A stretch of DNA of 64,000 nt from Croceivirga sp. Lineage in GTDB: Bacteria > Bacteroidota > Bacteroidia > Flavobacteriales > Flavobacteriaceae. Each line of letters opens with the position of its first letter. Position 1 is the stretch's first letter. Below the pieces are notes generated by a model. That model had not been told where the DNA came from. It searched no databases and saw nothing but the letters and a program-made list of their open reading frames with translations. This document shows, piece by piece, positions 1 through 64,000 of this stretch. The stretch spans positions 1 to 64,000 of the forward strand of contig JANQKR010000015.1 of NCBI GenBank assembly GCA_028281025.1, given 5' to 3'. Position numbers and translations under genes: made by a program.

Positions 1-1
1 C

Positions 2-109
2 CTTCAAATTTTCTACAACTATATCATCGCTAAAATCGATAGTATCGTTAATGATATGGAAGACTCTTCAATCTCTTTGATTGATATGTTGGCTGCCCAC
101 AAGAAATAA
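2..109 (+). CDS. MotA/TolQ/ExbB-type proton channel protein, C-terminal end only
   Basis: Only the last 35 codons are inside the window; the gene starts upstream. The tail ends in a short hydrophilic segment (...SLIDMLAAHKK) of the kind that closes flavobacterial TolQ/ExbB/MotA-family proteins. In that family the protein forms the inner-membrane proton channel that powers ExbD/TolR and a TonB- or Tol-like partner. The identification leans mainly on context: a small membrane protein and two ExbD/TolR genes follow on the same strand with short gaps, the usual order for this operon. The fragment itself holds no diagnostic motif, so the family call is inference. Confidence 0.6.
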   Translation, partial: LQIFYNYIIAKIDSIVNDMEDSSISLIDMLAAHKK

Positions 110-134
110 GTAGTAACGGATAAACTATCGGAAA

Positions 135-581
135 ATGCATAGGATTTTAAAAATAATATTAATTGTAATAGGCATTATTGCAGCCATTATGTGTTTTTTC
201 ATGATGCCGGATGCAGCTGATCCAGAGGCTATCAATAGCACAGGAATTAGTGTGATGTTCGGGATTATGTGGCTGCTGTTGGTTATTGCTGCGGTTTCAG
301 CTTTGTTCTTTGGATTAAGGAAAATGTTGACAACAAAAGGCGGATTGAAAAAAGCACTTTTCTCCCTTGGGGGCTTGGTCGTACTTTTCATAATTGGCTA
401 TGCCTTGTCAAACAGTGAAGAAGCTGAAGCAGTAGTGCAAACTTTTGCAGGTAGGGATATTGAACCCACTACTGGAACTGTAAAGAACATCGGTATGATG
501 CTTAACGTGTTCTTTGGAATGGTCTTAATAGCTGTTGCTTTGATGATATGGCCAGGGATCAAGAAATTAATTGGACGTTAA
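135..581 (+). CDS. Small integral membrane protein of unknown function in an ExbB-ExbD operon
   Basis: This 148-residue protein has about four hydrophobic segments (roughly residues 4-23, 38-60, 75-92 and 120-140) and a short acidic loop near residue 95. No catalytic motif is visible and I do not recognise a named family. It starts 25 bases after the TolQ/ExbB-like gene and ends 12 bases before the first ExbD gene, so it is almost certainly co-transcribed with them. A membrane protein in this slot probably helps assemble or regulate the energy-transducing complex, but that is inference from position only. Confidence 0.75.
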   Translation: MHRILKIILIVIGIIAAIMCFFMMPDAADPEAINSTGISVMFGIMWLLLVIAAVSALFFGLRKMLTTKGGLKKALFSLGGLVVLFIIGYALSNSEEAEAVVQTFAGRDIEPTTGTVKNIGMMLNVFFGMVLIAVALMIWPGIKKLIGR

Positions 582-593
582 AAATTTAAAGAC

Positions 594-1202
594 ATGCCTA
601 GAAGAAAAGGAGCACCAGAGGTCAATGCAGGTTCCATGGCGGATATCGCCTTTCTTCTGCTTATCTTTTTCTTGGTGACCACCACCATTGAAACGGATGC
701 AGGATTGGACAGAATGTTACCTCCAGCGGAACCGCCGGAAGACGTTGATGTAGTTATTAAGCAGAAGAATATTTTCACTGTAAACATCAATAGAAATGGT
801 CAGTTACTGGTGGAAGAGGAAATCTTGGACATCAAAAATCTAAGAAAAGAAGCTATTGCCTTCTTGGATAATGGTGGGGATGGTAGTTGCAATTACTGCA
901 AAGGTAGAAAGGATGCTTCTTCTTCGGATAATCCGGAAAAGGCAATTATTTCCTTAAAGAATGATAGGGAAACCAAGTATTCCACCTATATCACGGTGCA
1001 GAACGAGTTGGTTGGTGCCTACAACGATTTAAGGAATAGGGAGGCCCAAAGACTTTATGGTCGTGATTTTACTGAAATGGAGGCTAAATACCTGAATCCG
1101 GAAACACCTTCGGCGGAAAGGGACGACCTAAAGCCCAAAGTGAAGCGGATTCAAGAATTGTTTCCACAGAAATTATCCGAAGCAGAGACCTCCGTTAATT
1201 AA
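594..1202 (+). CDS. ExbD/TolR family biopolymer transport protein (long form with CxxC insert)
   Basis: ExbD/TolR proteins have a short cytoplasmic tail, one membrane helix and a periplasmic domain, and carry proton motive force to TonB-like partners. Here the helix is at residues 17-32 in the typical context ADIAFLLLIFFLVT, and Asp17 matches the family's essential membrane aspartate. At 202 residues it is longer than the usual 130-150. The extra length includes a periplasmic insert with two cysteines (C99 and C102 in CNYC) that recurs in the paralogue at 1852-2466. It is followed after 14 bases by a second, shorter ExbD, the normal paired arrangement in Bacteroidetes. Confidence 0.92.
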   Translation: MPRRKGAPEVNAGSMADIAFLLLIFFLVTTTIETDAGLDRMLPPAEPPEDVDVVIKQKNIFTVNINRNGQLLVEEEILDIKNLRKEAIAFLDNGGDGSCNYCKGRKDASSSDNPEKAIISLKNDRETKYSTYITVQNELVGAYNDLRNREAQRLYGRDFTEMEAKYLNPETPSAERDDLKPKVKRIQELFPQKLSEAETSVN

Positions 1203-1216
1203 TAAAACTAAAGTAG

Positions 1217-1699
1217 ATGGCTAAATTTGCAAAGAAAAAAGATGGGGATTTACCTGCGGTTTCTACGGCTTCCCTCCCAGATATTGTCTTTATGTTGCTG
1301 TTTTTCTTTATGACCGTAACGACGATGAAGGATAGCTCACTGTTGGTGCAAAACACATTGCCCAATGCCAGTGAAGTGAAAAAGTTGGAGAAGAAAGATC
1401 GCGTTATTTATATTTATGTAGGTAAGCCCACCAGGGAATATCAGAGTGTTTATGGCACGGAGCCTAAAATTCAGTTGAACGATAAGTTTGCTGATGTTAA
1501 TGAAGTAGGTACTTACATTTTGGCCGAGCGTGCCAAAAAACCACAAGAATTACAGAATGTGTTGACCACTGCATTAAAAGTGGATAAGGATGCCAATATG
1601 GGCCTTATTTCGGATATCAAACAGAAGTTGAGACAGGTAAATGCATTAAAGGTTAATTACACTACCTATGAAGGAGATGCTTTTAATAATCTCCAATAG
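1217..1699 (+). CDS. ExbD/TolR family biopolymer transport protein (short form)
   Basis: This 160-residue ExbD/TolR homologue has one membrane helix near residues 22-40 (ASLPDIVFMLLFFFMTVTT) with the conserved Asp before it, and a periplasmic domain after it. It is the partner of the longer ExbD just upstream; such heterologous pairs are common in flavobacteria. It closes the first operon, because a strong intrinsic terminator follows its stop codon. A closely similar gene at 2478-2966 makes this the second member of a duplicated pair. Confidence 0.92.
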   Translation: MAKFAKKKDGDLPAVSTASLPDIVFMLLFFFMTVTTMKDSSLLVQNTLPNASEVKKLEKKDRVIYIYVGKPTREYQSVYGTEPKIQLNDKFADVNEVGTYILAERAKKPQELQNVLTTALKVDKDANMGLISDIKQKLRQVNALKVNYTTYEGDAFNNLQ

Positions 1700-1722
1700 G
1701 TAGACCCTATCTAAAATGTACT

Positions 1723-1750
1723 AAAAAACGCCCCGAAAGGGGCGTTTTTT
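1723..1750 (+). terminator. Intrinsic terminator of the first ExbB-ExbD operon
   Basis: A GC-rich stem (CGCCCC / GGGGCG, four-base loop GAAA counted from the sequence) is framed by A's before and a run of T's after. It lies 24 bases past the ExbD stop codon and separates the two ExbD pairs into different transcripts. Confidence 0.9.
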
Positions 1751-1851
1751 GTTTTTAGGGACGAACAGGCGTTTAACAATTTTTTTGGAATGGTTATTGT
1801 GATTATCCAGCAAAGGGAACCGGAATTCCTTCGCTATAAAATCACGGTACT

Positions 1852-2466
1852 ATGTCAAAACTAAAACAAGCCCCCGAAGTTAATGCGGGTTCCATGGCGG
1901 ATATCGCATTTTTATTGTTGATCTTCTTTTTGGTGACCGCCTCAATTGAAACCGATGTAGGATTGAATCGTATCCTGCCAAGGGAAAGCACGGACCCATT
2001 TGTAGAAATAAAAGCAAGAAATCTACTGGAGATCGGCATCAATGCCAAAAACCAGTTAATGGTGGAAGGGGATATCCTACCATTGGAAGAATTACGTACT
2101 AAAGTGGTTTCATTTATTGATAATGGAGGGCTACAAACCAATGATAAAGACTTTTGTGGCTACTGTAAAGGGGAACGGCTTGCCCATCTTTCGGAACATC
2201 CGGACCAGGCGATTATTTCCATAACAACAAGTAGGGACAGTGACTATGCCTATTATGTTTCGGTACAGAATGAAATAATAGGGGCCTATAACCTTCTTAG
2301 AAACCGGGAAAGTTCAAGGCTGTATGGAATAGCATACGAAACCCTTGTACAAAACTATGGCGAGGATATTGGCCCTACGGAGAAGATGGCCATTAAAGGG
2401 AAAATTGAGGCCATAAGGGCCATGTTCCCTCAAAAAATAATTGAACCAGAAGTAATACATCAATAA
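1852..2466 (+). CDS. ExbD/TolR family protein, second long-form copy
   Basis: This 204-residue protein is a clear paralogue of the ExbD at 594-1202. Both start with an APEVNAGSMADIAFLLLIFF-type segment around the membrane helix and share a periplasmic insert with a cysteine pair (C102 and C105 in CGYC here). It probably acts as an energy transducer subunit in the inner membrane. It lies beyond a terminator, so it must have its own promoter in the 100-base gap. I could not find an exact TAnnTTTG box there. No second TolQ/ExbB gene accompanies it, so it may share the upstream channel protein. Confidence 0.92.
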   Translation: MSKLKQAPEVNAGSMADIAFLLLIFFLVTASIETDVGLNRILPRESTDPFVEIKARNLLEIGINAKNQLMVEGDILPLEELRTKVVSFIDNGGLQTNDKDFCGYCKGERLAHLSEHPDQAIISITTSRDSDYAYYVSVQNEIIGAYNLLRNRESSRLYGIAYETLVQNYGEDIGPTEKMAIKGKIEAIRAMFPQKIIEPEVIHQ

Positions 2467-2477
2467 AACTCAAGACC

Positions 2478-2966
2478 ATGTCACCAATTAAGAGAAACAA
2501 CCCTACCAGGTTACCAGCTATTTCCACGGCATCATTACCGGATATCGTGTTTATCCTTTTGTTCTTTTTTATGACGGTAACCACCATCAAGAATCAAAAT
2601 CTTTTGGTGGAAAACCAATTGCCAATGGCCAGTGAAGTGGATAAACTGGACAAGACGGACCGTATCATTGAGATTTTTGTTGGCCCCGTTTCACCCAATT
2701 CCTATGAGGTTGATAATGCACCCGTCAAAATACAAATTGAAGATAGATTGGTTGCCATAAATGAAGTAGGCTATTATTCGCTGAAAGCATTGGGAGCGAT
2801 TCCAGAACACCTTAAGAAATCTGCAATGGTTTCCATAAAGGCCGACAATAAGGTAAAAATGGGTATCATAACCGATCTTAAGAAGGAGCTCCAAAAAGTA
2901 AATCTTCTTAAAATTAACTATACAACGGTAGAAGGAAATGTGTTTAAAAATATGGAATTGAAATAA
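2478..2966 (+). CDS. ExbD/TolR family protein, second short-form copy
   Basis: This 162-residue single-pass protein has its membrane helix near residues 22-40, preceded by ASLPDIVFILLFF with the conserved Asp. It is the paralogue of the protein at 1217-1699 and pairs with the long-form ExbD 11 bases upstream. The conserved order long-short in both pairs argues for duplication of a two-gene block rather than two independent events. The gap to the outer-membrane protein downstream is 50 bases, so that gene may belong to this transcript. Confidence 0.92.
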   Translation: MSPIKRNNPTRLPAISTASLPDIVFILLFFFMTVTTIKNQNLLVENQLPMASEVDKLDKTDRIIEIFVGPVSPNSYEVDNAPVKIQIEDRLVAINEVGYYSLKALGAIPEHLKKSAMVSIKADNKVKMGIITDLKKELQKVNLLKINYTTVEGNVFKNMELK

Positions 2967-3016
2967 GGACCCCTTTCCATTGGCCAAGTAATCCATAGTT
3001 TTCTTTATTTTGCTCT

Positions 3017-3709
3017 ATGCCAAGATTCCTTTTTATTGCGTTAACTTTTTTTTGCCTTGTGCAGAAGATATGTTCCCAAGAAGTCGAAACCCAAGAAGTT
3101 TTTGATGACAAATACCTGGAAGATCAATTTTATATAGGCCTTGGATACAATTTTTTATTGAACAAACCGGAAACCGTTATCCAAAGGAACCTTTCCTATA
3201 ACCTGCAATTGGGGATGATTAAGGACATTCCTTTAAATAAGAAAAGGAACTTTGGCTTGGGGATAGGCCTGGGTTACGGTACCAATTCCTATTATACCAA
3301 TATTCTGGTCAATGAGACCAATAATGGTATAACATATGACCTTCTTGTGGATGGGGATGGTGTGAACAGGAGTAAATTTGAGACCCATGGTGTGGAATTT
3401 CCATTTGAGATCAGATGGCGCACCTCTAACCCCATAACCTACAAATTTTGGCGCGTTTACGCTGGAATCAAAACGGAATATCTTTTTTCAAGAAGGTCAA
3501 AACAGGTTTCAGATTCCGGAAACGAAGCATTTTCCAATCCCAATATTGAACAATGGCAATACGGCCTAACCCTTAATTTTGGGTACAATACCTGGAACTT
3601 GCATCTGTATTGGGCCTTAAGTGATTTTTTGGATGAAAATGCTGTTTTCAATAACGAACCCCTGGACATTAGCCCCATCCGAATAGGAATTATCTTTTAC
3701 GTTTTATAA
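3017..3709 (+). CDS. Outer-membrane beta-barrel protein (PorT/porin-like)
   Basis: This 230-residue protein has a signal peptide (about residues 1-20, ending near KICSQ) followed by alternating aromatic strands such as YIGLGYNFLL, GLGIGLGYG and RIGIIFYVL. The C-terminal strand ends in an aromatic/hydrophobic pattern typical of outer-membrane barrels. It resembles the small 'porin family / PorT-like' proteins of Bacteroidetes. PorT itself belongs to the type IX secretion system, but nothing here shows that this copy does. The link with the ExbD pair suggests an envelope role. Its end overlaps the convergent gene at 3704-4309 by six bases. Confidence 0.7.
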   Translation: MPRFLFIALTFFCLVQKICSQEVETQEVFDDKYLEDQFYIGLGYNFLLNKPETVIQRNLSYNLQLGMIKDIPLNKKRNFGLGIGLGYGTNSYYTNILVNETNNGITYDLLVDGDGVNRSKFETHGVEFPFEIRWRTSNPITYKFWRVYAGIKTEYLFSRRSKQVSDSGNEAFSNPNIEQWQYGLTLNFGYNTWNLHLYWALSDFLDENAVFNNEPLDISPIRIGIIFYVL

Positions 3710-4309
3710 CCAGTACTTAAAAACAAAAAGCTGGGAACAGCACCCTACGAGAAAACCTATGACAAGCTCTATTTTGGAATGGGCCTTCATAAATAGTCGG
3801 GATGTTGCCACAAGTCCAGTCATAAAAGTGAAAATCGCAATCGCAAAAGTGATGTTGATTTCAAAATGAATACTCAGCCCCACCAAATAGACCAAAATAC
3901 TGCCCATTCCCAGTAAATGGACACTTGCCTTTATTCTGGCAAACAACAAAAGAAGCGTCGTAAATGAGGCAATGAGCAGACCAACAAAGAAGTAATAGAG
4001 TTCGTTGATGTAGTTCAAGGGAATTACTTTGTACAAGATCATAAAATGAATGATCATGCTGAGGTAAAGCGGATATTTACGTTCTTCCAGTTTTGGGGCA
4101 AATATTGAGGAGATAAGTCCCAGGTTTCTCAATATTAAGAAAAGGATGATAGGGATGATCACCGTTAAAATAAAAATGGGCAAAACATTACCGCTTTGTA
4201 GTTGAAGGGAACTAAACTTGGGCGTGATCAAGAAGTAGGATATGGTCCCTCCCATAGGGATGAACAGGGGGTGAAAAATGTACGAAACTCCTTTTAACAA
4301 ATAGCGCAT
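3704..4309 (-). CDS. PAP2-phosphatase-like integral membrane protein
   Basis: This 201-residue protein has about six membrane segments. I see remnants of the PAP2 phosphatase signature. S170-R171 followed five residues later by H177 and then E181 fits SRxxxxxHxxx(D/E). K127-x-S-x-H131 resembles the degenerate second motif. The KxxxxxxRP motif is only loosely matched (K73LEERKYP). The family removes phosphate from lipid phosphates or pyrophosphates at the membrane; activity here is uncertain. It overlaps the rpoN stop codon by one base, so it is translated from the same message. Confidence 0.6.
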   Translation of the reverse strand: MRYLLKGVSYIFHPLFIPMGGTISYFLITPKFSSLQLQSGNVLPIFILTVIIPIILFLILRNLGLISSIFAPKLEERKYPLYLSMIIHFMILYKVIPLNYINELYYFFVGLLIASFTTLLLLFARIKASVHLLGMGSILVYLVGLSIHFEINITFAIAIFTFMTGLVATSRLFMKAHSKIELVIGFLVGCCSQLFVFKYWL

Positions 4310-5766
4310 TAGATTTGTTTACGGAGACGGGCAACGGGAAGGCCCAACTGTTCCCGATATTTGGCAACGGTCCTTCTGGCTATGGGATACCCCCTTTCCT
4401 TTAAGATTTTTGCCAGTTTATCGTCGGTCAGCGGTTTCTTCTTATTCTCTTCTTTAATGACCGTTTCCAAAATCTTTTTGATCTCTTTGGTGGAGACGTC
4501 CTCTCCTTGTTCATTTTTCATGGATTCCGAGAAGAATTCCTTAATAAGCTTGGTGCCGTAAGGAGTATCCACATATTTACTGTTCGCCACTCTGGAGACC
4601 GTGGAAACGTCCATATCGATCTGATCGGCAATATCCTTGAGGATCATGGGTTTCAGCTTCCGCTCATCACCGCTCAAAAAATACTCTTTTTGGTAGTGCA
4701 TTATGGCGTTCATGGTAACAAAAAGTGTTTGTTGACGCTGTTTTATGGCATCTATGAACCATTTAGCCGCATCCAATTTTTGTTTGATAAATAGTACAGT
4801 GTCCTTTTGGGATTTACTTTTATCCTTTGCGCTTTTATAGCCCTTGAGCATATTGGTGTATTCCTTGGACACATGAAGTTCTGGGGCATTTCGTCCGTTT
4901 AAGGTCAACTCCAACGTACCATCAACAATTCTTATGGAAAAATCGGGGACAACATGTTCCACAAATCTATTATTTCCCGAAAAAGAGCCCCCAGGTTTTG
5001 GATTTAGCTTTTCAATCTCCGCTATGGCCTCCTTTAATTCTTCCTCTGTAATGTCGTGTTTGGTCTGTAGCTTGCTATAATGCTTTTTGGTAAATTGTTC
5101 AAAGGACTTTTCTATGATTGCCAGGGCCAACGCTATGGAAGGACTTGGTTCCTTTCTGCGCATCTGTATGGCCAAACATTCGTCCAATGAACGGGCTGCT
5201 ACGCCGGGAGGGTCCAACTCCTGTACAATTTTTAAAACACTTTCAATGGTCTTTTCGTCGGTATAAATGTTTTGGGTAAAGGCCAGGTCGTCCATAATAT
5301 CGGTAATGGGCCTTCGGATATAGCCACTTTCGTCAACACTGCCCACCAGAAATTCGGCAATGGCCCATTCCTCATCATTCAGGGAAACCGTACTTAATTG
5401 GTTGATCAAATATTGATTGAAGGATATTCCAGCTGCATAGGGTATGCTTTTCTCATCATCATCCGAGCTGTAATTACTTACTTGGGTGCGGTAGTCCGGT
5501 ATTTCATCATCACTTAGGTATTCATCTATGTTGATGTCATCCGTGGCTATGGTCTCACTGTCCTGATGGTCATCATAGGTGTCCTCATAGGTGTCTTCCA
5601 ATCTGTCTGCATCCGCCTTTCCACTTTCCAATGCGGGATTCTCCTCCAATTCCTGTTTTAATCGTTGCTCAAATGCCTGTGTGGGCAGTTGGATCAACTT
5701 CATTAACTGAATTTGCTGTGGAGATAGCTTTTGGGAAAGTTTAAACTGTAAGTGTTGTTTTAGCAT
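4309..5766 (-). CDS. rpoN: RNA polymerase sigma-54 factor
   Basis: Sigma-54 directs RNA polymerase to -24/-12 promoters and needs an AAA+ activator. The 485-residue protein has the expected layout: a Gln-rich region I at the N-terminus (residues 1-45, with SPQQIQLMKLIQLP), an acidic region II (about 50-100), the core-binding domain, and a C-terminal DNA-binding domain. The diagnostic RpoN box ARRTVAKYRE is at residues 463-472. The start follows the asnS stop by 44 bases in the same direction. The acidic region II is a normal trait in Bacteroidetes. Confidence 0.97.
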   Translation of the reverse strand: MLKQHLQFKLSQKLSPQQIQLMKLIQLPTQAFEQRLKQELEENPALESGKADADRLEDTYEDTYDDHQDSETIATDDINIDEYLSDDEIPDYRTQVSNYSSDDDEKSIPYAAGISFNQYLINQLSTVSLNDEEWAIAEFLVGSVDESGYIRRPITDIMDDLAFTQNIYTDEKTIESVLKIVQELDPPGVAARSLDECLAIQMRRKEPSPSIALALAIIEKSFEQFTKKHYSKLQTKHDITEEELKEAIAEIEKLNPKPGGSFSGNNRFVEHVVPDFSIRIVDGTLELTLNGRNAPELHVSKEYTNMLKGYKSAKDKSKSQKDTVLFIKQKLDAAKWFIDAIKQRQQTLFVTMNAIMHYQKEYFLSGDERKLKPMILKDIADQIDMDVSTVSRVANSKYVDTPYGTKLIKEFFSESMKNEQGEDVSTKEIKKILETVIKEENKKKPLTDDKLAKILKERGYPIARRTVAKYREQLGLPVARLRKQI

Positions 5767-5810
5767 TATACAGTGATGGTTTCCTTTCTTCTAAAAATAA
5801 AGAAATGAAT

Positions 5811-7247
5811 TTAAAATTCCGCATTTTGGGGTGTACGTGGAAATGGAATGACATCTCGGATGTTTCCCATACCCGTTGCAAACTGAACCAATCGTTCAAA
5901 ACCAAGTCCAAACCCACTGTGCACGGCGGTACCAAATTTTCTTAAATCCAAATACCACCATAGTTCTTCTTCGGGGATGCCCAAATCAGCCATTTTTTGC
6001 TGAAGGACTTCCAAGCGTTCTTCCCGTTGTGAGCCGCCAACAATTTCCCCAATCCCCGGAAACAGGACGTCCATGGCCCTTACCGTTTTTCCATCTTCGT
6101 TCAAGCGCATATAAAAAGCCTTTATGGTAGCGGGATAATCGAACAGGATAACGGGACATTTAAAGTGCTTCTCTACCAAAAAGCGTTCGTGCTCACTTTG
6201 CAGATCGGCTCCCCATTCATCAATCGGATATTCAAACTTTTTCTTCTTATTGGGTTTTGAATTTCTAAGAATATCAATGGCTTCCGTATAGGTTACCCGT
6301 TTAAAGTTGTTATCGACCACAAAACGCAATTTTTCCAAAAGGGCCATCTCACTGCGTTCTGCCTGGGGTTTGGTCTTTTCCTCATCCAATAGTCTTTTTT
6401 CCAAAAACTTCAGATCATCTTCACAATGCTCCAGAACGTATTTTAGAACGCCTTTGATAAAATCTTCGGCCAAATCCATGTTGGCATCCAGATCGTAAAA
6501 GGCCATTTCCGGTTCAATCATCCAAAACTCTGCCAGGTGACGGGAAGTATTGGAATTTTCGGCCCTAAAGGTTGGGCCAAAGGTATATACCTTTCCCAAT
6601 CCCATGGCATAGGCCTCTGCTTCCAATTGACCGGACACGGTCAGGTTGGTTTCCTTGCCAAAAAAATCTTCCTTATAGTTTACTTCCCCATCCTCGGTCA
6701 GTGGTGGATTTTTGGCATCCAGGGTGGTCACCCGAAACATTTCACCGGCACCTTCGGCATCGGAGCCCGTAATAATTGGAGCGTGCATATAATAAAATCC
6801 GTTCTGTTGAAAGTAATTGTGGATGGCAAATGACAAAGCGGACCTTACCCGCATTACTGCGGAAAATGTATTGGTGCGCACCCTAAGGTGTGCTTTCTCC
6901 CGTAGAAATTCCAGTGAGTGCTTTTTGGGTTGGATCGGGTAGGTTTCGGCATCTGCCTTTCCATGGATAAAGAGATCGGTGACCTGAATTTCCACATCCT
7001 GTCCCCGCCCCTGGCTTTCCACCAAGTTCCCCTTGACCTTTATGGCAGCTCCGGTGGAAATGGAACGTATCAGTTCTTCCTCGAAATTCCCATAGTCCAC
7101 CACACACTGTATGTTTTTTATGGTGGAACCGTCATTTAAAGCAATAAATCGATTGCTCCTAAATGTTTTCACCCATCCTTCAACAATAACTTCTTGGGAC
7201 TTTGCTTCTTCCCCCAATAACCGTTTAATGGAAAACGAATTCATCAT
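5811..7247 (-). CDS. asnS: Asparaginyl-tRNA synthetase
   Basis: AsnRS charges tRNA-Asn with asparagine. The 478-residue class II enzyme begins with an OB-fold anticodon-binding domain (residues 1-120, with [13 protein letters not shown]). The catalytic domain follows, with motif 2 ([20 protein letters not shown]) and motif 3 ([12 protein letters not shown]). The sequence [13 protein letters not shown] at the end is typical of AsnRS rather than AspRS. It lies between the RND exporter gene and rpoN, all co-directional with gaps of 69 and 44 bases. Confidence 0.96.
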
Positions 7248-7316
7248 AGGTAACCAAAATTAAGCCCCAAAGATAATTCTTTAGCCCAAGTAGAATAGGT
7301 ATTTCTGCAAGAAAAA

Positions 7317-9713
7317 CTAGTTTGTCCCCCCTTCATTATCCTGGGAAGGGAGTACATCGATATGTGGTTTTTTAAAGGTCTTTTTATTGGCAATATTTCG
7401 CTCCAGGGATAGCAATAGGGAAGGGAGCAGGATCAAGTTGGACAACATGGCAAACAGTAAAGTGGCAGAGACCAATCCTCCCATGGCCTGTGTTCCCCCA
7501 AAACTGGAGATGATAAAAACGGAAAAGCCAAAGAAAAGCACTATTGACGTATAGAACATGCTTACCCCGGTCTCCCGTAGGGCATTGTAGACGGATTTTT
7601 TAATGTACCATTTATTGGCCGTCAATTCCTGTCGATATTTTGCCAGAAAATGGATGGTATCGTCTACCGATATTCCAAAGGCAATGCTAAAGATCAAAAT
7701 CGTGGAAGGCTTTATCGGTATCCCCAAAAATCCCATTAGGCCCGCGGTAATGACCAGGGGCAAGAGGTTGGGGACGAGGGAAATCAATATCATGCGAAAA
7801 GAGCGGAACAGGTACGCCATAAAAATTGAAATAAGGCCTACGGCCAATGCCAATGACAGTAATAAATTTTTAATAAGGTATTTGGTGCCTTTAAGGAATA
7901 ATAGCGCTTTGCCGGTCATATAAACATTATAGCGCTCCGCGGGAAAGATTTTTGAAATGGATTTCAACAGATCCCCCTCAATTTCTTCCATTCGCGGGGT
8001 CTTTACATCCTTCATAAAGGTTGTCATTCGTGCAATTTGGCCCGTACTGTCCACAAAACTCTCCAAAAGGTTCCCATTCTCGGAGGATTTTCTGGCCACG
8101 TCCATAATAAAGTTGTTTTCCTGGGTCGTTGGCAATTGGTAATACTTTGGAATCCCGTTATAAAAAGCCTGTTTGGAATACTTTACAAGGTTAACAACGG
8201 ACAGGGTTTTGGAAAGCTCCGGAATTTCATCAATCTCTTGGGAGAGGGCCTCCATACGCCGTAGAGTGGCCAATTTGGCAATGCCGTTCTTTTTTTTGGA
8301 ATCGACAACCACTTCAACCGGCATAATACCATCGAACTCTTTTTCAAAAAATCGAATATCCTGGAAGAACTTGGCATTTTTGGGCAAATCCTCTATCCTG
8401 CTTCCCGTTATTTGTATTTGATAAATTCCGATAATACTTAAAACCAGGACGGTAACTGCCGTAAAATATACCGCAATGCGGTGATTGCGGACTACCCGCT
8501 CCATCCAATTTACAAAAGTATCCATCCATTTTTTGTTCAAATGTTTTAGGTGCTTGTACTTGGGAATGGACATAAAACTATACACAATGGGTATAATGCC
8601 AAGGGAAAGGATAAAAATGCATAAAATACTTAGGGAGGCGACAATTCCAAATTCTTTGAGCAAATCACTATCCAGGATAATGAAGGTTGCAAAACCCAAG
8701 GCGGTGGTTACGTTGGTCATTAAAGTGGCGTTCCCAATTTTGGTAATGACCCGTTGAAGGGAAAGGGCTTGATTTCCGTGTTTTTTTACTTCTTGTTGGT
8801 ATTTATTGATCAAGAAAATGCAGTTGGGGATTCCAATAACAATGATTAGGGGAGGAATCAAGGCGGTGAGGATGGTAATTTCATACTTGAAAAGACCCAA
8901 TATTCCAAAAGTCCACATAACCCCAATGATAACCACACATATGGAAATAAAGGTGGCCCTAAAACTTCTAAAGAAGAAAAAGAATATTAATGAGGTAACG
9001 GCAAGTGCGGCTATAATGAAGTTTCCTATCTCATCGATTATAATCTTTGAGTTCCAAGTTTTTATATAGGGCATTCCAGATACCCTAACGTCCAAATTGG
9101 TCTCATTTTCAAAGTTTTCGACCAGGTTTTCAAGATCGCTGAGAATGAATTCATTTCGAACGGAGGTATTTAAAATATCCTTGTCTAAATAAATGATCGT
9201 TCGTATGGTTCCGCTTTCCTTGTTGAAAATAAGGCTTTCATAAAACGGCAATTCTTGAAATAGTTTCGTTTTGATGGCCGAAACTTCCGCTTCCGAAGAA
9301 GGTTCCTCCTGAATCAAATCCTTGAGTACAAACTCTTGTTTTTCATTGTCTTTGATAAGTTCCTGTAGATTGTCCGTAGAGATGACCAAATTGACCTCTG
9401 GATTGGCTTGAAACTGTTTGCTCAAGCGATTCCAACGATTAAAGTTCCCGGGAAGGAACAAGGAACTGTCCTGTACGGCCAGTACTATGGCATTGTCTTC
9501 CTGTCCAAAAATGGAAACGAACTCTTCATACTGTAAGGTCTCCGGATGATCATCAGGTAGCACATTGGCCTCGGTATTGGAAAATCGCATGTGTTTCCAT
9601 TGCAATCCCATGAATATGGTAATTCCAGTAATGATAAGTAGAATAATAATCCTATTCCTAAGAATAAGTCGCGCGGTACCGGACCAAAACCCTTGCAAAA
9701 ACTCTTTTAACAT
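7317..9713 (-). CDS. RND superfamily exporter (MMPL/SSD-like)
   Basis: This 798-residue protein has the two-fold repeat of RND exporters: one membrane helix, a large periplasmic loop, then five helices, twice. The first loop spans about residues 45-215 and the second about 420-615. Sterol-sensing-like helices such as LTALIPPLIIVIGIPNCIFL and FSIAFGISVDDTIHFLAKYR carry the conserved polar pair (VDD) in the second half. Members of this group move lipids or hydrophobic compounds. No adaptor or outer-membrane partner is nearby. It sits downstream of frr and may be co-transcribed with it. Confidence 0.88.
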   Translation of the reverse strand: MLKEFLQGFWSGTARLILRNRIIILLIITGITIFMGLQWKHMRFSNTEANVLPDDHPETLQYEEFVSIFGQEDNAIVLAVQDSSLFLPGNFNRWNRLSKQFQANPEVNLVISTDNLQELIKDNEKQEFVLKDLIQEEPSSEAEVSAIKTKLFQELPFYESLIFNKESGTIRTIIYLDKDILNTSVRNEFILSDLENLVENFENETNLDVRVSGMPYIKTWNSKIIIDEIGNFIIAALAVTSLIFFFFFRSFRATFISICVVIIGVMWTFGILGLFKYEITILTALIPPLIIVIGIPNCIFLINKYQQEVKKHGNQALSLQRVITKIGNATLMTNVTTALGFATFIILDSDLLKEFGIVASLSILCIFILSLGIIPIVYSFMSIPKYKHLKHLNKKWMDTFVNWMERVVRNHRIAVYFTAVTVLVLSIIGIYQIQITGSRIEDLPKNAKFFQDIRFFEKEFDGIMPVEVVVDSKKKNGIAKLATLRRMEALSQEIDEIPELSKTLSVVNLVKYSKQAFYNGIPKYYQLPTTQENNFIMDVARKSSENGNLLESFVDSTGQIARMTTFMKDVKTPRMEEIEGDLLKSISKIFPAERYNVYMTGKALLFLKGTKYLIKNLLLSLALAVGLISIFMAYLFRSFRMILISLVPNLLPLVITAGLMGFLGIPIKPSTILIFSIAFGISVDDTIHFLAKYRQELTANKWYIKKSVYNALRETGVSMFYTSIVLFFGFSVFIISSFGGTQAMGGLVSATLLFAMLSNLILLPSLLLSLERNIANKKTFKKPHIDVLPSQDNEGGTN

Positions 9714-9781
9714 GTACTGGAAATTGGCTGCAAAGGTAGAAAATGAAGAAGTCTAAGCCTAGAGGAATACCGAAACAATAA

Positions 9782-10336
9782 CTAAACTTTCATAATCTCC
9801 GCTTCCTTCACATCAAGGATATCCTCCACTTTTTTAATGTACTTGTCCGTCAGTTCCTGTACATCAATCTCGGCATTTCCCAATAAATCTTCTGAGATAT
9901 CCAACTTTTTAAGGTCCTTGTTTGCGTCTTGACGTGCATTACGGATACTTACCCTGGCATCTTCCGCCTCAGATTTGGCTTGCTTTACCAAATCCCTTCT
10001 CCGCTCTTCGGTCAACGGGGGTACATTGATGATGACACTTTCCCCATTGTTCATGGGATTAAAACCCAAGTTGGAGTTCATGATCGCTTTTTCTATTTCT
10101 GGGATCATGGATTTTTCCCATGGCTGTACGGAGATGGTTCGCGCATCGGGGGTATTGATATTTGCTACTTGCGATAATGGGGATTGGGAGCCGTAGTATT
10201 CCACCATTACAGTGGATAACATGGCAGGGCTTGCCTTACCCGCCCTAATCTTTATCAAGGCTTTTTCCAGGTGGGCAATGGACCCATCCATACTTTCCTT
10301 GGTCGCATCCAATATAAACTGTACTTCTTCATTCAT
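9782..10336 (-). CDS. frr: Ribosome recycling factor
   Basis: RRF splits the post-termination ribosome together with EF-G. The 184-residue length is standard. Family features are visible: the central ARTISVQPWEKSMIPEIEKAI segment (here split across the hinge), SNLGFNPMN, and the basic LTEERRRDLVKQAK helix. It follows pyrH by 39 bases, the order found in most bacteria. Confidence 0.97.
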   Translation of the reverse strand: MNEEVQFILDATKESMDGSIAHLEKALIKIRAGKASPAMLSTVMVEYYGSQSPLSQVANINTPDARTISVQPWEKSMIPEIEKAIMNSNLGFNPMNNGESVIINVPPLTEERRRDLVKQAKSEAEDARVSIRNARQDANKDLKKLDISEDLLGNAEIDVQELTDKYIKKVEDILDVKEAEIMKV

Positions 10337-10375
10337 AGAAACGAATTTTCGTTTTTGAAAATAGTCTTTGTGCCG

Positions 10376-11080
10376 TTAATTCACAACGGTCCCAATATTT
10401 TCCCCGGAAACGATCTTCATAAGATTGCCCCTGGTGTTCATGTCAAATACCAAAATGGGCAGTTCGTTTTCCTGACTTAGGGTAAAGGCCGTGGTATCCA
10501 TCACTTTTAGTCCTTTGCTCAGCACTTCTTGAAAGGATAAAGAATCAAATTTAGTCGCAGTTTTGTCCTTTTCCGGATCCGCCGAATAAATTCCATCCAC
10601 TCGGGTTCCCTTTAAAATGACATCTGCTTTGATTTCGATGGCCCGCAAAACCGCTGCCGAATCTGTGGTAAAATAAGGATTTCCCGTTCCTCCGCCAAAG
10701 ATAACCACCCTTCCCTTCTCCAAATGCCTAATCGCCCTTCTACGGATAAAAGGCTCGGCCACTTCATTTATTTTTATGGCAGATTGTACCCTGGTTTCAA
10801 CACCAATACCTTCCAAACCACTTTGCAGGGCGAGTGCATTGATGACCGTTGCCAGCATACCCATATGATCGCCTTGTACCCGATCCATTCCTTGTCCAAC
10901 ACCTTTTAAACCCCTAAAAATATTGCCCCCGCCAATGACGATGGCCATTTCAACACCTTTATCCACTACCGTTTTAATGTCTTCCGCATATTCCTGTATC
11001 CTTTTGGGATCAATACCATATTGTTGTTCGCCCATCAAAGCTTCACCGCTCAGTTTTAGGAGAATTCTTTTGTATTCCAT
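10376..11080 (-). CDS. pyrH: UMP kinase
   Basis: PyrH phosphorylates UMP to UDP and is a hexameric member of the amino-acid kinase family. The 234-residue protein shows the N-terminal [14 protein letters not shown], the glycine-rich [11 protein letters not shown], and [13 protein letters not shown], which contacts the nucleotide. It heads the minus-strand series pyrH-frr-exporter-asnS-rpoN. In many bacteria tsf lies directly upstream. Here a plus-strand ECF sigma locus of about 3 kb separates them. Confidence 0.97.
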
Positions 11081-11234
11081 CTAAGGTGTTTTGAAATCCC
11101 GACAAAAATAATCAAAATTCTTTTGGCCCTACTCCTTGATTTCATTGGCCAATGGCGACTTTTTTGAATAAAAATGGATACTTTTTGTAACCTTTTATTT
11201 TTAAGTCAGTATTCCCTTTGAACACAAAAACCAA

Positions 11235-11783
11235 ATGCAGCAACTAACTGACAATGCCTTAATGCTGAAAGTGAAATCCGGTGATTTGGACAAGCTGGGA
11301 TTACTTTATGAGCGACACAAAAAACGGCTGTTCGGTTTTTTCTACAACCTGGACCATAATTCCGGGTTAAGTGAAGATTTGGTACAAAACGTTTTTGTGA
11401 GGATGTTAAGGTATAGACATACCTACAGTGGTGACGGGTCCTTTTTGTCCTGGATGTTCAGTATGGCCAGAAATGTGAGGTATGACCATTACAAAAAGAA
11501 CGGTCAAAAATATACAGACCTATCTCAGGTGGAATACCGGATGGGGGATGACGATACAGCAGAGGTCAAAATGGAAAGAAAGGATAATGTCTCCATAATT
11601 CAAAGGGCAATGATGCAATTGGATTCGGATAAGCGGGAGGTTTTGGTATTAAGCAAGTTCAAGGAAATGAAATTCAGTGAAATAGGAAAGGTTTTAGGTT
11701 GCTCGGAAGGGGCTGCAAAAGTCAAGGCCCATAGGGCACTAAAGGACCTAAAACAAATTGTTCACAGCATGCAAATAACATAA
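11235..11783 (+). CDS. ECF-type RNA polymerase sigma factor
   Basis: This 182-residue sigma factor has region 2 (about residues 25-95, with the FVRMLRYRHTYSGDGSFLSW segment) and region 4 (about 125-178, with FSEIGKVLGCSEGAAKVKAH as the helix-turn-helix). Region 3 is missing, which defines the ECF group. The next gene, four bases downstream, encodes a membrane protein that fits an anti-sigma factor. Two DUF4097 envelope proteins follow, so the sigma probably controls an envelope response. Upstream, TGTAACC at 11186-11192 could be part of an autoregulated promoter, but this is weak. Confidence 0.93.
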   Translation: MQQLTDNALMLKVKSGDLDKLGLLYERHKKRLFGFFYNLDHNSGLSEDLVQNVFVRMLRYRHTYSGDGSFLSWMFSMARNVRYDHYKKNGQKYTDLSQVEYRMGDDDTAEVKMERKDNVSIIQRAMMQLDSDKREVLVLSKFKEMKFSEIGKVLGCSEGAAKVKAHRALKDLKQIVHSMQIT

Positions 11784-11787
11784 TCCA

Positions 11788-12585
11788 ATGAAAGGAGAGG
11801 AATTTGAAATTTTGGCCCTTGATTATTTAAGGGGAACACTTTCCGAAGATCGGAAAAGTGAATTTGAGGAACTTTTGAAAAGTGATGTTAAATACAGCGA
11901 ACAATTGGACCAATTACGGGTTGTTTGGGAACTTATGGATGAGGTAAAGGTACCGGAACCTTCACAGGAAATGGACCATACCTTCTTTGCCGTGCTCAGC
12001 AATGAAATGAAAAATCAAGGAGGGAAAAAGCCCGTTTTGAAGGATTACCTGGATAATCTCCTGGGTTGGTTTATGAAACCCCAATTGGCCTATGGACTAT
12101 TGTTTTTGGTATTGGTAGGAGGATATTTTTTGAATGTAAAAGAGGATGTTTCGGATGCTCCCACGACTACGGTAGCCGATTCCGAAACCGAAGAAGTACG
12201 TGGAAAATTAGTGCTTACCCTATTGGAGCAAAGCTCTGCGAACAGGCGATTGGAAGGCGTAAGTGAAGCCAATAAAATAGGAAAGGTGGACGATCAGGTC
12301 ATCAATGCCCTTTTGCGAACCTTGAATAAAGATCCTAACGTGAATGTAAGATTGGCGGCAATAGAATCGCTTACCAATTATGTGGACGATCCAAAGGTCA
12401 GGCAAGGATTGATACAGTCCATACCCTATCAGGAGTCCCCAATAATCCAGGTCACCCTGGCGAATCTAATGCTCGCCCTGGAAGAAAAAGAATCCATTGA
12501 ACCTTTTAAACAACTGTTGGAAAAACCAGAGTTGGATACCACAGTGAAGAAAAGGATTGAGAAAACCATAAAATCGATTATTTAA
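11788..12585 (+). CDS. Membrane anti-sigma-like protein with periplasmic HEAT repeats
   Basis: This 265-residue protein has an N-terminal cytoplasmic part (about 1-95) beginning with EEFEILALDYLRGTLSEDR, a pattern common in anti-sigma factors. One membrane helix follows at about 102-118. The periplasmic part from about residue 145 contains helical repeats (VNVRLAAIESLTNYVDDPKV and SPIIQVTLANLMLALEEKES) that look like HEAT repeats. It starts four bases after the ECF sigma gene. I infer that it holds the sigma factor at the membrane and that the repeats sense an envelope signal. No zinc-binding HxxxCxxC motif is present. Confidence 0.8.
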   Translation: MKGEEFEILALDYLRGTLSEDRKSEFEELLKSDVKYSEQLDQLRVVWELMDEVKVPEPSQEMDHTFFAVLSNEMKNQGGKKPVLKDYLDNLLGWFMKPQLAYGLLFLVLVGGYFLNVKEDVSDAPTTTVADSETEEVRGKLVLTLLEQSSANRRLEGVSEANKIGKVDDQVINALLRTLNKDPNVNVRLAAIESLTNYVDDPKVRQGLIQSIPYQESPIIQVTLANLMLALEEKESIEPFKQLLEKPELDTTVKKRIEKTIKSII

Positions 12586-12641
12586 GTATTCATCTGCCTT
12601 TAGGGGCAAAATCAAATTACGAACAGTCAAATTTTTAAATC

Positions 12642-13505
12642 ATGAAACAATTAACAGTAATGTTGGTGGTACTATTTCTAGTACCGGTTTTGGGCAGGTC
12701 CCAAGACAAGGTTTTTAAGGAAACCATTGAAAAGGAACTTTCTTTTGCCAACCAGGATAGGGAAAATACGTTGGTACTAAAAAATATTTTTGGGCCAATA
12801 ACCGTAGAAGGTTACTCTGGAAAAACAATTCAAATCTCTGTGGATAAAGAGATCACGGCACGCAACCAGGAGGATTTGGAACTCGGTAAAAAAGAGTTGA
12901 GCCTAAAAGTAGTGGAGCTAGAAAACAGATGGGTTGTCCATCCAGATGCCCCGTACATTAACTATAATGAGAAAGGACTTCGGTTTGATTGGTGCAATAA
13001 TTATGAGGAACCCGATTATAAACATAAGCTAAGCTTCAAGGTAAAAGTTCCGATGGGCATCAACTTAAATGTAAGTACGGTAAATGACGGTGATATTTAT
13101 GTGACCAACACCAGTGGAAACTTTATTAAGGTGAACAATATAAATGGGGGGATAGACCTTAAAAACGTGGAAGGGAAAACCAATCTTCATTGTATCAACG
13201 GAGCGGTAAACGTTTCCTATGCCAGTAATCCAAATGAGGCCTCACGGTACTATTCATTGAACGGGGACATTACCATTACGTATCAGACCGCCCTGAGCGC
13301 CGATGTATCCTTTAAGAGCATGAATGGGGAGTTGTTTACTGATTTTGACGTTGAAAGGCAGTATGTGAGAACCAAGAAGGAGACCAGTAAAAAACGTGAA
13401 GGAAAATTCAAATATGAATCCACCCCAATAGTTCAAATTGGAAACGGTGGGCTTCAATTGGAGTTCGAAACCTTGAACGGAAATGTATTTATCAAAAAAA
13501 TCTAA
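12642..13505 (+). CDS. DUF4097-type putative adhesin / envelope protein
   Basis: This 287-residue protein has a signal peptide (residues 1-20, ending LGRSQ). The body is made of short repeating beta strands with Asn-Gly turns, for example NDGDIYVTNTSGN, NNINGGIDLKNVEGK and NGAVNVSY. This pattern suggests a beta-solenoid and matches the DUF4097 'putative adhesin' family. Function is not known; such genes often lie with ECF sigma/anti-sigma pairs. It starts 56 bases after the HEAT protein and precedes a second DUF4097 gene, so the four genes are likely one operon. Confidence 0.8.
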   Translation: MKQLTVMLVVLFLVPVLGRSQDKVFKETIEKELSFANQDRENTLVLKNIFGPITVEGYSGKTIQISVDKEITARNQEDLELGKKELSLKVVELENRWVVHPDAPYINYNEKGLRFDWCNNYEEPDYKHKLSFKVKVPMGINLNVSTVNDGDIYVTNTSGNFIKVNNINGGIDLKNVEGKTNLHCINGAVNVSYASNPNEASRYYSLNGDITITYQTALSADVSFKSMNGELFTDFDVERQYVRTKKETSKKREGKFKYESTPIVQIGNGGLQLEFETLNGNVFIKKI

Positions 13506-13509
13506 GATT

Positions 13510-14337
13510 ATGAAAAAGTATAGTATAGCACTAATAGCATGTTTCTTGAGCTTTGGGTTCCTGGCCGCACAAGAAAAGGAGATTGATTTGTTTTCGGTTC
13601 CCTTGAGCAATCCGAACAGTCCTGGAAAATTGATTGTAAACCAAATAACAGGTTCCATACAGGTGGAGGCTTATGATGGCAAGGAAGTACTGGTGAAAGC
13701 GACCGTAAGCGAAGGCCATGGACATTGTGATGGATGTGGGGATAGAAAGTCCGAAAGTAAGGAGGGGATGCGGAAGATTTCCACATCCAGCTTAAATATT
13801 GGCGCCGAGGAAGATAATAATGTAGTACGGATTCAAAATGAACTCTGGAACAAAAAAACGGATCTGTACATAAAGGTACCGACTGATTTTTCCTTAAAAC
13901 TAAAAACCATCAACGATGGGGATATCACTGTTGAGGGCGTGAATGGCGAAATGGAAATCAGTAATATCAATGGGCATATCACCCTGGAATCCGTAAGTGG
14001 TTCCGTCTTGGCCAATACCACCAATGGAGAGTTAAAGGTGACGTTTAACAGCATTTCAAGCGGAAAGGACATGGCTTTTAGCAGTTTCAATGGGGATGTT
14101 GAAGTGCTTTTTCCCAAATCCCTTAAAGCCAACGTAAAAGCAAAATCGGATATGGGGGATGTATATACCGACTTTGATATGACGGTATCCAAAAACGAAC
14201 CCCAGGTAGATAAGAGCAACTCGTCCGGAAAATATCGGGTAAAGTTGGAGCAGTGGGTGAAGGGAACCATTAATGGTGGTGGTCCTGAGATGTTATTTAA
14301 AACCTTTAATGGGGATATCATGATAAAGTCAAGGTAA
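13510..14337 (+). CDS. DUF4097-type putative adhesin, second copy
   Basis: The product is a 275-residue exported protein. I chose the ATG at 13510 because it gives a clean signal peptide (KKYSIALIACFLSFGFLAAQ) and follows the upstream stop by four bases. A longer in-frame reading would overlap the upstream gene. Like its neighbour it has Asn-Gly-rich beta repeats (NDGDITVEGVNGEMEISNI, NGDVEVLFP). It also carries a Cys/His cluster near residue 70 (HGHCDGCGD) that the first copy lacks and that might bind metal. It is the last gene of the ECF locus. Confidence 0.8.
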   Translation: MKKYSIALIACFLSFGFLAAQEKEIDLFSVPLSNPNSPGKLIVNQITGSIQVEAYDGKEVLVKATVSEGHGHCDGCGDRKSESKEGMRKISTSSLNIGAEEDNNVVRIQNELWNKKTDLYIKVPTDFSLKLKTINDGDITVEGVNGEMEISNINGHITLESVSGSVLANTTNGELKVTFNSISSGKDMAFSSFNGDVEVLFPKSLKANVKAKSDMGDVYTDFDMTVSKNEPQVDKSNSSGKYRVKLEQWVKGTINGGGPEMLFKTFNGDIMIKSR

Positions 14338-14354
14338 ATGCCACATCCAGACCA

Positions 14355-14390
14355 CAAAAAAGGCCCCAACGTTCGTTGGGTCCTTTTTTG
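14355..14390. terminator. Bidirectional terminator between the DUF4097 gene and tsf
   Basis: The stem CCCAAC / GTTGGG, extended by AAAAAAGG and CCTTTTTT, has A and T runs on both sides. It can end the plus-strand ECF operon and the minus-strand rpsB-tsf operon. It lies 17 bases after one stop codon and 18 bases after the other. Confidence 0.88.
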
Positions 14391-14408
14391 TTTTTTGGGG
14401 AATTCCCT

Positions 14409-15233
14409 TTATCCCAAGGCAACCCGGGAAAAACCGGTTACTTCCAAAGTGGAATCCACGGATTTTACATATTGTGCAACACTTTGCTTGCTATCCTTAA
14501 TAAAGGTTTGGTTCACCAAGGTATTGTCTTTAAAGAAACGTTTTAGTTTTCCTTTGGCAATATTGTCCAACATGGCCTCCGGCTTTCCTTCCTGACGCAG
14601 TTGGTCTTTGGCAATCTCGATTTCCTTATCGATAATGGATTGATCTACACCTTCTTCATTCAGTGCAACCGGGTTCATGGCAGCAGCTTGCATAGCCACA
14701 TCCTTGGCCGCTACATCGGCACCATTAACATTTGCGGAAAGGCCCACCAAAGTGGCAATCTTATTGCCGGCATGGATGTAAGAACCGACAAAAGGGGCAT
14801 TTAATTTTTCAAAACTCCCTATTTCTATTTTTTCCCCGATAACACCGGTTTGTTCAGTCAATTTTTCGGAAACACTCATTCCGTTATACGAGGCGGCAAG
14901 GAAATCATCTTTGGAATCAAAACCCAGGGCCAAATCGGCCAATTCATTGGCCAAACCAACGAAAGAGTCATTTTTGGCAACGAAATCCGTTTCGCAGTTC
15001 AGGGAAATGATCACACCAGAGGTGTTGTCGCCATTTACTTTGGCGATTGCAGCACCTTCCGAAGAATCCCTGTCAGCCCTTTTGGCAGCAACCTTCTGTC
15101 CTTTTTTTCTTAGTATTTCGATCGCTTTTTCAAAATCCCCTTCTGCTTCAACCAATGCTTTTTTGCAATCCATCATTCCTGCACCGGTCATTTTTCGCAA
15201 CTTGTTTACGTCTGCGGCTGTGATATTTGCCAT
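14409..15233 (-). CDS. tsf: Translation elongation factor Ts
   Basis: EF-Ts exchanges GDP for GTP on EF-Tu. The 274-residue protein starts with the UBA-like domain (ITAADVNKLRKMTGAGMMDC, the family signature) and continues with two core subdomains (NCETDFVAKNDSFVGLANEL is the conserved core). It follows rpsB by 71 bases, the standard order. Length and motifs are ordinary. Confidence 0.97.
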   Translation of the reverse strand: MANITAADVNKLRKMTGAGMMDCKKALVEAEGDFEKAIEILRKKGQKVAAKRADRDSSEGAAIAKVNGDNTSGVIISLNCETDFVAKNDSFVGLANELADLALGFDSKDDFLAASYNGMSVSEKLTEQTGVIGEKIEIGSFEKLNAPFVGSYIHAGNKIATLVGLSANVNGADVAAKDVAMQAAAMNPVALNEEGVDQSIIDKEIEIAKDQLRQEGKPEAMLDNIAKGKLKRFFKDNTLVNQTFIKDSKQSVAQYVKSVDSTLEVTGFSRVALG

Positions 15234-15304
15234 TTTGTTACGTCTTTTAAAAGTTATGTAAAGTAAAGCACGGTAGGTGTGCTTAGTTTTAGCTCAATGT
15301 TAAA

Positions 15305-16366
15305 TTACTCTTCAGAATCTTCAATTCCGCCTTTGACACTGTCCTGCCATTGCTGTAATTCGTCCCATTTTCCATCAGCGGCCATTTTGGCTTGTTTGCC
15401 CCAAGAACTTGGATCCAAATGGGCCAATCTTGGACTGGATTCGGTCAAAATGGTTTTTACCTTATCCGCTTCCGTTTTTGCCAAATCTGCATAGGTAGCA
15501 ATACCGGCGGCCACCAAAGCTTCTGCTGTTTTTGGACCTACACCTTCAATTTTGGTCAAATCATCCGGTTTCGCTTCTTTTTTCACCGCTTTTGGGGTAG
15601 CCGCTTTTTCTTCTTTAGGGGCTGCTTCCGCTTTTGGCTGTTCAGGAGTGGCTTCCTTTTCAGCTTGTTTGTCCGCTTTTCGTTCTGCTAAGCCTTCGGC
15701 AACGGCACTCGTTACTTCGGACATGATGATTTCTATGGATTTTCCAGCATCATCATTGGATGGGATCACAAAATCAATTTGTCTTGGATCACAGTTGGTA
15801 TCGACCATGGCAAAAATTGGAATGTTCAATTTTTGGGCCTCCTTTACCGCAATATGTTCGCGCATGGTATCAACAATAAAGATGGCACCGGGCAATCTGG
15901 TCATATCTGCAATGGAACCCAGGTTCTTTTCCAATTTCCCCCTAAGACGGTCTACTTGCAATCGCTCTTTTTTGGAAAGGGTGTTGAATGTTCCATCTTT
16001 CTTCATTCGATCAATGGAGGTCATCTTTTTTACTGCCTTTCTAATGGTGACGAAGTTGGTCAACATCCCTCCGGGCCATCGTTCCGTAATGTAGGGCATG
16101 TTTACTTTGGACACTTTGTCCGCTACGATGTCCTTGGCTTGTTTTTTAGTGGCCACAAAAAGGATTTTACGGCCAGAGGCAGCAATTTTTTTCAATGCTT
16201 CCTTGGCTTCTTCCAATTTTGCGGCGGTCTTGTAAAGATTGATAACGTGGATTCCATTACGCTCCATGTAGATGTAGGGCGCCATGTTGGGATTCCATTT
16301 GCGTGTTAGGTGGCCAAAGTGGACACCTGCTTCCAATAAGTTTTTAACTTCTGTGTTGTTTGCCAT
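15305..16366 (-). CDS. rpsB: Ribosomal protein S2 with C-terminal helix-hairpin-helix domain
   Basis: S2 binds the 30S subunit and S1. Residues 1-225 are a normal S2 (LLEAGVHFGHLTRKWNPNM at the start, DTNCDPRQIDFVIPSNDD near 190). The protein is 353 residues long, about 110 more than usual. After S2 comes a linker rich in Ala, Lys and Glu (about 228-267). Next is a compact domain starting DDLTKIEGVGPKTAEALVAA (268-287), a typical helix-hairpin-helix, and then a Trp-containing tail to residue 353. The helix-hairpin-helix usually binds nucleic acid or protein. Its role on S2 is unknown to me. Confidence 0.96.
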   Translation of the reverse strand: MANNTEVKNLLEAGVHFGHLTRKWNPNMAPYIYMERNGIHVINLYKTAAKLEEAKEALKKIAASGRKILFVATKKQAKDIVADKVSKVNMPYITERWPGGMLTNFVTIRKAVKKMTSIDRMKKDGTFNTLSKKERLQVDRLRGKLEKNLGSIADMTRLPGAIFIVDTMREHIAVKEAQKLNIPIFAMVDTNCDPRQIDFVIPSNDDAGKSIEIIMSEVTSAVAEGLAERKADKQAEKEATPEQPKAEAAPKEEKAATPKAVKKEAKPDDLTKIEGVGPKTAEALVAAGIATYADLAKTEADKVKTILTESSPRLAHLDPSSWGKQAKMAADGKWDELQQWQDSVKGGIEDSEE

Positions 16367-16459
16367 TTTGTTACTTAGTTTACGTTCCGTTGAGATAGCA
16401 ATGTCAAGGTGGTCATCTTTTAGGGAATTGCCCTTGCCATTTAGATGCTAAACTAATTT

Positions 16460-16484
16460 CCAAAAAGTCGATTTTCCTTTTTGG
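16460..16484 (-). other. Stem-loop in the rpsB 5' leader
   Basis: The inverted repeat CCAAAAAG / CTTTTTGG (nine-base loop) lies about 95 bases upstream of the rpsB start, with a smaller stem (CCGAC / GTCGG) at 16518-16534. S2 operons in other bacteria are controlled by S2 binding to the leader RNA, so these stems could be part of such an element. They do not match a structure I know. Confidence 0.35.
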
Positions 16485-16574
16485 AACAACGACAACTTTT
16501 TGTTTTAAAATTTAATGCCGACACTTAGGGTCGGGTTTTCAATGAACCTTGCCTGAAATACATCAAGCGTGATA

Positions 16575-16600
16575 TAAAAAGCACGGCGAACCGTGCATAA
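16575..16600 (-). terminator. Terminator of the rplM-rpsI operon
   Basis: On the minus strand a perfect six-base stem (GCACGG / CCGTGC, loop TTCG when read on that strand) is followed by TTTTTATA. It lies just past the rpsI stop codon at 16604, so rpsB is probably transcribed mainly from its own promoter. Confidence 0.85.
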
Positions 16601-16603
16601 AAT

Positions 16604-16990
16604 TTAACGTTTGGAGAATTGGAATTTCTTTCTCGCTTTTTTCTGACCGAATTTTTTACGCTCCACCATTCTGGGGTCACGTGTCAAGAGGCCTTCCGGC
16701 TTTAGGATATTCCTGTTCTCCTCATTGATCTCGCACATTACCCTGGAAAGGGCCAAACGCACTGCTTCTGCCTGACCAGTGATACCGCCACCGTAAACAT
16801 TCACCTTAACATCATAATTGCCATCGGTTTCCGTTAGGGAAAATGGTTGTTTTACCTTGTACTGAAGGGGAGCAGTGGTAAAATAATCCTCCAGTTTTTT
16901 ATTGTTTACGGTAATGTCACCATTGCCCTCGGAGACATATACTCTTGCTACCGCAGTTTTTCTTCGTCCTATTTTGTGAACTACCTCCAT
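16604..16990 (-). CDS. rpsI: Ribosomal protein S9
   Basis: S9 lies in the head of the 30S subunit, and its C-terminal tail reaches the P-site tRNA. The 128-residue protein has the standard start (VVHKIGRRKTAVARVYV) and the conserved end (ERKKFGQKKARKKFQFSKR). Its ATG overlaps the rplM stop codon in TAATG, so the two are translationally coupled. Confidence 0.97.
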   Translation of the reverse strand: MEVVHKIGRRKTAVARVYVSEGNGDITVNNKKLEDYFTTAPLQYKVKQPFSLTETDGNYDVKVNVYGGGITGQAEAVRLALSRVMCEINEENRNILKPEGLLTRDPRMVERKKFGQKKARKKFQFSKR

Positions 16991-17445
16991 TATTTGTAGT
17001 CGTTTAAATTAATGGCCTTTGGTTTTTGTGCTTCATGGTTATGCTCAGCTCCTGCGTACACTTTTAGGTTGCGGAACAAATCTGCACCCAATTTGTTTTT
17101 TGGAAGCATTCCCTTGACCGATTTCTCTACCAACCGCTCAGGATGCTTGTTCAACAATTCACTTGCTGTTGTGGAGCGCTGTCCACCTGGATAACCTGTA
17201 TACCTTAAGTAGGTTTTGTCTTCCCACTTATTCCCGCTCAATTGAACTTTTTCGGCATTGATAACAATTACATTATCACCACAATCAACATGGGGGGTAA
17301 AGTTGGTTTTGTATTTCCCTCGTAGGATTTTGGCAACCTTGGAAGCCAACCTCCCCAATGTTTGTCCTTCGGCATCGACCAAAAGCCATTCCTTGTTAAC
17401 GGTGGCTTTATTGGCAGAAATTGTTTTATAACTTAATGTGTCCAT
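16990..17445 (-). CDS. rplM: Ribosomal protein L13
   Basis: L13 is an early-assembling 50S protein. The 151-residue sequence contains [20 protein letters not shown] near the start, and the signature region around KMLPKNKLG appears as [20 protein letters not shown]. It heads the L13-S9 operon and has a good Bacteroidetes promoter 48 bases upstream (17493-17523). L13 and S9 are adjacent in nearly all bacteria. Confidence 0.97.
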
Positions 17446-17492
17446 TTCTGTGAAACGTGTTAAAAATCAATCCGTTTTCGTTAAACGGGCTG

Positions 17493-17523
17493 CAAATGTA
17501 CAATTATTAGATTGAATTACAAA
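17493..17523 (-). promoter_or_regulatory. Promoter of rplM-rpsI
   Basis: Reading the minus strand, TTTG (17520-17523) is followed after 19 bases by TACATTTG (17493-17500). This fits the Bacteroidetes -33 TTG / -7 TAnnTTTG consensus exactly. It would start transcription about 40 bases before the rplM ATG. Confidence 0.75.
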
Positions 17524-17679
17524 TGCATAGGATGGAATATTTTTCCAATTTCAACTTCATCATTTTGCCCTACAAAAAAACCTCCTTTTTATGTTAAAAA
17601 AACCAAAAAGAAAATTGAAAGTGTAACTATTAAGAAATCGCCGAGTCTTTACTAAACATCAATCAAAAAACGAACGGCC

Positions 17680-20361
17680 GTGTGTAAACCAACCCTGACC
17701 ATTCTTGCCCTATTGTTTCTATGGAGCTCATTTTCCCAGGACATGGCCCAAGCGGATACCGAAAAGGTGAAGACAGGGGAACCCGAAGTAATTGCCAAAA
17801 AGATTTACGTTACCCAGGGCATAGGTGAAAAAACACCTCCGGCCATAGATGGATTACTTAACGATCCCATCTGGGATATGGTGGAATGGGCAGGGGATTA
17901 TATTGAAAACCAACCCGATGAGAATACACCCCCCAGCTTCCAGACCAAATTCAAAATTGTTTATGATAGCAAATATCTTTATATAGGAGTACGGTGCTTG
18001 GATGCCGAGCCGGAGAACATTGTTCGGAGGATGTCCCGAAGGGACGGTTTTGATGGCGATTGGGTAGAGTTCAATATCGATAGTTATCATGATAAAAGGA
18101 CGGCATTTTCCTTTACCGTTACTGCTGCAGGGGTAAAGGGAGACGAATTGGTTTCCGAAAACGGCAATAATTGGGATGATAGTTGGAACCCCATCTGGTA
18201 TACCCGTACCAATGTGGATGAGGAGGGCTGGACAGCTGAATTGAAGATTCCTTTCAGTCAAATCAAGTTTGGAAAGGAACAGGATCAGGTTTGGGGATTG
18301 CAATCCACAAGACGCTTTTTCAGGGAGGAGGAGCGTTCCCTATGGCAGCGCATACCACTGGATGCCCCAGGATGGGTAAGCGAATTTGGGGAACTGCACG
18401 GCCTTAAGGATATAGAGCCACAGCACCAATTGGAAATTCAGCCGTATACCGTAGCGAGTGGTGAGACCTATGAGGCGGAAGAGGACAATCCATTCCGTAC
18501 CGGCGAGGAGACCGATCTGAATTTTGGTCTGGATGCCAAGATTGGGATTACCAATGATCTAACCCTAGATCTAACGGTCAATCCGGATTTTGGTCAGGTT
18601 GAAGCGGATCCCTCGGCTATCGCATTGGATGGTTTCCAGATTTTCTTCCGGGAGCAACGACCGTTTTTTGTGGAGAACAATAACATATTCAACTTTAATC
18701 TATCCCGGTCAGAGGCAGGAAACACCTTTGGGTTTGACAATGTGTTCTACAGTAGGCGAATTGGAAGAAATCCCCAGGGGTCCCCGGATACGGAAGATGG
18801 GGAGTTTGTGGACATTCCGGACAATACCCAAATTATTGGAGCGGCAAAATTCAGTGGTAAGACCAAAGATGGATGGGCGATAGGCGTATTGGAAAGTGTT
18901 ACCGCAAAAAAGTATGCTACTATTGACAATAATGGTGAACGAAGAAGGGAGGTCGTGGAGCCATTGACCAACTATTTTGTAGGACGGCTGCAAAAGGATT
19001 TTAATGATAGGAATTCCTACATAGGCGGGATTTTCACTGCGGTAAATAGGGACGCCCTAGGTCAAAATATCGATTTTTTACATCGACAGGCCTACACCGG
19101 TGGATTTGATTTTAAGCACCAATGGAACAACCGGGATTGGTATGTTGGTGGGAATGTTAATTGGAGCCATGTTAGGGGCAATGCCGAAGCTATCCGGAAT
19201 ACACAGGAGTCCATTGAACATCTTTTTCAACGTGAAGGCGCTAGTCATGTTAATGTTGATGCAGATAGAACCTCATTAAGTGGGACGGGAGGAAACCTCC
19301 AATTGGGGAAAGCAGGTGACGGGCACCTCATGTTTGAAACAGGGGGAACATGGCGTTCCCCTGAATTGGAACTTAATGATATTGGTTTTCAACGACAATC
19401 GGACGATATACGGCATTATACTTGGGTGGGCTATCGAACCCTTAAGCCGGATAGTACCTTTAGGCGTGTAGGTATTAACTATAACCATTGGAGCGTTTGG
19501 GATTTTGGTGGTAACCACAATGAGCTTCGTTTTAACACCAATAGCTGGCAAAATTGGGCCAATAACTGGTTTTCCAATCTGGGAATTAACTATGCTCCAA
19601 TGATATATTCAAATTTTGCACTCCAAGGTGGCCCAAGGCTAAGACGTTCGCCTGAGGTCAGTTTTTGGAATGGAATAGGCACTGATGGACGGAAAAAGCT
19701 CCGCTTTAACATATTTCATAATGGTAGAAAAGCCCTGGATAACTCCATACAACGTTACAGCATAGAATTTGGCTTTCGCTATCAACCTATGGATGCGCTG
19801 CGTATCTCGGTTTTTCCGGAATATAGTATCAATAATGATAAGCTTCAGTACATTGACAATATTGATACGGATAATGGGGTGCGGTATTTGAACGGGGAAA
19901 TAGAACAGCGCACCTTGAGCATGTCCGTTCGGCTCAATTATAATATCAATCCCAACCTAACCGTACAGTACTGGGGACAGCCTTTTATCTCCCGGGGCAG
20001 GTATTCCAATTTCAAACATGTTACCGATGCCACTGCAAGGGAATTTAACGATCGTTTTTTGCAGTATGATTCCAATCAGATCTCTTTCTCGGAGGAAACC
20101 TATGCCGTAGATGAAAATTTGGATGGGCAAACGGATTTTAGCTTTGATGATCCTGATTTTGCCTTTGTGCAGTTTCGTTCCAATCTGGTCATTCGTTGGG
20201 AATATATTCCCGGTTCTGAAATCTTTCTTGTGTGGTCCCAGGACATTTCCCAATCCGGTGACCCTTCCAATGGGTTATTTGCCAATTTGGAGGATAATGT
20301 TTTTGGGCAGACCGCACAGAATATCTTCTTGCTCAAGGCCACGTATCGATTTGTTTTTTAA
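17680..20361 (+). CDS. DUF5916 outer-membrane protein with N-terminal CBM9-like domain
   Basis: This 893-residue protein has a signal peptide (to about residue 25) after a GTG start. A beta-sandwich resembling carbohydrate-binding family 9 follows (about 45-245, with PPAIDGLLNDPIWDM and SKYLYIGVRCLDAEP). The long C-terminal part is rich in Asn and aromatic strands and ends in YRFVF, as expected for an outer-membrane barrel. The combination matches DUF5916. Its substrate is unknown; the CBM9-like part suggests binding of a sugar or related ligand. GTG is preferred because no upstream ATG exists and the next ATG would remove the signal peptide. Its last 27 bases recur at 24273-24299. Confidence 0.87.
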   Translation: MCKPTLTILALLFLWSSFSQDMAQADTEKVKTGEPEVIAKKIYVTQGIGEKTPPAIDGLLNDPIWDMVEWAGDYIENQPDENTPPSFQTKFKIVYDSKYLYIGVRCLDAEPENIVRRMSRRDGFDGDWVEFNIDSYHDKRTAFSFTVTAAGVKGDELVSENGNNWDDSWNPIWYTRTNVDEEGWTAELKIPFSQIKFGKEQDQVWGLQSTRRFFREEERSLWQRIPLDAPGWVSEFGELHGLKDIEPQHQLEIQPYTVASGETYEAEEDNPFRTGEETDLNFGLDAKIGITNDLTLDLTVNPDFGQVEADPSAIALDGFQIFFREQRPFFVENNNIFNFNLSRSEAGNTFGFDNVFYSRRIGRNPQGSPDTEDGEFVDIPDNTQIIGAAKFSGKTKDGWAIGVLESVTAKKYATIDNNGERRREVVEPLTNYFVGRLQKDFNDRNSYIGGIFTAVNRDALGQNIDFLHRQAYTGGFDFKHQWNNRDWYVGGNVNWSHVRGNAEAIRNTQESIEHLFQREGASHVNVDADRTSLSGTGGNLQLGKAGDGHLMFETGGTWRSPELELNDIGFQRQSDDIRHYTWVGYRTLKPDSTFRRVGINYNHWSVWDFGGNHNELRFNTNSWQNWANNWFSNLGINYAPMIYSNFALQGGPRLRRSPEVSFWNGIGTDGRKKLRFNIFHNGRKALDNSIQRYSIEFGFRYQPMDALRISVFPEYSINNDKLQYIDNIDTDNGVRYLNGEIEQRTLSMSVRLNYNINPNLTVQYWGQPFISRGRYSNFKHVTDATAREFNDRFLQYDSNQISFSEETYAVDENLDGQTDFSFDDPDFAFVQFRSNLVIRWEYIPGSEIFLVWSQDISQSGDPSNGLFANLEDNVFGQTAQNIFLLKATYRFVF

Positions 20362-20652
20362 GGGAGTGCTGTTCCAGCTGTTTTTTTGTGTATTTTGAAT
20401 AACCCCAAAGAACGTGCAAATGAAGCGTAAAGTTTTTGGTATTTATTTTCTCCTTTTAACAGTATGCTGATGAAGATGGTATGGATAAAGCACTTGTGGA
20501 TACACGCCATTTTGCTGGGGTTGTGCAGGTGGAGGAGTAAAATGGTCTTATTCACAGTCCTATTTGGGATACACGGAAATCTATTTTTCTATATAAAAGT
20601 ACCTTTATTATAGGTATTTTTCTTTTATTGGGAAAGTACGATTGGAGGTGCA
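20362..20652 (+). other. Gene-poor spacer with short degenerate reading frames
   Basis: No recognisable gene lies here. A 16-codon frame at 20420 begins like a signal peptide (KRKVFGIYFLLLTVC) and stops. A 49-codon hydrophobic, Trp-rich frame from ATG 20464 to 20613 has no recognisable family. The stretch may be decayed coding DNA left between the DUF5916 gene and the DUF4249 gene. A purine-rich GGAGG at 20645-20649 lies just before the DUF4249 start. Confidence 0.35.
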
Positions 20653-21816
20653 GTGTTGGCCAAACCAAAACCAATAGAATTGAAGGTGACCAAATCACGG
20701 AAGAAAAAATATGCTCATGTGCTCTGTTTGGGGTTCTTACTTTCCTTGGGATGTGTAGATCCCGTTGAACCTGAATTTGACTTTAAGAGTGGGGTTATTT
20801 TTGTCGAAGGACTTATTTCAAATGACCCGAAGACTTCAATTGTACGAGTTTCACAAAATAGCATGAGTGGCAACGCATTTATCGGCAATGCCACGGTTTC
20901 CGTTAGGAATACGGATACCAATGCGGTAACTGGATTGTTTGAGGATAATGGTAGGTATTTGCTCCCCGAAGATTTTACCGCCGCTGTTGGCGACACTTTT
21001 GAGTTGACCGTCACGTTACCGGATGGTAGGCAATATCAGTCTTTGCCGGAGGAAATAAGGGATTCGGTTCCGATTTTGGATGTGGAGGCCAGGTATGATC
21101 CTGAGTTGGTTTTTAGGGAAGCCTCGGAAAGCTTTGTTCCAGGGCACACCCTTCATGTGAGTTTTGAAGATCCGGAAGAAGGGAACAATTATTATTTCTG
21201 GCGGTTTACTTCATTTGAAAACCTTTCCTTTTGTGAACGTTGTTTTAACGGCATTTTTAGAAATGGGGCTTGTCAAGATAATTCCCCTAGTGAAAGTGAG
21301 ATACGAAAATCCTTTTACACCTACCGATGTGAAACCCCCTGTTGGCGCATTAGATTTAATGAAAGTGTTGAAACATTTGCCGATGAGTTTTCAAATGGCT
21401 CCCTGATTGAGCGATTGCCTGTTGGGAACGTTTTACTGTATACAAAGGAGGATATTGTGGTGCAATTGCAACAATATGCGCTATCCGAAAGTGCGTACAG
21501 GTATTATCAAATCTTTAAGGACATTGTTGATAATAATGGGGGGTTCAACGCTCCACCGCCCGCTGCTTTAATTGGGAATATGTTTGCAGTACATGATGAG
21601 AACGAATTTGTTATCGGTAGGTTTACGGCTACTTCGGTAGTTTCCCGTTACTTGTTCATTGACCGCACTACAATAAGCGAGTCCCAAATTGAAGAAAGGA
21701 TTATGGTACAGAATGAAGAATTTGGGGAGGTTCCCCAGCCTACAAGGAATACGGCTCCATGTGTGGAATTACCAAATCGGACTGGAGTCCGCCCAACCGG
21801 ATGGATCAATAATTAG
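20653..21816 (+). CDS. DUF4249 lipoprotein, partner of a TonB-dependent receptor
   Basis: This 387-residue protein has a lipoprotein signal with lipobox LSLGC (Cys at about residue 34), so it is likely anchored in the outer membrane. The start is a GTG at 20653 placed four bases after GGAGG. TTG at 20656 is an alternative. The early segment GVIFVEGLISNDPKTSIVRV is typical of DUF4249, a family that nearly always sits beside a TonB-dependent receptor, as here (6 bases apart). A Cys-rich patch lies near residues 195-225 (CERC, CETPC). The substrate of the pair is not evident. Confidence 0.85.
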   Translation: MLAKPKPIELKVTKSRKKKYAHVLCLGFLLSLGCVDPVEPEFDFKSGVIFVEGLISNDPKTSIVRVSQNSMSGNAFIGNATVSVRNTDTNAVTGLFEDNGRYLLPEDFTAAVGDTFELTVTLPDGRQYQSLPEEIRDSVPILDVEARYDPELVFREASESFVPGHTLHVSFEDPEEGNNYYFWRFTSFENLSFCERCFNGIFRNGACQDNSPSESEIRKSFYTYRCETPCWRIRFNESVETFADEFSNGSLIERLPVGNVLLYTKEDIVVQLQQYALSESAYRYYQIFKDIVDNNGGFNAPPPAALIGNMFAVHDENEFVIGRFTATSVVSRYLFIDRTTISESQIEERIMVQNEEFGEVPQPTRNTAPCVELPNRTGVRPTGWINN

Positions 21817-21821
21817 GCATA

Positions 21822-24242
21822 ATGAAACCTGTTCATCACATCACTGGATTACTGCTTTGCCTGTCTTGTTTTATGGGGTTGGGCCAAACCGTGCTCCAAG
21901 AACATGAATTGACGGTTAAAGTGGTAAATGATGCCACAGGTTTTCAAATGAATGATGCCGATATTTTTATTGAGCCCTGTTTATGTGGAGGAATTTCGGA
22001 TGTCAACGGACAATTTTCCATTAAACTTCCGGAAGGAGCACATAAGGTGACGGTTTCCTTTATCGGGTATAAAAATAACGTACAGAATATTGTGTTGAAC
22101 CAAAATACATCTGTTTTGGTCCGTATGATTGTTGAAGAGGAAAAACTATCCGAGGTCATCGTAAGGGCAAAAAAGGTAAATGATCATTTACGGTCCCCAG
22201 AAATGGGTGTTTTGAGGTTGGAACCCCAAACACTTAAAAAAATACCAACAGCGGCGGGCGAGTTTGATATTTTAAGGGGAATGACCCTTTTGGCAGGAGT
22301 AAACAATGCGGGCGATATCAGTAATGGATTGTCCGTAAGAGGTGGGTCCTTGGATCAAAATCTTGTGTTATATGACGAGGCCCCCGTTTTTAATCCTACC
22401 CATTTATTTGGGCTTTTTTCCGTTTTTACACCCGATATGTTGTCTTCCGTGGATTTATACCGCGCAAACATTCCAGCGAGATATGGGGGAAGGATTACCT
22501 CTGTGCTGGATGTGAAGACGCAGAACCCCTATGTGGATAAGTTAAAATTGAACGGGGGAATTGGTCTGGTCTCTAGTAGATTCTCATTGCAAACTCCATT
22601 GATAGAGGACAAACTTAGTATGGCGATTGGAGGTAGAGCAGGCTTCACCGATTTTTTACTCCCCCTGTTTTCTGAACGCTTGGACAATACCAAAGCCCGA
22701 TTTTACGATGCTACCCTTAAGCTTTTGTATTTGGCAGGTCCCAAAGATCAAATTGCATTTACGGGATTTTACTCAAAGGATTTTTATCAGCTGGATTTCA
22801 TTTCGCAGGTTGAAAACATCAGTGCAGAAAATAACCAATTCGATTTTAGGACACTGAACGGGACTTTAAAATGGCTGCATACGTTTGATGATGTAAGCAC
22901 GTTGAAGACCGTATTGGTTTCAAGTGATTACCTTCCCAAGATTATTTTCCCAGAAATTGATAGTTCAAACGAAATATTGTATGATTCAAGGATCAGATAT
23001 TTAAGTCTGTCTTCGGAGTTTTCAAAGGAAGTAAACGATAGGTTTGATTATTATTTGGGTTTTCAAGGGAATCGATACGATATTGATCCGGGAAATCTTA
23101 ACCCTGGGCAGTCCACCAGTATAAGATCGGTCAATTTAAACAGGGAGACAAGTTATGTCTTGTCCACATTTTTAAATACCAATTGGTCTGCCAATACATT
23201 CTTGTCACTTTCTTTGGGGCTTCGCCATAATTCCTACCTGCTTGTTGGTCCTTTTGAGCAGCCTGTTTTCAACGATTTGGGTACGGATATTGAGGATACA
23301 CGTTTCTTTGAAAAAGGGGAAGTCGCTACCTCTTATCATGATTTGGAACCCAGATTGGGTGCTGTATTGAATATTAATGACCAAAGCACGGTTAAACTGA
23401 GTTATGCACGACTAAACCAATATTTGCAGAACGTTTTCAATGCAACCACACCTTTACCTACGTCCAGATGGAAAACGGCGGATGAAAATATTAAACCACA
23501 AAGAGGGAATTCGTACAGTATTGGGTTTTATCATTTGTCGGAAAAGAGCAAAATTGAGATGGGCCTTGAAGCCTACTATAGAAGGACACAAAACAATTTA
23601 ACCTTTAGGCCGGGGGCCGACTTTTTTCTGGAAGAATTTTTACAAAATTCCGTGGTGCAGGGAGAGGGAAGGAACTATGGGGTGGAACTGAGCTTTAGAA
23701 AACCAAACGGGAAAGTCAATGGTTGGCTGAATTATACTTGGTCCAGAAGTGCATTGCGTACCAATGATCAAATTCCTGCCAATAGAATCAACAACAACCA
23801 GTGGTTCAATTCAGATTTTGATAGGCCACATGTCTTGAATGCTACCATCAATTTTGAGGGGGATGCTTTTAATACATGGAGCCTAAACTTTACAGGACAA
23901 TCGGGTAGGCCATTTACCATCCCCAATGGGGTAGTTGAGTTTGAAAATATAGATGTGCCTCTTTTTCTGGAGCGCAATAATGCCAGGCTTCCCCTTTACC
24001 ATCGGTTGGATTTTTCCTGGAAGGTCAGGTATTCCAAAAAAGCAAACAAACGCTGGGTGGGAGATTGGACGTTTACCATTTATAATGTCTATGGCAGGCG
24101 CAATCCTATCAACGCTTTTTTTGATCAACGTACGGGAATTGAAAATGCAGACATTTTTGGGTCAAGCCCTCTGGGTTCCTATGAGATTGCTCTGCTCAAC
24201 AGCCCATTATTTGCATTGACGTATAACTTCACGTTTCAATGA
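21822..24242 (+). CDS. TonB-dependent receptor with carboxypeptidase-like N-terminal domain
   Basis: This 806-residue outer-membrane transporter has a signal peptide (about 1-22) and a carboxypeptidase-regulatory-like beta-sandwich (about 28-110, with GGISDVNGQFSIKLPEGAHK). The plug domain follows (about 120-240, with GGSLDQNLVLYDEAPVFNPT), then a 22-strand-type barrel to the end. It imports a substrate using TonB energy. The DUF4249 lipoprotein just upstream probably serves as a surface partner, as in similar pairs. It lacks the SusD partner and glycan enzymes of a polysaccharide locus, so the substrate may be a peptide, siderophore or other small compound. Confidence 0.92.
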   Translation: MKPVHHITGLLLCLSCFMGLGQTVLQEHELTVKVVNDATGFQMNDADIFIEPCLCGGISDVNGQFSIKLPEGAHKVTVSFIGYKNNVQNIVLNQNTSVLVRMIVEEEKLSEVIVRAKKVNDHLRSPEMGVLRLEPQTLKKIPTAAGEFDILRGMTLLAGVNNAGDISNGLSVRGGSLDQNLVLYDEAPVFNPTHLFGLFSVFTPDMLSSVDLYRANIPARYGGRITSVLDVKTQNPYVDKLKLNGGIGLVSSRFSLQTPLIEDKLSMAIGGRAGFTDFLLPLFSERLDNTKARFYDATLKLLYLAGPKDQIAFTGFYSKDFYQLDFISQVENISAENNQFDFRTLNGTLKWLHTFDDVSTLKTVLVSSDYLPKIIFPEIDSSNEILYDSRIRYLSLSSEFSKEVNDRFDYYLGFQGNRYDIDPGNLNPGQSTSIRSVNLNRETSYVLSTFLNTNWSANTFLSLSLGLRHNSYLLVGPFEQPVFNDLGTDIEDTRFFEKGEVATSYHDLEPRLGAVLNINDQSTVKLSYARLNQYLQNVFNATTPLPTSRWKTADENIKPQRGNSYSIGFYHLSEKSKIEMGLEAYYRRTQNNLTFRPGADFFLEEFLQNSVVQGEGRNYGVELSFRKPNGKVNGWLNYTWSRSALRTNDQIPANRINNNQWFNSDFDRPHVLNATINFEGDAFNTWSLNFTGQSGRPFTIPNGVVEFENIDVPLFLERNNARLPLYHRLDFSWKVRYSKKANKRWVGDWTFTIYNVYGRRNPINAFFDQRTGIENADIFGSSPLGSYEIALLNSPLFALTYNFTFQ

Positions 24243-24299
24243 CCACTTGAGAATTCTTCTTACGCTTTGATAAAGGCCACATATCGATTCGTATTTTGA
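24243..24299 (+). pseudogene. Remnant of a DUF5916-like 3' end
   Basis: The last nine codons (KATYRFVF and a stop, 24273-24299) match the final 27 bases of the DUF5916 gene (20335-20361) at 23 of 27 positions. The preceding AGAAT..TCTTCTT also resembles the upstream gene. No start or longer frame precedes it; it begins just behind the TonB receptor stop. It looks like a decayed duplicate of the end of that gene. Confidence 0.55.
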
Positions 24300-24524
24300 C
24301 CATTTGAACTCCCCCAAGCCATGCCTCTGGTAACCTACGGGTAGTCAAATAACATAGGAACCAAGGGTCAATATAGGACAATTCCTGTTCTTGGATCTTG
24401 GAGCGCAGCAATCTTGATGCTGACGCCTTGATAGTTCTGCCCGATGGTAGTGCATTCCTTTTATGGGTTTTACACTATAACCCTTTTTTTATCGTTCTTG
24501 ATTCACTACCAAATAACTAAAACG

Positions 24525-25022
24525 ATGAAAAAGAATTGGATTTTAATAGCTATTGCTACAATGACCTTTTTTGCATGTTCAACGGACAACGAGGGCAGCA
24601 ACGATGAATTGGAAACGAGTGCCCTGGTAGGTACATGGAACATGACCGATGTCCGATTTAGTGAGGACCCCAACGATTCGACATTAATTTTGGCCGATGA
24701 GTTGGTTGACCAACTTGTACAGGAAAATTGTGTATTGGTCAGTTTTACGTTTACTGCGGATGGAACGGTTTCCAGCACGGATAGACTGAATTTTATTGAA
24801 TTTAATGCTGGGCCCATGGGATTGGATGTTTCATGTCCAACAGAAAGTGAAAGTGAAACAGGCACCTGGACTTTGGAAGGAAATCAACTCACAGTTGATG
24901 ATGGCAGTGGAACTACGGAAACCCTTACCATTGCATTGGAAGGAAATACCTTGATCATCGCGGGAGAGGATATTGACGCCAATAACTATGCAGGCGCCGA
25001 AGTGGTGTTTACAAGGGAGTAA
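24525..25022 (+). CDS. Lipocalin-like lipoprotein
   Basis: This 165-residue protein has a lipoprotein signal (KKNWILIAIATMTFFACSTD; the Cys follows FFA). The mature part starts LVGTWNMTDVRFSED and has alternating strands (VLVSFTFTADGTVSS, GTWTLEGNQLTVDD), the pattern of small lipocalin-like domain proteins in Bacteroidetes. I chose ATG 24525 because it places the lipoprotein signal at the N-terminus; an upstream in-frame start would add 27 residues. No ligand can be named. A terminator follows. Confidence 0.75.
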   Translation: MKKNWILIAIATMTFFACSTDNEGSNDELETSALVGTWNMTDVRFSEDPNDSTLILADELVDQLVQENCVLVSFTFTADGTVSSTDRLNFIEFNAGPMGLDVSCPTESESETGTWTLEGNQLTVDDGSGTTETLTIALEGNTLIIAGEDIDANNYAGAEVVFTRE

Positions 25023-25043
25023 AACATAAGGATGGAGTAATCC

Positions 25044-25072
25044 AAAAGCCCACTGCCATTCAGTGGGCTTTT
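25044..25072. terminator. Terminator between convergent genes
   Basis: The stem AAAAGCCCACTG / CAGTGGGCTTTT has a five-base loop. The stop codon of the convergent aminotransferase gene falls inside the hairpin (25060-25062). It can end transcription of the lipocalin-like gene and of the tyrosine operon from the other side. Confidence 0.87.
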
Positions 25073-26160
25073 AGTTTTTGTAAGGTATCGACCAATGCGC
25101 TATTGGCCTCTTGGTCTCCAATGGTAATCCGTACTTTTCCCGGTGCTCCAAATTGTGATACGGGGCGGACCATAATCCCGTGTTCCATTAAGCTATTGGT
25201 GAATTCCATCTCCGGAAGGGGAGGGTCCACGATAAAAAAGTTGGCCTGGGTGGGCCAAAAGGGAATTCCCAACGAGGTAAAGGAACTTTCCAGATATTTC
25301 CGGCCTTCATGGACCGTTTTTACCGTTTTATTCAGGAATTCATGGTCACTTAAGGCCCCAATTGCAGCTTCAAGGGAAGTCAAGGGCATTAAAAACGGTT
25401 TGTGGATCAATCGGATATAGTTGGCTATGGTTTTGGTGGTATAGGCATACCCAATCCGTAAACCTGCCAATCCATATGTTTTGGAAAAACTGTTCAAGCC
25501 TATGATATTGTGACCATGCTTTACATAAGGTAAGGCGGTAGTATAATCGGGGGCATCTGCAAAATGACGATAGACTTCATCAAAAACGATCAGAATATTT
25601 TTGGGGATACGTTCAAGAAAATCCTCCAGGACGGGTTTGGGAATATACGTTCCCGTTGGATTGTTTGGGCTGGTTAAAAAAATAATTTTTGTTCTATCGG
25701 TTATGGCGTTCAAAATACCCTCCCTATCCAATTCATAATTGGGTAGGCTCAGTGGAATATCGATTTGTTTGGCACCGTACCAGCGGGAAAAAACGGAGTA
25801 GGGCAAAAAACAGGGATTGGAAAAAATAACTTCGTCCCCTTCGTTGATAAAGGCGCGAAGCAACATATCGATGATTTCGGAACCGCTATTTCCCGTAACA
25901 AATTGGTCCACATGCAATTCTCCCTTAAAATCGTTGACCAATGCCTCCCGCAATCGAATATCCGTTTGGTCAGGATAGTGGGCAATTTTAGGGATTGCGG
26001 ATTTTAATCCTTCAATTGCCAAGGGGGATGCTCCCAGCGGATTTTCGTTGGAAGAAAGCTTATAGATTTTTTTGTCCGAGAGCGGGATATTTTTTCCGCC
26101 TTTATAGACCTCTTTAGGTTCTAGAAAAGGTTTGAAGATGGATGCTATTCCTTTGTCCAT
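25060..26160 (-). CDS. HisC-like class I/II aminotransferase, probably for aromatic amino acids
   Basis: This 366-residue PLP enzyme of the histidinol-phosphate aminotransferase fold has SNENPLGASPLA near residue 37 and the PLP lysine in NSFSKTYGLAGLRIGY (about residues 225-240). By similarity it would be called HisC. However, it is the last gene of a tyrosine-degradation operon, three bases after the flavin-reductase-like gene, and no other his gene is near. HisC-like enzymes often accept tyrosine and phenylalanine. I infer that it makes 4-hydroxyphenylpyruvate, the substrate of HppD in the same operon. Confidence 0.85.
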   Translation of the reverse strand: MDKGIASIFKPFLEPKEVYKGGKNIPLSDKKIYKLSSNENPLGASPLAIEGLKSAIPKIAHYPDQTDIRLREALVNDFKGELHVDQFVTGNSGSEIIDMLLRAFINEGDEVIFSNPCFLPYSVFSRWYGAKQIDIPLSLPNYELDREGILNAITDRTKIIFLTSPNNPTGTYIPKPVLEDFLERIPKNILIVFDEVYRHFADAPDYTTALPYVKHGHNIIGLNSFSKTYGLAGLRIGYAYTTKTIANYIRLIHKPFLMPLTSLEAAIGALSDHEFLNKTVKTVHEGRKYLESSFTSLGIPFWPTQANFFIVDPPLPEMEFTNSLMEHGIMVRPVSQFGAPGKVRITIGDQEANSALVDTLQKLKAH

Positions 26161-26163
26161 TAC

Positions 26164-27066
26164 TTAAAGATTTTCCGCATACATGAGAATGGTCATTGCC
26201 TTATGGGTATGGTCTTCTTCCAGCACCTTTTGTGCCAACCAATGGAGTTGTTTTTTGTGTTTGGCGGTATTCCCTTCCATTTTTTTTGCCATCATTCTAA
26301 TTTCATCGTCCGCTTTAACGGCTTCGATTTCTTCCAAGGTTGGAAGGGACTCCAAATTCCCAAGACGACCCAAATTGTTTCCCGTTAACACTGTACTTTC
26401 CCGAATTTCCTTGGGTAATCCATCAACACCGATCCCTTTTGTCCTTATGGGCTTTGGAATTTCAAAAAGGGCCTCATTATTGGCCCGTATGTACCAATTT
26501 CCACCCATTCTACCCACTAAATCCAATTTTTGGGTATCCAACTTGCCTTCCGTGAGATAAGTGTCATTGATATGGATGCGCTGTACTTTGGCCAAAATCA
26601 AATTCCCTGCACCTGGAGTGTCCGCAAGTTCAATAATTTCGGTTACACCACATTCAAAGGAAACGGGGGCTTCACCTACCCTTGGCGGTTTTACCGTTTC
26701 ACTTGGTACGGGGGTAAGTCCGGCCTTTATAAACTCATTGACCCCTTTTTCATAGGCCGTACTGGACAATGACATCTGTTCAACGATGGGATGGTTCACA
26801 ATATTGATGACGACCTCCGGCACTTCCTTCACGTTTTGATGGGAATGCTTCAGACTATTGTCACGTCCACTTCTGGCAGGGGAAAATATGAGCACTGGCG
26901 GATTGGAACTGAATACATTGAAATAGCTAAAAGGGCTTAGGTTTACGTTCCCTTCCCCATCAATGGTACTGGCAAAACATATGGGTCTGGGTGCTACTGC
27001 TGTCAATAGGATTCCATGTAAATCAGGTTGGGATATGGTATTTGGATCAATCGTTTTTATGCTCAT
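26164..27066 (-). CDS. Flavin-reductase-like (FMN-binding split barrel) protein
   Basis: This 300-residue protein has the flavin reductase-like split-barrel domain in its first ~200 residues, with LLTAVAPRPICFASTIDGEG and NLSPFSYFNVFSSNPPVL typical of FMN-binding members. A Lys/Glu-rich helical tail follows. I prefer the start at 27066; an upstream in-frame start would add ten charged residues. It lies between fahA and the aminotransferase. Its part in tyrosine breakdown is not established; it might reduce flavin for an unknown oxygenase. Confidence 0.82.
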   Translation of the reverse strand: MSIKTIDPNTISQPDLHGILLTAVAPRPICFASTIDGEGNVNLSPFSYFNVFSSNPPVLIFSPARSGRDNSLKHSHQNVKEVPEVVINIVNHPIVEQMSLSSTAYEKGVNEFIKAGLTPVPSETVKPPRVGEAPVSFECGVTEIIELADTPGAGNLILAKVQRIHINDTYLTEGKLDTQKLDLVGRMGGNWYIRANNEALFEIPKPIRTKGIGVDGLPKEIRESTVLTGNNLGRLGNLESLPTLEEIEAVKADDEIRMMAKKMEGNTAKHKKQLHWLAQKVLEEDHTHKAMTILMYAENL

Positions 27067-27133
27067 AATCGTTTTTTCTGCCCTTTTTTTTGACAAAGAT
27101 AAATCTAGGTGTAAATCTATGGGTTGTCTATAA

Positions 27134-27226
27134 TTGTCATTTCGGAAGTCCGTACCTAAGGGACGGGAAGAAGGGTAATCCCATTAATGGATTTCCCAAT
27201 CGCTTCGCTCTTATCGAATTGACATA
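27134..27226 (-). repeat. REP-like palindromic repeat, copy 1
   Basis: This is an imperfect palindrome of about 93 bases with ends ATTGTCATTTCGG and ATCGAATTGACAT. A core is homologous, in inverted orientation, to the element at 28474-28544 (GAGCGAAGCGATTGGGAAATC read on the minus strand against GAGTGAAGCTATCGGGAAATC there; the first base G is shared). It starts seven bases past the fahA stop. Confidence 0.6.
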
Positions 27227-27233
27227 ATAGACT

Positions 27234-28454
27234 TCATTTGGCCGGTAAAACCTTAGTAGTTACCTCACCAAAACCTACGCGAATATCGCCTTTTTGGGCA
27301 TAACCCCGCATGGTTACGGTATCACCATCCTGGATAAACTTCCGTTCAGAACCGTCATTCATTTGAATGGGCTTGGTGCCCATCCAAGCCAATTCCAACA
27401 TGGATCCAAAGCTGTTTTCCTCCTTTCCTGAAATGGTTCCCGAAGCCATCATATCCCCAACATGAATATTACAACCGTTTACGGTATGATGTGCCAATTG
27501 TTGGGCCATATTCCAGTACATATACTTGAAATTACTCTGGCAAACGGTCGTTTCCTTTTCATTTTTAGGGGAAATCCCTACTTCCAAATTGATGTCATAG
27601 TTCTTTTTACCTCCATACTCCAAATAGGGGAGTACCTTGGGTTCTTGTTTTGGTCCTTCAACCTTAAAGGGTTCCAAGGCTTCCAAGGTTACAATCCAAG
27701 GGGAAATGGAAGACGCAAAGTTTTTTGCCAAAAATGGACCCAGTGGGACATATTCCCATTTTTGGATATCACGGGCGGACCAATCATTGAAAAGCACCAA
27801 ACCAAAAATATAATCCTCGGCATCGTTGGTGGAAACAGCATTTCCCATTTCCGTATTTTTCCCTACAACAAAACCCATTTCCAATTCGAAATCCAGGCGT
27901 TGGGTAGGTCCAAAAATGGGTTGTTTGGCATCCTTGGGAATGGTCTGTCCCTTAGGACGGTAAATAGGTTCCCCGCTTGGAATTATGGAACTTGCCCTTC
28001 CGTGATAACCTACCGGAATATGCTTCCAATTGGGTAAAAGGGCATTCTCGGGGTCACGAAACATTTTACCTACATTGGTGGCATGCTCAATACTCGAATA
28101 GAAATCCGTGTAATCCCCTACACAAACGGGCATATGCATTTGGGCTTCGGATTGCCTCACAAAAAGATTTTGTTTTCCAGCCAGGATGGAGCTGTCATCC
28201 TGTAGCCATTTTTGAATGTCGGTCCGCACTTTGGAAGTCACCTTTTTACCCAAAGCAATAAAGTCATTTAGGTCATCGCGTTCAAGGACCGAGACTTCAA
28301 AATCAAAAGCACCAAGCCTGTGGAGGGCCACCAAATCCAGGATATGGTCTCCAATCGCCACTCCGGCACGTGGACCCCTATCCTTTGTGGAGAATATGCC
28401 AAAGGGAATATTGTGTATTGAAAAATCCGAGTTTTCAGGGATGTCTATGATCAT
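27234..28454 (-). CDS. fahA: Fumarylacetoacetase
   Basis: FahA hydrolyses fumarylacetoacetate to fumarate and acetoacetate, the last step of tyrosine degradation. The 406-residue protein has the N-terminal SH3-like domain and the catalytic domain. Visible key parts are VGDYTDFYSSIEHATNVG (metal Asp and catalytic His), YHGRASS, LDFELEMGFVVG (the metal glutamates) and LFNDWSARDIQKWEYVPLGP. It lies downstream of hmgA and is flanked on both sides by inverted copies of a REP-like element. The enzyme for the preceding step, maleylacetoacetate isomerase, is not encoded in this operon. Confidence 0.95.
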   Translation of the reverse strand: MIIDIPENSDFSIHNIPFGIFSTKDRGPRAGVAIGDHILDLVALHRLGAFDFEVSVLERDDLNDFIALGKKVTSKVRTDIQKWLQDDSSILAGKQNLFVRQSEAQMHMPVCVGDYTDFYSSIEHATNVGKMFRDPENALLPNWKHIPVGYHGRASSIIPSGEPIYRPKGQTIPKDAKQPIFGPTQRLDFELEMGFVVGKNTEMGNAVSTNDAEDYIFGLVLFNDWSARDIQKWEYVPLGPFLAKNFASSISPWIVTLEALEPFKVEGPKQEPKVLPYLEYGGKKNYDINLEVGISPKNEKETTVCQSNFKYMYWNMAQQLAHHTVNGCNIHVGDMMASGTISGKEENSFGSMLELAWMGTKPIQMNDGSERKFIQDGDTVTMRGYAQKGDIRVGFGEVTTKVLPAK

Positions 28455-28473
28455 TCTTTTTTAGGGTTATTTG

Positions 28474-28544
28474 GTCATTTTGAAATGAGTGAAGCTATCG
28501 GGAAATCTAAATTTGAGACTTCTCACGTCCGTTCGCAATGACAT
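28474..28544 (+). repeat. REP-like palindromic repeat, copy 2
   Basis: This ~71-base element has ends GGTCATTTTGAAATGAG and CGTTCGCAATGACAT. It is homologous to the element at 27134-27226 in the opposite orientation. It lies between hmgA and fahA inside the operon, 19 bases upstream of the fahA start. Confidence 0.6.
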
Positions 28545-28553
28545 TAATTTAGT

Positions 28554-29711
28554 TTATTCGGTCCAGGAACTGTAATATTTGCCATCATCTATTTTAAGGG
28601 CATTTTCGGTTACCATTAGCGGTTTAAAGGTGTCGATCATGACCGCCAATTCCTCTGTGCCCTTTTTTCCGATACTGGCTTCATAGGTGCCAGGGTGTGG
28701 TCCATGGGGGATACCGGCAGGGTGCAGCGAAATATATCCAGGCCCTATGCCCGTTCTGCTCATAAAATCACCATCTACGTAATACAATACTTCATCCGAG
28801 TCAATATTGGAATGATTGTATGGGGCAGGGATGGCCTTTGGATGGTAATCGTATAGGCGTGGACAGAAAGAGCAGACCACAAAGGCACCGGTTTCAAAAG
28901 TCTGGTGTACCGGAGGCGGTTGATGTACCCTACCTGTAATGGGTTCAAAATTATGGATGGAGAATCCGTAGGGATAATTATAGCCGTCCCAACCCACTAC
29001 ATCAAACGGATGGGTGGCATAGATCAGGCTATGGAGCATGCCCTGCTTCTTGATTTTCATCACAAATTCACCTTTCTCATCATGTGCCTTCAAATCCTGG
29101 GGCAATTTATAGTCGCGTTCACAAAATGGGGAATGTTCCAACAATTGCCCAAACCAATTTCGGTAACGTTTGGGCGTGTAGATGGGATGGAAGGATTCTG
29201 CATATAAAATCCGGTTGTCTTCCGTATCGAATTCAATTTGATAGATCATCCCCCTGGGAATGATCAAATAATCGCCATATTCAAAAGGGATATTTCCCAA
29301 AAACGTTTTTAAGGTACCTGTGCCCCTATGGATAAAAAGCATTTCATCGGCATCGGCATTCTTATAGAAATAGGAAGTCAGGGATTTCTTTGGTGCGGCA
29401 AGTCCCACATGCACATCGGAATTCACCAAAAGGGGTTCGCGGGCTTCCAGGAAATCGTCTTTGGGCTTTACATTGAACCCAACAAGCTTCCTTGAGGTGA
29501 TATTCTTTGCGACTGCTATTTTGGGGCTAACGTCCAAAGGTTTCCACACTTCCTTCACTTGTGTAGGTCGGTGAATGTGGTAGAGCAGCGATGACATCCC
29601 ATCAAAACCTATGGTACCAAACAATTGTTCGTAATACAAATTCCCATCAGGTTTTTCGAATTGGGTGTGTCGCTTTTGCGGAATTTCGCCCAGTTTATGA
29701 TAAATCGGCAT
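28554..29711 (-). CDS. hmgA: Homogentisate 1,2-dioxygenase
   Basis: HmgA opens the ring of homogentisate to maleylacetoacetate using non-haem iron. The 385-residue cupin protein contains MLFIHRGTGTLKTFLGNIPF in the first barrel. The iron-site region is in the second barrel (LHPAGIPHGPHPGTYEASIG, with the clustered histidines and the glutamate). The product of HppD upstream is its substrate. A tandem heptamer repeat lies 22 bases before the ATG. Confidence 0.94.
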   Translation of the reverse strand: MPIYHKLGEIPQKRHTQFEKPDGNLYYEQLFGTIGFDGMSSLLYHIHRPTQVKEVWKPLDVSPKIAVAKNITSRKLVGFNVKPKDDFLEAREPLLVNSDVHVGLAAPKKSLTSYFYKNADADEMLFIHRGTGTLKTFLGNIPFEYGDYLIIPRGMIYQIEFDTEDNRILYAESFHPIYTPKRYRNWFGQLLEHSPFCERDYKLPQDLKAHDEKGEFVMKIKKQGMLHSLIYATHPFDVVGWDGYNYPYGFSIHNFEPITGRVHQPPPVHQTFETGAFVVCSFCPRLYDYHPKAIPAPYNHSNIDSDEVLYYVDGDFMSRTGIGPGYISLHPAGIPHGPHPGTYEASIGKKGTEELAVMIDTFKPLMVTENALKIDDGKYYSSWTE

Positions 29712-29733
29712 TTTTTTTAATTATGTGTTGTAA

Positions 29734-29768
29734 GTTCAGCGTTCAGCGTTCAGCGTTCAGAGTTCAGA
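29734..29768. repeat. Tandem heptamer repeat upstream of hmgA
   Basis: Five head-to-tail seven-base units (GTTCAGC three times, then GTTCAGA twice) are followed by a decayed unit. The array begins exactly 22 bases before the hmgA ATG. A different heptamer array has the same spacing before polA. Confidence 0.9.
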
Positions 29769-29803
29769 GTTCTAGTTTCTGAATTTTAGGCTGAACTTAA
29801 TGA

Positions 29804-30937
29804 TTAATGTAAAGTACCTCTTAACTCTTGCTCCCGTTCAATGGCTTCAAACAAGGCTTTAAAATTACCCTTTCCAAAGGATTGTGCCCCTTTTCGTTGA
29901 ATGATTTCAAAGAACATGGTGGGCCTTGGTTCAACAGGTTTGGTAAAGATTTGAAGCAAATACCCCTCATCATCACGGTCCACCAGAATCCCCAATTCCT
30001 TTAAAGGCGCAATGTCCTCATCAATTTTTCCGACACGATCGGTAACGGCATCGTAATAGGTGGATGGCACCCGAAGGAATTCCACACCCCGACTACGCAA
30101 GTCCTTGACCGTTTTGATGATATCGTCCGTGGCAACCGCAATATGTTGTACGCCCTCACCTTCATAAAAATCCAAATACTCTTCAACTTGTGATTTCTTT
30201 TTCCCTTCTGCCGGTTCATTTATTGGGAATTTAATACGCCCGTTCCCATTGCTCATCACCTTACTCATCAATGCCGTGTATTCCGTTGAAATATCATTGT
30301 CATCAAAGGAAAGGATGTTCACGAATCCCATTACCTTTTCATAGAATTCCACCCAATGGTTCATGCGGTTCCACCCCACATTGCCCACCATATGGTCTAC
30401 ATATTTTAATCCTGTGGGTGCAGGATTGTAATCGGGGGTCTCCCATTGGACGTAACCTGGTAAAAATGTACCATGGTAGTCCTTTCGCTCTACAAAAACA
30501 TGGACGGTTTCACCATAGGCATAAATTCCGGCCCGAACCACCTTTCCATTTTCATCTTCCTCGGTTTCAGGTTCCATATAGGATTTGGCACCTTTGGAAA
30601 CCGCAGTATCATAGGCGTAGGTGGCATCATCCACCCAAAGGGCAACCACCTTTACACCATCACCGTGTTTGTCTATATGTTGTCCAATTTCAGTTCCACT
30701 TTTTAGGGGTGAGGTGAGGATCAAACGTATTTTGTCCTGAATTACCACATAGCTCTCCCGATCCTTAAGTCCAGTTCGCAATCCGGCATAGGCAAAGGAC
30801 TGAAAACCAAAAGCGGTCTTATAGTAATGTGCGGCCTGTTTGGAGTTACCAACGTACAGTTCTATGTAGTCCGTGCCATTAATGGGCATAAAGTCTTTGG
30901 CTTCATCATGAATTTTAGGAATTGTAGAAGTTTCCAT
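29804..30937 (-). CDS. hppD: 4-Hydroxyphenylpyruvate dioxygenase
   Basis: HppD converts 4-hydroxyphenylpyruvate to homogentisate with Fe(II) and O2. The 377-residue protein has two vicinal-oxygen-chelate halves. The iron ligands are visible: His in YVDHMVGNVGWN, His in GVQHIAVATDDI and Glu in MFFEIIQRKGAQSFGKGNF. I chose ATG 30937 (METSTIP...) rather than an upstream in-frame start, because the upstream stretch is the promoter region. It is the first gene of the operon, divergent from marR, with a shared regulatory region. Confidence 0.95.
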   Translation of the reverse strand: METSTIPKIHDEAKDFMPINGTDYIELYVGNSKQAAHYYKTAFGFQSFAYAGLRTGLKDRESYVVIQDKIRLILTSPLKSGTEIGQHIDKHGDGVKVVALWVDDATYAYDTAVSKGAKSYMEPETEEDENGKVVRAGIYAYGETVHVFVERKDYHGTFLPGYVQWETPDYNPAPTGLKYVDHMVGNVGWNRMNHWVEFYEKVMGFVNILSFDDNDISTEYTALMSKVMSNGNGRIKFPINEPAEGKKKSQVEEYLDFYEGEGVQHIAVATDDIIKTVKDLRSRGVEFLRVPSTYYDAVTDRVGKIDEDIAPLKELGILVDRDDEGYLLQIFTKPVEPRPTMFFEIIQRKGAQSFGKGNFKALFEAIEREQELRGTLH

Positions 30938-30961
30938 GGAAGTATATTTTGTTTGTGAAAA

Positions 30962-30983
30962 TTTTGTTGTTGATGCAACAAAA
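30962..30983. promoter_or_regulatory. Palindromic operator between hppD and marR
   Basis: TTTTGTTG and CAACAAAA form a perfect eight-base inverted repeat with a six-base centre. A tighter pairing TTGTTG-ATG-CAACAA is also possible. Its right arm overlaps the -7 box of hppD and its left arm overlaps the -33 box of marR. A MarR dimer bound here could repress both genes. The assignment is inference from position and symmetry. Confidence 0.6.
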
Positions 30984-30996
30984 ATAAGTATTTTTG
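30967..30996 (+). promoter_or_regulatory. Promoter of marR
   Basis: TTG at 30967-30969 and TATTTTTG at 30989-30996 are 19 bases apart, an exact Bacteroidetes promoter. Transcription would begin about ten bases before the TTG start codon of marR. Confidence 0.65.
30979..30986 (-). promoter_or_regulatory. -7 promoter box of hppD
   Basis: TATTTTTG on the minus strand matches TAnnTTTG. It would give a leader of about 36 bases before the hppD ATG. I see no convincing TTG at the right distance upstream. Confidence 0.55.
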
Positions 30997-31012
30997 AAAT
31001 GCGAAATGATTT

Positions 31013-31486
31013 TTGAATCAAAATTTCAGGTTAAAATTGCTCAATCAAATTGATGAAATACAAGGAATAGGCCTTCATTTGGATTTGGTGCTTCGAAAGG
31101 TCCAGGAAGCCTATCTAAGAAAATTTGAACAGTTGCAAGTGGAAATGACCATTGAACAATGGGTTATTCTGCACCAAGTCCATGAATTGGGGGACAATGC
31201 CTCGCAACGGGAGATCGTTCAATTGAACTTCAGGAACAGGGCCACGATTTCCAGGGTTATCGGTGGTTTGGAACGAAAAGGTTGGCTGACCAAAACGCGT
31301 TTTGATGGGGATCAAAAACGGTTTAAATTGGAACTGACCCCCAAAGGAAAAACCCTTATCGATTTGGTATTGCCCCACGCCGTCGCCCTTCGAAAGCAAA
31401 CCGTAAAGAATCTGGATCTGATGGAATTTGATACCTTTCTAAAAGTTTTGGATCAAATAGGGGCAAACTATGAAGCATATCACTAA
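31013..31486 (+). CDS. MarR-family transcriptional regulator
   Basis: This 157-residue winged-helix regulator contains ASQREIVQLNFRNRATISR (recognition helix region, about residues 65-83) and the wing TKTRFDGDQKRFKLELTPKG. MarR proteins are dimers that usually repress a divergent gene and are released by a small ligand. The gene is divergent from hppD, with a palindrome between them. This suggests control of tyrosine degradation by an aromatic intermediate. The start is TTG at 31013: an in-frame stop at 31007-31009 blocks anything longer, and no ATG is in frame nearby. Confidence 0.9.
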   Translation: MNQNFRLKLLNQIDEIQGIGLHLDLVLRKVQEAYLRKFEQLQVEMTIEQWVILHQVHELGDNASQREIVQLNFRNRATISRVIGGLERKGWLTKTRFDGDQKRFKLELTPKGKTLIDLVLPHAVALRKQTVKNLDLMEFDTFLKVLDQIGANYEAYH

Positions 31487-32501
31487 AAGGCCTATCCTTT
31501 TCCTTTTTCTTTTTTTTGGTTTGATGGGGTGTAAAAAAGCATCAAAAGCCGCGGAAACCCAAACGGCACCCACTGTTGAAAAACAAATGAGTGCCCATGA
31601 AGCGTACTTACTGGAAATTTCCAAAATTCCAAGGAAGGAAGATATCGACCCTACCCAGGATATGATACAAATCAAAGGAGGGACTTTTATGATGGGAGGG
31701 GTTTCCGATCAGGCAAGAAGGGATGAGTTTCCGCGCCATAGTGAAACCGTAGGTTCGTTTTGGATGGATAGGACCGAAGTGACCAATGCACAATTCAAGG
31801 AATTTGTGGATGCCACGGGTTATGTGACCATTGCTGAAAAAGAGGCCGTTATTGAAGGACAACGTTATGATCCCGGAGCTTTGGTATTCGATGGGAGCAA
31901 TCCCCAAATGTGGTGGAAGTTCCAAAAAGGGGCCAACTGGAAACAACCGTATGGACCGGGCAGTTCCATAGCGGGCAAGGAAAACCACCCTGTGGTACAG
32001 TTAGCCTGGTATGATGCCATGGCCTATGCCCATTGGGTAGGTAAGCGATTGCCAACGGAAGCGGAATGGGAATATGCCGCCCGTGGGGGAACCCAGGGGA
32101 CCAAATATTTTTGGGGTGATGATTTTGCCCAAGCCACCCAAAATGCCAATTTTCACCAAGGTAATTTTCCAGTGGAAAATCTGTTGGAGGACCGATTTGA
32201 AAAAACGGCCAAAGTCGGCTCCTTTCCGCCCAATGGTTTTGGACTTTTTGATATGGCGGGAAATGTTTGGGAGTGGTGTTTGGACACCTATTATCCCAAT
32301 GCCTATGAAATGTTGGAGCGAAGGGAGGACGGCTACTTCAAAAAATACCTGAATCCCCAACAACAAAAAGTGATTCGTGGGGGGTCGTTTTTATGTAGTG
32401 AAAGTTACTGTACGGGCTACAGGGCTTCGGCACGTATGAGCTCCACCCCGGATACCGGTTTGGAACATACTGGCTTTCGATTGGTCTATGTGGAAGATTG
32501 A
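31470..32501 (+). CDS. Formylglycine-generating-enzyme family lipoprotein
   Basis: This 343-residue protein has a lipoprotein signal (lipobox GLMGC, Cys21) and an FGE-sulfatase domain (about 60-342). FGE converts a Cys in sulfatases to formylglycine. The copper-binding cysteines are present as C309 and C314 in RGGSFLCSESYCTGYRASAR, with the same five-residue spacing as in known FGEs. Other family marks are KRLPTEAEWEYAARGG and FDMAGNVWEWC. It overlaps the marR gene by 17 bases. No sulfatase gene is in the window, so its target lies elsewhere or it has another role. Confidence 0.88.
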   Translation: MKHITKRPILFLFLFFGLMGCKKASKAAETQTAPTVEKQMSAHEAYLLEISKIPRKEDIDPTQDMIQIKGGTFMMGGVSDQARRDEFPRHSETVGSFWMDRTEVTNAQFKEFVDATGYVTIAEKEAVIEGQRYDPGALVFDGSNPQMWWKFQKGANWKQPYGPGSSIAGKENHPVVQLAWYDAMAYAHWVGKRLPTEAEWEYAARGGTQGTKYFWGDDFAQATQNANFHQGNFPVENLLEDRFEKTAKVGSFPPNGFGLFDMAGNVWEWCLDTYYPNAYEMLERREDGYFKKYLNPQQQKVIRGGSFLCSESYCTGYRASARMSSTPDTGLEHTGFRLVYVED

Positions 32502-32530
32502 CCTGGGATACGGTAATCCTTAAATCAATG

Positions 32531-32563
32531 ATCCCGCCCATCTTTGTAAGATTAAGGCGGGAT
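32531..32563. other. Stem-loop between convergent genes
   Basis: ATCCCGCC / GGCGGGAT with a nested ATCTT / AAGAT stem lies between the FGE-like gene and nrdJ. No T run follows on either strand, so it may be a weak terminator or a simple structural element. Confidence 0.4.
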
Positions 32564-32610
32564 ATCATGTATTCCACTTCCCCATTTAAGGGGCATTGAT
32601 GTTTATGCCG

Positions 32611-35169
32611 TTATCCACATTTGGAGGAACCACAGTCCTTACAGGTAAGGCAGCCTTCCTGATAGATGAGGTTCGTGGATTGGCAGTTGCTGCATTTTTG
32701 TCCCTTGGCAACCGTACCATCGGCCACATATCGTTTCAGTGCACGTGCCACTCCATTTTTCCAGGTATTGATGGACTCGTTATCCAATTGAAGGCCATTG
32801 ATCAGGTGGACCACATTTTCTATGGGCATGCCCTGTCTCAAAGTTCCTGAAATCAGTTTCGCATAGTTCCAGAATTCGGGATTGAATTTGTACGATAGAC
32901 CTTCAATAGTGGTTTTGTAGCCCCTGCGGTTTTTGTACTGGAAATCATACCGGGAATTGCCCTCCTCATCTTTGTTTTTAATGATCAGGCCTTTGTTGGC
33001 CCACCTTGGGAGAAGTATACCGTCCTCATCATCGGCCAAACCGGTAAAGATTTCATAAGGCTTGTCCTCGATAAGCCCTATAAATGCAATCCACTTATCC
33101 TTATTGTTTTGGAAGCGCACAACATCGGCCTCCAAAACCTGAGGTCTTTTTTTGGGAAATACGACCAGGGTATCGCCCTCTTTTTCCTCCTTTTTGCTGT
33201 CCTCATTGGAGATAAGCACGCCGGAACGCGATCCGTCCCGGTATACCGTAACGCCCTTGCAGCCGCTTTTCCACGCTTCCAAATAGAGTTGTCCCACCAA
33301 CTCCTTGGATACATGGTTGGGCAAGTTGATCGTAACGCTAATACTGTGGTCCACCCATTTTTGGACTGCTCCCTGTAAATGTACCTTGCTCAACCAATCC
33401 ACATCGTTGGACGTGGCCTTGTAATAGGGGGATTTTTTTACCAGTGCGTCCAGTTCTTCCTGGGAATAATTTTGGTTCATTGCGATACCGTTGACCTCCA
33501 TCCATTGCTTAAATCGGTGATGGAACACTGTGTATTCTTCCCAGGAATCCCCAACTTCATCCACAAAGTCCACCCGAGCCGACGTATCATTGGGGTTCAC
33601 CTTTCGGCGTCTTTTGTATACGGGAAGGAATACCGGTTCAATACCTGAGGTGGTCTGGGTCATTAAACTGGTGGTTCCCGTTGGAGCAATGGTGAGGAGT
33701 GCAATGTTCCGGCGTCCGTGCTCCAACATTTCATAATACAGTTTTTCATCTGCCTTGCGAAGGCGTTGGATAAATGGATTGCCCTTTTCACGTTCCGCAT
33801 CAAAAATGCCAAAGGCCCCACGTTCCTTGGCTGTCCGTACGGATTCCCGGTATGCTGCCAAGGCAATGGTCTTGTGTACTTCTACGGAAAATTCGTTGGC
33901 CACTTCGGTACCGTAACGTAGCCCCAAGGCTGCGAGCATATCACCCTCAGCAGTAATTCCAATTCCCGTTCTCCGTCCCTCCCGTGCTTTTTTGCGGATG
34001 TTCTTCCAAAGATTGACTTCAACAGCTTTGACCTCCTCCAGTTCGGGATCCGAGGCTATCTTACCTAAGATTGCATCTACTTTTTCCAGTTCCAGGTCAA
34101 TAATGTCATCCATAATGCGCTGCGCCCGGGCCACATGTTTTTTGAAAAGGTCAAAATTAAAAGTGGCCGCTTTGGTAAAGGGTTTTTCCACGTAGGAGAA
34201 GAGATTGATGGCCAATAAGCGGCACGAATCATAAGGGCAAAGCGGAATTTCCCCACAGGGATTGGTGGATACCGTCCTATAGCCCAAATCCGCATAACAA
34301 TCGGGAACGGATTCCCTAGTGATGGTATCCCAGAAGAGGATGCCCGGCTCTGCGGACTGCCATGCATTGGCCACAATCTTATCCCATAGTTTCTTGGCAT
34401 CAATGGTCTTACTGTATTTGGGGTTTTCACTAAAAACGGGGAATTTTTGCTCATAAGGTTGTTGGGTTTCCACGGCCTTCATGAAATCGTCATCCATTCG
34501 CACGGAAACATTGGCGCCTGTAACCTTTCCCTGTTCCATTTTGGCATCAATGAAATCTTCGGCATCCGGATGGTTGATACTTACGGAAAGCATGAGTGCG
34601 CCCCGGCGGCCATCTTGTGCCACCTCCCGCGTGGAATTGCTATACCGCTCCATAAAGGGAACCAAGCCCGTAGAGGTGAGTGCGGAATTCTTAACCGGAG
34701 ATCCCTTAGGCCTAATATGGGAAAGGTCATGGCCCACCCCGCCACGACGCTTCATGAGTTGTACCTGTTCTTGATCGATTTTAAGGATGCCCCCATAAGA
34801 GTCGGATTGTCCATCGTTCCCCACTACAAAACAATTGGAAAGTGAAGCTATCTGGTAGGGATTACCAATACCCGCCATAGGACTTCCCTGGGGGACGATG
34901 TATTTGAAATCCTTGATAAGATCATATATTTCCCCTTCGGTCATGGGATTCGGATACTTTTGCTCTATTCGGGCAATCTCCTTGGCAATACGGCGGTGCA
35001 TATCGTTTGGAGTACGTTCATAAATGTTGCCCTCAGAATCCTTTAGGGCATATTTGTTCACCCAGACCATGGCGGCGAGATCATCTCCTTTAAAATAATC
35101 CACGGAGGCTTCATACGCTTCTTGTTGGGTGTAGGTTTTTGGGGCGGTTTGGACACGGGTCGACTGCAT
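32611..35169 (-). CDS. nrdJ: Adenosylcobalamin-dependent (class II) ribonucleotide reductase
   Basis: This enzyme makes deoxyribonucleotides using coenzyme B12, without needing oxygen. The 852-residue protein contains the substrate-site cysteine region SLSNCFVVGNDGQSDSYGG (about residue 120) and the active-site loop NPCGEIPLCPYDSCRLLAIN (about 310). It ends in a cysteine-rich zinc-type tail (CSNCQSTNL, then CLTCKDCGSSKCG). The length and tail fit the long B12-dependent form. No cobalamin riboswitch could be recognised in the 390 bases upstream. Confidence 0.95.
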   Translation of the reverse strand: MQSTRVQTAPKTYTQQEAYEASVDYFKGDDLAAMVWVNKYALKDSEGNIYERTPNDMHRRIAKEIARIEQKYPNPMTEGEIYDLIKDFKYIVPQGSPMAGIGNPYQIASLSNCFVVGNDGQSDSYGGILKIDQEQVQLMKRRGGVGHDLSHIRPKGSPVKNSALTSTGLVPFMERYSNSTREVAQDGRRGALMLSVSINHPDAEDFIDAKMEQGKVTGANVSVRMDDDFMKAVETQQPYEQKFPVFSENPKYSKTIDAKKLWDKIVANAWQSAEPGILFWDTITRESVPDCYADLGYRTVSTNPCGEIPLCPYDSCRLLAINLFSYVEKPFTKAATFNFDLFKKHVARAQRIMDDIIDLELEKVDAILGKIASDPELEEVKAVEVNLWKNIRKKAREGRRTGIGITAEGDMLAALGLRYGTEVANEFSVEVHKTIALAAYRESVRTAKERGAFGIFDAEREKGNPFIQRLRKADEKLYYEMLEHGRRNIALLTIAPTGTTSLMTQTTSGIEPVFLPVYKRRRKVNPNDTSARVDFVDEVGDSWEEYTVFHHRFKQWMEVNGIAMNQNYSQEELDALVKKSPYYKATSNDVDWLSKVHLQGAVQKWVDHSISVTINLPNHVSKELVGQLYLEAWKSGCKGVTVYRDGSRSGVLISNEDSKKEEKEGDTLVVFPKKRPQVLEADVVRFQNNKDKWIAFIGLIEDKPYEIFTGLADDEDGILLPRWANKGLIIKNKDEEGNSRYDFQYKNRRGYKTTIEGLSYKFNPEFWNYAKLISGTLRQGMPIENVVHLINGLQLDNESINTWKNGVARALKRYVADGTVAKGQKCSNCQSTNLIYQEGCLTCKDCGSSKCG

Positions 35170-35560
35170 TTTTGGACGGATTTTAGAAAATTAGCAATGG
35201 TGTTAAGGGAATGTAAAATTAGGAAAAACGAAAAAAAATGGATTATGACAAAAATCATAAAGTTACCCATTTTTAGTAGTTAATTATCTTTAAATCAATG
35301 TTTTGTAAATTTATCAACAAAAAAAAGTTGACAAAAAATGGAGAGACGAGGTTTTTGAAAGTCTTTATGCAGTAAGGAGGGAATTGTGTCGATCAGTGTC
35401 CACGGGATGGATATTGGAAACTGTGAATGTACCTTATTCCAAAAGGATGGCTCACCTTGGAAAATATATAACTGGACCACCAACCGATTCCCGGGTTCCC
35501 ACTTCAAAAGGCGGGGTTAAGGGTTTCAAATACCGCTAAAACGTATCTGATCATGTTAGG
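35170..35560. other. Intergenic region with a possible 44-codon reading frame
   Basis: The stretch next to nrdJ (35170-35340) is AT-rich and probably holds its promoter, but I found no exact TAnnTTTG box. From 35386 (GTG) to 35520 a plus-strand frame of 44 codons follows AAGGAGG (35374-35380), a strong ribosome-binding sequence. Its product includes GMDIGNCECTLFQKDGSPW, which looks like real coding sequence, but I recognise no family. It may be a small gene or a gene remnant. Confidence 0.35.
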
Positions 35561-36043
35561 CTAGGGCTTCTGTATTTTGCCATCATGGAAACCGGCCCTT
35601 TTCCAACTTCCGTTCCCGTAGACCCAAATATTGGTAATGCGGTATTCATGTTCCTTTGTTCCGAGGCTATCACGGGTTACAATATGCACCTTTCCCGTAA
35701 CGATGGCAGTGGTACCGTGGTATTCAATTTGTTGCTCCTCAAGGGAATAGTCCGGGACTTTTAGGTCACCGGATTTCAACTGTTGGTTTCTTTGTCGCAA
35801 ATAATTGAACCAGTCCGTTTTGGAAATGACCTTGGAACTTCCATTGGTATGTACATAGTTTTCGGTGGTCAAGGAATCCAAAATGGCCAAATCACCGTTG
35901 GCAAAAGCGTTGTTGAACTTTTTTAGGGCCATAGGGAGTGCATCCCTCGCTACAGAAATGTCCTTATTTGTTGGTAGATCACGGTTACAGGAAAGTAAAA
36001 ACAGCAAAAGAAACAGTAGGGATGGTAACAGCGATTTCATCAC
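35561..36043 (-). CDS. NTF2-like (DUF4440/SnoaL-type) lipoprotein
   Basis: This 160-residue protein has a lipoprotein signal (LFLLLFLLSCNRD; the Cys is at about residue 19). The rest fits a cone-shaped NTF2-like fold: a first helix (ALPMALKKFNNAFANGDLAILDSL), then TENYVHTNGSSKVISKTDWF, and strands ending in YRITNIWVYGNGSWKRAGFH. Members bind small molecules or act as isomerases; the ligand is unknown. It is convergent with nothing close and appears monocistronic. Confidence 0.78.
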   Translation of the reverse strand: MMKSLLPSLLFLLLFLLSCNRDLPTNKDISVARDALPMALKKFNNAFANGDLAILDSLTTENYVHTNGSSKVISKTDWFNYLRQRNQQLKSGDLKVPDYSLEEQQIEYHGTTAIVTGKVHIVTRDSLGTKEHEYRITNIWVYGNGSWKRAGFHDGKIQKP

Positions 36044-36206
36044 TTTGGTTTTATCGAATTTCCCTTACTTTTTTGGTACTTTACCTTAAGGGAGTGTTAA
36101 AAAGGGTCATTTGGGGTAAAATAGCACAGAAAGTGGGTAATACTATTGATTTCCACACCAAAGGGCAGTAGCATCTTTGCCGCTCATTTTTCAAAAAAAA
36201 CGTAGT

Positions 36207-36365
36207 ATGAAGAAGTTAACGTATTACCCGAACATGTGGCAGACCTATCCGTTTTCAATGGATTTGTTCATCCAGGCGGAAAAGGAAGCTGCGAAGAAAG
36301 CTGTTAGGAAAGCAGCTGAGAAAAAAGAAAGGAAACCGAAGTTTAAATTGGCTTTGAGCTGGTAG
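36207..36365 (+). CDS. Small basic protein of unknown function
   Basis: The product has 52 residues, beginning KKLTYYPNMWQTYPFSMDLF and continuing with an Ala/Lys/Glu-rich basic helix (AEKEAAKKAVRKAAEKKERK). I chose ATG 36207; the earlier in-frame start adds ten residues of untypical sequence. A near-consensus -7 box (CATCTTTG, 36172-36179) with TTG at 36146-36148 lies upstream, and a strong terminator follows 19 bases after the stop. This complete transcription unit argues that the gene is real. The basic helix could bind nucleic acid, but the role is unknown. Confidence 0.65.
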   Translation: MKKLTYYPNMWQTYPFSMDLFIQAEKEAAKKAVRKAAEKKERKPKFKLALSW

Positions 36366-36384
36366 CCAAACCATAGTGAGATTG

Positions 36385-36411
36385 AAAAAGGCACCCAACG
36401 GGTGCCTTTTT
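36385..36411. terminator. Bidirectional terminator between the small basic gene and polA
   Basis: AAAAAGGCACCC / GGGTGCCTTTTT with a three-base loop lies between two convergent genes. The A and T runs allow it to work in both directions. polA ends four bases to its right. Confidence 0.92.
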
Positions 36412-36415
36412 GGTT

Positions 36416-39274
36416 TTAATGTGCCTCCAACCAATTCGCTCCGATGCCTACTTCCACGTCCAAGGGTACGGCCAACGTATAGGCATTTTCCATTTCGGTC
36501 TTAATAAGCGTTTTCATTTCCTCCAATTCGGGTTTGTAGCAATCAAACACCAATTCATCGTGGACCTGGAGTAACATTTTGGTCCTGTAGTTACCTTCCG
36601 TAAGTTTTTTGTGGATATTGATCATTGCAATTTTTATGATATCCGCGGCACTACCCTGGATTGGGGCGTTCACGGCGTTTCGCTCTGCAGCACCACGCAC
36701 CACTTGATTCCCTGCGTTGATATCCTTTAAATACCTCCTGCGGCCCAAAACGGTCTGTACATACCCATTTTCCCGGGCAAAATCGACCTGTTCCCCCATA
36801 TAATTACGGAGCTTGGGATAGGTCTTGTAGTAGGTTTCTATGAGTTCCTTGGCCTCGGTTCTATTCAAATCCGTTTGATTGCTCAGTCCAAAGGCGGAAA
36901 CGCCATAGATAATGCCAAAATTTACGGTTTTGGCATTGCCTCGCTGTTCGCGGGTGACTTCATCAATAGGGACATTAAAAACCCTGGAAGCCGTAGAGGC
37001 GTGAATGTCCTCCCCGTTTTTGAACGCTTCGATCATGGTGTCTTCCTCACTCAATGCCGCAATGATCCGCAGTTCGATCTGGGAATAATCCGCAGCCAAC
37101 AACACATAGTCTTCATCCCTTGGGATAAAGGCTTTCCGTACTTGTCGCCCCCGTTCCGTTCGTATGGGGATATTCTGAAGGTTGGGATTGTTACTGCTCA
37201 ATCGACCTGTGGCGGCCACGGTCTGCATATAATCCGTATGCACCCTTCCACTGTGTTTTTGGACTTCATTGGGCAATGCATCCACATAGGTGCTCTTTAG
37301 TTTGGTCAGCCCACGATAGTCCAAAACATTTTGAATGATTCCATGGTCCTTGGCCAAATAGGAAAGCACTTCCTCAGAAGTGGAAAACTGCCCGGTTTTG
37401 GTCTTTTTGGGTTTGTCCACCAATTTCATTTTTCCAAACAGTATTTCCCCCAACTGTTTTGGGGAGCCAATATTGAACTGTTCCCCGGCCTGCTCGTAGA
37501 TTTTTCCTTCCAGTTCTTTAATGTCCTTATCCAGTACGGTGGAAAGGTCGTTCAAAAAGCTTTCATCCAAATTAATGCCTTCACGCTCCATATCCGCCAA
37601 AACCCGGAGCAAGGGTACTTCAATCCCTTCAAAGAGGGTGTCCGTCTTTGCTTCGGTCAGCTCCGGACGGAACTTTTGGGCCAATTGATAGGTGACATCG
37701 GCATCTTCCACGGCATATTCCGTCTGCTTTTCCAATGGCACTTGCCGCATACTCAGTTGATTTTTTCCTTTTTTACCGATGAGTTCGGTGATGGAAACAG
37801 GTGTGTAGTTTAAATAGGTTTCCGAAAGTACGTCCATATTGTGTCGCATATCCGGATTGATAAGATAATGGGCCAACATGGTATCAAATAGCTTCCCTTT
37901 TACATCAATCCCATAATTAAGCATGACCTTGATATCATATTTAAGGTTTTGCCCTATTTTTTCAATATGCTCCGCTTCAAAGAAAGGTCTTAGTTTTTCG
38001 ATAACGGCCATGGCTTTTTCCCTTTCCTCCGGAAATGGGACATAAAAACCCTTCCCTGCCGCCCAGGAAAATGCAATGCCAACGAGTTCGGCCTCCAACG
38101 GATTGATGGAAGTGGTTTCCGTATCAAAGCAGACCGTGGATTGCTTCATCAGGTTTTTTAGAAATAGTTCCATGCCCAATCCATCTTGAACCATCTGATA
38201 AAAGTGAGGTACTTCGGAAATGGTTTTTCGGCTACTTACCTCCCTAATGGTTGCCGGTGCTTCACTGGGGTTGCCTCCAAAAAGGGTAAATTGCCCGCTT
38301 CCGGCTACTTTGGCCTCCCCTTGACCTTGTTCCGAATACACTTTTTCCTTGGTCTCGGTTTTGGTGGTTTGGGGATTGGCCTCCGCTTCACCGGAAAACA
38401 GTTTAAGGAATTGTTCCTTTAACCTTCGGAATTCAAGCTCTTCAAATAGCTCCTGTACTTTTTCGGCATCGGGAGGACACATTTCAAAATCGGCAGCATC
38501 AAACTGCACATCACAGTCAATTTTGATTTCAGCCAGTTTTCTGGAGAGCCGACCAAGTTCGGCGTTCGTTTCCACCTTTTCCTTCATTTTGCCTTTTAGC
38601 TGATCGGTATTGGCCAGGAGGCCTTCCAGCGAACCGAATTGCGCCAGAAACTTTTGTGCGGTTTTGTCACCAACCCCGGGCAATCCCGGAATGTTGTCAC
38701 TGGCATCACCCATCATTCCCAGGTAATCGATTACCTGCTCCGGGCGCTCTACCCCAAAGCGTTTTTGGACTTCCGGAATTCCCCAGATCTCTATTCCGTT
38801 CCCCATCCGAGCGGGACGATACATAAAAATGTTTTCGGAAACCAATTGACCAAAGTCCTTGTCCGGGGTTACCATGAAGACCTTATAATCCTCTTTTTCG
38901 GCCTGTTTTGCCAAAGTACCGATAAGGTCATCTGCCTCATAGCCCTCCAACTCCACTACCGGAATTTTAAGTGCTTTTAAGATATCCTGGATATAGGGAA
39001 CGGCAATACGGATCGCATCCGGGGTCTCATCCCGGTTGGCCTTGTAATCTTCAAAAAGTTCCGTACGCTCCACACTGCCCCCTTTGTCAAAGGCAACGGC
39101 CAAGTGATCGGGCTTTTCCCTGCGAATTACATCAAAAAGGGAATTCATAAAACCCATAATGGCCGAGGTGTCCATGCCTTTGGAATTGATTCTTGGGTTT
39201 TTGATAAAGGCGTAGTAGCCCCTAAAAATTAAAGCGTAGGCATCTAAAAGAAAGAGTCTTTTTTGGTCAGACAT
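36416..39274 (-). CDS. polA: DNA polymerase I
   Basis: Pol I repairs gaps and removes RNA primers. The 952-residue protein has all three domains. The 5'-3' nuclease (about 1-300) includes YEADDLIGTLAKQAE and GDASDNIPGLPGVGDKTAQK. The 3'-5' proofreading domain (about 360-545) has an intact DxE motif in CFDTETTSINPLE. The polymerase domain is at about 560-952, with ADYSQIELRIIAALS (motif A), RGNAKTVNFGIIYGVSAFG (motif B) and LLQVHDELVFDC (motif C). The proofreading domain is retained, unlike in Taq polymerase. A heptamer array lies 22 bases upstream of the ATG. Confidence 0.97.
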   Translation of the reverse strand: MSDQKRLFLLDAYALIFRGYYAFIKNPRINSKGMDTSAIMGFMNSLFDVIRREKPDHLAVAFDKGGSVERTELFEDYKANRDETPDAIRIAVPYIQDILKALKIPVVELEGYEADDLIGTLAKQAEKEDYKVFMVTPDKDFGQLVSENIFMYRPARMGNGIEIWGIPEVQKRFGVERPEQVIDYLGMMGDASDNIPGLPGVGDKTAQKFLAQFGSLEGLLANTDQLKGKMKEKVETNAELGRLSRKLAEIKIDCDVQFDAADFEMCPPDAEKVQELFEELEFRRLKEQFLKLFSGEAEANPQTTKTETKEKVYSEQGQGEAKVAGSGQFTLFGGNPSEAPATIREVSSRKTISEVPHFYQMVQDGLGMELFLKNLMKQSTVCFDTETTSINPLEAELVGIAFSWAAGKGFYVPFPEEREKAMAVIEKLRPFFEAEHIEKIGQNLKYDIKVMLNYGIDVKGKLFDTMLAHYLINPDMRHNMDVLSETYLNYTPVSITELIGKKGKNQLSMRQVPLEKQTEYAVEDADVTYQLAQKFRPELTEAKTDTLFEGIEVPLLRVLADMEREGINLDESFLNDLSTVLDKDIKELEGKIYEQAGEQFNIGSPKQLGEILFGKMKLVDKPKKTKTGQFSTSEEVLSYLAKDHGIIQNVLDYRGLTKLKSTYVDALPNEVQKHSGRVHTDYMQTVAATGRLSSNNPNLQNIPIRTERGRQVRKAFIPRDEDYVLLAADYSQIELRIIAALSEEDTMIEAFKNGEDIHASTASRVFNVPIDEVTREQRGNAKTVNFGIIYGVSAFGLSNQTDLNRTEAKELIETYYKTYPKLRNYMGEQVDFARENGYVQTVLGRRRYLKDINAGNQVVRGAAERNAVNAPIQGSAADIIKIAMINIHKKLTEGNYRTKMLLQVHDELVFDCYKPELEEMKTLIKTEMENAYTLAVPLDVEVGIGANWLEAH

Positions 39275-39296
39275 CTGATGTTGTTAAAAGTTATTA

Positions 39297-39352
39297 GTTA
39301 AAGGTTAAAGGTTAAAGGTTAAAGGTTAAAGGTTATTGGTTATTGGTTAAAA
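39297..39352. repeat. Tandem heptamer repeat upstream of polA
   Basis: Eight seven-base units are present: GTTAAAG five times, GTTATTG twice and GTTAAAA once. The array starts exactly 22 bases before the polA ATG, the same spacing as the unrelated heptamer array before hmgA. Confidence 0.92.
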
Positions 39353-39435
39353 GTGATTATTGCTATGATTTTTAAATGTACAAAGATTAATTGTCTCCAA
39401 AGAAGGGAACACCAAGGGCTTTTACCATTGAAAGA

Positions 39436-40722
39436 TCAAAGATTTCCGTGATAATAAAAGGGGATGGTCCATTCCTTGGAAACCGCATTTGCCCCATTTT
39501 TCACAATTTTCAATTGGTGCTGTCCCTTGGCTTGGTCTGATAGGTCCACGTATCCCAAAATACCGAATTGCCCCGTTTGTGGATGGTCGTATTTGATAAA
39601 TTCCACAGTAACCGGTCGCCCATCAATGGCCACGAAATGATTTTGTTGATAGCAGGAGAGGTAGTCCTTCCATAATCCTTGCATTTCAGCGTTATCCTCT
39701 TTCAACGGATTTTCGGGTTTTTGGATACCACAAGCTTGCTCAAAATGGTCAAGTTCATTATCAAAAATGGGAATAAAAAGGCGCATCACCCTTTTTTCAA
39801 TAACATCGGAGTCAATTTCCGGAGTAAGCAAAAAGGAACTTTCATTGTTGTTGGTGTTGTAGAAATACGCATATGTTTTATAGGAATCCTTTGGTGCCTT
39901 GTGACGGACCAAGTGGAACAAATTGGTTTTCTGCGCTTGAAAAACCGATAAGCTTGCTCCCGCAATGAAGAACAACAGTACCAAAGTAACAAGGCTTTTT
40001 TTTCGCTTGAAATTTGAACCAAAGATCATACTTACCTGAAGAAAGTTTTTTGCCAAAGGTCCCATGAGTATCAAGCTCGAAATCTTCACTACCCAAAAAA
40101 ACAAATGCTGTAGACGGGCATTAGGTTTAAGTTTTTTGAGATTCGCAAAAATGTTCAAAATGGTTTGTGCCACTAAAAGTAGTGCAATTAAGGCAATGGG
40201 TATTAAAAGCACCTTTAGGGGGACAATACCCTTAAGCTTGTTGAATATAAAGAGATACAGGGCACTAAAAACGGTAATATAGGTGTAGAGGCCCAGTATG
40301 GTAAAAGCGGCCGAAAATATAACACTGCACAATTCGTCAATGGAATCAATGCTTTTGGACAATTTTGGAAGATAGTCCGTCATCTTTTTGGTATAGATTT
40401 CGGAATAGGCGCTATCTTCTATGCTGTAGTCGGGAAATACGGAATTCAACCCCACCAATCCAATCCAATAGGAACGAAGAATGAAATGGATGATGAACAT
40501 GGTGGCCAGGATACTAAAGGCCAAAAGGCCCATAAATGCTATAAAATAGCCTATTATATACTGGGTTTCGTTTAGTTCATTGATCAGAAAATCAATTAAA
40601 AAATCGATTAGGACAAACGATTGAAAAATTCCATAGATCGCTACGGCGGAGACCAGCAATTCTGCTTCCCAACTTTCGTCTTTTAGGCGCTGAAGCCATG
40701 ATTTGGATGATGATTCTGTCAT
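39436..40722 (-). CDS. Multi-pass membrane protein of unknown function
   Basis: This 428-residue protein has about six to seven membrane segments. Two lie near 20-50 and 55-85, a pair at about 135-180, one at 210-235, and one at 247-262. A C-terminal soluble domain of about 165 residues follows, probably outside the cytoplasm. That domain contains two cysteines (about residues 336 and 361) that could pair. I do not recognise the family. The C-terminal part has beta-rich stretches (GRPVTVEFIKYDHPQTGQ) that look like a binding domain. It is transcribed alone between polA and the asparaginase gene. Confidence 0.8.
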   Translation of the reverse strand: MTESSSKSWLQRLKDESWEAELLVSAVAIYGIFQSFVLIDFLIDFLINELNETQYIIGYFIAFMGLLAFSILATMFIIHFILRSYWIGLVGLNSVFPDYSIEDSAYSEIYTKKMTDYLPKLSKSIDSIDELCSVIFSAAFTILGLYTYITVFSALYLFIFNKLKGIVPLKVLLIPIALIALLLVAQTILNIFANLKKLKPNARLQHLFFWVVKISSLILMGPLAKNFLQVSMIFGSNFKRKKSLVTLVLLFFIAGASLSVFQAQKTNLFHLVRHKAPKDSYKTYAYFYNTNNNESSFLLTPEIDSDVIEKRVMRLFIPIFDNELDHFEQACGIQKPENPLKEDNAEMQGLWKDYLSCYQQNHFVAIDGRPVTVEFIKYDHPQTGQFGILGYVDLSDQAKGQHQLKIVKNGANAVSKEWTIPFYYHGNL

Positions 40723-40850
40723 AGGGTAATGGGTATAAAGTATTGGTTGGCGACCGAACCCCGAAAATTGGTAAGGGGGCTAGGCACTGGAAAAAAGGAA
40801 ATCATATGTGTTAAAAATCGATGTCAAATCCGATAGGGAGCAATCCCGTT

Positions 40851-41843
40851 TTATGGTTTTAAAAAACTACCGGGTTCAATGTTCTCATGACCATTTTTGG
40901 AATATACCCGATAACTGAAGCCGGGATGGATACAATAGCCTCCCGTTTCCCCGTTTTTGTTGATGGCAATATAGCCTACCTGAAAGTCTTTGTGCCCGGG
41001 ATTGCCTTTAACAATTCGGTGTACCGCTTCTTCGCAGGCCTCTTGTGGGGAACGTCCTTGGCGCATAAGTTCCACCACCAGGAAACTCCCCACCGTTTTC
41101 ACCACTTCCTCACCTTGGCCCGTTGCTGCGGCACCCCCGACTTCATTGTCCACGAACAGCCCAGAGCCAATGATTGGGGAATCCCCGACCCTTCCGGCCA
41201 TTTTGTAGGCCATGCCACTTGTGGTACAGGCCCCGGAAATGTCGCCTTTTTCGTCAATGGCAACCATTCCAATGGTATCATGGTTCTCAATATTGATGAC
41301 CGGCTGGTATTTGGATTCCTTTTTCCACTCCTCCAATTCCAAGCGCGACTTTTCCGTGAGGAGGTTTTCTTTGGGAAATCCCTGCTCATAGGCAAATTGT
41401 TCTGCCCCTTCTCCTGCCAGCATGACGTGGGGGGTATCTTCCATTACTTTTCTGGCCACTGAGATGGCGTGGGTCACATTTTGTAGAAAGACTACGGCAC
41501 CACAGTTGCCATTTTGGTCCATGATGCAGGCGTCCAAGGTAACTCGACCTTCCCGATCGGGCCTTCCACCCTTACCCACGGATTGGTTATTGGTGTCGGC
41601 CTCTTCCACTTTGGTGCCCTGTTCCACGGCATCCAGTGCCGTTCCACCACTGTTCAGCACTTCCCAGGCCTTGGCAGAGGCATTGGGAACATCCCATGTT
41701 GCAATCACAATGGGTTTTCTTGCCGGTACCGAAATGGGTATTTCCTTTTCTTCCGGTGTATTCTTACAGGAACTGAATAAAGGGGCGGAAACGATGCCCG
41801 CAGTAGAAAGACTTGATTTTTTTAGGAACTTACGTCTGCGCAT
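40851..41843 (-). CDS. N4-(beta-N-acetylglucosaminyl)-L-asparaginase
   Basis: This Ntn-hydrolase cleaves the sugar from glycosylated asparagine. The 330-residue protein begins with a twin-arginine-like signal (RRRKFLKKSS) and a possible lipobox (LFSSC, Cys26), so it acts in the periplasm. The precursor cleaves itself before T190 in NHDTIGMVAI, which becomes the nucleophile. Further marks are CTTSGMAYKMAGRVGDSPII and GGAAATGQGEEVVKT, which fit glycosylasparaginase better than isoaspartyl peptidase. It is divergent from cutC. Confidence 0.92.
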   Translation of the reverse strand: MRRRKFLKKSSLSTAGIVSAPLFSSCKNTPEEKEIPISVPARKPIVIATWDVPNASAKAWEVLNSGGTALDAVEQGTKVEEADTNNQSVGKGGRPDREGRVTLDACIMDQNGNCGAVVFLQNVTHAISVARKVMEDTPHVMLAGEGAEQFAYEQGFPKENLLTEKSRLELEEWKKESKYQPVINIENHDTIGMVAIDEKGDISGACTTSGMAYKMAGRVGDSPIIGSGLFVDNEVGGAAATGQGEEVVKTVGSFLVVELMRQGRSPQEACEEAVHRIVKGNPGHKDFQVGYIAINKNGETGGYCIHPGFSYRVYSKNGHENIEPGSFLKP

Positions 41844-41888
41844 GGATTCATATTTGATTCCAATATACTATTTTGGCATGGATGCACC

Positions 41889-41896
41889 TATCTTTG
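41889..41896 (+). promoter_or_regulatory. Candidate -7 box for cutC
   Basis: TATCTTTG matches TAnnTTTG and lies 60 bases before the cutC ATG. No TTG lies at the ideal distance upstream. Confidence 0.4.
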
Positions 41897-41956
41897 GACT
41901 TCCATCTTTCATTTTTACGAAGACCAACGGTCAATGGGAATTATTAAAACCAGGAA

Positions 41957-42676
41957 ATGCTAGTAGAAGTCTGTGCCAATAGTCTGCAATCTGCCCTTAA
42001 TGCGCAACGATCAGGAGCCCATAGGATCGAACTCTGTTCAGAGCTTGGGGTAGGTGGTATAAGCCCGTCCCATGGCCTCTTGACACTGGTAAGGGAACAA
42101 CTGGCCATTCCCATCCATGTGCTGATTCGTCCCAGAAGTGGACATTTTACCTATTCGGAATCCGAGTTTCAGGTCATGATGGCCAATATTGCCTTTTGTA
42201 AGGAATTGGGGATGGAAGGAATTGTTTCCGGGGTTTTAAATGCCGATTCCACTTTGGATTTGGAAAGGACCCGGGAACTGGTGGAGTGGGCCAAACCACT
42301 GCATTTCACCTTTCACCGTGCTTTTGACTGGGTGCACCATCCAGAAACCGTATTGAAACAACTTGAGGGGATGGGTGTAAATACCGTTTTAACTTCCGGG
42401 AAACAAATTACGGCCGAAAAGGGACTGGAAAACCTAAGGAAATGGCAGAAAACGACCCAAATGACCCTAATGGCCGGTGGCGGTGTGAATCTGGAAAATG
42501 CCATGCGATTTAAGGAAGCAGGGCTTTATGCGCTACATCTTTCAGGAACGGCCTTTGGAAACAAGGTCTCCCTGGACCAAAAGATTCCCATGAATTCCAA
42601 CAGGCACTTAGCGGAACATCATGTGGCCGTAACGAATTCGGAAGTCGTTCGTCAAATAGTTCAACTCGTCAAATAA
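41957..42676 (+). CDS. cutC: CutC family protein
   Basis: CutC is a TIM-barrel protein historically linked to copper homeostasis; its enzymatic role remains unclear. The 239-residue protein has the family pattern: VEVCANSLQSALNAQRSGAH at the start, RIELCSELGVGGISPSHGL, then PIHVLIRPRSGHFTYSESE and HRAFDWVHHPE. It starts 114 bases from the divergent asparaginase gene and is followed 35 bases later by a metallophosphoesterase gene. Confidence 0.94.
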   Translation: MLVEVCANSLQSALNAQRSGAHRIELCSELGVGGISPSHGLLTLVREQLAIPIHVLIRPRSGHFTYSESEFQVMMANIAFCKELGMEGIVSGVLNADSTLDLERTRELVEWAKPLHFTFHRAFDWVHHPETVLKQLEGMGVNTVLTSGKQITAEKGLENLRKWQKTTQMTLMAGGGVNLENAMRFKEAGLYALHLSGTAFGNKVSLDQKIPMNSNRHLAEHHVAVTNSEVVRQIVQLVK

Positions 42677-42711
42677 GCCCTAAAAGAAATAGCTTTGTAA
42701 AAAGAATTGTT

Positions 42712-43947
42712 ATGACCCGATTTATCGTCATTCTTTCCATAGTTTATATTGCCTTGGCCATTTATGGTTTCCAGGCCTTTAAAACACTTTTTAAGACCCC
42801 ATGGGTTCATTTGGTCTATGTCCTGGCATTTGTATCGGCGTGGGGCTATATGATATTTAAATTGGTCACCTATGAACCGGGTTCTGCAATGCGTGGGGGG
42901 ATTGCCATAGCGGGAGGTATCTTCTTTTCATTCTTTCTGTTGGCCCTTTTTCTGGGCTTCTTTTTGTTGTTGGAGGATGTGGTACGTTTATCGGTTTATG
43001 GATTCAACAAGATTTCCGGTGTCTCCGACGAAAGTGCAACGTTCTTTCCCTCCAGGCGAAAGTTTGTAAGTGCCATTGGACTGGGATTGGCCGCACTGCC
43101 TTTTGGGGCATTGCTTTATGGGATGTACAGGGGAAAATACAATTACCAGGTGCTTACCTATGAATTGGAGTTTGAGGATTTGCCGGAGGCCTTTGACGGA
43201 TACAGGATTACCCAAATCTCCGATGTGCACAGTGGTAGTTTTGATAATGCCAAGAAGGTGGCCTATGGTGTGGATTTGGTAAATAGGCAACAAAGTGATG
43301 TTATCCTGTTTACGGGGGATTTGGTCAATGATCGCGCTACGGAAATGGAGCCCTGGGCCGATACATTTGCCAAACTGGAAGCCAAAGATGGGGTGTTTTC
43401 CGTATTGGGGAACCACGACTATGGGGATTATACCCAATGGCCATCGGCGGAAGCCAAGGCCAGAAATTTGGAAGACCTAAAACAGTTACAAAAGGAAATG
43501 GGTTTTGATCTGTTGTTGGATGAACATCGTTACCTGGAACGCAACGGGCAACGGATTGCCTTGATCGGTGTTGAAAATTGGGGTAGGGGACGTTTTAAAA
43601 AGGCAGGTGACCTACAAAAGGCAAAGCAGGGGGTCCAAAAAGAGGATTTTAAGATTTTAATGAGCCATGATCCGTCCCATTGGGAAGATGAGGTGATTCA
43701 TGACGATTACCATTTTCATTTGACCTTGAGCGGGCATACCCATGGGATGCAGTTTGGAGTGGAGATTCCCGGTGTGGTTAAGTGGAGTCCCGTAAAATGG
43801 CGTTATAAGTATTGGGCCGGGGTCTACAAGGAGCTGGATCAATTCATCAATGTAAACCGTGGATTTGGTTTTATTGGTTATCCAGGGCGTTTTGGGATTT
43901 GGCCAGAGATTTCGGTAATTACGCTTAAGAAGAAAGGTTTAACGTGA
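42712..43947 (+). CDS. Membrane-anchored metallophosphoesterase
   Basis: This 411-residue protein has about four N-terminal membrane segments (within residues 1-145) followed by a calcineurin-like phosphoesterase domain. The metal motifs are all present: QISDVHSG, FTGDLVND, LGNHDYGDY, LMSHDPSHW and LSGHTHGMQFG. It resembles the YkuE/YaeI-type membrane phosphoesterases, some of which act on lipid precursors; the substrate here is unknown. It is probably co-transcribed with cutC. Confidence 0.92.
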   Translation: MTRFIVILSIVYIALAIYGFQAFKTLFKTPWVHLVYVLAFVSAWGYMIFKLVTYEPGSAMRGGIAIAGGIFFSFFLLALFLGFFLLLEDVVRLSVYGFNKISGVSDESATFFPSRRKFVSAIGLGLAALPFGALLYGMYRGKYNYQVLTYELEFEDLPEAFDGYRITQISDVHSGSFDNAKKVAYGVDLVNRQQSDVILFTGDLVNDRATEMEPWADTFAKLEAKDGVFSVLGNHDYGDYTQWPSAEAKARNLEDLKQLQKEMGFDLLLDEHRYLERNGQRIALIGVENWGRGRFKKAGDLQKAKQGVQKEDFKILMSHDPSHWEDEVIHDDYHFHLTLSGHTHGMQFGVEIPGVVKWSPVKWRYKYWAGVYKELDQFINVNRGFGFIGYPGRFGIWPEISVITLKKKGLT

Positions 43948-44007
43948 ATTTAACCTAAATCAAGGGGTTAAAGGGCCTACTTAAGGTACCTCTTTAACAA
44001 ATTTTGT

Positions 44008-44015
44008 TACTTTTG
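44008..44015 (+). promoter_or_regulatory. Candidate -7 box for the thioredoxin-like gene
   Basis: TACTTTTG matches TAnnTTTG and lies 20 bases before the ATG at 44036. A clear TTG at the -33 position is missing. Confidence 0.5.
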
Positions 44016-44035
44016 AGTTAGAAATGCGTTAACAT

Positions 44036-44332
44036 ATGTCCAAATTTGGTGAACTTATTGACTTAGACATCCCTGTTCTGTTGGATTTTTATGCGGATTG
44101 GAACGAACAGTCCACGTCCATGCATCCGGTCTTACGTGATGTTGCCGCTGCCCTTGGTGATAAGGGCAAGGTCATCAAAATAGATGTCGATAAGAACAAG
44201 GAGCTTTCCCAAGCCTTACGAATTAAAGGTTTACCAACCTTGATGATCTACAAAAAAGGGGAAATGGTATGGCGCCAAAGTGGCGAGCAGGATGCCAATA
44301 CACTCATTGGAATACTGAACGAATACACTTAG
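44036..44332 (+). CDS. Thioredoxin-fold protein lacking the redox cysteines
   Basis: This 98-residue protein is a complete thioredoxin fold by pattern: PVLLDFYADW (strand before the active site), VIKIDVDKN, and the cis-proline loop IKGLPTLMIYKKG. The active-site WCGPC is replaced by WNEQS (W22-N23-E24-Q25-S26), and the protein has no cysteine at all. It therefore cannot carry out disulfide exchange and more likely acts as a binding or scaffold protein. It is expressed from its own promoter and is convergent with the DUF2723 gene, 27 bases away. Confidence 0.9.
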   Translation: MSKFGELIDLDIPVLLDFYADWNEQSTSMHPVLRDVAAALGDKGKVIKIDVDKNKELSQALRIKGLPTLMIYKKGEMVWRQSGEQDANTLIGILNEYT

Positions 44333-44359
44333 GACACTTTTCCTTTTTCCTTTACATTT

Positions 44360-47300
44360 TTATTGCCCTTCATCATCCACCAAAAGGGAATCCGTGGTAT
44401 TGGGGACGGTATCCAATGGAACACTGTCCATTACATCCGGATCCGGGCCAAAGGTTTCTTCATAGTATTCTTCACCGTCATCCACAAAGTCATCGAATAG
44501 GCTTATGTATTCTTTAAGGGTCAAGGACTCTTTTTCGGAGTATTCCATATCCGTATTGTCCGATAGAATGTAGACAATACGTTGATACGCTTCCAAATTG
44601 GTCAAAATATCCTCAATCTTTGCATATTGTTCATCCCTTGGAATTCCTGCATAATACGCCAATCGTTCCTGATAGACCTTTTTTAGTTTTTCAAACAATT
44701 CCCTGGCCTTTTGCTGCTCACCAACTTTGTAATAACCATCGAGAAAAGGTTCAACAAAGGTGTAGAAGCCAAAACGTTCAAAGGGCATATGGGTCATGGC
44801 CAGATCAATAATGTCCTTGGCCTTGTCAATTTTTCCTTCCGCAATGAGCTGCTCACTCAATCGCGCCAGGTTACTTCTATAGGACAGCCCCTGGGAACGT
44901 GTCTGGGGATCATGGTAAATGTCCAGATCGGAAGAATTGCCCCATTCCCATTTTTCAACAATTTCGTACATCAGATCGGTATCGATCCGTCCCATATCAA
45001 AAGGGCTCCTGTTTTCGGTTTTGATGGGTACCAATTTATAGACCAGGCCATCCAACTGGAGGTAATCCTTCATCCATATATATTCGGCACTGTCAAAACT
45101 TCCCCCTGAAAAATAGATGGGCCGCTTCCAGTCGTTGTTGGCCAGAAGATCCAACATCAGGATACGTTGTTTGGTCAGCGCACTTTCGGGAAGGTCAATA
45201 TCAATATAATCTACGATCAAAGCACTGTCCTTTTCCTTGACCAGTCCACTTTCCAATACATTTTTTTTATTGACTGGAACCCTGACCTTATTGGTGGGGT
45301 AATACACAATATCCAATGTACTTGCCGGATAGTCACTTACTTCCCTTCCCTGTTTTTCGAACAAATGTTTGAATTTGGTCTGGGGTTTGTCACTGCCCAC
45401 CCAGTTCATGAAATCCTTAATGTTCCATCTACTTTCCGTGATGGGCTGAAAATAAATGGCATCACGGGTTCCATAACTGTATTTGTCATGGGTAAGTTGA
45501 GAGGGGATGGGGTCACTTTCATAGGCCCTTCGTTTCATTTGGTCAATATACCAGTCCGTGGCAAAAAGACTGGTGTTCACAACACGAACATCCGTGCGGT
45601 GTCCTTCAATTTCCTGTGCATACCAAAGCGGAAAAGTGTCATTGTCCCCAATGGTGAACAAAATGGCCCCTGCATCTTCCTGACAGGAATCCAAATAAGC
45701 TTTTGCCGTGGAACGGGCGGTATACCGACCGGAACGGTCATGATCGTCCCAATTCTGGAAGGCCATCAATAGGGGTACGGCCAATACGCAGAGTATGGTG
45801 GCTATAGGGGCCGCCAGTTTTGGCTTGAGCAGTTTTTTGATTTCCTCAAACAATCCATAAACCCCCAATCCTATCCAAATACAGAAGATGAAGAACGAAC
45901 CCACCAGGGAATAGTCCCGTTCCCGGGGTTGAAAAATATAGGGATTGGTGTAAAACTGAATGGCAAAGCCCGTGAACATGAAAAACACAAAAAGCACCCA
46001 GAACTGTTTTGGGTTACGGGAAATTTGAAATACGATTCCAATGATGCCCAACAGCAGCGGCAAAAAGAAATAGGTATTTCTTGCCTTATTGTCCAGCACA
46101 TCACTGGGAAGGTTTTCCTGACTGCCCAATCGCAGGGCGTCCAAAAATTTGATGCCACTCAGCCAATGCCCATTTTCATCGTACCGTCCCTGCACATCAT
46201 TTTGCCTACCTACAAAATTCCACATGAAATAGCGCATGTACATATAACTCCACTGAAATTCAAGAAGGTAATTTAGGTTTTGCCCCAAGCTTGGGGGTTG
46301 CACATCGATATAGTCCGAAAAGCTTCTAAGGAACTGCATGTACTGTTCCGTATCGATTTCGCCCTGGGCGTCCAGTTGTTTAAACTGGTTTACGGCATCC
46401 CTAAGTTCGTTCTGGGAAATGTATTCAGGTTTTATCCTAAAATTCAGCCGTCCAAAGTAGCGCATGTAGTTTTCCGCATGCTGCTCACTCCAAAGTCGTG
46501 GCAGGAGACCTACATGTTTTTTATTGGGACTTTGTAAAGCGTCCTTATAATTGTTTACAATGACATATTTACCCAAGGTTTCGTCCTTTTCATATTTGGG
46601 TTTATCGTCCATATCATCCCCAGGGGGTGCAAAGGAATTGGAAAAATAGGCACCGTAAAACGGGCTTTCCACTCCGGGGTACTGCTCCCTGTTGTAATAG
46701 GCCAATAGCGATCGGGCATCCTCCGGATTATTCTCATTGACCACGGTTTTTGCATTGGCACGTATGGGCAATAACAGCCAGGAAGAGAAACCAAGGATAA
46801 GGAACATGAGACAGAGCGTGATAAGGTTTCCTATCTCAAAACCATTTTTTCGGGTGTAGCGCAAGGCAAAATAGAACACGGCCAAAAACAACATGCCCAT
46901 AATCAGGGTCCCTGAATTGAAGGGAAGTCCCACTTCATTGATAAAAAACACTTCACTCCAACCAAACAGTTTCAGTACATAGGTCAGGGAGAACTTATAG
47001 ACCAACATTAAAATCCCCACGACCAGGATATTGGCCACCAAAAAGTTTTTGACGGTGGTCTTTTTATAGGTTTTGAAATAATAGAGCAATCCTATGGAAG
47101 GGATGGCCAAAAAGCCCATAAATTGGATACCAAAGACCAGGCCTACCACAAAACAAATGAGCAACAACCATTTATTCCCCAGTTCATTTTCCAGGTTGTC
47201 CACCCATTTTAATCCAAGCCATAACAGCAGGGCCATAATAAAACTTGCCATGGCGTACACCTCGGTTTCCACGGCATTGAACCAAAAACTGTCGGAATAG

Positions 47301-47701
47301 GTAAATGCCAGGGCGCCAACCAAACCACTTCCAAAAATGGCCATGGCCTTACTATTGGAAACCTTTGATTTTTTGGCAATCAGCTTTCGGGTGAGATTGG
47401 TGATGATCCAAAAGGTAAAAAGCACGGCGAAAGCACTGGAGACCACGGATACCATATTGACCATTAGGGCAACTTTGGAAGCCTCACCAAAGGCGAACAT
47501 GGCAAAAACCGCCCCTATCATTTGAAGTAAGGGTGCCCCTGGTGGGTGGCCTACCTGTAATTTAGCGGAGGTGGTGATGTATTCCCCGGCATCCCAAAAA
47601 CTCCCTGTTGGTTCAACGGTAAGAAAGTAAGTAATTATGGCAATTGTAAAGGAAACCCATCCCAAGATGGTGTTCCATTTTTGATAATTTTTTGCAAACA
47701 T
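44360..47701 (-). CDS. DUF2723 large membrane protein (glycosyltransferase-like)
   Basis: This 1113-residue protein begins with about a dozen or more membrane helices. Its early luminal segment EPTGSFWDAGEYITTSAKLQ, followed by GHPPGAPLLQ, resembles the first loop of GT-C-type mannosyltransferases and defines DUF2723. The central and C-terminal parts (from about 690) are soluble and contain GAILFTIGDNDTFPLWYAQE, with an acidic tail at the end. In Bacteroidetes such proteins are thought to act in protein O-glycosylation, but the reaction is not proven. It is the largest gene in the window and is monocistronic. Confidence 0.88.
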   Translation of the reverse strand: MFAKNYQKWNTILGWVSFTIAIITYFLTVEPTGSFWDAGEYITTSAKLQVGHPPGAPLLQMIGAVFAMFAFGEASKVALMVNMVSVVSSAFAVLFTFWIITNLTRKLIAKKSKVSNSKAMAIFGSGLVGALAFTYSDSFWFNAVETEVYAMASFIMALLLWLGLKWVDNLENELGNKWLLLICFVVGLVFGIQFMGFLAIPSIGLLYYFKTYKKTTVKNFLVANILVVGILMLVYKFSLTYVLKLFGWSEVFFINEVGLPFNSGTLIMGMLFLAVFYFALRYTRKNGFEIGNLITLCLMFLILGFSSWLLLPIRANAKTVVNENNPEDARSLLAYYNREQYPGVESPFYGAYFSNSFAPPGDDMDDKPKYEKDETLGKYVIVNNYKDALQSPNKKHVGLLPRLWSEQHAENYMRYFGRLNFRIKPEYISQNELRDAVNQFKQLDAQGEIDTEQYMQFLRSFSDYIDVQPPSLGQNLNYLLEFQWSYMYMRYFMWNFVGRQNDVQGRYDENGHWLSGIKFLDALRLGSQENLPSDVLDNKARNTYFFLPLLLGIIGIVFQISRNPKQFWVLFVFFMFTGFAIQFYTNPYIFQPRERDYSLVGSFFIFCIWIGLGVYGLFEEIKKLLKPKLAAPIATILCVLAVPLLMAFQNWDDHDRSGRYTARSTAKAYLDSCQEDAGAILFTIGDNDTFPLWYAQEIEGHRTDVRVVNTSLFATDWYIDQMKRRAYESDPIPSQLTHDKYSYGTRDAIYFQPITESRWNIKDFMNWVGSDKPQTKFKHLFEKQGREVSDYPASTLDIVYYPTNKVRVPVNKKNVLESGLVKEKDSALIVDYIDIDLPESALTKQRILMLDLLANNDWKRPIYFSGGSFDSAEYIWMKDYLQLDGLVYKLVPIKTENRSPFDMGRIDTDLMYEIVEKWEWGNSSDLDIYHDPQTRSQGLSYRSNLARLSEQLIAEGKIDKAKDIIDLAMTHMPFERFGFYTFVEPFLDGYYKVGEQQKARELFEKLKKVYQERLAYYAGIPRDEQYAKIEDILTNLEAYQRIVYILSDNTDMEYSEKESLTLKEYISLFDDFVDDGEEYYEETFGPDPDVMDSVPLDTVPNTTDSLLVDDEGQ

Positions 47702-47735
47702 GCGGTACTTGGTTGTCCAATCGGGGCGAATTTAC

Positions 47736-47743
47736 CAAAATTA
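47736..47743 (-). promoter_or_regulatory. Candidate -7 box for the DUF2723 gene
   Basis: TAATTTTG on the minus strand matches TAnnTTTG and lies 34 bases before the ATG. I see no TTG at the expected -33 distance. Confidence 0.4.
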
Positions 47744-47808
47744 CCATAGACAATTCACCACTTTAGTAAAAGGTTTAACACAAAGGTTTTGGAATGTGGT
47801 CAAAATAA

Positions 47809-47839
47809 TTTGGTGAGCTAAAAGTTTGTCTTAAATTTG
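47809..47839 (+). promoter_or_regulatory. Promoter of tRNA-Gln
   Basis: TTTG (47809-47812) and TAAATTTG (47832-47839) are 19 bases apart, an exact Bacteroidetes promoter. It would start about 28 bases before the tRNA. Confidence 0.75.
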
Positions 47840-47873
47840 CACGCTCAAAAGTGAAATGCTTTTGATGGTATTT

Positions 47874-47945
47874 TGGCCTATGGTGTAATTGGCAACACTA
47901 CTGGTTTTGGTCCAGTCATTCTAGGTTCGAGTCCTAGTAGGCCAA
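47874..47945 (+). tRNA. tRNA-Gln (anticodon TTG)
   Basis: The 72 bases fold into a cloverleaf. The acceptor stem is TGGCCTA / TAGGCCA, the D stem GTGT / ACAC, the anticodon stem ACTGG / CCAGT with loop TTTTGGT, and the T arm CTAGG-TTCGAGT-CCTAG. Anticodon TTG reads CAA (and CAG by wobble). The 3' CCA is not encoded, since A CGG follows the acceptor stem. Confidence 0.95.
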
Positions 47946-47956
47946 CGGAGTTGAAC

Positions 47957-47986
47957 AAACCTATTGCGAGAGCAATGGGTTTTTTT
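47957..47986 (+). terminator. Terminator of tRNA-Gln
   Basis: AAACCTATTGC / GCAATGGGTTT (one T-G pair, loop GAGA) is followed by a run of T's. It ends the tRNA transcript 11 bases past the tRNA. Confidence 0.88.
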
Positions 47987-48300
47987 ATGCCATAAAAACT
48001 GGGCGGGAAGTTTAGCCGAGGTAGCCAACAAAGGCCGTAACAATTTTGCTGGTGTCTATGTTTATGGCACCGTCCGTAATCCTACTTTCTACCAGAAAAC
48101 CATTGGGTACCCATGAATCCAAAGTCAAACTACGTTTTGTTTAATTTGTGAACGGGGTTATGGCTTAAAATGTCATCTTTTGGTCGGTATTCGTTAAACA
48201 GAATTGCCGCCGAAAATCTTTTCTAAAAATTCTCTTAAAATAATCCGTACTTTTCAAAAAATTTAAGGTCCCCCGTTTAATTATTTGGTTTTACATCTCG
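47987..48300. other. Intergenic region without a supported gene
   Basis: About 310 bases lie between the tRNA terminator and the antiporter gene. A plus-strand open stretch near 48000-48119 could encode NNFAGVYVYGTVRNPTFYQK and then stops. It has no start codon and no family I recognise, so it may be a gene remnant. The last 100 bases are AT-rich and should hold the antiporter promoter, but no exact TAnnTTTG box is visible. Confidence 0.4.
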
Positions 48301-49557
48301 ATGGATTATTTTGTCATAACTAGTATCCTGGTCTTTCTATCTGCGGTATTTGGATATATCAACCTGCGCTTTTTTAAGTTGCCCAATACCATTGGGTTGA
48401 CTTTGATAACCATTTTGTTCACCCTTGCCGTTTTTGCGCTGAGCTATTTTGATGCCACCTTGCTGGAAGCCGAACGCTTTATCATTTCCCAAATAGATTT
48501 TAAGGTGGTTTTACTGGATATTATGCTAAGCTTTTTGTTGTTTGCCGGGGCTTTGCATACCGATTTGCAAAAACTAAGGGAACAACGTTGGCCCGTTTTG
48601 GTCTTTGCCACTTTTGGGGTATTGGTTTCCACATTTTTAGTGGGAACAGCCGTTTTTTACCTGTTGATGGCACTGGGGCTTGAGGTTGCTTACATCCATT
48701 GCCTCCTTTTTGGGGCCCTGATTTCACCGACCGACCCCATTGCGGTATTGGGTATTTTAAAAAAGGCCGGGGCGCCAAAGAAGTTGGAAATAAAAATTGT
48801 AGGGGAATCGCTTTTTAATGATGGTGTTGGAGTGGTCATTTTTCTTACCATTTTTGGAATGGCAAACGGTAGCGGATCTGGTTTTTCACTCACCGGTATT
48901 TTGGAGTTGTTTGGTGTGGAGGTGTTTGGGGGATTGTTATTGGGCCTTTTGCTTGGATGGCTCACCTACTACTTTCTCAAAAAAATTGATGACTATAATA
49001 TAGAGGTCATCATTACCTTGGCAACGGTGATGACAGGTACCATGATCGCAACACACCTCCATGTTTCGGCCCCATTGGCCATGGTCGTGGCCGGATTAAT
49101 GCTTGGGGGCAACAAAACCCGGGAACGTGCCATGTCAAAACTTACGGAAGACTACGTGGACAAGTTTTGGGAACTGGTGGATATTCTATTGAATACCATT
49201 TTGTTTGTTCTTATTGGTATGGAAATGTTGGTGTTGGAATTCAATACCGTTTACATTTATGCCGGACTATTGGCCATCCCTATTGCACTGCTCTGTCGTT
49301 ACCTTTCCTTGATGGTGCCGGTGAAACTATTTCAAAAACGATTGGATTTTGTGCCCAATACCACCTTGATCATGACCTGGGGCGGGTTAAGGGGGGCTAT
49401 TTCCATTGCATTGGCCTTGGGGTTAACACAATCCATGGGACGTGATTTATTTTTGGTAATGACCTATATCATCGTAATTTTTTCCATTTTGGTACAAGGA
49501 CTTACCGTAGAAAAACTAATAACAAAATTGAAATTGAAACCTATCGAGAATGCATAG
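48301..49557 (+). CDS. Na+/H+ antiporter of the CPA1 (NhaP) family
   Basis: This 418-residue protein has 12-13 membrane segments and exchanges Na+ (or K+) for protons. The signature residues are visible: LISPTDPIAVLGILKKAG (about residues 140-158) and GESLFNDGVGVVIFL (about 168-182, with the ion-binding Asp). A second marker is TWGGLRGAISIALALGLTQS near residue 360. Fit to the family is good over the whole length. There is no cytoplasmic regulatory tail. Confidence 0.94.
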   Translation: MDYFVITSILVFLSAVFGYINLRFFKLPNTIGLTLITILFTLAVFALSYFDATLLEAERFIISQIDFKVVLLDIMLSFLLFAGALHTDLQKLREQRWPVLVFATFGVLVSTFLVGTAVFYLLMALGLEVAYIHCLLFGALISPTDPIAVLGILKKAGAPKKLEIKIVGESLFNDGVGVVIFLTIFGMANGSGSGFSLTGILELFGVEVFGGLLLGLLLGWLTYYFLKKIDDYNIEVIITLATVMTGTMIATHLHVSAPLAMVVAGLMLGGNKTRERAMSKLTEDYVDKFWELVDILLNTILFVLIGMEMLVLEFNTVYIYAGLLAIPIALLCRYLSLMVPVKLFQKRLDFVPNTTLIMTWGGLRGAISIALALGLTQSMGRDLFLVMTYIIVIFSILVQGLTVEKLITKLKLKPIENA

Positions 49558-49699
49558 ACGTGCAACAAAACCGGAAGGTAGTGTTTTTTTCCATTGAGCA
49601 GATCCATGGTATTGGCAGACATGTTGTTTCGCCAAAAAGGGGTTTGGGAGTGAGGAAAATCGTCTAATGAATTCATTGTATTGAAATAGAAACCGTTAT

Positions 49700-52060
49700 A
49701 TGAAGTCTATCAAAATTTTTGCTGTCCTTTTATTCTTCATGGCAAGTCTATGCCAAGCCATTGCCCAGGATAAACGCACCTATAAAGTGGGAATCCTGGT
49801 AGATAGGACAAATCCGGAAGTAGCGCCTTTGATCAATAAGTTAAAAAATGAAGTAAAGGCAGTGGTCGGTGAAGATGCCATCATTGTTTTTCCTGAAGAC
49901 GCCATTTTGATCAACAATTTTGATTTGGAACGGGCCAGAAACAATTACGAGCAACTTTTGGCCAGTGATATCGATATCATTTTGGCCTTTGGGGTACTCA
50001 ATAACGAAATTATTAGTCCGCTTGCCGTCCATCAAAAACCTACTATATTGTTTGGAGCGGTAAATAGGGATGTGCAACAATTGGATCTTTCCAAGGCCAA
50101 TTCCGGAATTGAAAATTTCACCTATTTGATAGAATCGGAATCCTATAAAGATGATTTGAACCGATTTAAAGAGCTCAGTGATTTTAAAAACCTGGGTATT
50201 GCCATGGATACCCAAATTGCTGAAATCTTGCCCCTTAAGGAAATCTTTGATGCCGAACTGGCCCGGTTGGAAGCCGATTATCGCTTGATACACTTTGAGT
50301 CCGTTGATGATATCATTGCCAACCTGGATGGGATCGATGCCTTTTACATGGCCGGTGGTTTTTTTATGACCACGGAAGAAAAGAAGGTCTTGGTCCAGGA
50401 ACTTCTCGATCGCAAATTGCCATCGTTTACCGTTAACGGGCCGGCAGATGTGAAATTGGGCTTTTTGGCCACTTTACAATCCGAAGAGAATCTGGACCAG
50501 TTCTTTAGGCGTATTGCCTTAAATATTGAAGCCTATGTCACGGGCACCCCAATGGCTGAATTGCCTGTTTTTATAGATTACAACCCGAGGTTGACGATAA
50601 ACTACAATACCTCTGACGTCATAGGATTTCCTATGAAGTACAGTCTGATTGGGGAAACGGATTTTGTCGGTGAGTTCAGGAATGTCCTGTCCGAAAAAGA
50701 ATATGACCTTTTAACGGTCATTAATGAAGCCTTGGAGCAAAATCTGTCCATTCAGTCCGATCAAAGAGATGTGGATTTAGCCTCGCAGGACGTAAAAACG
50801 GCCACGAGCAATTACTTGCCGTCCCTTACCGCTTCCGGCACGGCGACGTATGTGGACCCAGACTTGGCGGAAATTAGCAATGGACAGAACCCGGAGTTTT
50901 CCACCACAGGAAACCTTACCCTCAACCAAACCGTTTTTTCCGAGGCTGCCAATGCTAATATTGCCATTCAAAAGAAATTGCAAAAAGCGCAACAGGAAGA
51001 TTTTAACGCCTCCCAGTTGGATTTGATCTTTGATGCGGCGAACGCCTATTTCAATGTGTTGATTCTTAAGGCAAATACACAGATACAGGTGCGTAACGTG
51101 GATCTGACCAAAAGGAACCTAGAGATATCCCAACAGAATTTTGAAGCTGGGCAGTCCGGCAAGTCCGATATGCTTCGCTTTAGAAGTGAAATGGCCCAGA
51201 ATACCCAAGCCATGGTCGAGGCCATTAACCAATTGGAACAAGGGTTTTTATTTCTAAATCAGATTTTGAACAATCCTTCCAATCTGGAAATTGATGTTAC
51301 TGATGTGGGCCTGGACGAAGGAATTTTTAAGGAATATAACTACAACGATCTTTTTGCTTTATTGGACAACCCCAGCCTTCGGGAACCATTTGTTGACTTT
51401 TTGATTGAGGAAGCCTATCGAAATGCCCCTGAACTAAAGTCCCTGGGGTATAGCCTTGAAGCCACCGATCGTAACATCCGATTAAACGGCTACGGTCGTT
51501 TTTTACCCACGGTTGCCCTACAGGGGCAGTATAGCTCTACCTTTAATCGTTCCGGGGCGGGGAGTACCGTTCCCCCTAACCTGGGGTTTGGATTGGTGGA
51601 TAATTTTTATACTGCCGGTGCAAGTATCTCCATTCCCATCATCAATCAGAATTTGAACAATATCAACAGACAGACGGCACTTATCCAAAAAGATCAGTTG
51701 GAAATCAACAAGGATAATTTGGAGTTGGGCATTTCGGTAAACGTTAGAAACGGGGTGTTGAATTTGGTGAACCAAATGTCCAATATTCAATTGTCAAAAA
51801 TATCTGAAGAAACGGCAGCCGAGGCCCTGGAGCTTACTCGAGCCTCCTATTCCGAGGGAGCCGTTAACATTGTACAGTTATTGGACGCTCAAAACAATTA
51901 TTTAAACGCCCAACTGGCCAGAGCAAATGCGGTATATAACTTTTTGATCAATGCCCTGCAATTGGAGCGGTTTCTGGGCTATTATTTTCTGTTGAACACA
52001 CCAGAGAAAAATAACGAGTTCAAACAACGTTTTTTTGAATTTCTGAACAACCAAAATTAA
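49700..52060 (+). CDS. TolC-type outer-membrane channel fused to a periplasmic substrate-binding domain
   Basis: This 786-residue protein is a fusion. After the signal peptide (ending about 23, AIAQ) residues ~26-330 look like an ABC-type substrate-binding domain of the PF04392 kind: YKVGILVDRTNPEVAPLINK, SDIDIILAFGVLNNEI, KPTILFGAVNRDV and PSFTVNGPADVKLGFLAT. From about 345 to 775 the protein is an outer-membrane efflux channel with paired helical repeats (LLTVINEALEQNLSIQSDQR, and YSEGAVNIVQLLDAQNNYLN near 715). Usual TolC-type proteins have 430-500 residues. It heads a five-gene operon with an adaptor and an RND pump. I infer that the binding domain presents or senses a ligand at the channel. 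Confidence 0.88.
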   Translation: MKSIKIFAVLLFFMASLCQAIAQDKRTYKVGILVDRTNPEVAPLINKLKNEVKAVVGEDAIIVFPEDAILINNFDLERARNNYEQLLASDIDIILAFGVLNNEIISPLAVHQKPTILFGAVNRDVQQLDLSKANSGIENFTYLIESESYKDDLNRFKELSDFKNLGIAMDTQIAEILPLKEIFDAELARLEADYRLIHFESVDDIIANLDGIDAFYMAGGFFMTTEEKKVLVQELLDRKLPSFTVNGPADVKLGFLATLQSEENLDQFFRRIALNIEAYVTGTPMAELPVFIDYNPRLTINYNTSDVIGFPMKYSLIGETDFVGEFRNVLSEKEYDLLTVINEALEQNLSIQSDQRDVDLASQDVKTATSNYLPSLTASGTATYVDPDLAEISNGQNPEFSTTGNLTLNQTVFSEAANANIAIQKKLQKAQQEDFNASQLDLIFDAANAYFNVLILKANTQIQVRNVDLTKRNLEISQQNFEAGQSGKSDMLRFRSEMAQNTQAMVEAINQLEQGFLFLNQILNNPSNLEIDVTDVGLDEGIFKEYNYNDLFALLDNPSLREPFVDFLIEEAYRNAPELKSLGYSLEATDRNIRLNGYGRFLPTVALQGQYSSTFNRSGAGSTVPPNLGFGLVDNFYTAGASISIPIINQNLNNINRQTALIQKDQLEINKDNLELGISVNVRNGVLNLVNQMSNIQLSKISEETAAEALELTRASYSEGAVNIVQLLDAQNNYLNAQLARANAVYNFLINALQLERFLGYYFLLNTPEKNNEFKQRFFEFLNNQN

Positions 52061-52080
52061 TTGACCAAAACATTTGGAAC

Positions 52081-53166
52081 ATGAAAAAAATACAACAATT
52101 CGGTTTTTTATTGGTATTGAGCGTGCTTTTGTTTTCTTGCGGAGCCGAGGAAAAGAAAGAGGAAAAATCGCTTCGTCCCGTAAAATATATGGAGATTGGT
52201 TTTTTAGGGGGAGAGAAGTCCCGAACGTTTAGTGGTACGGCCAGAACGGATAAGATCATCAATCTTAGCTTTAGAAATTCCGGTATTATTACACAGTTCG
52301 ATTTAAAACTGGGCCAGAACGTGAAAAAAGGCCAATTATTGGCCAAATTGGACAACGTACAGTCCCGTTTGGCTTACGAACAATCAATTACCCAATTGAA
52401 CAGTGCGGCTTCCCAAGTGAATACGGCCAAGTTAAGTCTCAACCGTGTTCGAACACTTTACGAAAAAGGAAGTACTTCCCTAAGTGATTTTGAAGCTGCC
52501 AAAAATTCCTTTAGGAATGCCGAAGAGAGCTATAAGTCTGCAAAAAGGGGGGTGGAAATCCAACAGGAGCAGATCAATTATGGCTATATCTATGCGCCCG
52601 AAGATGGCACCATAGCTTCCGTTTCCGCCGAAATAGACGAGAACGTAAGCCCAGGACAGTCCGTTGCCGTTTTAAATGCCGGTACGGATATGGAAATTAC
52701 CCTGGGTATTCCGGAAAGTATCATTAATGGGGTACATCCCAATATGGATGTCGTAGTGGACTTTACCTCCATAGCGGAAGACCAGTTTAAAGGCAGGGTA
52801 TCCGAAGTGGCCCCAGCAGTGGATGCCAATACGTCTACCTATCCGGTAAGGGTTATTGTTACCAATCCCAGTGATGCGATAAAGAGTGGTATGGCAGCCA
52901 ACGTCACTTTTGATTTTGGCGATTACGATTCAAACAACAATGTTTTGGTTGTTCCTGCCCACGCCGTAGGGGAGGACAGTAACGGGCGTTTTGTTTTTCT
53001 GGTGGAAGGAGAAGGGGAAACGGCCAAAGTAAAGAAGCAGGAAGTTCAGATAGGTAATTTAACCGCCCAAGGCTTTGAAGTAACCTCTGGTCTTTCCTCC
53101 GGACAACGAATAGCAATTGCGGGATTACAGACCCTTTTGGACGGCCAAGAAGTAAGGTTGCAATAA
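52081..53166 (+). CDS. RND efflux periplasmic adaptor lipoprotein
   Basis: This 361-residue membrane-fusion protein has a lipobox (LLFSC, Cys20). The order is barrel-sandwich (VKKGQLLAKLDNVQSRLAY near residue 80), helical hairpin (about 100-160), second barrel-sandwich half (YIYAPEDGTIASVSAEIDEN), beta-barrel, and membrane-proximal domain to the end. It links the pump to the TolC-type fusion protein. Spacing is 20 bases after the fusion gene and 21 before the pump gene. Confidence 0.94.
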   Translation: MKKIQQFGFLLVLSVLLFSCGAEEKKEEKSLRPVKYMEIGFLGGEKSRTFSGTARTDKIINLSFRNSGIITQFDLKLGQNVKKGQLLAKLDNVQSRLAYEQSITQLNSAASQVNTAKLSLNRVRTLYEKGSTSLSDFEAAKNSFRNAEESYKSAKRGVEIQQEQINYGYIYAPEDGTIASVSAEIDENVSPGQSVAVLNAGTDMEITLGIPESIINGVHPNMDVVVDFTSIAEDQFKGRVSEVAPAVDANTSTYPVRVIVTNPSDAIKSGMAANVTFDFGDYDSNNNVLVVPAHAVGEDSNGRFVFLVEGEGETAKVKKQEVQIGNLTAQGFEVTSGLSSGQRIAIAGLQTLLDGQEVRLQ

Positions 53167-53187
53167 AAATACCATAACCTCCACCCA

Positions 53188-56100
53188 ATGAATTTAGCAA
53201 AATTCTCAATTGACAAAAATCGCATCACCTTTATGGTGTTGGCAACGATTATCCTGCTGGGGATCAATATGTATTTCAGCTTATCCCAAGATAGTATGCC
53301 ACCTTATACCGTCCGCGTGGCTACGGTGGTTTCCCAGTTTCCTGGGGCCAGTCCGGAACGGGTTGAGCAATTGGTCACCGACAAAGTTGAAAAAGTGGCG
53401 CAGGAGCTTCCGGAGCTTAAGGAAGTGACCAGTACTTCACGGACCGGGCTCTCTGTGGTAAGTGTTTCGTTAAAGGACGAGGTCTCGCCAGAAACACTCC
53501 AGTCCGTCTGGGACCGTTTACGTCGGAAATTGAATGCCATTGAAGGCCTTCCATCGGGAGTAAACCCTAATTTAAATGATGATGGTATTGGTGATGTTTA
53601 TGGCATTGTTGTGGGCTTGACATCCGATGGGTTCAGTTATTCGGAAATGAAGGACTATGCCGATGATATTAAGGATGATTTGATCAAACTCCCGGATGCT
53701 GCCAAGGTGGAACTGGGTGGGGTACAGGACGAACGTGTTTTTGTGGAATTCGATAATACCCGCTTAAAGGAATATGGCCTATCGGCTTCCAAGTTGCAAC
53801 AGAGCATTGGTGCGACCAATATTTTAAGTTCCGGGGGACAGATCAATGTGGGGGATGAGCGTATTATTTTGGAGCCTACCGGTAATTTCGATTCCGTTGA
53901 GGATATTCAAAATATGTTGATTGCCGTAGGGAATGGGTCCCAATCGGTAAAATTGGGTGATATTACCTCGGTAACAAAAGGATATATCGATCCCCCCAAA
54001 CAAATTGTCAGTGTTGATGGAAAAGAAGCCATCACCATGCATGTTAACCTCAAGGAAGATAAAAATATTGTTTACCTGGGTGAAGCAGTGAATCAAGTAG
54101 TGGCCCAATGGCAAAATCGCCTTCCGGTCGGTCTGGAATTGACCAGAGTGTCTTCTTTGGATGATTACATAGATGTAAAGGTGAGTGATTTTATGGTGAA
54201 CCTCATGCAATCCATAAGTATTGTGTTGGTGGTCATGCTTGTCTTTTTGGGTTTCCGTACGGGATTCGTCATTGCCAGTTTAATTCCGATTGTGACCATC
54301 ATGACCTTGATGCTCATGGGCATTATCAATATGGGATTGAACCAGGTAACGCTGGCTGCGCTCATTATGGCATTGGGGATGTTGGTTGATAATGCCATTG
54401 TAGTGGCCGAAACCATTATGGTAAAGCTCGAGCAGGGCGTGGAAAAGTATAAGGCCGCAATAGAAGCCTTTTCCGAGTTATGGATGCCATTATTGATTTC
54501 TACCTTAACCACTTCTGCCGCATTTTTGGCCTTCTACCTGTCCCCAACAACCATGGGGGATATTGTTGGGCCCATTTTTGTGGTGATAACCATAGCGTTA
54601 ATGTCGTCTTGGCTAATCGCACTTACCGTAATTACCATGTTCTGCTATATGTTTCTAAAGGTAGCGCCCAAAGGGGAACAAAAGCCCAGCCTTGTGGATC
54701 GCATTATCAACTCGGCCAAAGGCTACTATAAGGATTTGATATTATTGGCGCTAAAGCATAAATACAAAGTTATTGTGGGCATATTTTTGGCTTTCTTTCT
54801 TTCACTGTACGGATTTGGTTTTATCCCCTTCATCTTTTTCCCGGACAGTGATCGTAACATGATCACCATTGACATTAATTTGCCCGAGGGTAACAAAATA
54901 GAACGCACAACAGATGTGGTGAACCAAATAGAAGGCTTCATGGCAGATTCCCTTAAAGTCAATGCAGAAAGGGACAAAGGCATTGTAAGTTGGTCCTCTT
55001 ACATTGGGGAAGGACCCGAATCGTATGATTTGGGCTATTCCCCGGACGAAGCCAATTCAAACTACGCCCACATTTTGGTGAACACTACTTCCTTTGAAGA
55101 AAATGCCGAAATGGTAAAACGGCTGGATGGCTATTCCTTTAGAAATTTTCCCAATGCGGATATTAAAGTTGGGCTATTGGGTTCTGGCGGTGGAGGAACC
55201 CCGATAGAAATTAAAGTATCCGGACCGGAACCGGACGAACTTTCCACCATAGCGGAAAGTGTAAAGCAGAAGTTGTCGGGAGTGGATTTCACGAAGAATG
55301 TTAAGGATGACTGGGGCCCAAAGAGTAAAAAGTTTTTGATTGAAATTGATCAGAACAGGGCCCAGAATGCCGGTATTACCAGTTCTGATATTGCCACATC
55401 GCTACAAACTGTGTTGGACGGTTTTCAAACCGGTGAGTATAGGGAGGACAATAAATCCATACCTATTGTTATGCGGAGTGGCGATAGCCAGCAACAAACC
55501 CTGGCTTCTTTGGAAACCTTAAATGTGTATTCGCAAAACAGTGGTAAAAGTGTACCCCTATTACAAGTTGCCTCCATAGTACCCACTTGGCAATATGCCA
55601 AAATAAAAAGACTGGACTTGAGGCGTACCATCAATATAAGCAGTGAATTGCGCGAGGGGGGCAATGCCTCCGCAATCATGTCAGTGGTCACCCCTTGGTT
55701 GGAAGAACAGGTCAATGGGGCGTGGCCTTCCGGGTATACCTACGAATTGGGAGGTGACGCCGAGCAAACTGCAGAAAACATGGGTCCCATTATAGGCTAT
55801 CTTCCTATTTCCGGATTTATCATTGTATTGCTATTGATCATTCAATTCAATTCAGTGCGTAAAATGACGATGGTCGTGCTTACCATTCCCCTTGGGATAA
55901 TTGGGGTGGTCATTGGACTGTTGGTCTTTCAGGAAGCTTTTGGGTTTATGCCCTTTTTGGGCGTCATTTCCTTGGCCGGTATTGTGATCAATAACGCCAT
56001 TGTACTCATTGACCGTATGGAAGTGGAACTGGCGGCGGGTAGAACAAATCAGGATTCGGTCATTGCGGCTTGCCTACAACGGTTTCGACCCATATTGTTA

Positions 56101-56301
56101 TCCACTTTTACAACAATTTTGGGTTTGGTGCCCCTCTACCTTTCCGGGGGTGAAATGTGGGAAGGAATGGCCATAAGTATTATGATTGGACTCCTATTTG
56201 GCACCATTATCACCCTGCTATTCATACCTTCGCTTTACAGTGCCCTTTTCAAGGTCAGTTATAAAGGGTATCAATTTAATGAAGCACTTTTGGATGGGTA
56301 G
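53188..56301 (+). CDS. RND efflux pump (HAE family)
   Basis: This 1037-residue inner-membrane transporter has the standard layout of 12 helices and two large periplasmic loops (about 35-335 and 570-865). The porter domain starts with SLSQDSMPPYTVRVATVVS. In helix 4 the sequence GMLVDNAIVVAE shows D401 followed by N402, where AcrB has two Asp. In helix 10 the AcrB Lys position lies in GIVINNAIVLID, without a Lys. So the proton relay differs from AcrB, although such variants occur in other HAE members. With the adaptor and fusion channel it forms a tripartite pump. Confidence 0.94.
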   Translation: MNLAKFSIDKNRITFMVLATIILLGINMYFSLSQDSMPPYTVRVATVVSQFPGASPERVEQLVTDKVEKVAQELPELKEVTSTSRTGLSVVSVSLKDEVSPETLQSVWDRLRRKLNAIEGLPSGVNPNLNDDGIGDVYGIVVGLTSDGFSYSEMKDYADDIKDDLIKLPDAAKVELGGVQDERVFVEFDNTRLKEYGLSASKLQQSIGATNILSSGGQINVGDERIILEPTGNFDSVEDIQNMLIAVGNGSQSVKLGDITSVTKGYIDPPKQIVSVDGKEAITMHVNLKEDKNIVYLGEAVNQVVAQWQNRLPVGLELTRVSSLDDYIDVKVSDFMVNLMQSISIVLVVMLVFLGFRTGFVIASLIPIVTIMTLMLMGIINMGLNQVTLAALIMALGMLVDNAIVVAETIMVKLEQGVEKYKAAIEAFSELWMPLLISTLTTSAAFLAFYLSPTTMGDIVGPIFVVITIALMSSWLIALTVITMFCYMFLKVAPKGEQKPSLVDRIINSAKGYYKDLILLALKHKYKVIVGIFLAFFLSLYGFGFIPFIFFPDSDRNMITIDINLPEGNKIERTTDVVNQIEGFMADSLKVNAERDKGIVSWSSYIGEGPESYDLGYSPDEANSNYAHILVNTTSFEENAEMVKRLDGYSFRNFPNADIKVGLLGSGGGGTPIEIKVSGPEPDELSTIAESVKQKLSGVDFTKNVKDDWGPKSKKFLIEIDQNRAQNAGITSSDIATSLQTVLDGFQTGEYREDNKSIPIVMRSGDSQQQTLASLETLNVYSQNSGKSVPLLQVASIVPTWQYAKIKRLDLRRTINISSELREGGNASAIMSVVTPWLEEQVNGAWPSGYTYELGGDAEQTAENMGPIIGYLPISGFIIVLLLIIQFNSVRKMTMVVLTIPLGIIGVVIGLLVFQEAFGFMPFLGVISLAGIVINNAIVLIDRMEVELAAGRTNQDSVIAACLQRFRPILLSTFTTILGLVPLYLSGGEMWEGMAISIMIGLLFGTIITLLFIPSLYSALFKVSYKGYQFNEALLDG

Positions 56302-56303
56302 TA

Positions 56304-57386
56304 ATGAAGCGACGAAATAAGGACCTGAAAAAGCTTTTGAAACAGCTTGGGCAGTCAATTGTTTTTTGGGTGATTGCCATGGCGCTTTTTGCCATTTTTA
56401 GATATTACGGCCTCGCCGAAGAAGAAGGGATATTCACTCCTGCTGAGTATAGCTTTTCCAGGGCGTTGTCCATGTTCACACTGTTTGGGCTACTTATCGG
56501 TGTTGTCGGTGCATTTATTGAATTCGTTCTGGACAAATACCTCTCCAAAAGAGTCTCCATTGGACTCAGTTTAATCATAGGTTTCCTTGTTTACCTCATT
56601 ACCACAGTGATACTTTCCACCCTGGTCATTGAAATCACCAATCTGGTGTACGACATGGGAATCAACAATAAGAAAGGGTGGTGGATATTCGACAAGACGT
56701 TTTGGGCCATCATCCTATACATTGCCATAGCTGGATTGGTTTTATCGTCCATTCAAATTGCGAATGACAAATTTGGTAAAGGGGTTTTCTTGAAAATGCT
56801 CTTTGGAAAGTATAAAGAGCCCAAAGAGGAGAAACGTATTTTCATGTTTTTGGACCTCAAATCTTCCACGGCAATAGCAGAGCAGTTGGGCCATTTGAAA
56901 TATAGTCAACTCATTCAGGATTGTTTTTATGATTTGAATGAGGTAGTGCCCAATTATGATGCGGAAATCTATCAATATGTCGGTGATGAAGCCGTACTAA
57001 GTTGGCCATATGAAAAAGGGTTGTCGAACAACAATTGTGTGAAACTTTTCTTTGCCTTCAAACAAAAATTATTAACAAAAAAGGACTACTACACCAACAA
57101 ATATGGGGCCTTTCCTGAGTTTAAGGCCGGTTTGCACGGTGGCGTGCTGATGGTGGCCGAAGTTGGGGTGGTCAAAAAGGAAGTAGCCTATCATGGGGAT
57201 GTCATAAACACATCGGCCCGTATACAGGCAGAGTGCAATTCATATAAAGTGCCGATCCTTATTTCTGAAAAACTATTGAAGGACCTGATTTCAGATGATT
57301 TTTTTTCCACAAAGTATCTTGGCGATGTGCTCTTGAAAGGAAAGCAGAAAAAAGTAAACATCCATACGGTAATTACCAATGCTTGA
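56304..57386 (+). CDS. Membrane-bound class III nucleotide cyclase
   Basis: This 360-residue protein has four membrane helices (about 17-35, 54-76, 86-108 and 132-152) and a C-terminal cyclase domain (about 178-360). The metal aspartates are D184 (FLDLKSST) and D228 (YVGDEAV). The transition-state residues are N302 and R306 (GDVINTSARIQ). By my hand alignment the purine-selecting pair, Lys/Asp in adenylyl and Glu/Cys in guanylyl cyclases, is Q224/A295, so the substrate cannot be predicted. It starts two bases after the pump gene and overlaps the channel gene by eight bases, so all five genes are one operon. Confidence 0.87.
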   Translation: MKRRNKDLKKLLKQLGQSIVFWVIAMALFAIFRYYGLAEEEGIFTPAEYSFSRALSMFTLFGLLIGVVGAFIEFVLDKYLSKRVSIGLSLIIGFLVYLITTVILSTLVIEITNLVYDMGINNKKGWWIFDKTFWAIILYIAIAGLVLSSIQIANDKFGKGVFLKMLFGKYKEPKEEKRIFMFLDLKSSTAIAEQLGHLKYSQLIQDCFYDLNEVVPNYDAEIYQYVGDEAVLSWPYEKGLSNNNCVKLFFAFKQKLLTKKDYYTNKYGAFPEFKAGLHGGVLMVAEVGVVKKEVAYHGDVINTSARIQAECNSYKVPILISEKLLKDLISDDFFSTKYLGDVLLKGKQKKVNIHTVITNA

Positions 57387-58044
57387 AAAATTGTATGATA
57401 GCCGTTTTGAATTATTTCTGTCCAGTCAGGTGGCCATTTTGTTCGGCTCATTGATTATGCCGGCCGCTTTGTTCGAAACGGTTTTGGATCCCATACTTTT
57501 TTTGATCAACCTACTTGCCGGGATATTGCTTATTTCCAAAAAACCGAGGTTAATGTGGTTCTGTGTTGGAGTGCTGGGCTTAAGTGCAATTGTGTTCATT
57601 GTTTCAACATTGTTGGGGAAAGCATCAAAGGAATTGGGCTTTCTTCGTTTAGGGGGCTATTTCCTGTTCTACCTGGTGGTTTCCTTTGAGATAATCAGGC
57701 AAGTCTGGTATGCCAAACGCGTAAACAAAAATGTAATATTTGGATTGGTCAGTGGATTTATCTCCTTGGGTCTTATCGGTTTTTTTATATGTATGAGCAT
57801 AGAAATGGGCACTCCCAATTCCTTTCAAGGCGCATTCCTGGGAATGCCGGAACGGCCGGAGTTTGTGGCGGAACAGTTGATGTATTTTAGCTTCATAACG
57901 TTAATGACCATCGGTTACGGGGACATCATTCCAATTACCAGCCTTGCACAAAAAGCAACACTTTTAATAGGATTGCTCGGTAATTTTTATCTGGTGATCA
58001 TTACTGCCGTAGTTATAGGCAAGTTTATTAACCAATCCAAATAA
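57379..58044 (+). CDS. K+-type ion channel
   Basis: This 221-residue protein has about six hydrophobic segments and one pore loop. The loop carries the K+ selectivity filter in TLMTIGYGDIIPIT (TIGYGD at residues 177-182), followed by a last helix. There is no cyclic-nucleotide-binding or RCK domain after the pore, so a direct link to the cyclase product is not evident from the sequence. The eight-base overlap with the cyclase gene suggests coupled translation. It is the last gene of the operon. Confidence 0.85.
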   Translation: MLEKLYDSRFELFLSSQVAILFGSLIMPAALFETVLDPILFLINLLAGILLISKKPRLMWFCVGVLGLSAIVFIVSTLLGKASKELGFLRLGGYFLFYLVVSFEIIRQVWYAKRVNKNVIFGLVSGFISLGLIGFFICMSIEMGTPNSFQGAFLGMPERPEFVAEQLMYFSFITLMTIGYGDIIPITSLAQKATLLIGLLGNFYLVIITAVVIGKFINQSK

Positions 58045-58442
58045 TTGGTATCAATCTTTTGAAAGCAGGGAAATAATTTTCACATGGCCATTTTTTCCAT
58101 TTTGGTCATCTGCCATGGATTGAAAATACCGACTTTACCGTTTTTTTATGAAGACTTCATGTAAATTTCACATAGTTGGACTTACTTTGACCGGCTAGAC
58201 AGGTGCCATATAATAGTAATATAACTTAAGTTCGGCATAATTTGCTATCAACCAAAATCCGTCAAATTGAGTGGTTTTTCGATACATTTTTGCTATCGCA
58301 AAAACACTCAAAATGACGTAATTTTCTTATGTGGAACTAACGGTAATATCGTTCATCAGTGAAGGAATATCACGTAACTTCCGGTGGTATTGGTTCAGAA
58401 AGCGATAACTAGGGGTTCAAAAATGGCAATCGTACAAGGGAA
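58045..58442. other. Intergenic region with a palindromic repeat
   Basis: About 400 bases lie between the channel gene and the pyruvate kinase-like gene. CATGGC / GCCATG at 58083-58117 could be a weak terminator, but without a T run. A long imperfect palindrome lies at 58260-58318. No open frame of note is present, and I found no exact promoter box for the downstream gene. Confidence 0.5.
58260..58318. repeat. Imperfect palindromic (REP-like) element
   Basis: Two 25-base arms (58260-58284 and 58294-58318) differ at only a few positions when one is reverse-complemented; the loop has nine bases. The ends CGTCAAATTGAGTG and CACTCAAAATGACG resemble intergenic palindromes that recur in flavobacterial genomes. 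Confidence 0.7.
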
Positions 58443-60272
58443 ATGAAAATAAAAAAGGCAATCGTTTTAGGGGTTATAGCGCAATTGGACGCCATCATAG
58501 CCAAAATGAATGAAGATGAAGAGCGTCTAAAAGAAACTTTGGGGGATGTAAGCCCCTATCATGAAAAAAGCGCCCAAAACCTTGCCAATTATGGCTCTTT
58601 CCGAAGTTTTGATGTGCGGAAAATGCAAGAACACCTTAAAAATTTAGGTCTTACCCGTTTTGCCAATGCCGAAGGGCATATCAAAGCGAGTGTACTCACA
58701 ATTCGCTATCTCTTGGGTCTTACCGTTGCGGAACATGAAAAAGAAGCCCTGAAGGGGCAATGGTCCATAAAAAAAGGGAAAAAAATATTGGCGAGAAACA
58801 CTAAAAACCTACTTGGCGAGGGCGTTAGCGAAAGAAGGGTCCGGATTATGGTCACACAACCCAAGGAGGCCGCTGATGACTACGAAATGGTAAAACAAAT
58901 GATTGAAAAAGGGATGGACTGTGCGAGGATCAACTGCGCACATGATTCCCAGGAAGTTTGGTCGAAAATAATATCCAATATCAAAAAGGCGGCACAGGAA
59001 CTCAACAAAGAAGTGAAAATTGCCATGGATTTGGCCGGACCCAAGATACGGACCGGTAAGATTGTCCCTGGACCACGGGTATTGCGTTGTAAACCGAAAA
59101 AGGATGCCTTTGGTAAAGCAATCGAACCGGGAATGATAATCCTCGTTCCAGAATCGGAATATGTGCCATTGCCAAACATGCTTCCCATGAAATCGGGGGA
59201 TTTGGGTAAACTGCAAATCGGCCAGGTGCTTTCCTTGGTGGATGCAAGGTCAAAACACCGACAACTCAGGGTAACGAACTGCAACAATACCAATGTGGAG
59301 GCCGAAACGATGCAAACGATTTATTTTGAACCTGGTTTGGTCCTTAATGCGACTACCGATGAAATGTTGGAATTGACCGTTGGGGAAATCCCACCAAAGG
59401 AAAACGCCCTGGTACTTAAGGTCGATGACGAAATACGTATTCATAAAGAGGATATTCTAGGGACTTCCGCCAAGTTTTCGGACGAAGGTGTATTGGCACA
59501 ACCCGCGATGATATCCTGTCAACTGCCCGAAGTATTCTCGTATATAAAGGAAGGGGATCGCGTATTCTTTGATGATGGCAAAATAGCGGGTGTTATTACT
59601 GAGGTCAACGAAGTCTATTTTAAAGTAAAAATTACGTTGGCCAAAGAAAATGGATCCAAGCTTAAAGCGGAGAAGGGTATTAACTTTCCCGATACCCAAT
59701 TAGGCTTCTCGGGTCTGACCCTCAAGGATAGGGAAGATCTTGTGTTTGTTTCGGAAAACGCCGATATCGTGAACTTTTCCTTTGTCAACCGCCCTAAGGA
59801 TGTTACAGAACTCTATGACGTGCTCAAGAAGCTCAATGCATTGGAGCGCATGGGAATCATACTAAAAATTGAAACCCAATTTGCATTTGAGAATTTGGTC
59901 CCCATCCTTCTTGAGGCCATGAAAACGGAAAATGTTGGTGTGATGATCGCTCGGGGTGATTTGGCCATAGAAACGGGATGGGAAAATATTGGTCAGGTCC
60001 AACAGGAAATCGTATCCATTTGTGGAGCTGCCCATGTACCTGTTATCTGGGCCACACAGGTATTGGAAAACTTGGCCAAAAGTGGCCTGCCATCACGTTC
60101 AGAAATCACCGACGCCACAACAGCCTTAAAGGCGGAATGTGTCATGCTCAACAAGGGTCCTTACATCAATGAGGCCATTAGCTTGCTCAACACCATACTT
60201 TCCAAGATGGAAAGCTCACAGCATAAGAAGGAGTCCATGTTGCCGCGACTTAAATCTTTAATGATCCAATGA
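58443..60272 (+). CDS. Atypical pyruvate kinase-like protein
   Basis: Pyruvate kinase makes ATP and pyruvate from phosphoenolpyruvate and ADP. This 609-residue protein has the core (DCARINCAHD at 159-168, MDLAGPKIRTG, GIILKIET with K475 and E477, VMIARGDLAIE with D506, IWATQVLENL). Several features are unusual. There is a 130-residue N-terminal helical extension. The inserted B domain is about twice the usual size (about 206-408). MLNKGPY stands where MLSGETA is usual. The C-terminal regulatory domain is missing. K201 replaces the Glu linked to K+ dependence. It could be a K+-independent kinase or a related enzyme. Confidence 0.83.
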   Translation: MKIKKAIVLGVIAQLDAIIAKMNEDEERLKETLGDVSPYHEKSAQNLANYGSFRSFDVRKMQEHLKNLGLTRFANAEGHIKASVLTIRYLLGLTVAEHEKEALKGQWSIKKGKKILARNTKNLLGEGVSERRVRIMVTQPKEAADDYEMVKQMIEKGMDCARINCAHDSQEVWSKIISNIKKAAQELNKEVKIAMDLAGPKIRTGKIVPGPRVLRCKPKKDAFGKAIEPGMIILVPESEYVPLPNMLPMKSGDLGKLQIGQVLSLVDARSKHRQLRVTNCNNTNVEAETMQTIYFEPGLVLNATTDEMLELTVGEIPPKENALVLKVDDEIRIHKEDILGTSAKFSDEGVLAQPAMISCQLPEVFSYIKEGDRVFFDDGKIAGVITEVNEVYFKVKITLAKENGSKLKAEKGINFPDTQLGFSGLTLKDREDLVFVSENADIVNFSFVNRPKDVTELYDVLKKLNALERMGIILKIETQFAFENLVPILLEAMKTENVGVMIARGDLAIETGWENIGQVQQEIVSICGAAHVPVIWATQVLENLAKSGLPSRSEITDATTALKAECVMLNKGPYINEAISLLNTILSKMESSQHKKESMLPRLKSLMIQ

Positions 60273-60374
60273 TCACCTCGATAAAAAGGGGGTTGCCATG
60301 ATCGGGATCAAAGGGTTTCCCCTCTTAAGAAAGGAATTTATTTTAAGGTGACCGGTGAAACCTAAAGGCTGCCG

Positions 60375-61019
60375 TTAGTTGTCAGTGGAAATGCTGCTTT
60401 TTATCAGGGCATTCGTTAAATCCTTGGCATACTTGTTCACGGTATTGGTTAAGTTGGATGGGTCTTTGACCTCAAAACGTCCTATCCATTGGAGGTTATC
60501 ACCAGAATCTTCCGTAAGTCGGTAAAGACTACTCTCAAAAACATATTTGGTACCACTTCTCAATTGGTCCGGTTCCCATCTTGTGACCGGATAATAGACC
60601 AGATAGCGACCAAACCTTCCTGCCCGTGTTGGAACATAGGCAGTGGATGTGTTTCCTGGAATAACATCGGTGTATTCTTCCGTATTGATCAAATTGGTAA
60701 CGATCACACCATCATAACCACCGGCCATGAGGGTTTTCTTTAAAATGACCAATTCAGTTTCGGAATACTTCTTGTTTAAATCAATGACTTTATTGGCCGC
60801 ATGGGAAGCCGTTCCTTTCACGCCCACTTCCTTCAATTGGGAAACCACACTGTTTTCAAATTTGATTCGAGCAGTGTTGTCCTTTGAACGTCCCACAACG
60901 AGTATCTTTTCATAGGGCTTCTTGGTTTCGCCCACATTTTCGGAACTGGTCAAATACGAAGAACATGCAGAAAACAGGAGGACAACGATGGTTCCTGTAA
61001 AAACGGTTTTTCTTTTCAT
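60375..61019 (-). CDS. Lipoprotein of unknown function
   Basis: This 214-residue protein has a lipoprotein signal (lipobox LFSAC, Cys19). The mature part begins KPYEKILVVGRSKDNTARIK, followed by a predicted alpha/beta region (ELVILKKTLMAGGYDGVIVT) and a Tyr-rich middle. Small lipoproteins with such a start may be DUF4136-like, but I cannot confirm this. It is convergent with the pyruvate kinase-like gene and divergent from rimP. Confidence 0.72.
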   Translation of the reverse strand: MKRKTVFTGTIVVLLFSACSSYLTSSENVGETKKPYEKILVVGRSKDNTARIKFENSVVSQLKEVGVKGTASHAANKVIDLNKKYSETELVILKKTLMAGGYDGVIVTNLINTEEYTDVIPGNTSTAYVPTRAGRFGRYLVYYPVTRWEPDQLRSGTKYVFESSLYRLTEDSGDNLQWIGRFEVKDPSNLTNTVNKYAKDLTNALIKSSISTDN

Positions 61020-61186
61020 GGAAGTTATAGTTTTAGGTTAGTTCGATGGTGAAAATACTAATTTATCCTTTCGCTTAGACCTTCCAAAATCCAATTTTAA
61101 TGGTAGCCATTGCCTTTACAATCTTCCCATTTGGACCCGAAAGATAAATGGCAGATGGTGTTGGTATTTTTTGTATACCCACAAAT

Positions 61187-61216
61187 TTTGCAAAATGTAG
61201 AAATATCCTATATTTG
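61187..61216 (+). promoter_or_regulatory. Promoter of the rimP-nusA-infB operon
   Basis: TTTG (61187-61190) and TATATTTG (61209-61216) are 18 bases apart and match the Bacteroidetes consensus. The transcript would have a leader of about 60 bases containing the hairpin at 61247-61267. Confidence 0.75.
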
Positions 61217-61246
61217 CACCACGCAAGTGATATACGAGGTATTCAT

Positions 61247-61267
61247 GAGGGGACTACAGGTCCCCTC
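61247..61267 (+). terminator. Leader hairpin before rimP (possible attenuator)
   Basis: GAGGGGAC / GTCCCCTC with a five-base loop is followed by TTTTATT. It looks like an intrinsic terminator placed between promoter and first gene, so it may control entry into the operon that encodes NusA, a factor acting at such hairpins. Confidence 0.65.
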
Positions 61268-61284
61268 TTTTATTGCTCAATTTT

Positions 61285-61746
61285 ATGTTCGAGGAAAAGG
61301 TTGGGGACTTATTGAAAAAGGCTTTGGAAAAGCGGCAGGACCTCTTTTTGTTGGACTTTACCATTGGTGGGGACAATACCATAAAAGTGGTTTTGGATGG
61401 GGATAACGGTGTCTCGCTCAACGATTGTATGGAGATAAGTCGTGCCATAGAGCACAACTTGGACAGGGAAGAGACCGACTTTTCATTGGAAGTGACATCC
61501 GCAGGGGCTACGGCACCGCTTGTGCTTCCAAGACAGTACAAAAAAAATGTTGGCCGCAGTTTGGAAGTAAAGACTGAAGGCAGGAGCATAGAAGGGAAAT
61601 TGACCGAAGTAAATGACAACGGCATTACTTTGGAGTGGAAAGCAAGGGAACCAAAACCGGTAGGTAAGGGAAAGCATACTGTTGAAAAAAAACAGGAAAT
61701 TGCCTTTTCAGCGATTGAAGGGGCTAAGGTTGTATTAAAATTTTAA
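61285..61746 (+). CDS. rimP: Ribosome maturation factor RimP
   Basis: RimP assists late assembly of the 30S subunit. The 153-residue protein has the usual two-domain layout: LDFTIGGDNTIKVVLDGDNG, then DCMEISRAIEHNLDREETDF, and the signature VTSAGATAPLVLPRQYKKNVGR. ATG 61285 gives the normal N-terminus (FEEKVGDLLKKAL); a TTG at 61273 would add four residues. It is followed by nusA and infB, the order found in nearly all bacteria. Confidence 0.95.
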   Translation: MFEEKVGDLLKKALEKRQDLFLLDFTIGGDNTIKVVLDGDNGVSLNDCMEISRAIEHNLDREETDFSLEVTSAGATAPLVLPRQYKKNVGRSLEVKTEGRSIEGKLTEVNDNGITLEWKAREPKPVGKGKHTVEKKQEIAFSAIEGAKVVLKF

Positions 61747-61759
61747 TGGCAGGATAAAA

Positions 61760-62992
61760 ATGGAAAATCTGGCGCTTATTGAATCCTTCTCGGAGTTTAA
61801 GGATGATAAGTTTATTGACAGGGTAACGTTAATGGCAATTTTGGAAGAAGTCTTCCGGAACGCCTTAAAAAAGAAGTTTGGCTCGGATGATAATTTTGAT
61901 ATCATCATCAATCCCGATAAAGGGGATTTGGAAATATGGAGGAACAGGATCGTTGTGGAAGACGGTGAGGTGGAAGAGCCCAACGAGGAAATTTCGTTAA
62001 GTGAGGCCCGCAAAATAGAACCGGATTTTGAGGTTGGTGAGGATGTGTCCGAGGAAGTAAAGCTAATGGACCTGGGAAGGCGTTCCATTTTGGCGCTTCG
62101 CCAAAACCTAATTGCCAAAATCCATGAGCATGACAATACCACCATTTACAAGCAGTTCAAGGATTTGGAAGGTGAAATTTATACGGCAGAAGTGCACCAC
62201 ATTCGTCACAAGGCGATTATTCTGCTGGATGATGAGGGCAATGAAATCATTATGCCCAAAGACAAACAGATTCCATCGGATTTCTTCCGCAAAGGGGACA
62301 ATGTGAGGGGGATAATCGAGAGTGTGGAACTTAAAGGGAACAAGCCTGCCATTATTATGTCCAGGACTTCCCCCAAATTTTTGGAGCAGTTGTTCTTCCA
62401 GGAGATTCCCGAAGTTTTTGATGGGTTGATCTCCATTAAAAAAGCGGTTCGAATACCAGGGGAGAAAGCAAAAGTTGCCGTCGATTCCTATGATGACAGA
62501 ATAGATCCCGTGGGAGCTTGTGTCGGTATGAAAGGATCCCGGATTCACGGTATTGTTCGGGAATTGGGAAATGAAAATATAGATGTCATCAACTGGACCA
62601 ACAATTCCCAGTTAATGGTGACCAGGGCATTGAGCCCTGCAAGGGTCACTTCCGTGAAACTGGATGATGAGAAAAAAACGGCCCAGGTATACCTTAAACC
62701 GGAGGAAGTATCCAAGGCTATAGGTAGGGGCGGCCACAATATACGTTTGGCAGGACAATTAACAGGTTACGAAATAGATGTGTTCCGTGAAGGTGTCGAA
62801 GAGGATGTGGAACTAACGGAATTTTCGGATGAAATCGATTCCTGGATTATTGAAGAGTTCAAGAAAATCGGACTGGATACCGCAAGGAGTGTATTGGAGC
62901 AGGATGTGGACGATTTAATAAAGCGAACCGACCTGGAAGAAGAAACGGTTAATGAGGTAGTGCGAATCCTTAAAGCCGAATTTGAAGATTAA
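61760..62992 (+). CDS. nusA: Transcription termination/antitermination factor NusA
   Basis: NusA binds RNA polymerase and affects pausing, termination and antitermination. The 410-residue protein has the N-terminal domain (about 1-125), S1 domain (130-200, with GEIYTAEVHHIRHKAIILLD), KH1 (about 225-290, with DPVGACVGMKGSRIHGIVRE) and KH2 (about 300-360, with SKAIGRGGHNIRLAGQLTG). A short acidic tail follows, without the second C-terminal repeat of the E. coli protein. It starts 13 bases after rimP. Confidence 0.97.
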   Translation: MENLALIESFSEFKDDKFIDRVTLMAILEEVFRNALKKKFGSDDNFDIIINPDKGDLEIWRNRIVVEDGEVEEPNEEISLSEARKIEPDFEVGEDVSEEVKLMDLGRRSILALRQNLIAKIHEHDNTTIYKQFKDLEGEIYTAEVHHIRHKAIILLDDEGNEIIMPKDKQIPSDFFRKGDNVRGIIESVELKGNKPAIIMSRTSPKFLEQLFFQEIPEVFDGLISIKKAVRIPGEKAKVAVDSYDDRIDPVGACVGMKGSRIHGIVRELGNENIDVINWTNNSQLMVTRALSPARVTSVKLDDEKKTAQVYLKPEEVSKAIGRGGHNIRLAGQLTGYEIDVFREGVEEDVELTEFSDEIDSWIIEEFKKIGLDTARSVLEQDVDDLIKRTDLEEETVNEVVRILKAEFED

Positions 62993-62994
62993 AG

Positions 62995-63002
62995 TATATT
63001 TG
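62995..63002 (+). promoter_or_regulatory. Possible internal -7 box for infB
   Basis: TATATTTG matches TAnnTTTG and begins two bases after the nusA stop, 33 bases before the infB ATG. No TTG has the right spacing, so the site may be weak. Confidence 0.4.
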
Positions 63003-63034
63003 CACACAATTTAAAGGGAGTACAGAAGTATTTT

Positions 63035-64000
63035 ATGGCAGACAACCCAACAATACGATTAAATAAGGTTCTACGTGAATTGAACATTTCATTGGATAGG
63101 GCAGTGGACTATCTGGTGTCTAAAGGGCATGAGATAGAGGCTCGGCCTACCACAAAAATTACCAATGAGGTGTATCAGGTATTGTTGGACGAATTCCAGA
63201 CCGATGCCAGTAAAAAAGCGGCCTCCCAGGAAGTGGCAGAGGAAAAGCTAAAGGAAAAAGAGGAACTGCGTTTACAAATGGAGCGCGAACAGGAGGAGCG
63301 TAGATTGGCAAGGGAACGCAAACAAGCGGCTTCAGAACAGGTCATCAAAGGAAAGGTGGAACTTGCAGGGCCAAAAACGGTGGGCAAGATCGATTTGGAT
63401 AAAAAACCGGAACCTCCCAAGCCCAAAGAGGAGCCTGTTGTAAAAAAGGAAGAGCCTAAGCCCGTTAAAGTGGTGGAAGAGAAAAAGGTGGAAGAGAAAC
63501 CTGCTGTTCCCGAAGAGCCAAAGGAACCGGAAACCATAACCACACAATACAAAAAACTTACAGGGCCAAAACTTACTGGGGCTAAGATCGATCTTAGCCA
63601 ATTCAATAAGCCCAAGAAGAAAAAAGAGGAAAGCAAGCCCAATAACACGGGCCCAGGTTCACCATCGGATCGAAAGAAGCGCAGAAAACGGATCATAAGT
63701 AAGAATGATGCCTCTGGACCAGGTGGCAATCGTGGTCGTAATGGCAATAGAAAAGGTGGACAGCGGCAAGCCGTTGCCAAGGTAGAGCCTACTGAGGAGG
63801 AAATCCAGAAACAGGTACGGGAAACCTTGGAGAAACTTCAGGGAAAGACCAATAAGGGCAAGGGAGCGAAGTACCGAAGGGAAAAACGGGATTTACACAG
63901 GCAGCAATCCGAGAAGGAGCTTGAACAGCAGGAAAAGGAAAGTAAACTATTAAAGGTTACCGAGTTCGTCACCGTAAATGAGGTGGCCACCATGATGGAT
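63035..64000 (+). CDS. infB: Translation initiation factor IF-2, N-terminal part
   Basis: IF-2 places initiator tRNA on the 30S subunit. The window holds the first 322 codons; the gene runs off the right end. The N-terminal IF2_N domain (IRLNKVLRELNISLDRAVDY) is followed by a long charged linker rich in Lys, Glu and Pro (about 70-290). A second IF2_N-like segment follows near the end (TEFVTVNEVATMMD). The GTPase domain is outside the window. The long acidic/basic linker is usual in Bacteroidetes. Confidence 0.96.
   Translation, partial: MADNPTIRLNKVLRELNISLDRAVDYLVSKGHEIEARPTTKITNEVYQVLLDEFQTDASKKAASQEVAEEKLKEKEELRLQMEREQEERRLARERKQAASEQVIKGKVELAGPKTVGKIDLDKKPEPPKPKEEPVVKKEEPKPVKVVEEKKVEEKPAVPEEPKEPETITTQYKKLTGPKLTGAKIDLSQFNKPKKKKEESKPNNTGPGSPSDRKKRRKRIISKNDASGPGGNRGRNGNRKGGQRQAVAKVEPTEEEIQKQVRETLEKLQGKTNKGKGAKYRREKRDLHRQQSEKELEQQEKESKLLKVTEFVTVNEVATMMD

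Follow-up and report, generated by a model that had tools for sequence, protein, structure and literature searches.

The window analysed here, a stretch of 64,000 nucleotides of Croceivirga sp. from a genome of 5.1 Mb in 49 contigs, carries at positions 49700-58044 five consecutive genes on the forward strand, whose spacing in the list of open reading frames (20, 21 and 2 bases, then an 8-base overlap) agrees exactly with that given in an earlier reading made from the letters alone (the sequence-only reading). The first gene (49700..52060) encodes a TolC-type outer-membrane factor (OEP/TolC, 6.4e-51) with an N-terminal type-I substrate-binding domain (~49760-50686), the OEP part starting from ~50711. 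It is followed by an RND adaptor, or membrane fusion protein (52081..53166), which matches HlyD_D23 (3.5e-22) and, above cut-off, TIGR01730 (1.1e-72), and whose start is lipobox-like when read by eye, and by the RND pump (53188..56301; ACR_tran, 3.7e-165). Pump, adaptor and TolC-type factor, recognised by Pfam and NCBIfam and encoded side by side, identify the system as an RND tripartite exporter. The two remaining genes, which share the 8-base overlap, encode a membrane class III nucleotide cyclase (56304..57386; Guanylate_cyc, 9.3e-10), with a hydrophobic N-terminal part and a catalytic part from ~56820, and a six-helix K+-type channel of 221 residues (57379..58044; Ion_trans_2, 3.1e-10). 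Upstream, on the same strand, lies a gene overlooked by the sequence-only reading, that of a cation/proton antiporter (48301..49557; Na_H_Exchanger, 6.3e-64), assigned to the CPA1 type with an a_cpa1 match below cut-off, whose end is separated from the fusion gene by 142 bases. A small lipoprotein-like gene (60375..61019, reverse strand) is located outside the operon, and the same family recurs near related loci. Scans for promoters and terminators gave 15 against 20.5 in shuffles and 14 against 11.3 in shuffles, respectively.

The ~300 N-terminal residues of the TolC protein had no Pfam match in a single-sequence search. Their identification as a substrate-binding domain, as proposed in the sequence-only reading, is supported by two lines of evidence: a profile of the domain (13 rows) matches the solved type-I substrate-binding proteins 3lkv, 6hni and 3lft, with values from 8.8e-9 to 4.4e-5, and an AlphaFold2 model of the domain (pLDDT 90.1) agrees with a TrpX-like type-I fold and has the same three structures as its nearest neighbours (Foldseek E 1e-11 to 3e-13). 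Most of the domain matches found in other genomes sit in open frames of ~770-1,010 residues, as the fusion predicts; the exceptions in length are G025 (413 residues, at a contig edge) and G640 (fragments), and in G272 (locus L142) the domain match lies in a 945-residue frame with no TolC hit. According to the available part of PMC6816091, each of the three solved relatives binds an aromatic amino acid, Tyr, Phe or Trp; at the two positions described there as governing ligand choice, the domain in the window has, in our reading of the alignment, other residues, and for this reason an aromatic ligand is not claimed for it. From the model, it is plausible that the fused domain binds a ligand beside the exit duct; that the bound ligand might be the exported compound itself is a guess.

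The nearest solved chains to the pump, over its whole length, are MexK (9xwg, 1.8e-171) and 6vej (6.9e-161), which we take to be TriC. Among 90 aligned pumps, the proton-site residue D407 is Asp in all and R971 is likewise kept in 90/90, and the AcrB-type partner positions are occupied by Asn in 90/90 (D408) and 89/90 (K940). In the part of PMC5719797 available, a single acidic residue is described for many members of the family, and the two losses are said to tend to occur together; the absence of D408 and K940 does not, therefore, exclude membership of the RND family. For the same reason, an unusual energy coupling, which might be read from the two Asn positions, was considered and rejected.

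The channel shows the filter TIGYGD that had been noticed before, an instance of TxGYG between two pore helices, which marks it as a K+-type channel (Ion_trans_2). No cyclic-nucleotide-binding domain was found on it: Ion_trans_2 is its sole Pfam match and, in the structure model, the last pore helix (188-220) runs up to the C-terminus at residue 221. A structure search with the channel returned nothing better than E 0.04. The protein is a minimal six-helix K+-type channel, with a predicted K+ conductance. This architecture bears directly on the idea that, within the coupled circuit imagined in the sequence-only reading, the product of the cyclase gates the channel. The overlap of the two genes and the presence of the cyclic-nucleotide-gated SthK among the weak Foldseek matches of the channel speak for it; however, direct gating is unlikely for a channel that lacks a nucleotide-binding domain and ends at its last pore helix, and that mostly accompanies the pump without any cyclase. 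The signal from cyclase to channel thus found no support, and we rejected this reading as highly improbable.

As for the cyclase, the metal-binding Asp pair, the Asn and the Arg are kept in 28/28 sequences, as in catalytic class III enzymes, and Gln occupies the purine-reading Lys position in 28/28, so that the substrate is uncertain; these residue roles are presumed. In PADLOC, the cyclase matches PycC weakly (5.1e-6 and 6.5e-5), which raised the idea of a Pycsar-like defence against phages, with the cyclase acting on a membrane effector. This too was rejected, as improbable in the extreme, since neither the channel nor the other five proteins searched gave a PADLOC match and the channel is devoid of a nucleotide sensor.

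The gene order was followed through several sets of genomes. The first set comprises the best 80 of 122 relatives from a genome scan; it is weighted to close relatives and its loci partly overlap the genomes of the genus, family and phylum samples. The nearest named loci among these 80 belong to Flavobacteriaceae bacterium GF1, Croceivirga, Allomuricauda and Flagellimonas. Within the genus itself, domain, cyclase and channel occur in this order in 7/11 genomes, own included, and the domain match is absent from the other four. The pump is complete on its contig in 76 of the 80 loci (L069, L075, L082 and L086 are cut) and, in 69 of these 76, the channel follows it on the same strand. The distance between the two genes, measured with mechanically assigned starts, is ≤150 bases in 50/69 loci, and in 39/69 it is ≤10 bases or the genes overlap. 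Inserts between pump and channel are found in 19/69 loci: 7 are cyclases (L049, L050, L054, with one further gene, L056, L060, L079 and L111) and 12 are other genes, those searched encoding DUF3575, Tle1-like and PsiE proteins. No channel was found in the locus DNA examined for the remaining 7/76 loci, four of which are from Gammaproteobacteria (L061, L062, L065 and L066). As a control, the commonest family of genes after the channel reaches 9/67 loci, and that of genes before the fusion 21/80; this control used clusters at E 1e-8, and the channel count used hits to the channel of the window at 1e-5. Immediately past the channel, the order of genes is thus not conserved.

A sample of Flavobacteriaceae gave a comparable picture. 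The domain is present in 54/397 genomes, own included, and in 47/237 genera, and the channel follows the pump in 42/53 scored loci belonging to 35 genera, in 36 directly (with no room for another gene) and in 6 behind one insert; this count is based on distances between match positions and excludes G640, with fragments only, and the window itself. Two damaged channels, that of L058 (split into two frames) and that of G605 (with one internal stop), were scored as present. By distance, 11/53 loci have no channel behind the pump, and two of them are split over contigs (G025 and G622), the contig with the pump end carrying the channel directly behind the pump in both (L156 and L186, respectively); once these are resolved, 9/53 loci lack a channel beside the pump. 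Beyond the family, the domain was detected in 18/395 genomes of the phylum sample, own included, and in 21/195 genomes of the class of G275, and match positions place a channel near it in G275 alone (L133, with 12 bases between pump and channel), to which the first set adds Roseivirga L076. Contig ends limit this view, as in G310, where the sequence breaks off 461 bases past the pump. The genetic link between pump and channel is, at the level of sequence comparison, well supported, and it reaches many genera rather than being confined to this species or genus, the outcome that the sequence-only reading had named as speaking against a joint function.

The cyclase has a different distribution. 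It occupies the slot between pump and channel in 3/53 loci of the family sample and, on the RND tree, in four separate lineages: the group of the window with its Flagellimonas kin (including L174), L129, L111 and L171, where no channel was found within the 3.4 kb read behind the cyclase. In Roseivirga L076 it stands behind the channel, and in L172 it is convergent behind the pump. The RND tree requires 8 changes of the cyclase label, and its well-supported branches force at least 6 of these. In the tree of the cyclases, all 11 in-slot copies fall within a clade of 13 (98/99), the other two members coming from genomes without a domain match (G003 and G021). One cyclase subfamily is thus tied to the pump-channel slot, by repeated transfer or by an old presence followed by many losses. 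The five-gene set as basic unit was rejected, as the cyclase is patchy on the RND trees; judged from gene order, the operon is organised in two layers, a conserved core of four genes (fusion TolC, adaptor, RND pump and channel) and an occasional cyclase. Of the proposal that the pump is tied to both cyclase and channel, the second half holds far beyond the genus and the first in some lineages only; the four-gene core recurs in many genera, and the full set is a variant of it.

The history of the channel differs from that of the pump. In the RND tree, the window groups with L049-L053, L060 and L079 (100/100). The channel tree divides this group: the window, L049, L050 and L053 have channels next to those of Maribacter type (97/91), and the channels of L051, L052, L060 and L079 fall in a different clade (99/98). 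In the lineage of the window, therefore, a channel was exchanged in place and the pump remained. Over 68 loci, the correlation of pairwise distances with those of the pump is 0.94 for the binding domain, 0.88 for the adaptor and 0.66 for the channel. The position of the channel is conserved; these correlations do not establish tight co-evolution of channel and pump. A channel of this family (37-43% identity) is also found after an unrelated adaptor-RND-TolC operon (L148), and other members (L145, L147, L149-L154, L183-L185 and L187) have no hits to pump or antiporter alongside.

The neighbourhood of the operon suggests a further interpretation. Among the best 80 loci, single-link clustering identified as recurrent neighbours a lipoprotein family (37), a small helical protein (36), TerB-like proteins (22) and a LytTR cluster (19); a histidine kinase and a LytTR regulator are directly upstream in L175. 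Moreover, the family sample has 12 cyclases at most 20 kb away from the pump, where 0.82 would be expected, assuming even placing and independent genomes; 68 of 70 cyclase matches were used, the second fragments of two broken genes being dropped, and two of the 12 are a tandem pair in G621. All of this is consistent with a stress island in which pump, channel, cyclase, antiporter, lipoprotein, PsiE, TerB-like and LytTR proteins are induced together by envelope or ion stress, pump and channel being uncoupled. However, the other neighbours shift in place and strand, and the channel stays behind the pump. Co-regulation of this kind is a real possibility, the main rival of the coupling between pump and channel considered below, and nearly as likely.

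In 8 of the best 80 loci (L049-L053, L060, L070 and L079), the antiporter gene lies ahead of the operon and has the same orientation; it is also upstream in L174, and in L064 it stands behind the channel on the opposite strand. In four other genera (L188-L191), 0-10 bases separate a member of the channel family from an antiporter with 44-47% identity to that of the window, and Rieske and Crp-type genes are nearby (Pfam, on L189 only). The adjacency of channel and CPA1-type antiporter, here and in L188-L191, recalls protection by Kef: the channel could release K+ upon toxic exposure, acidifying or hyperpolarising the cell, while the pump clears the compound, the two working side by side. The channel, however, has no ligand-binding or redox-sensing domain, which makes this explanation unlikely.

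RND pumps are usually viewed as self-sufficient and driven by the proton gradient. The interpretation that we tentatively prefer, on the strength of the sequences, is that of a ligand-tuned RND pump with its own K+ conductance holding up the membrane potential, the cyclase being a signalling add-on. The fused domain, whose TrpX-like fold is established above, might sense or capture a small ligand at the exit duct; the channel would be produced in step with the pump, which would draw in protons at the D407 site, and the K+ passed meanwhile by the channel would maintain the membrane potential and hence export. The upstream antiporter would fit the same ion circuit, and the cyclase, where present, would most likely make a second messenger for a separate receptor rather than for the channel. 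The stricter version, in which the channel is a dedicated fourth component of the pump, moving K+ out as protons come in, ligand-tuned at the exit duct and with the cyclase reporting in some lineages, is doubtful.

We count in favour of the coupling of pump and channel the position of the latter in 69/76 and 42/53 loci, against 9/67 for the family most often encoded just past the channel; the 39/69 gaps of ≤10 bases or overlaps; the in-place replacement of the channel in the lineage of the window; the occurrence of the channel family after the unrelated pump operon of L148 and beside the antiporter in four genera; and the conservation of D407 and R971 in 90/90 pumps, together with the membrane potential argued, in the available part of PMC5546932, to drive AcrB. 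Against it count the lower distance correlation of the channel with the pump (0.66 against 0.94 for the binding domain), the 7/76 and 9/53 loci without a channel, the stand-alone channels, and the restriction outside the family to G275 and Roseivirga L076. A channel gene follows the pump in many marine bacteria of this family (35 genera in the sample), which suggests that some pumps bring their own means of meeting the electrical cost of export, and the fused binding domain offers a direct route to the natural ligand of the pump.

Searches of open-licence papers found no account of an operon that joins pump and channel to a TolC with a binding domain. Each protein belongs, by its sequence, to a known family. 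The fused domain resembles TrpX-like substrate-binding proteins (3lft, 6hni/CD0873 and 3lkv/VC_1101) in fold and profile; unlike these, which serve an ABC importer, it is joined to TolC, and Pfam identified no ABC permease or ATPase gene among the seven genes at 48301-60272. With MexJK-type and TriABC-type systems the operon shares a pump alike over its full length, an adaptor and a TolC-type partner; it differs from them in the binding domain fused to TolC, in the channel gene after the pump and in the Asn residues at the D408 and K940 positions. The channel has the filter T-I-G-Y-G-[DE] and the pore helices in common with SthK, Kv channels and the KcsA pore, but lacks any cytoplasmic domain, be it nucleotide-binding, RCK or other, and has no S4 arginine row. 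Finally, the cyclase is akin to class III adenylate/guanylate and Pycsar cyclases in its Guanylate_cyc domain and active-site residues, and is set apart from them by being membrane-bound, linked to a pump operon and provided with Gln in place of the purine-reading Lys.

Among the 80 loci compared, the best 80 of 122 relatives and leaning to close ones, small proteins recur around the fusion pump, the RND system encoded with the gene that joins a type-I substrate-binding domain to a TolC-type factor. A lipoprotein-like family, encoded in the window at 60375-61019 on the minus strand and giving no Pfam match, lies near the pump in 37 of these 80 loci as a single-link cluster, with members in L088, L098, L113 and others. 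A second family, of helical, secreted-looking proteins about 140 residues long, is present in 36 of the same 80 loci; it sits just upstream of the fusion gene in L096, L102, L111, L081 and others, and is the directly preceding gene in 21 of the 80.

In Aquimarina (L088, L094, L098, L103, L105, L112), the genes between pump and channel encode a lipoprotein and a lipid hydrolase of Tle1-like type, the latter assigned by Pfam on the L098 hydrolase only, and in some of these loci also a DUF3575 protein. Genome G028 has two channel genes, one behind the pump and a divergent one (L155, 7676-8305, minus strand) that lies upstream of the fusion gene, 289 bases away from it.

On the operon's own strand (+), 142 bases upstream of it, the window encodes a CPA1-type antiporter (48301-49557). 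A related antiporter adjoins a member of the same channel family in L188-L191, where the pair shares its operon with redox proteins of Rieske type and with a regulator of the Crp type, identities that come from a Pfam run on L189 only.

The domain also matches a 945-residue frame of genome G272 (L142, 7212-10049, plus strand), whose start resembles, by eye, a membrane permease and which is followed by an ABC ATPase-like gene, also recognized by eye; this frame is perhaps an importer fusion.

Fusion pumps are also carried by Gammaproteobacteria, namely Marinicella and one Alcanivoracaceae bin (L061, L062, L065, L066), with no channel seen at these four loci. Because the RND tree nests their pumps within its Bacteroidota portion, the sequences suggest that this fusion pump moved between phyla.
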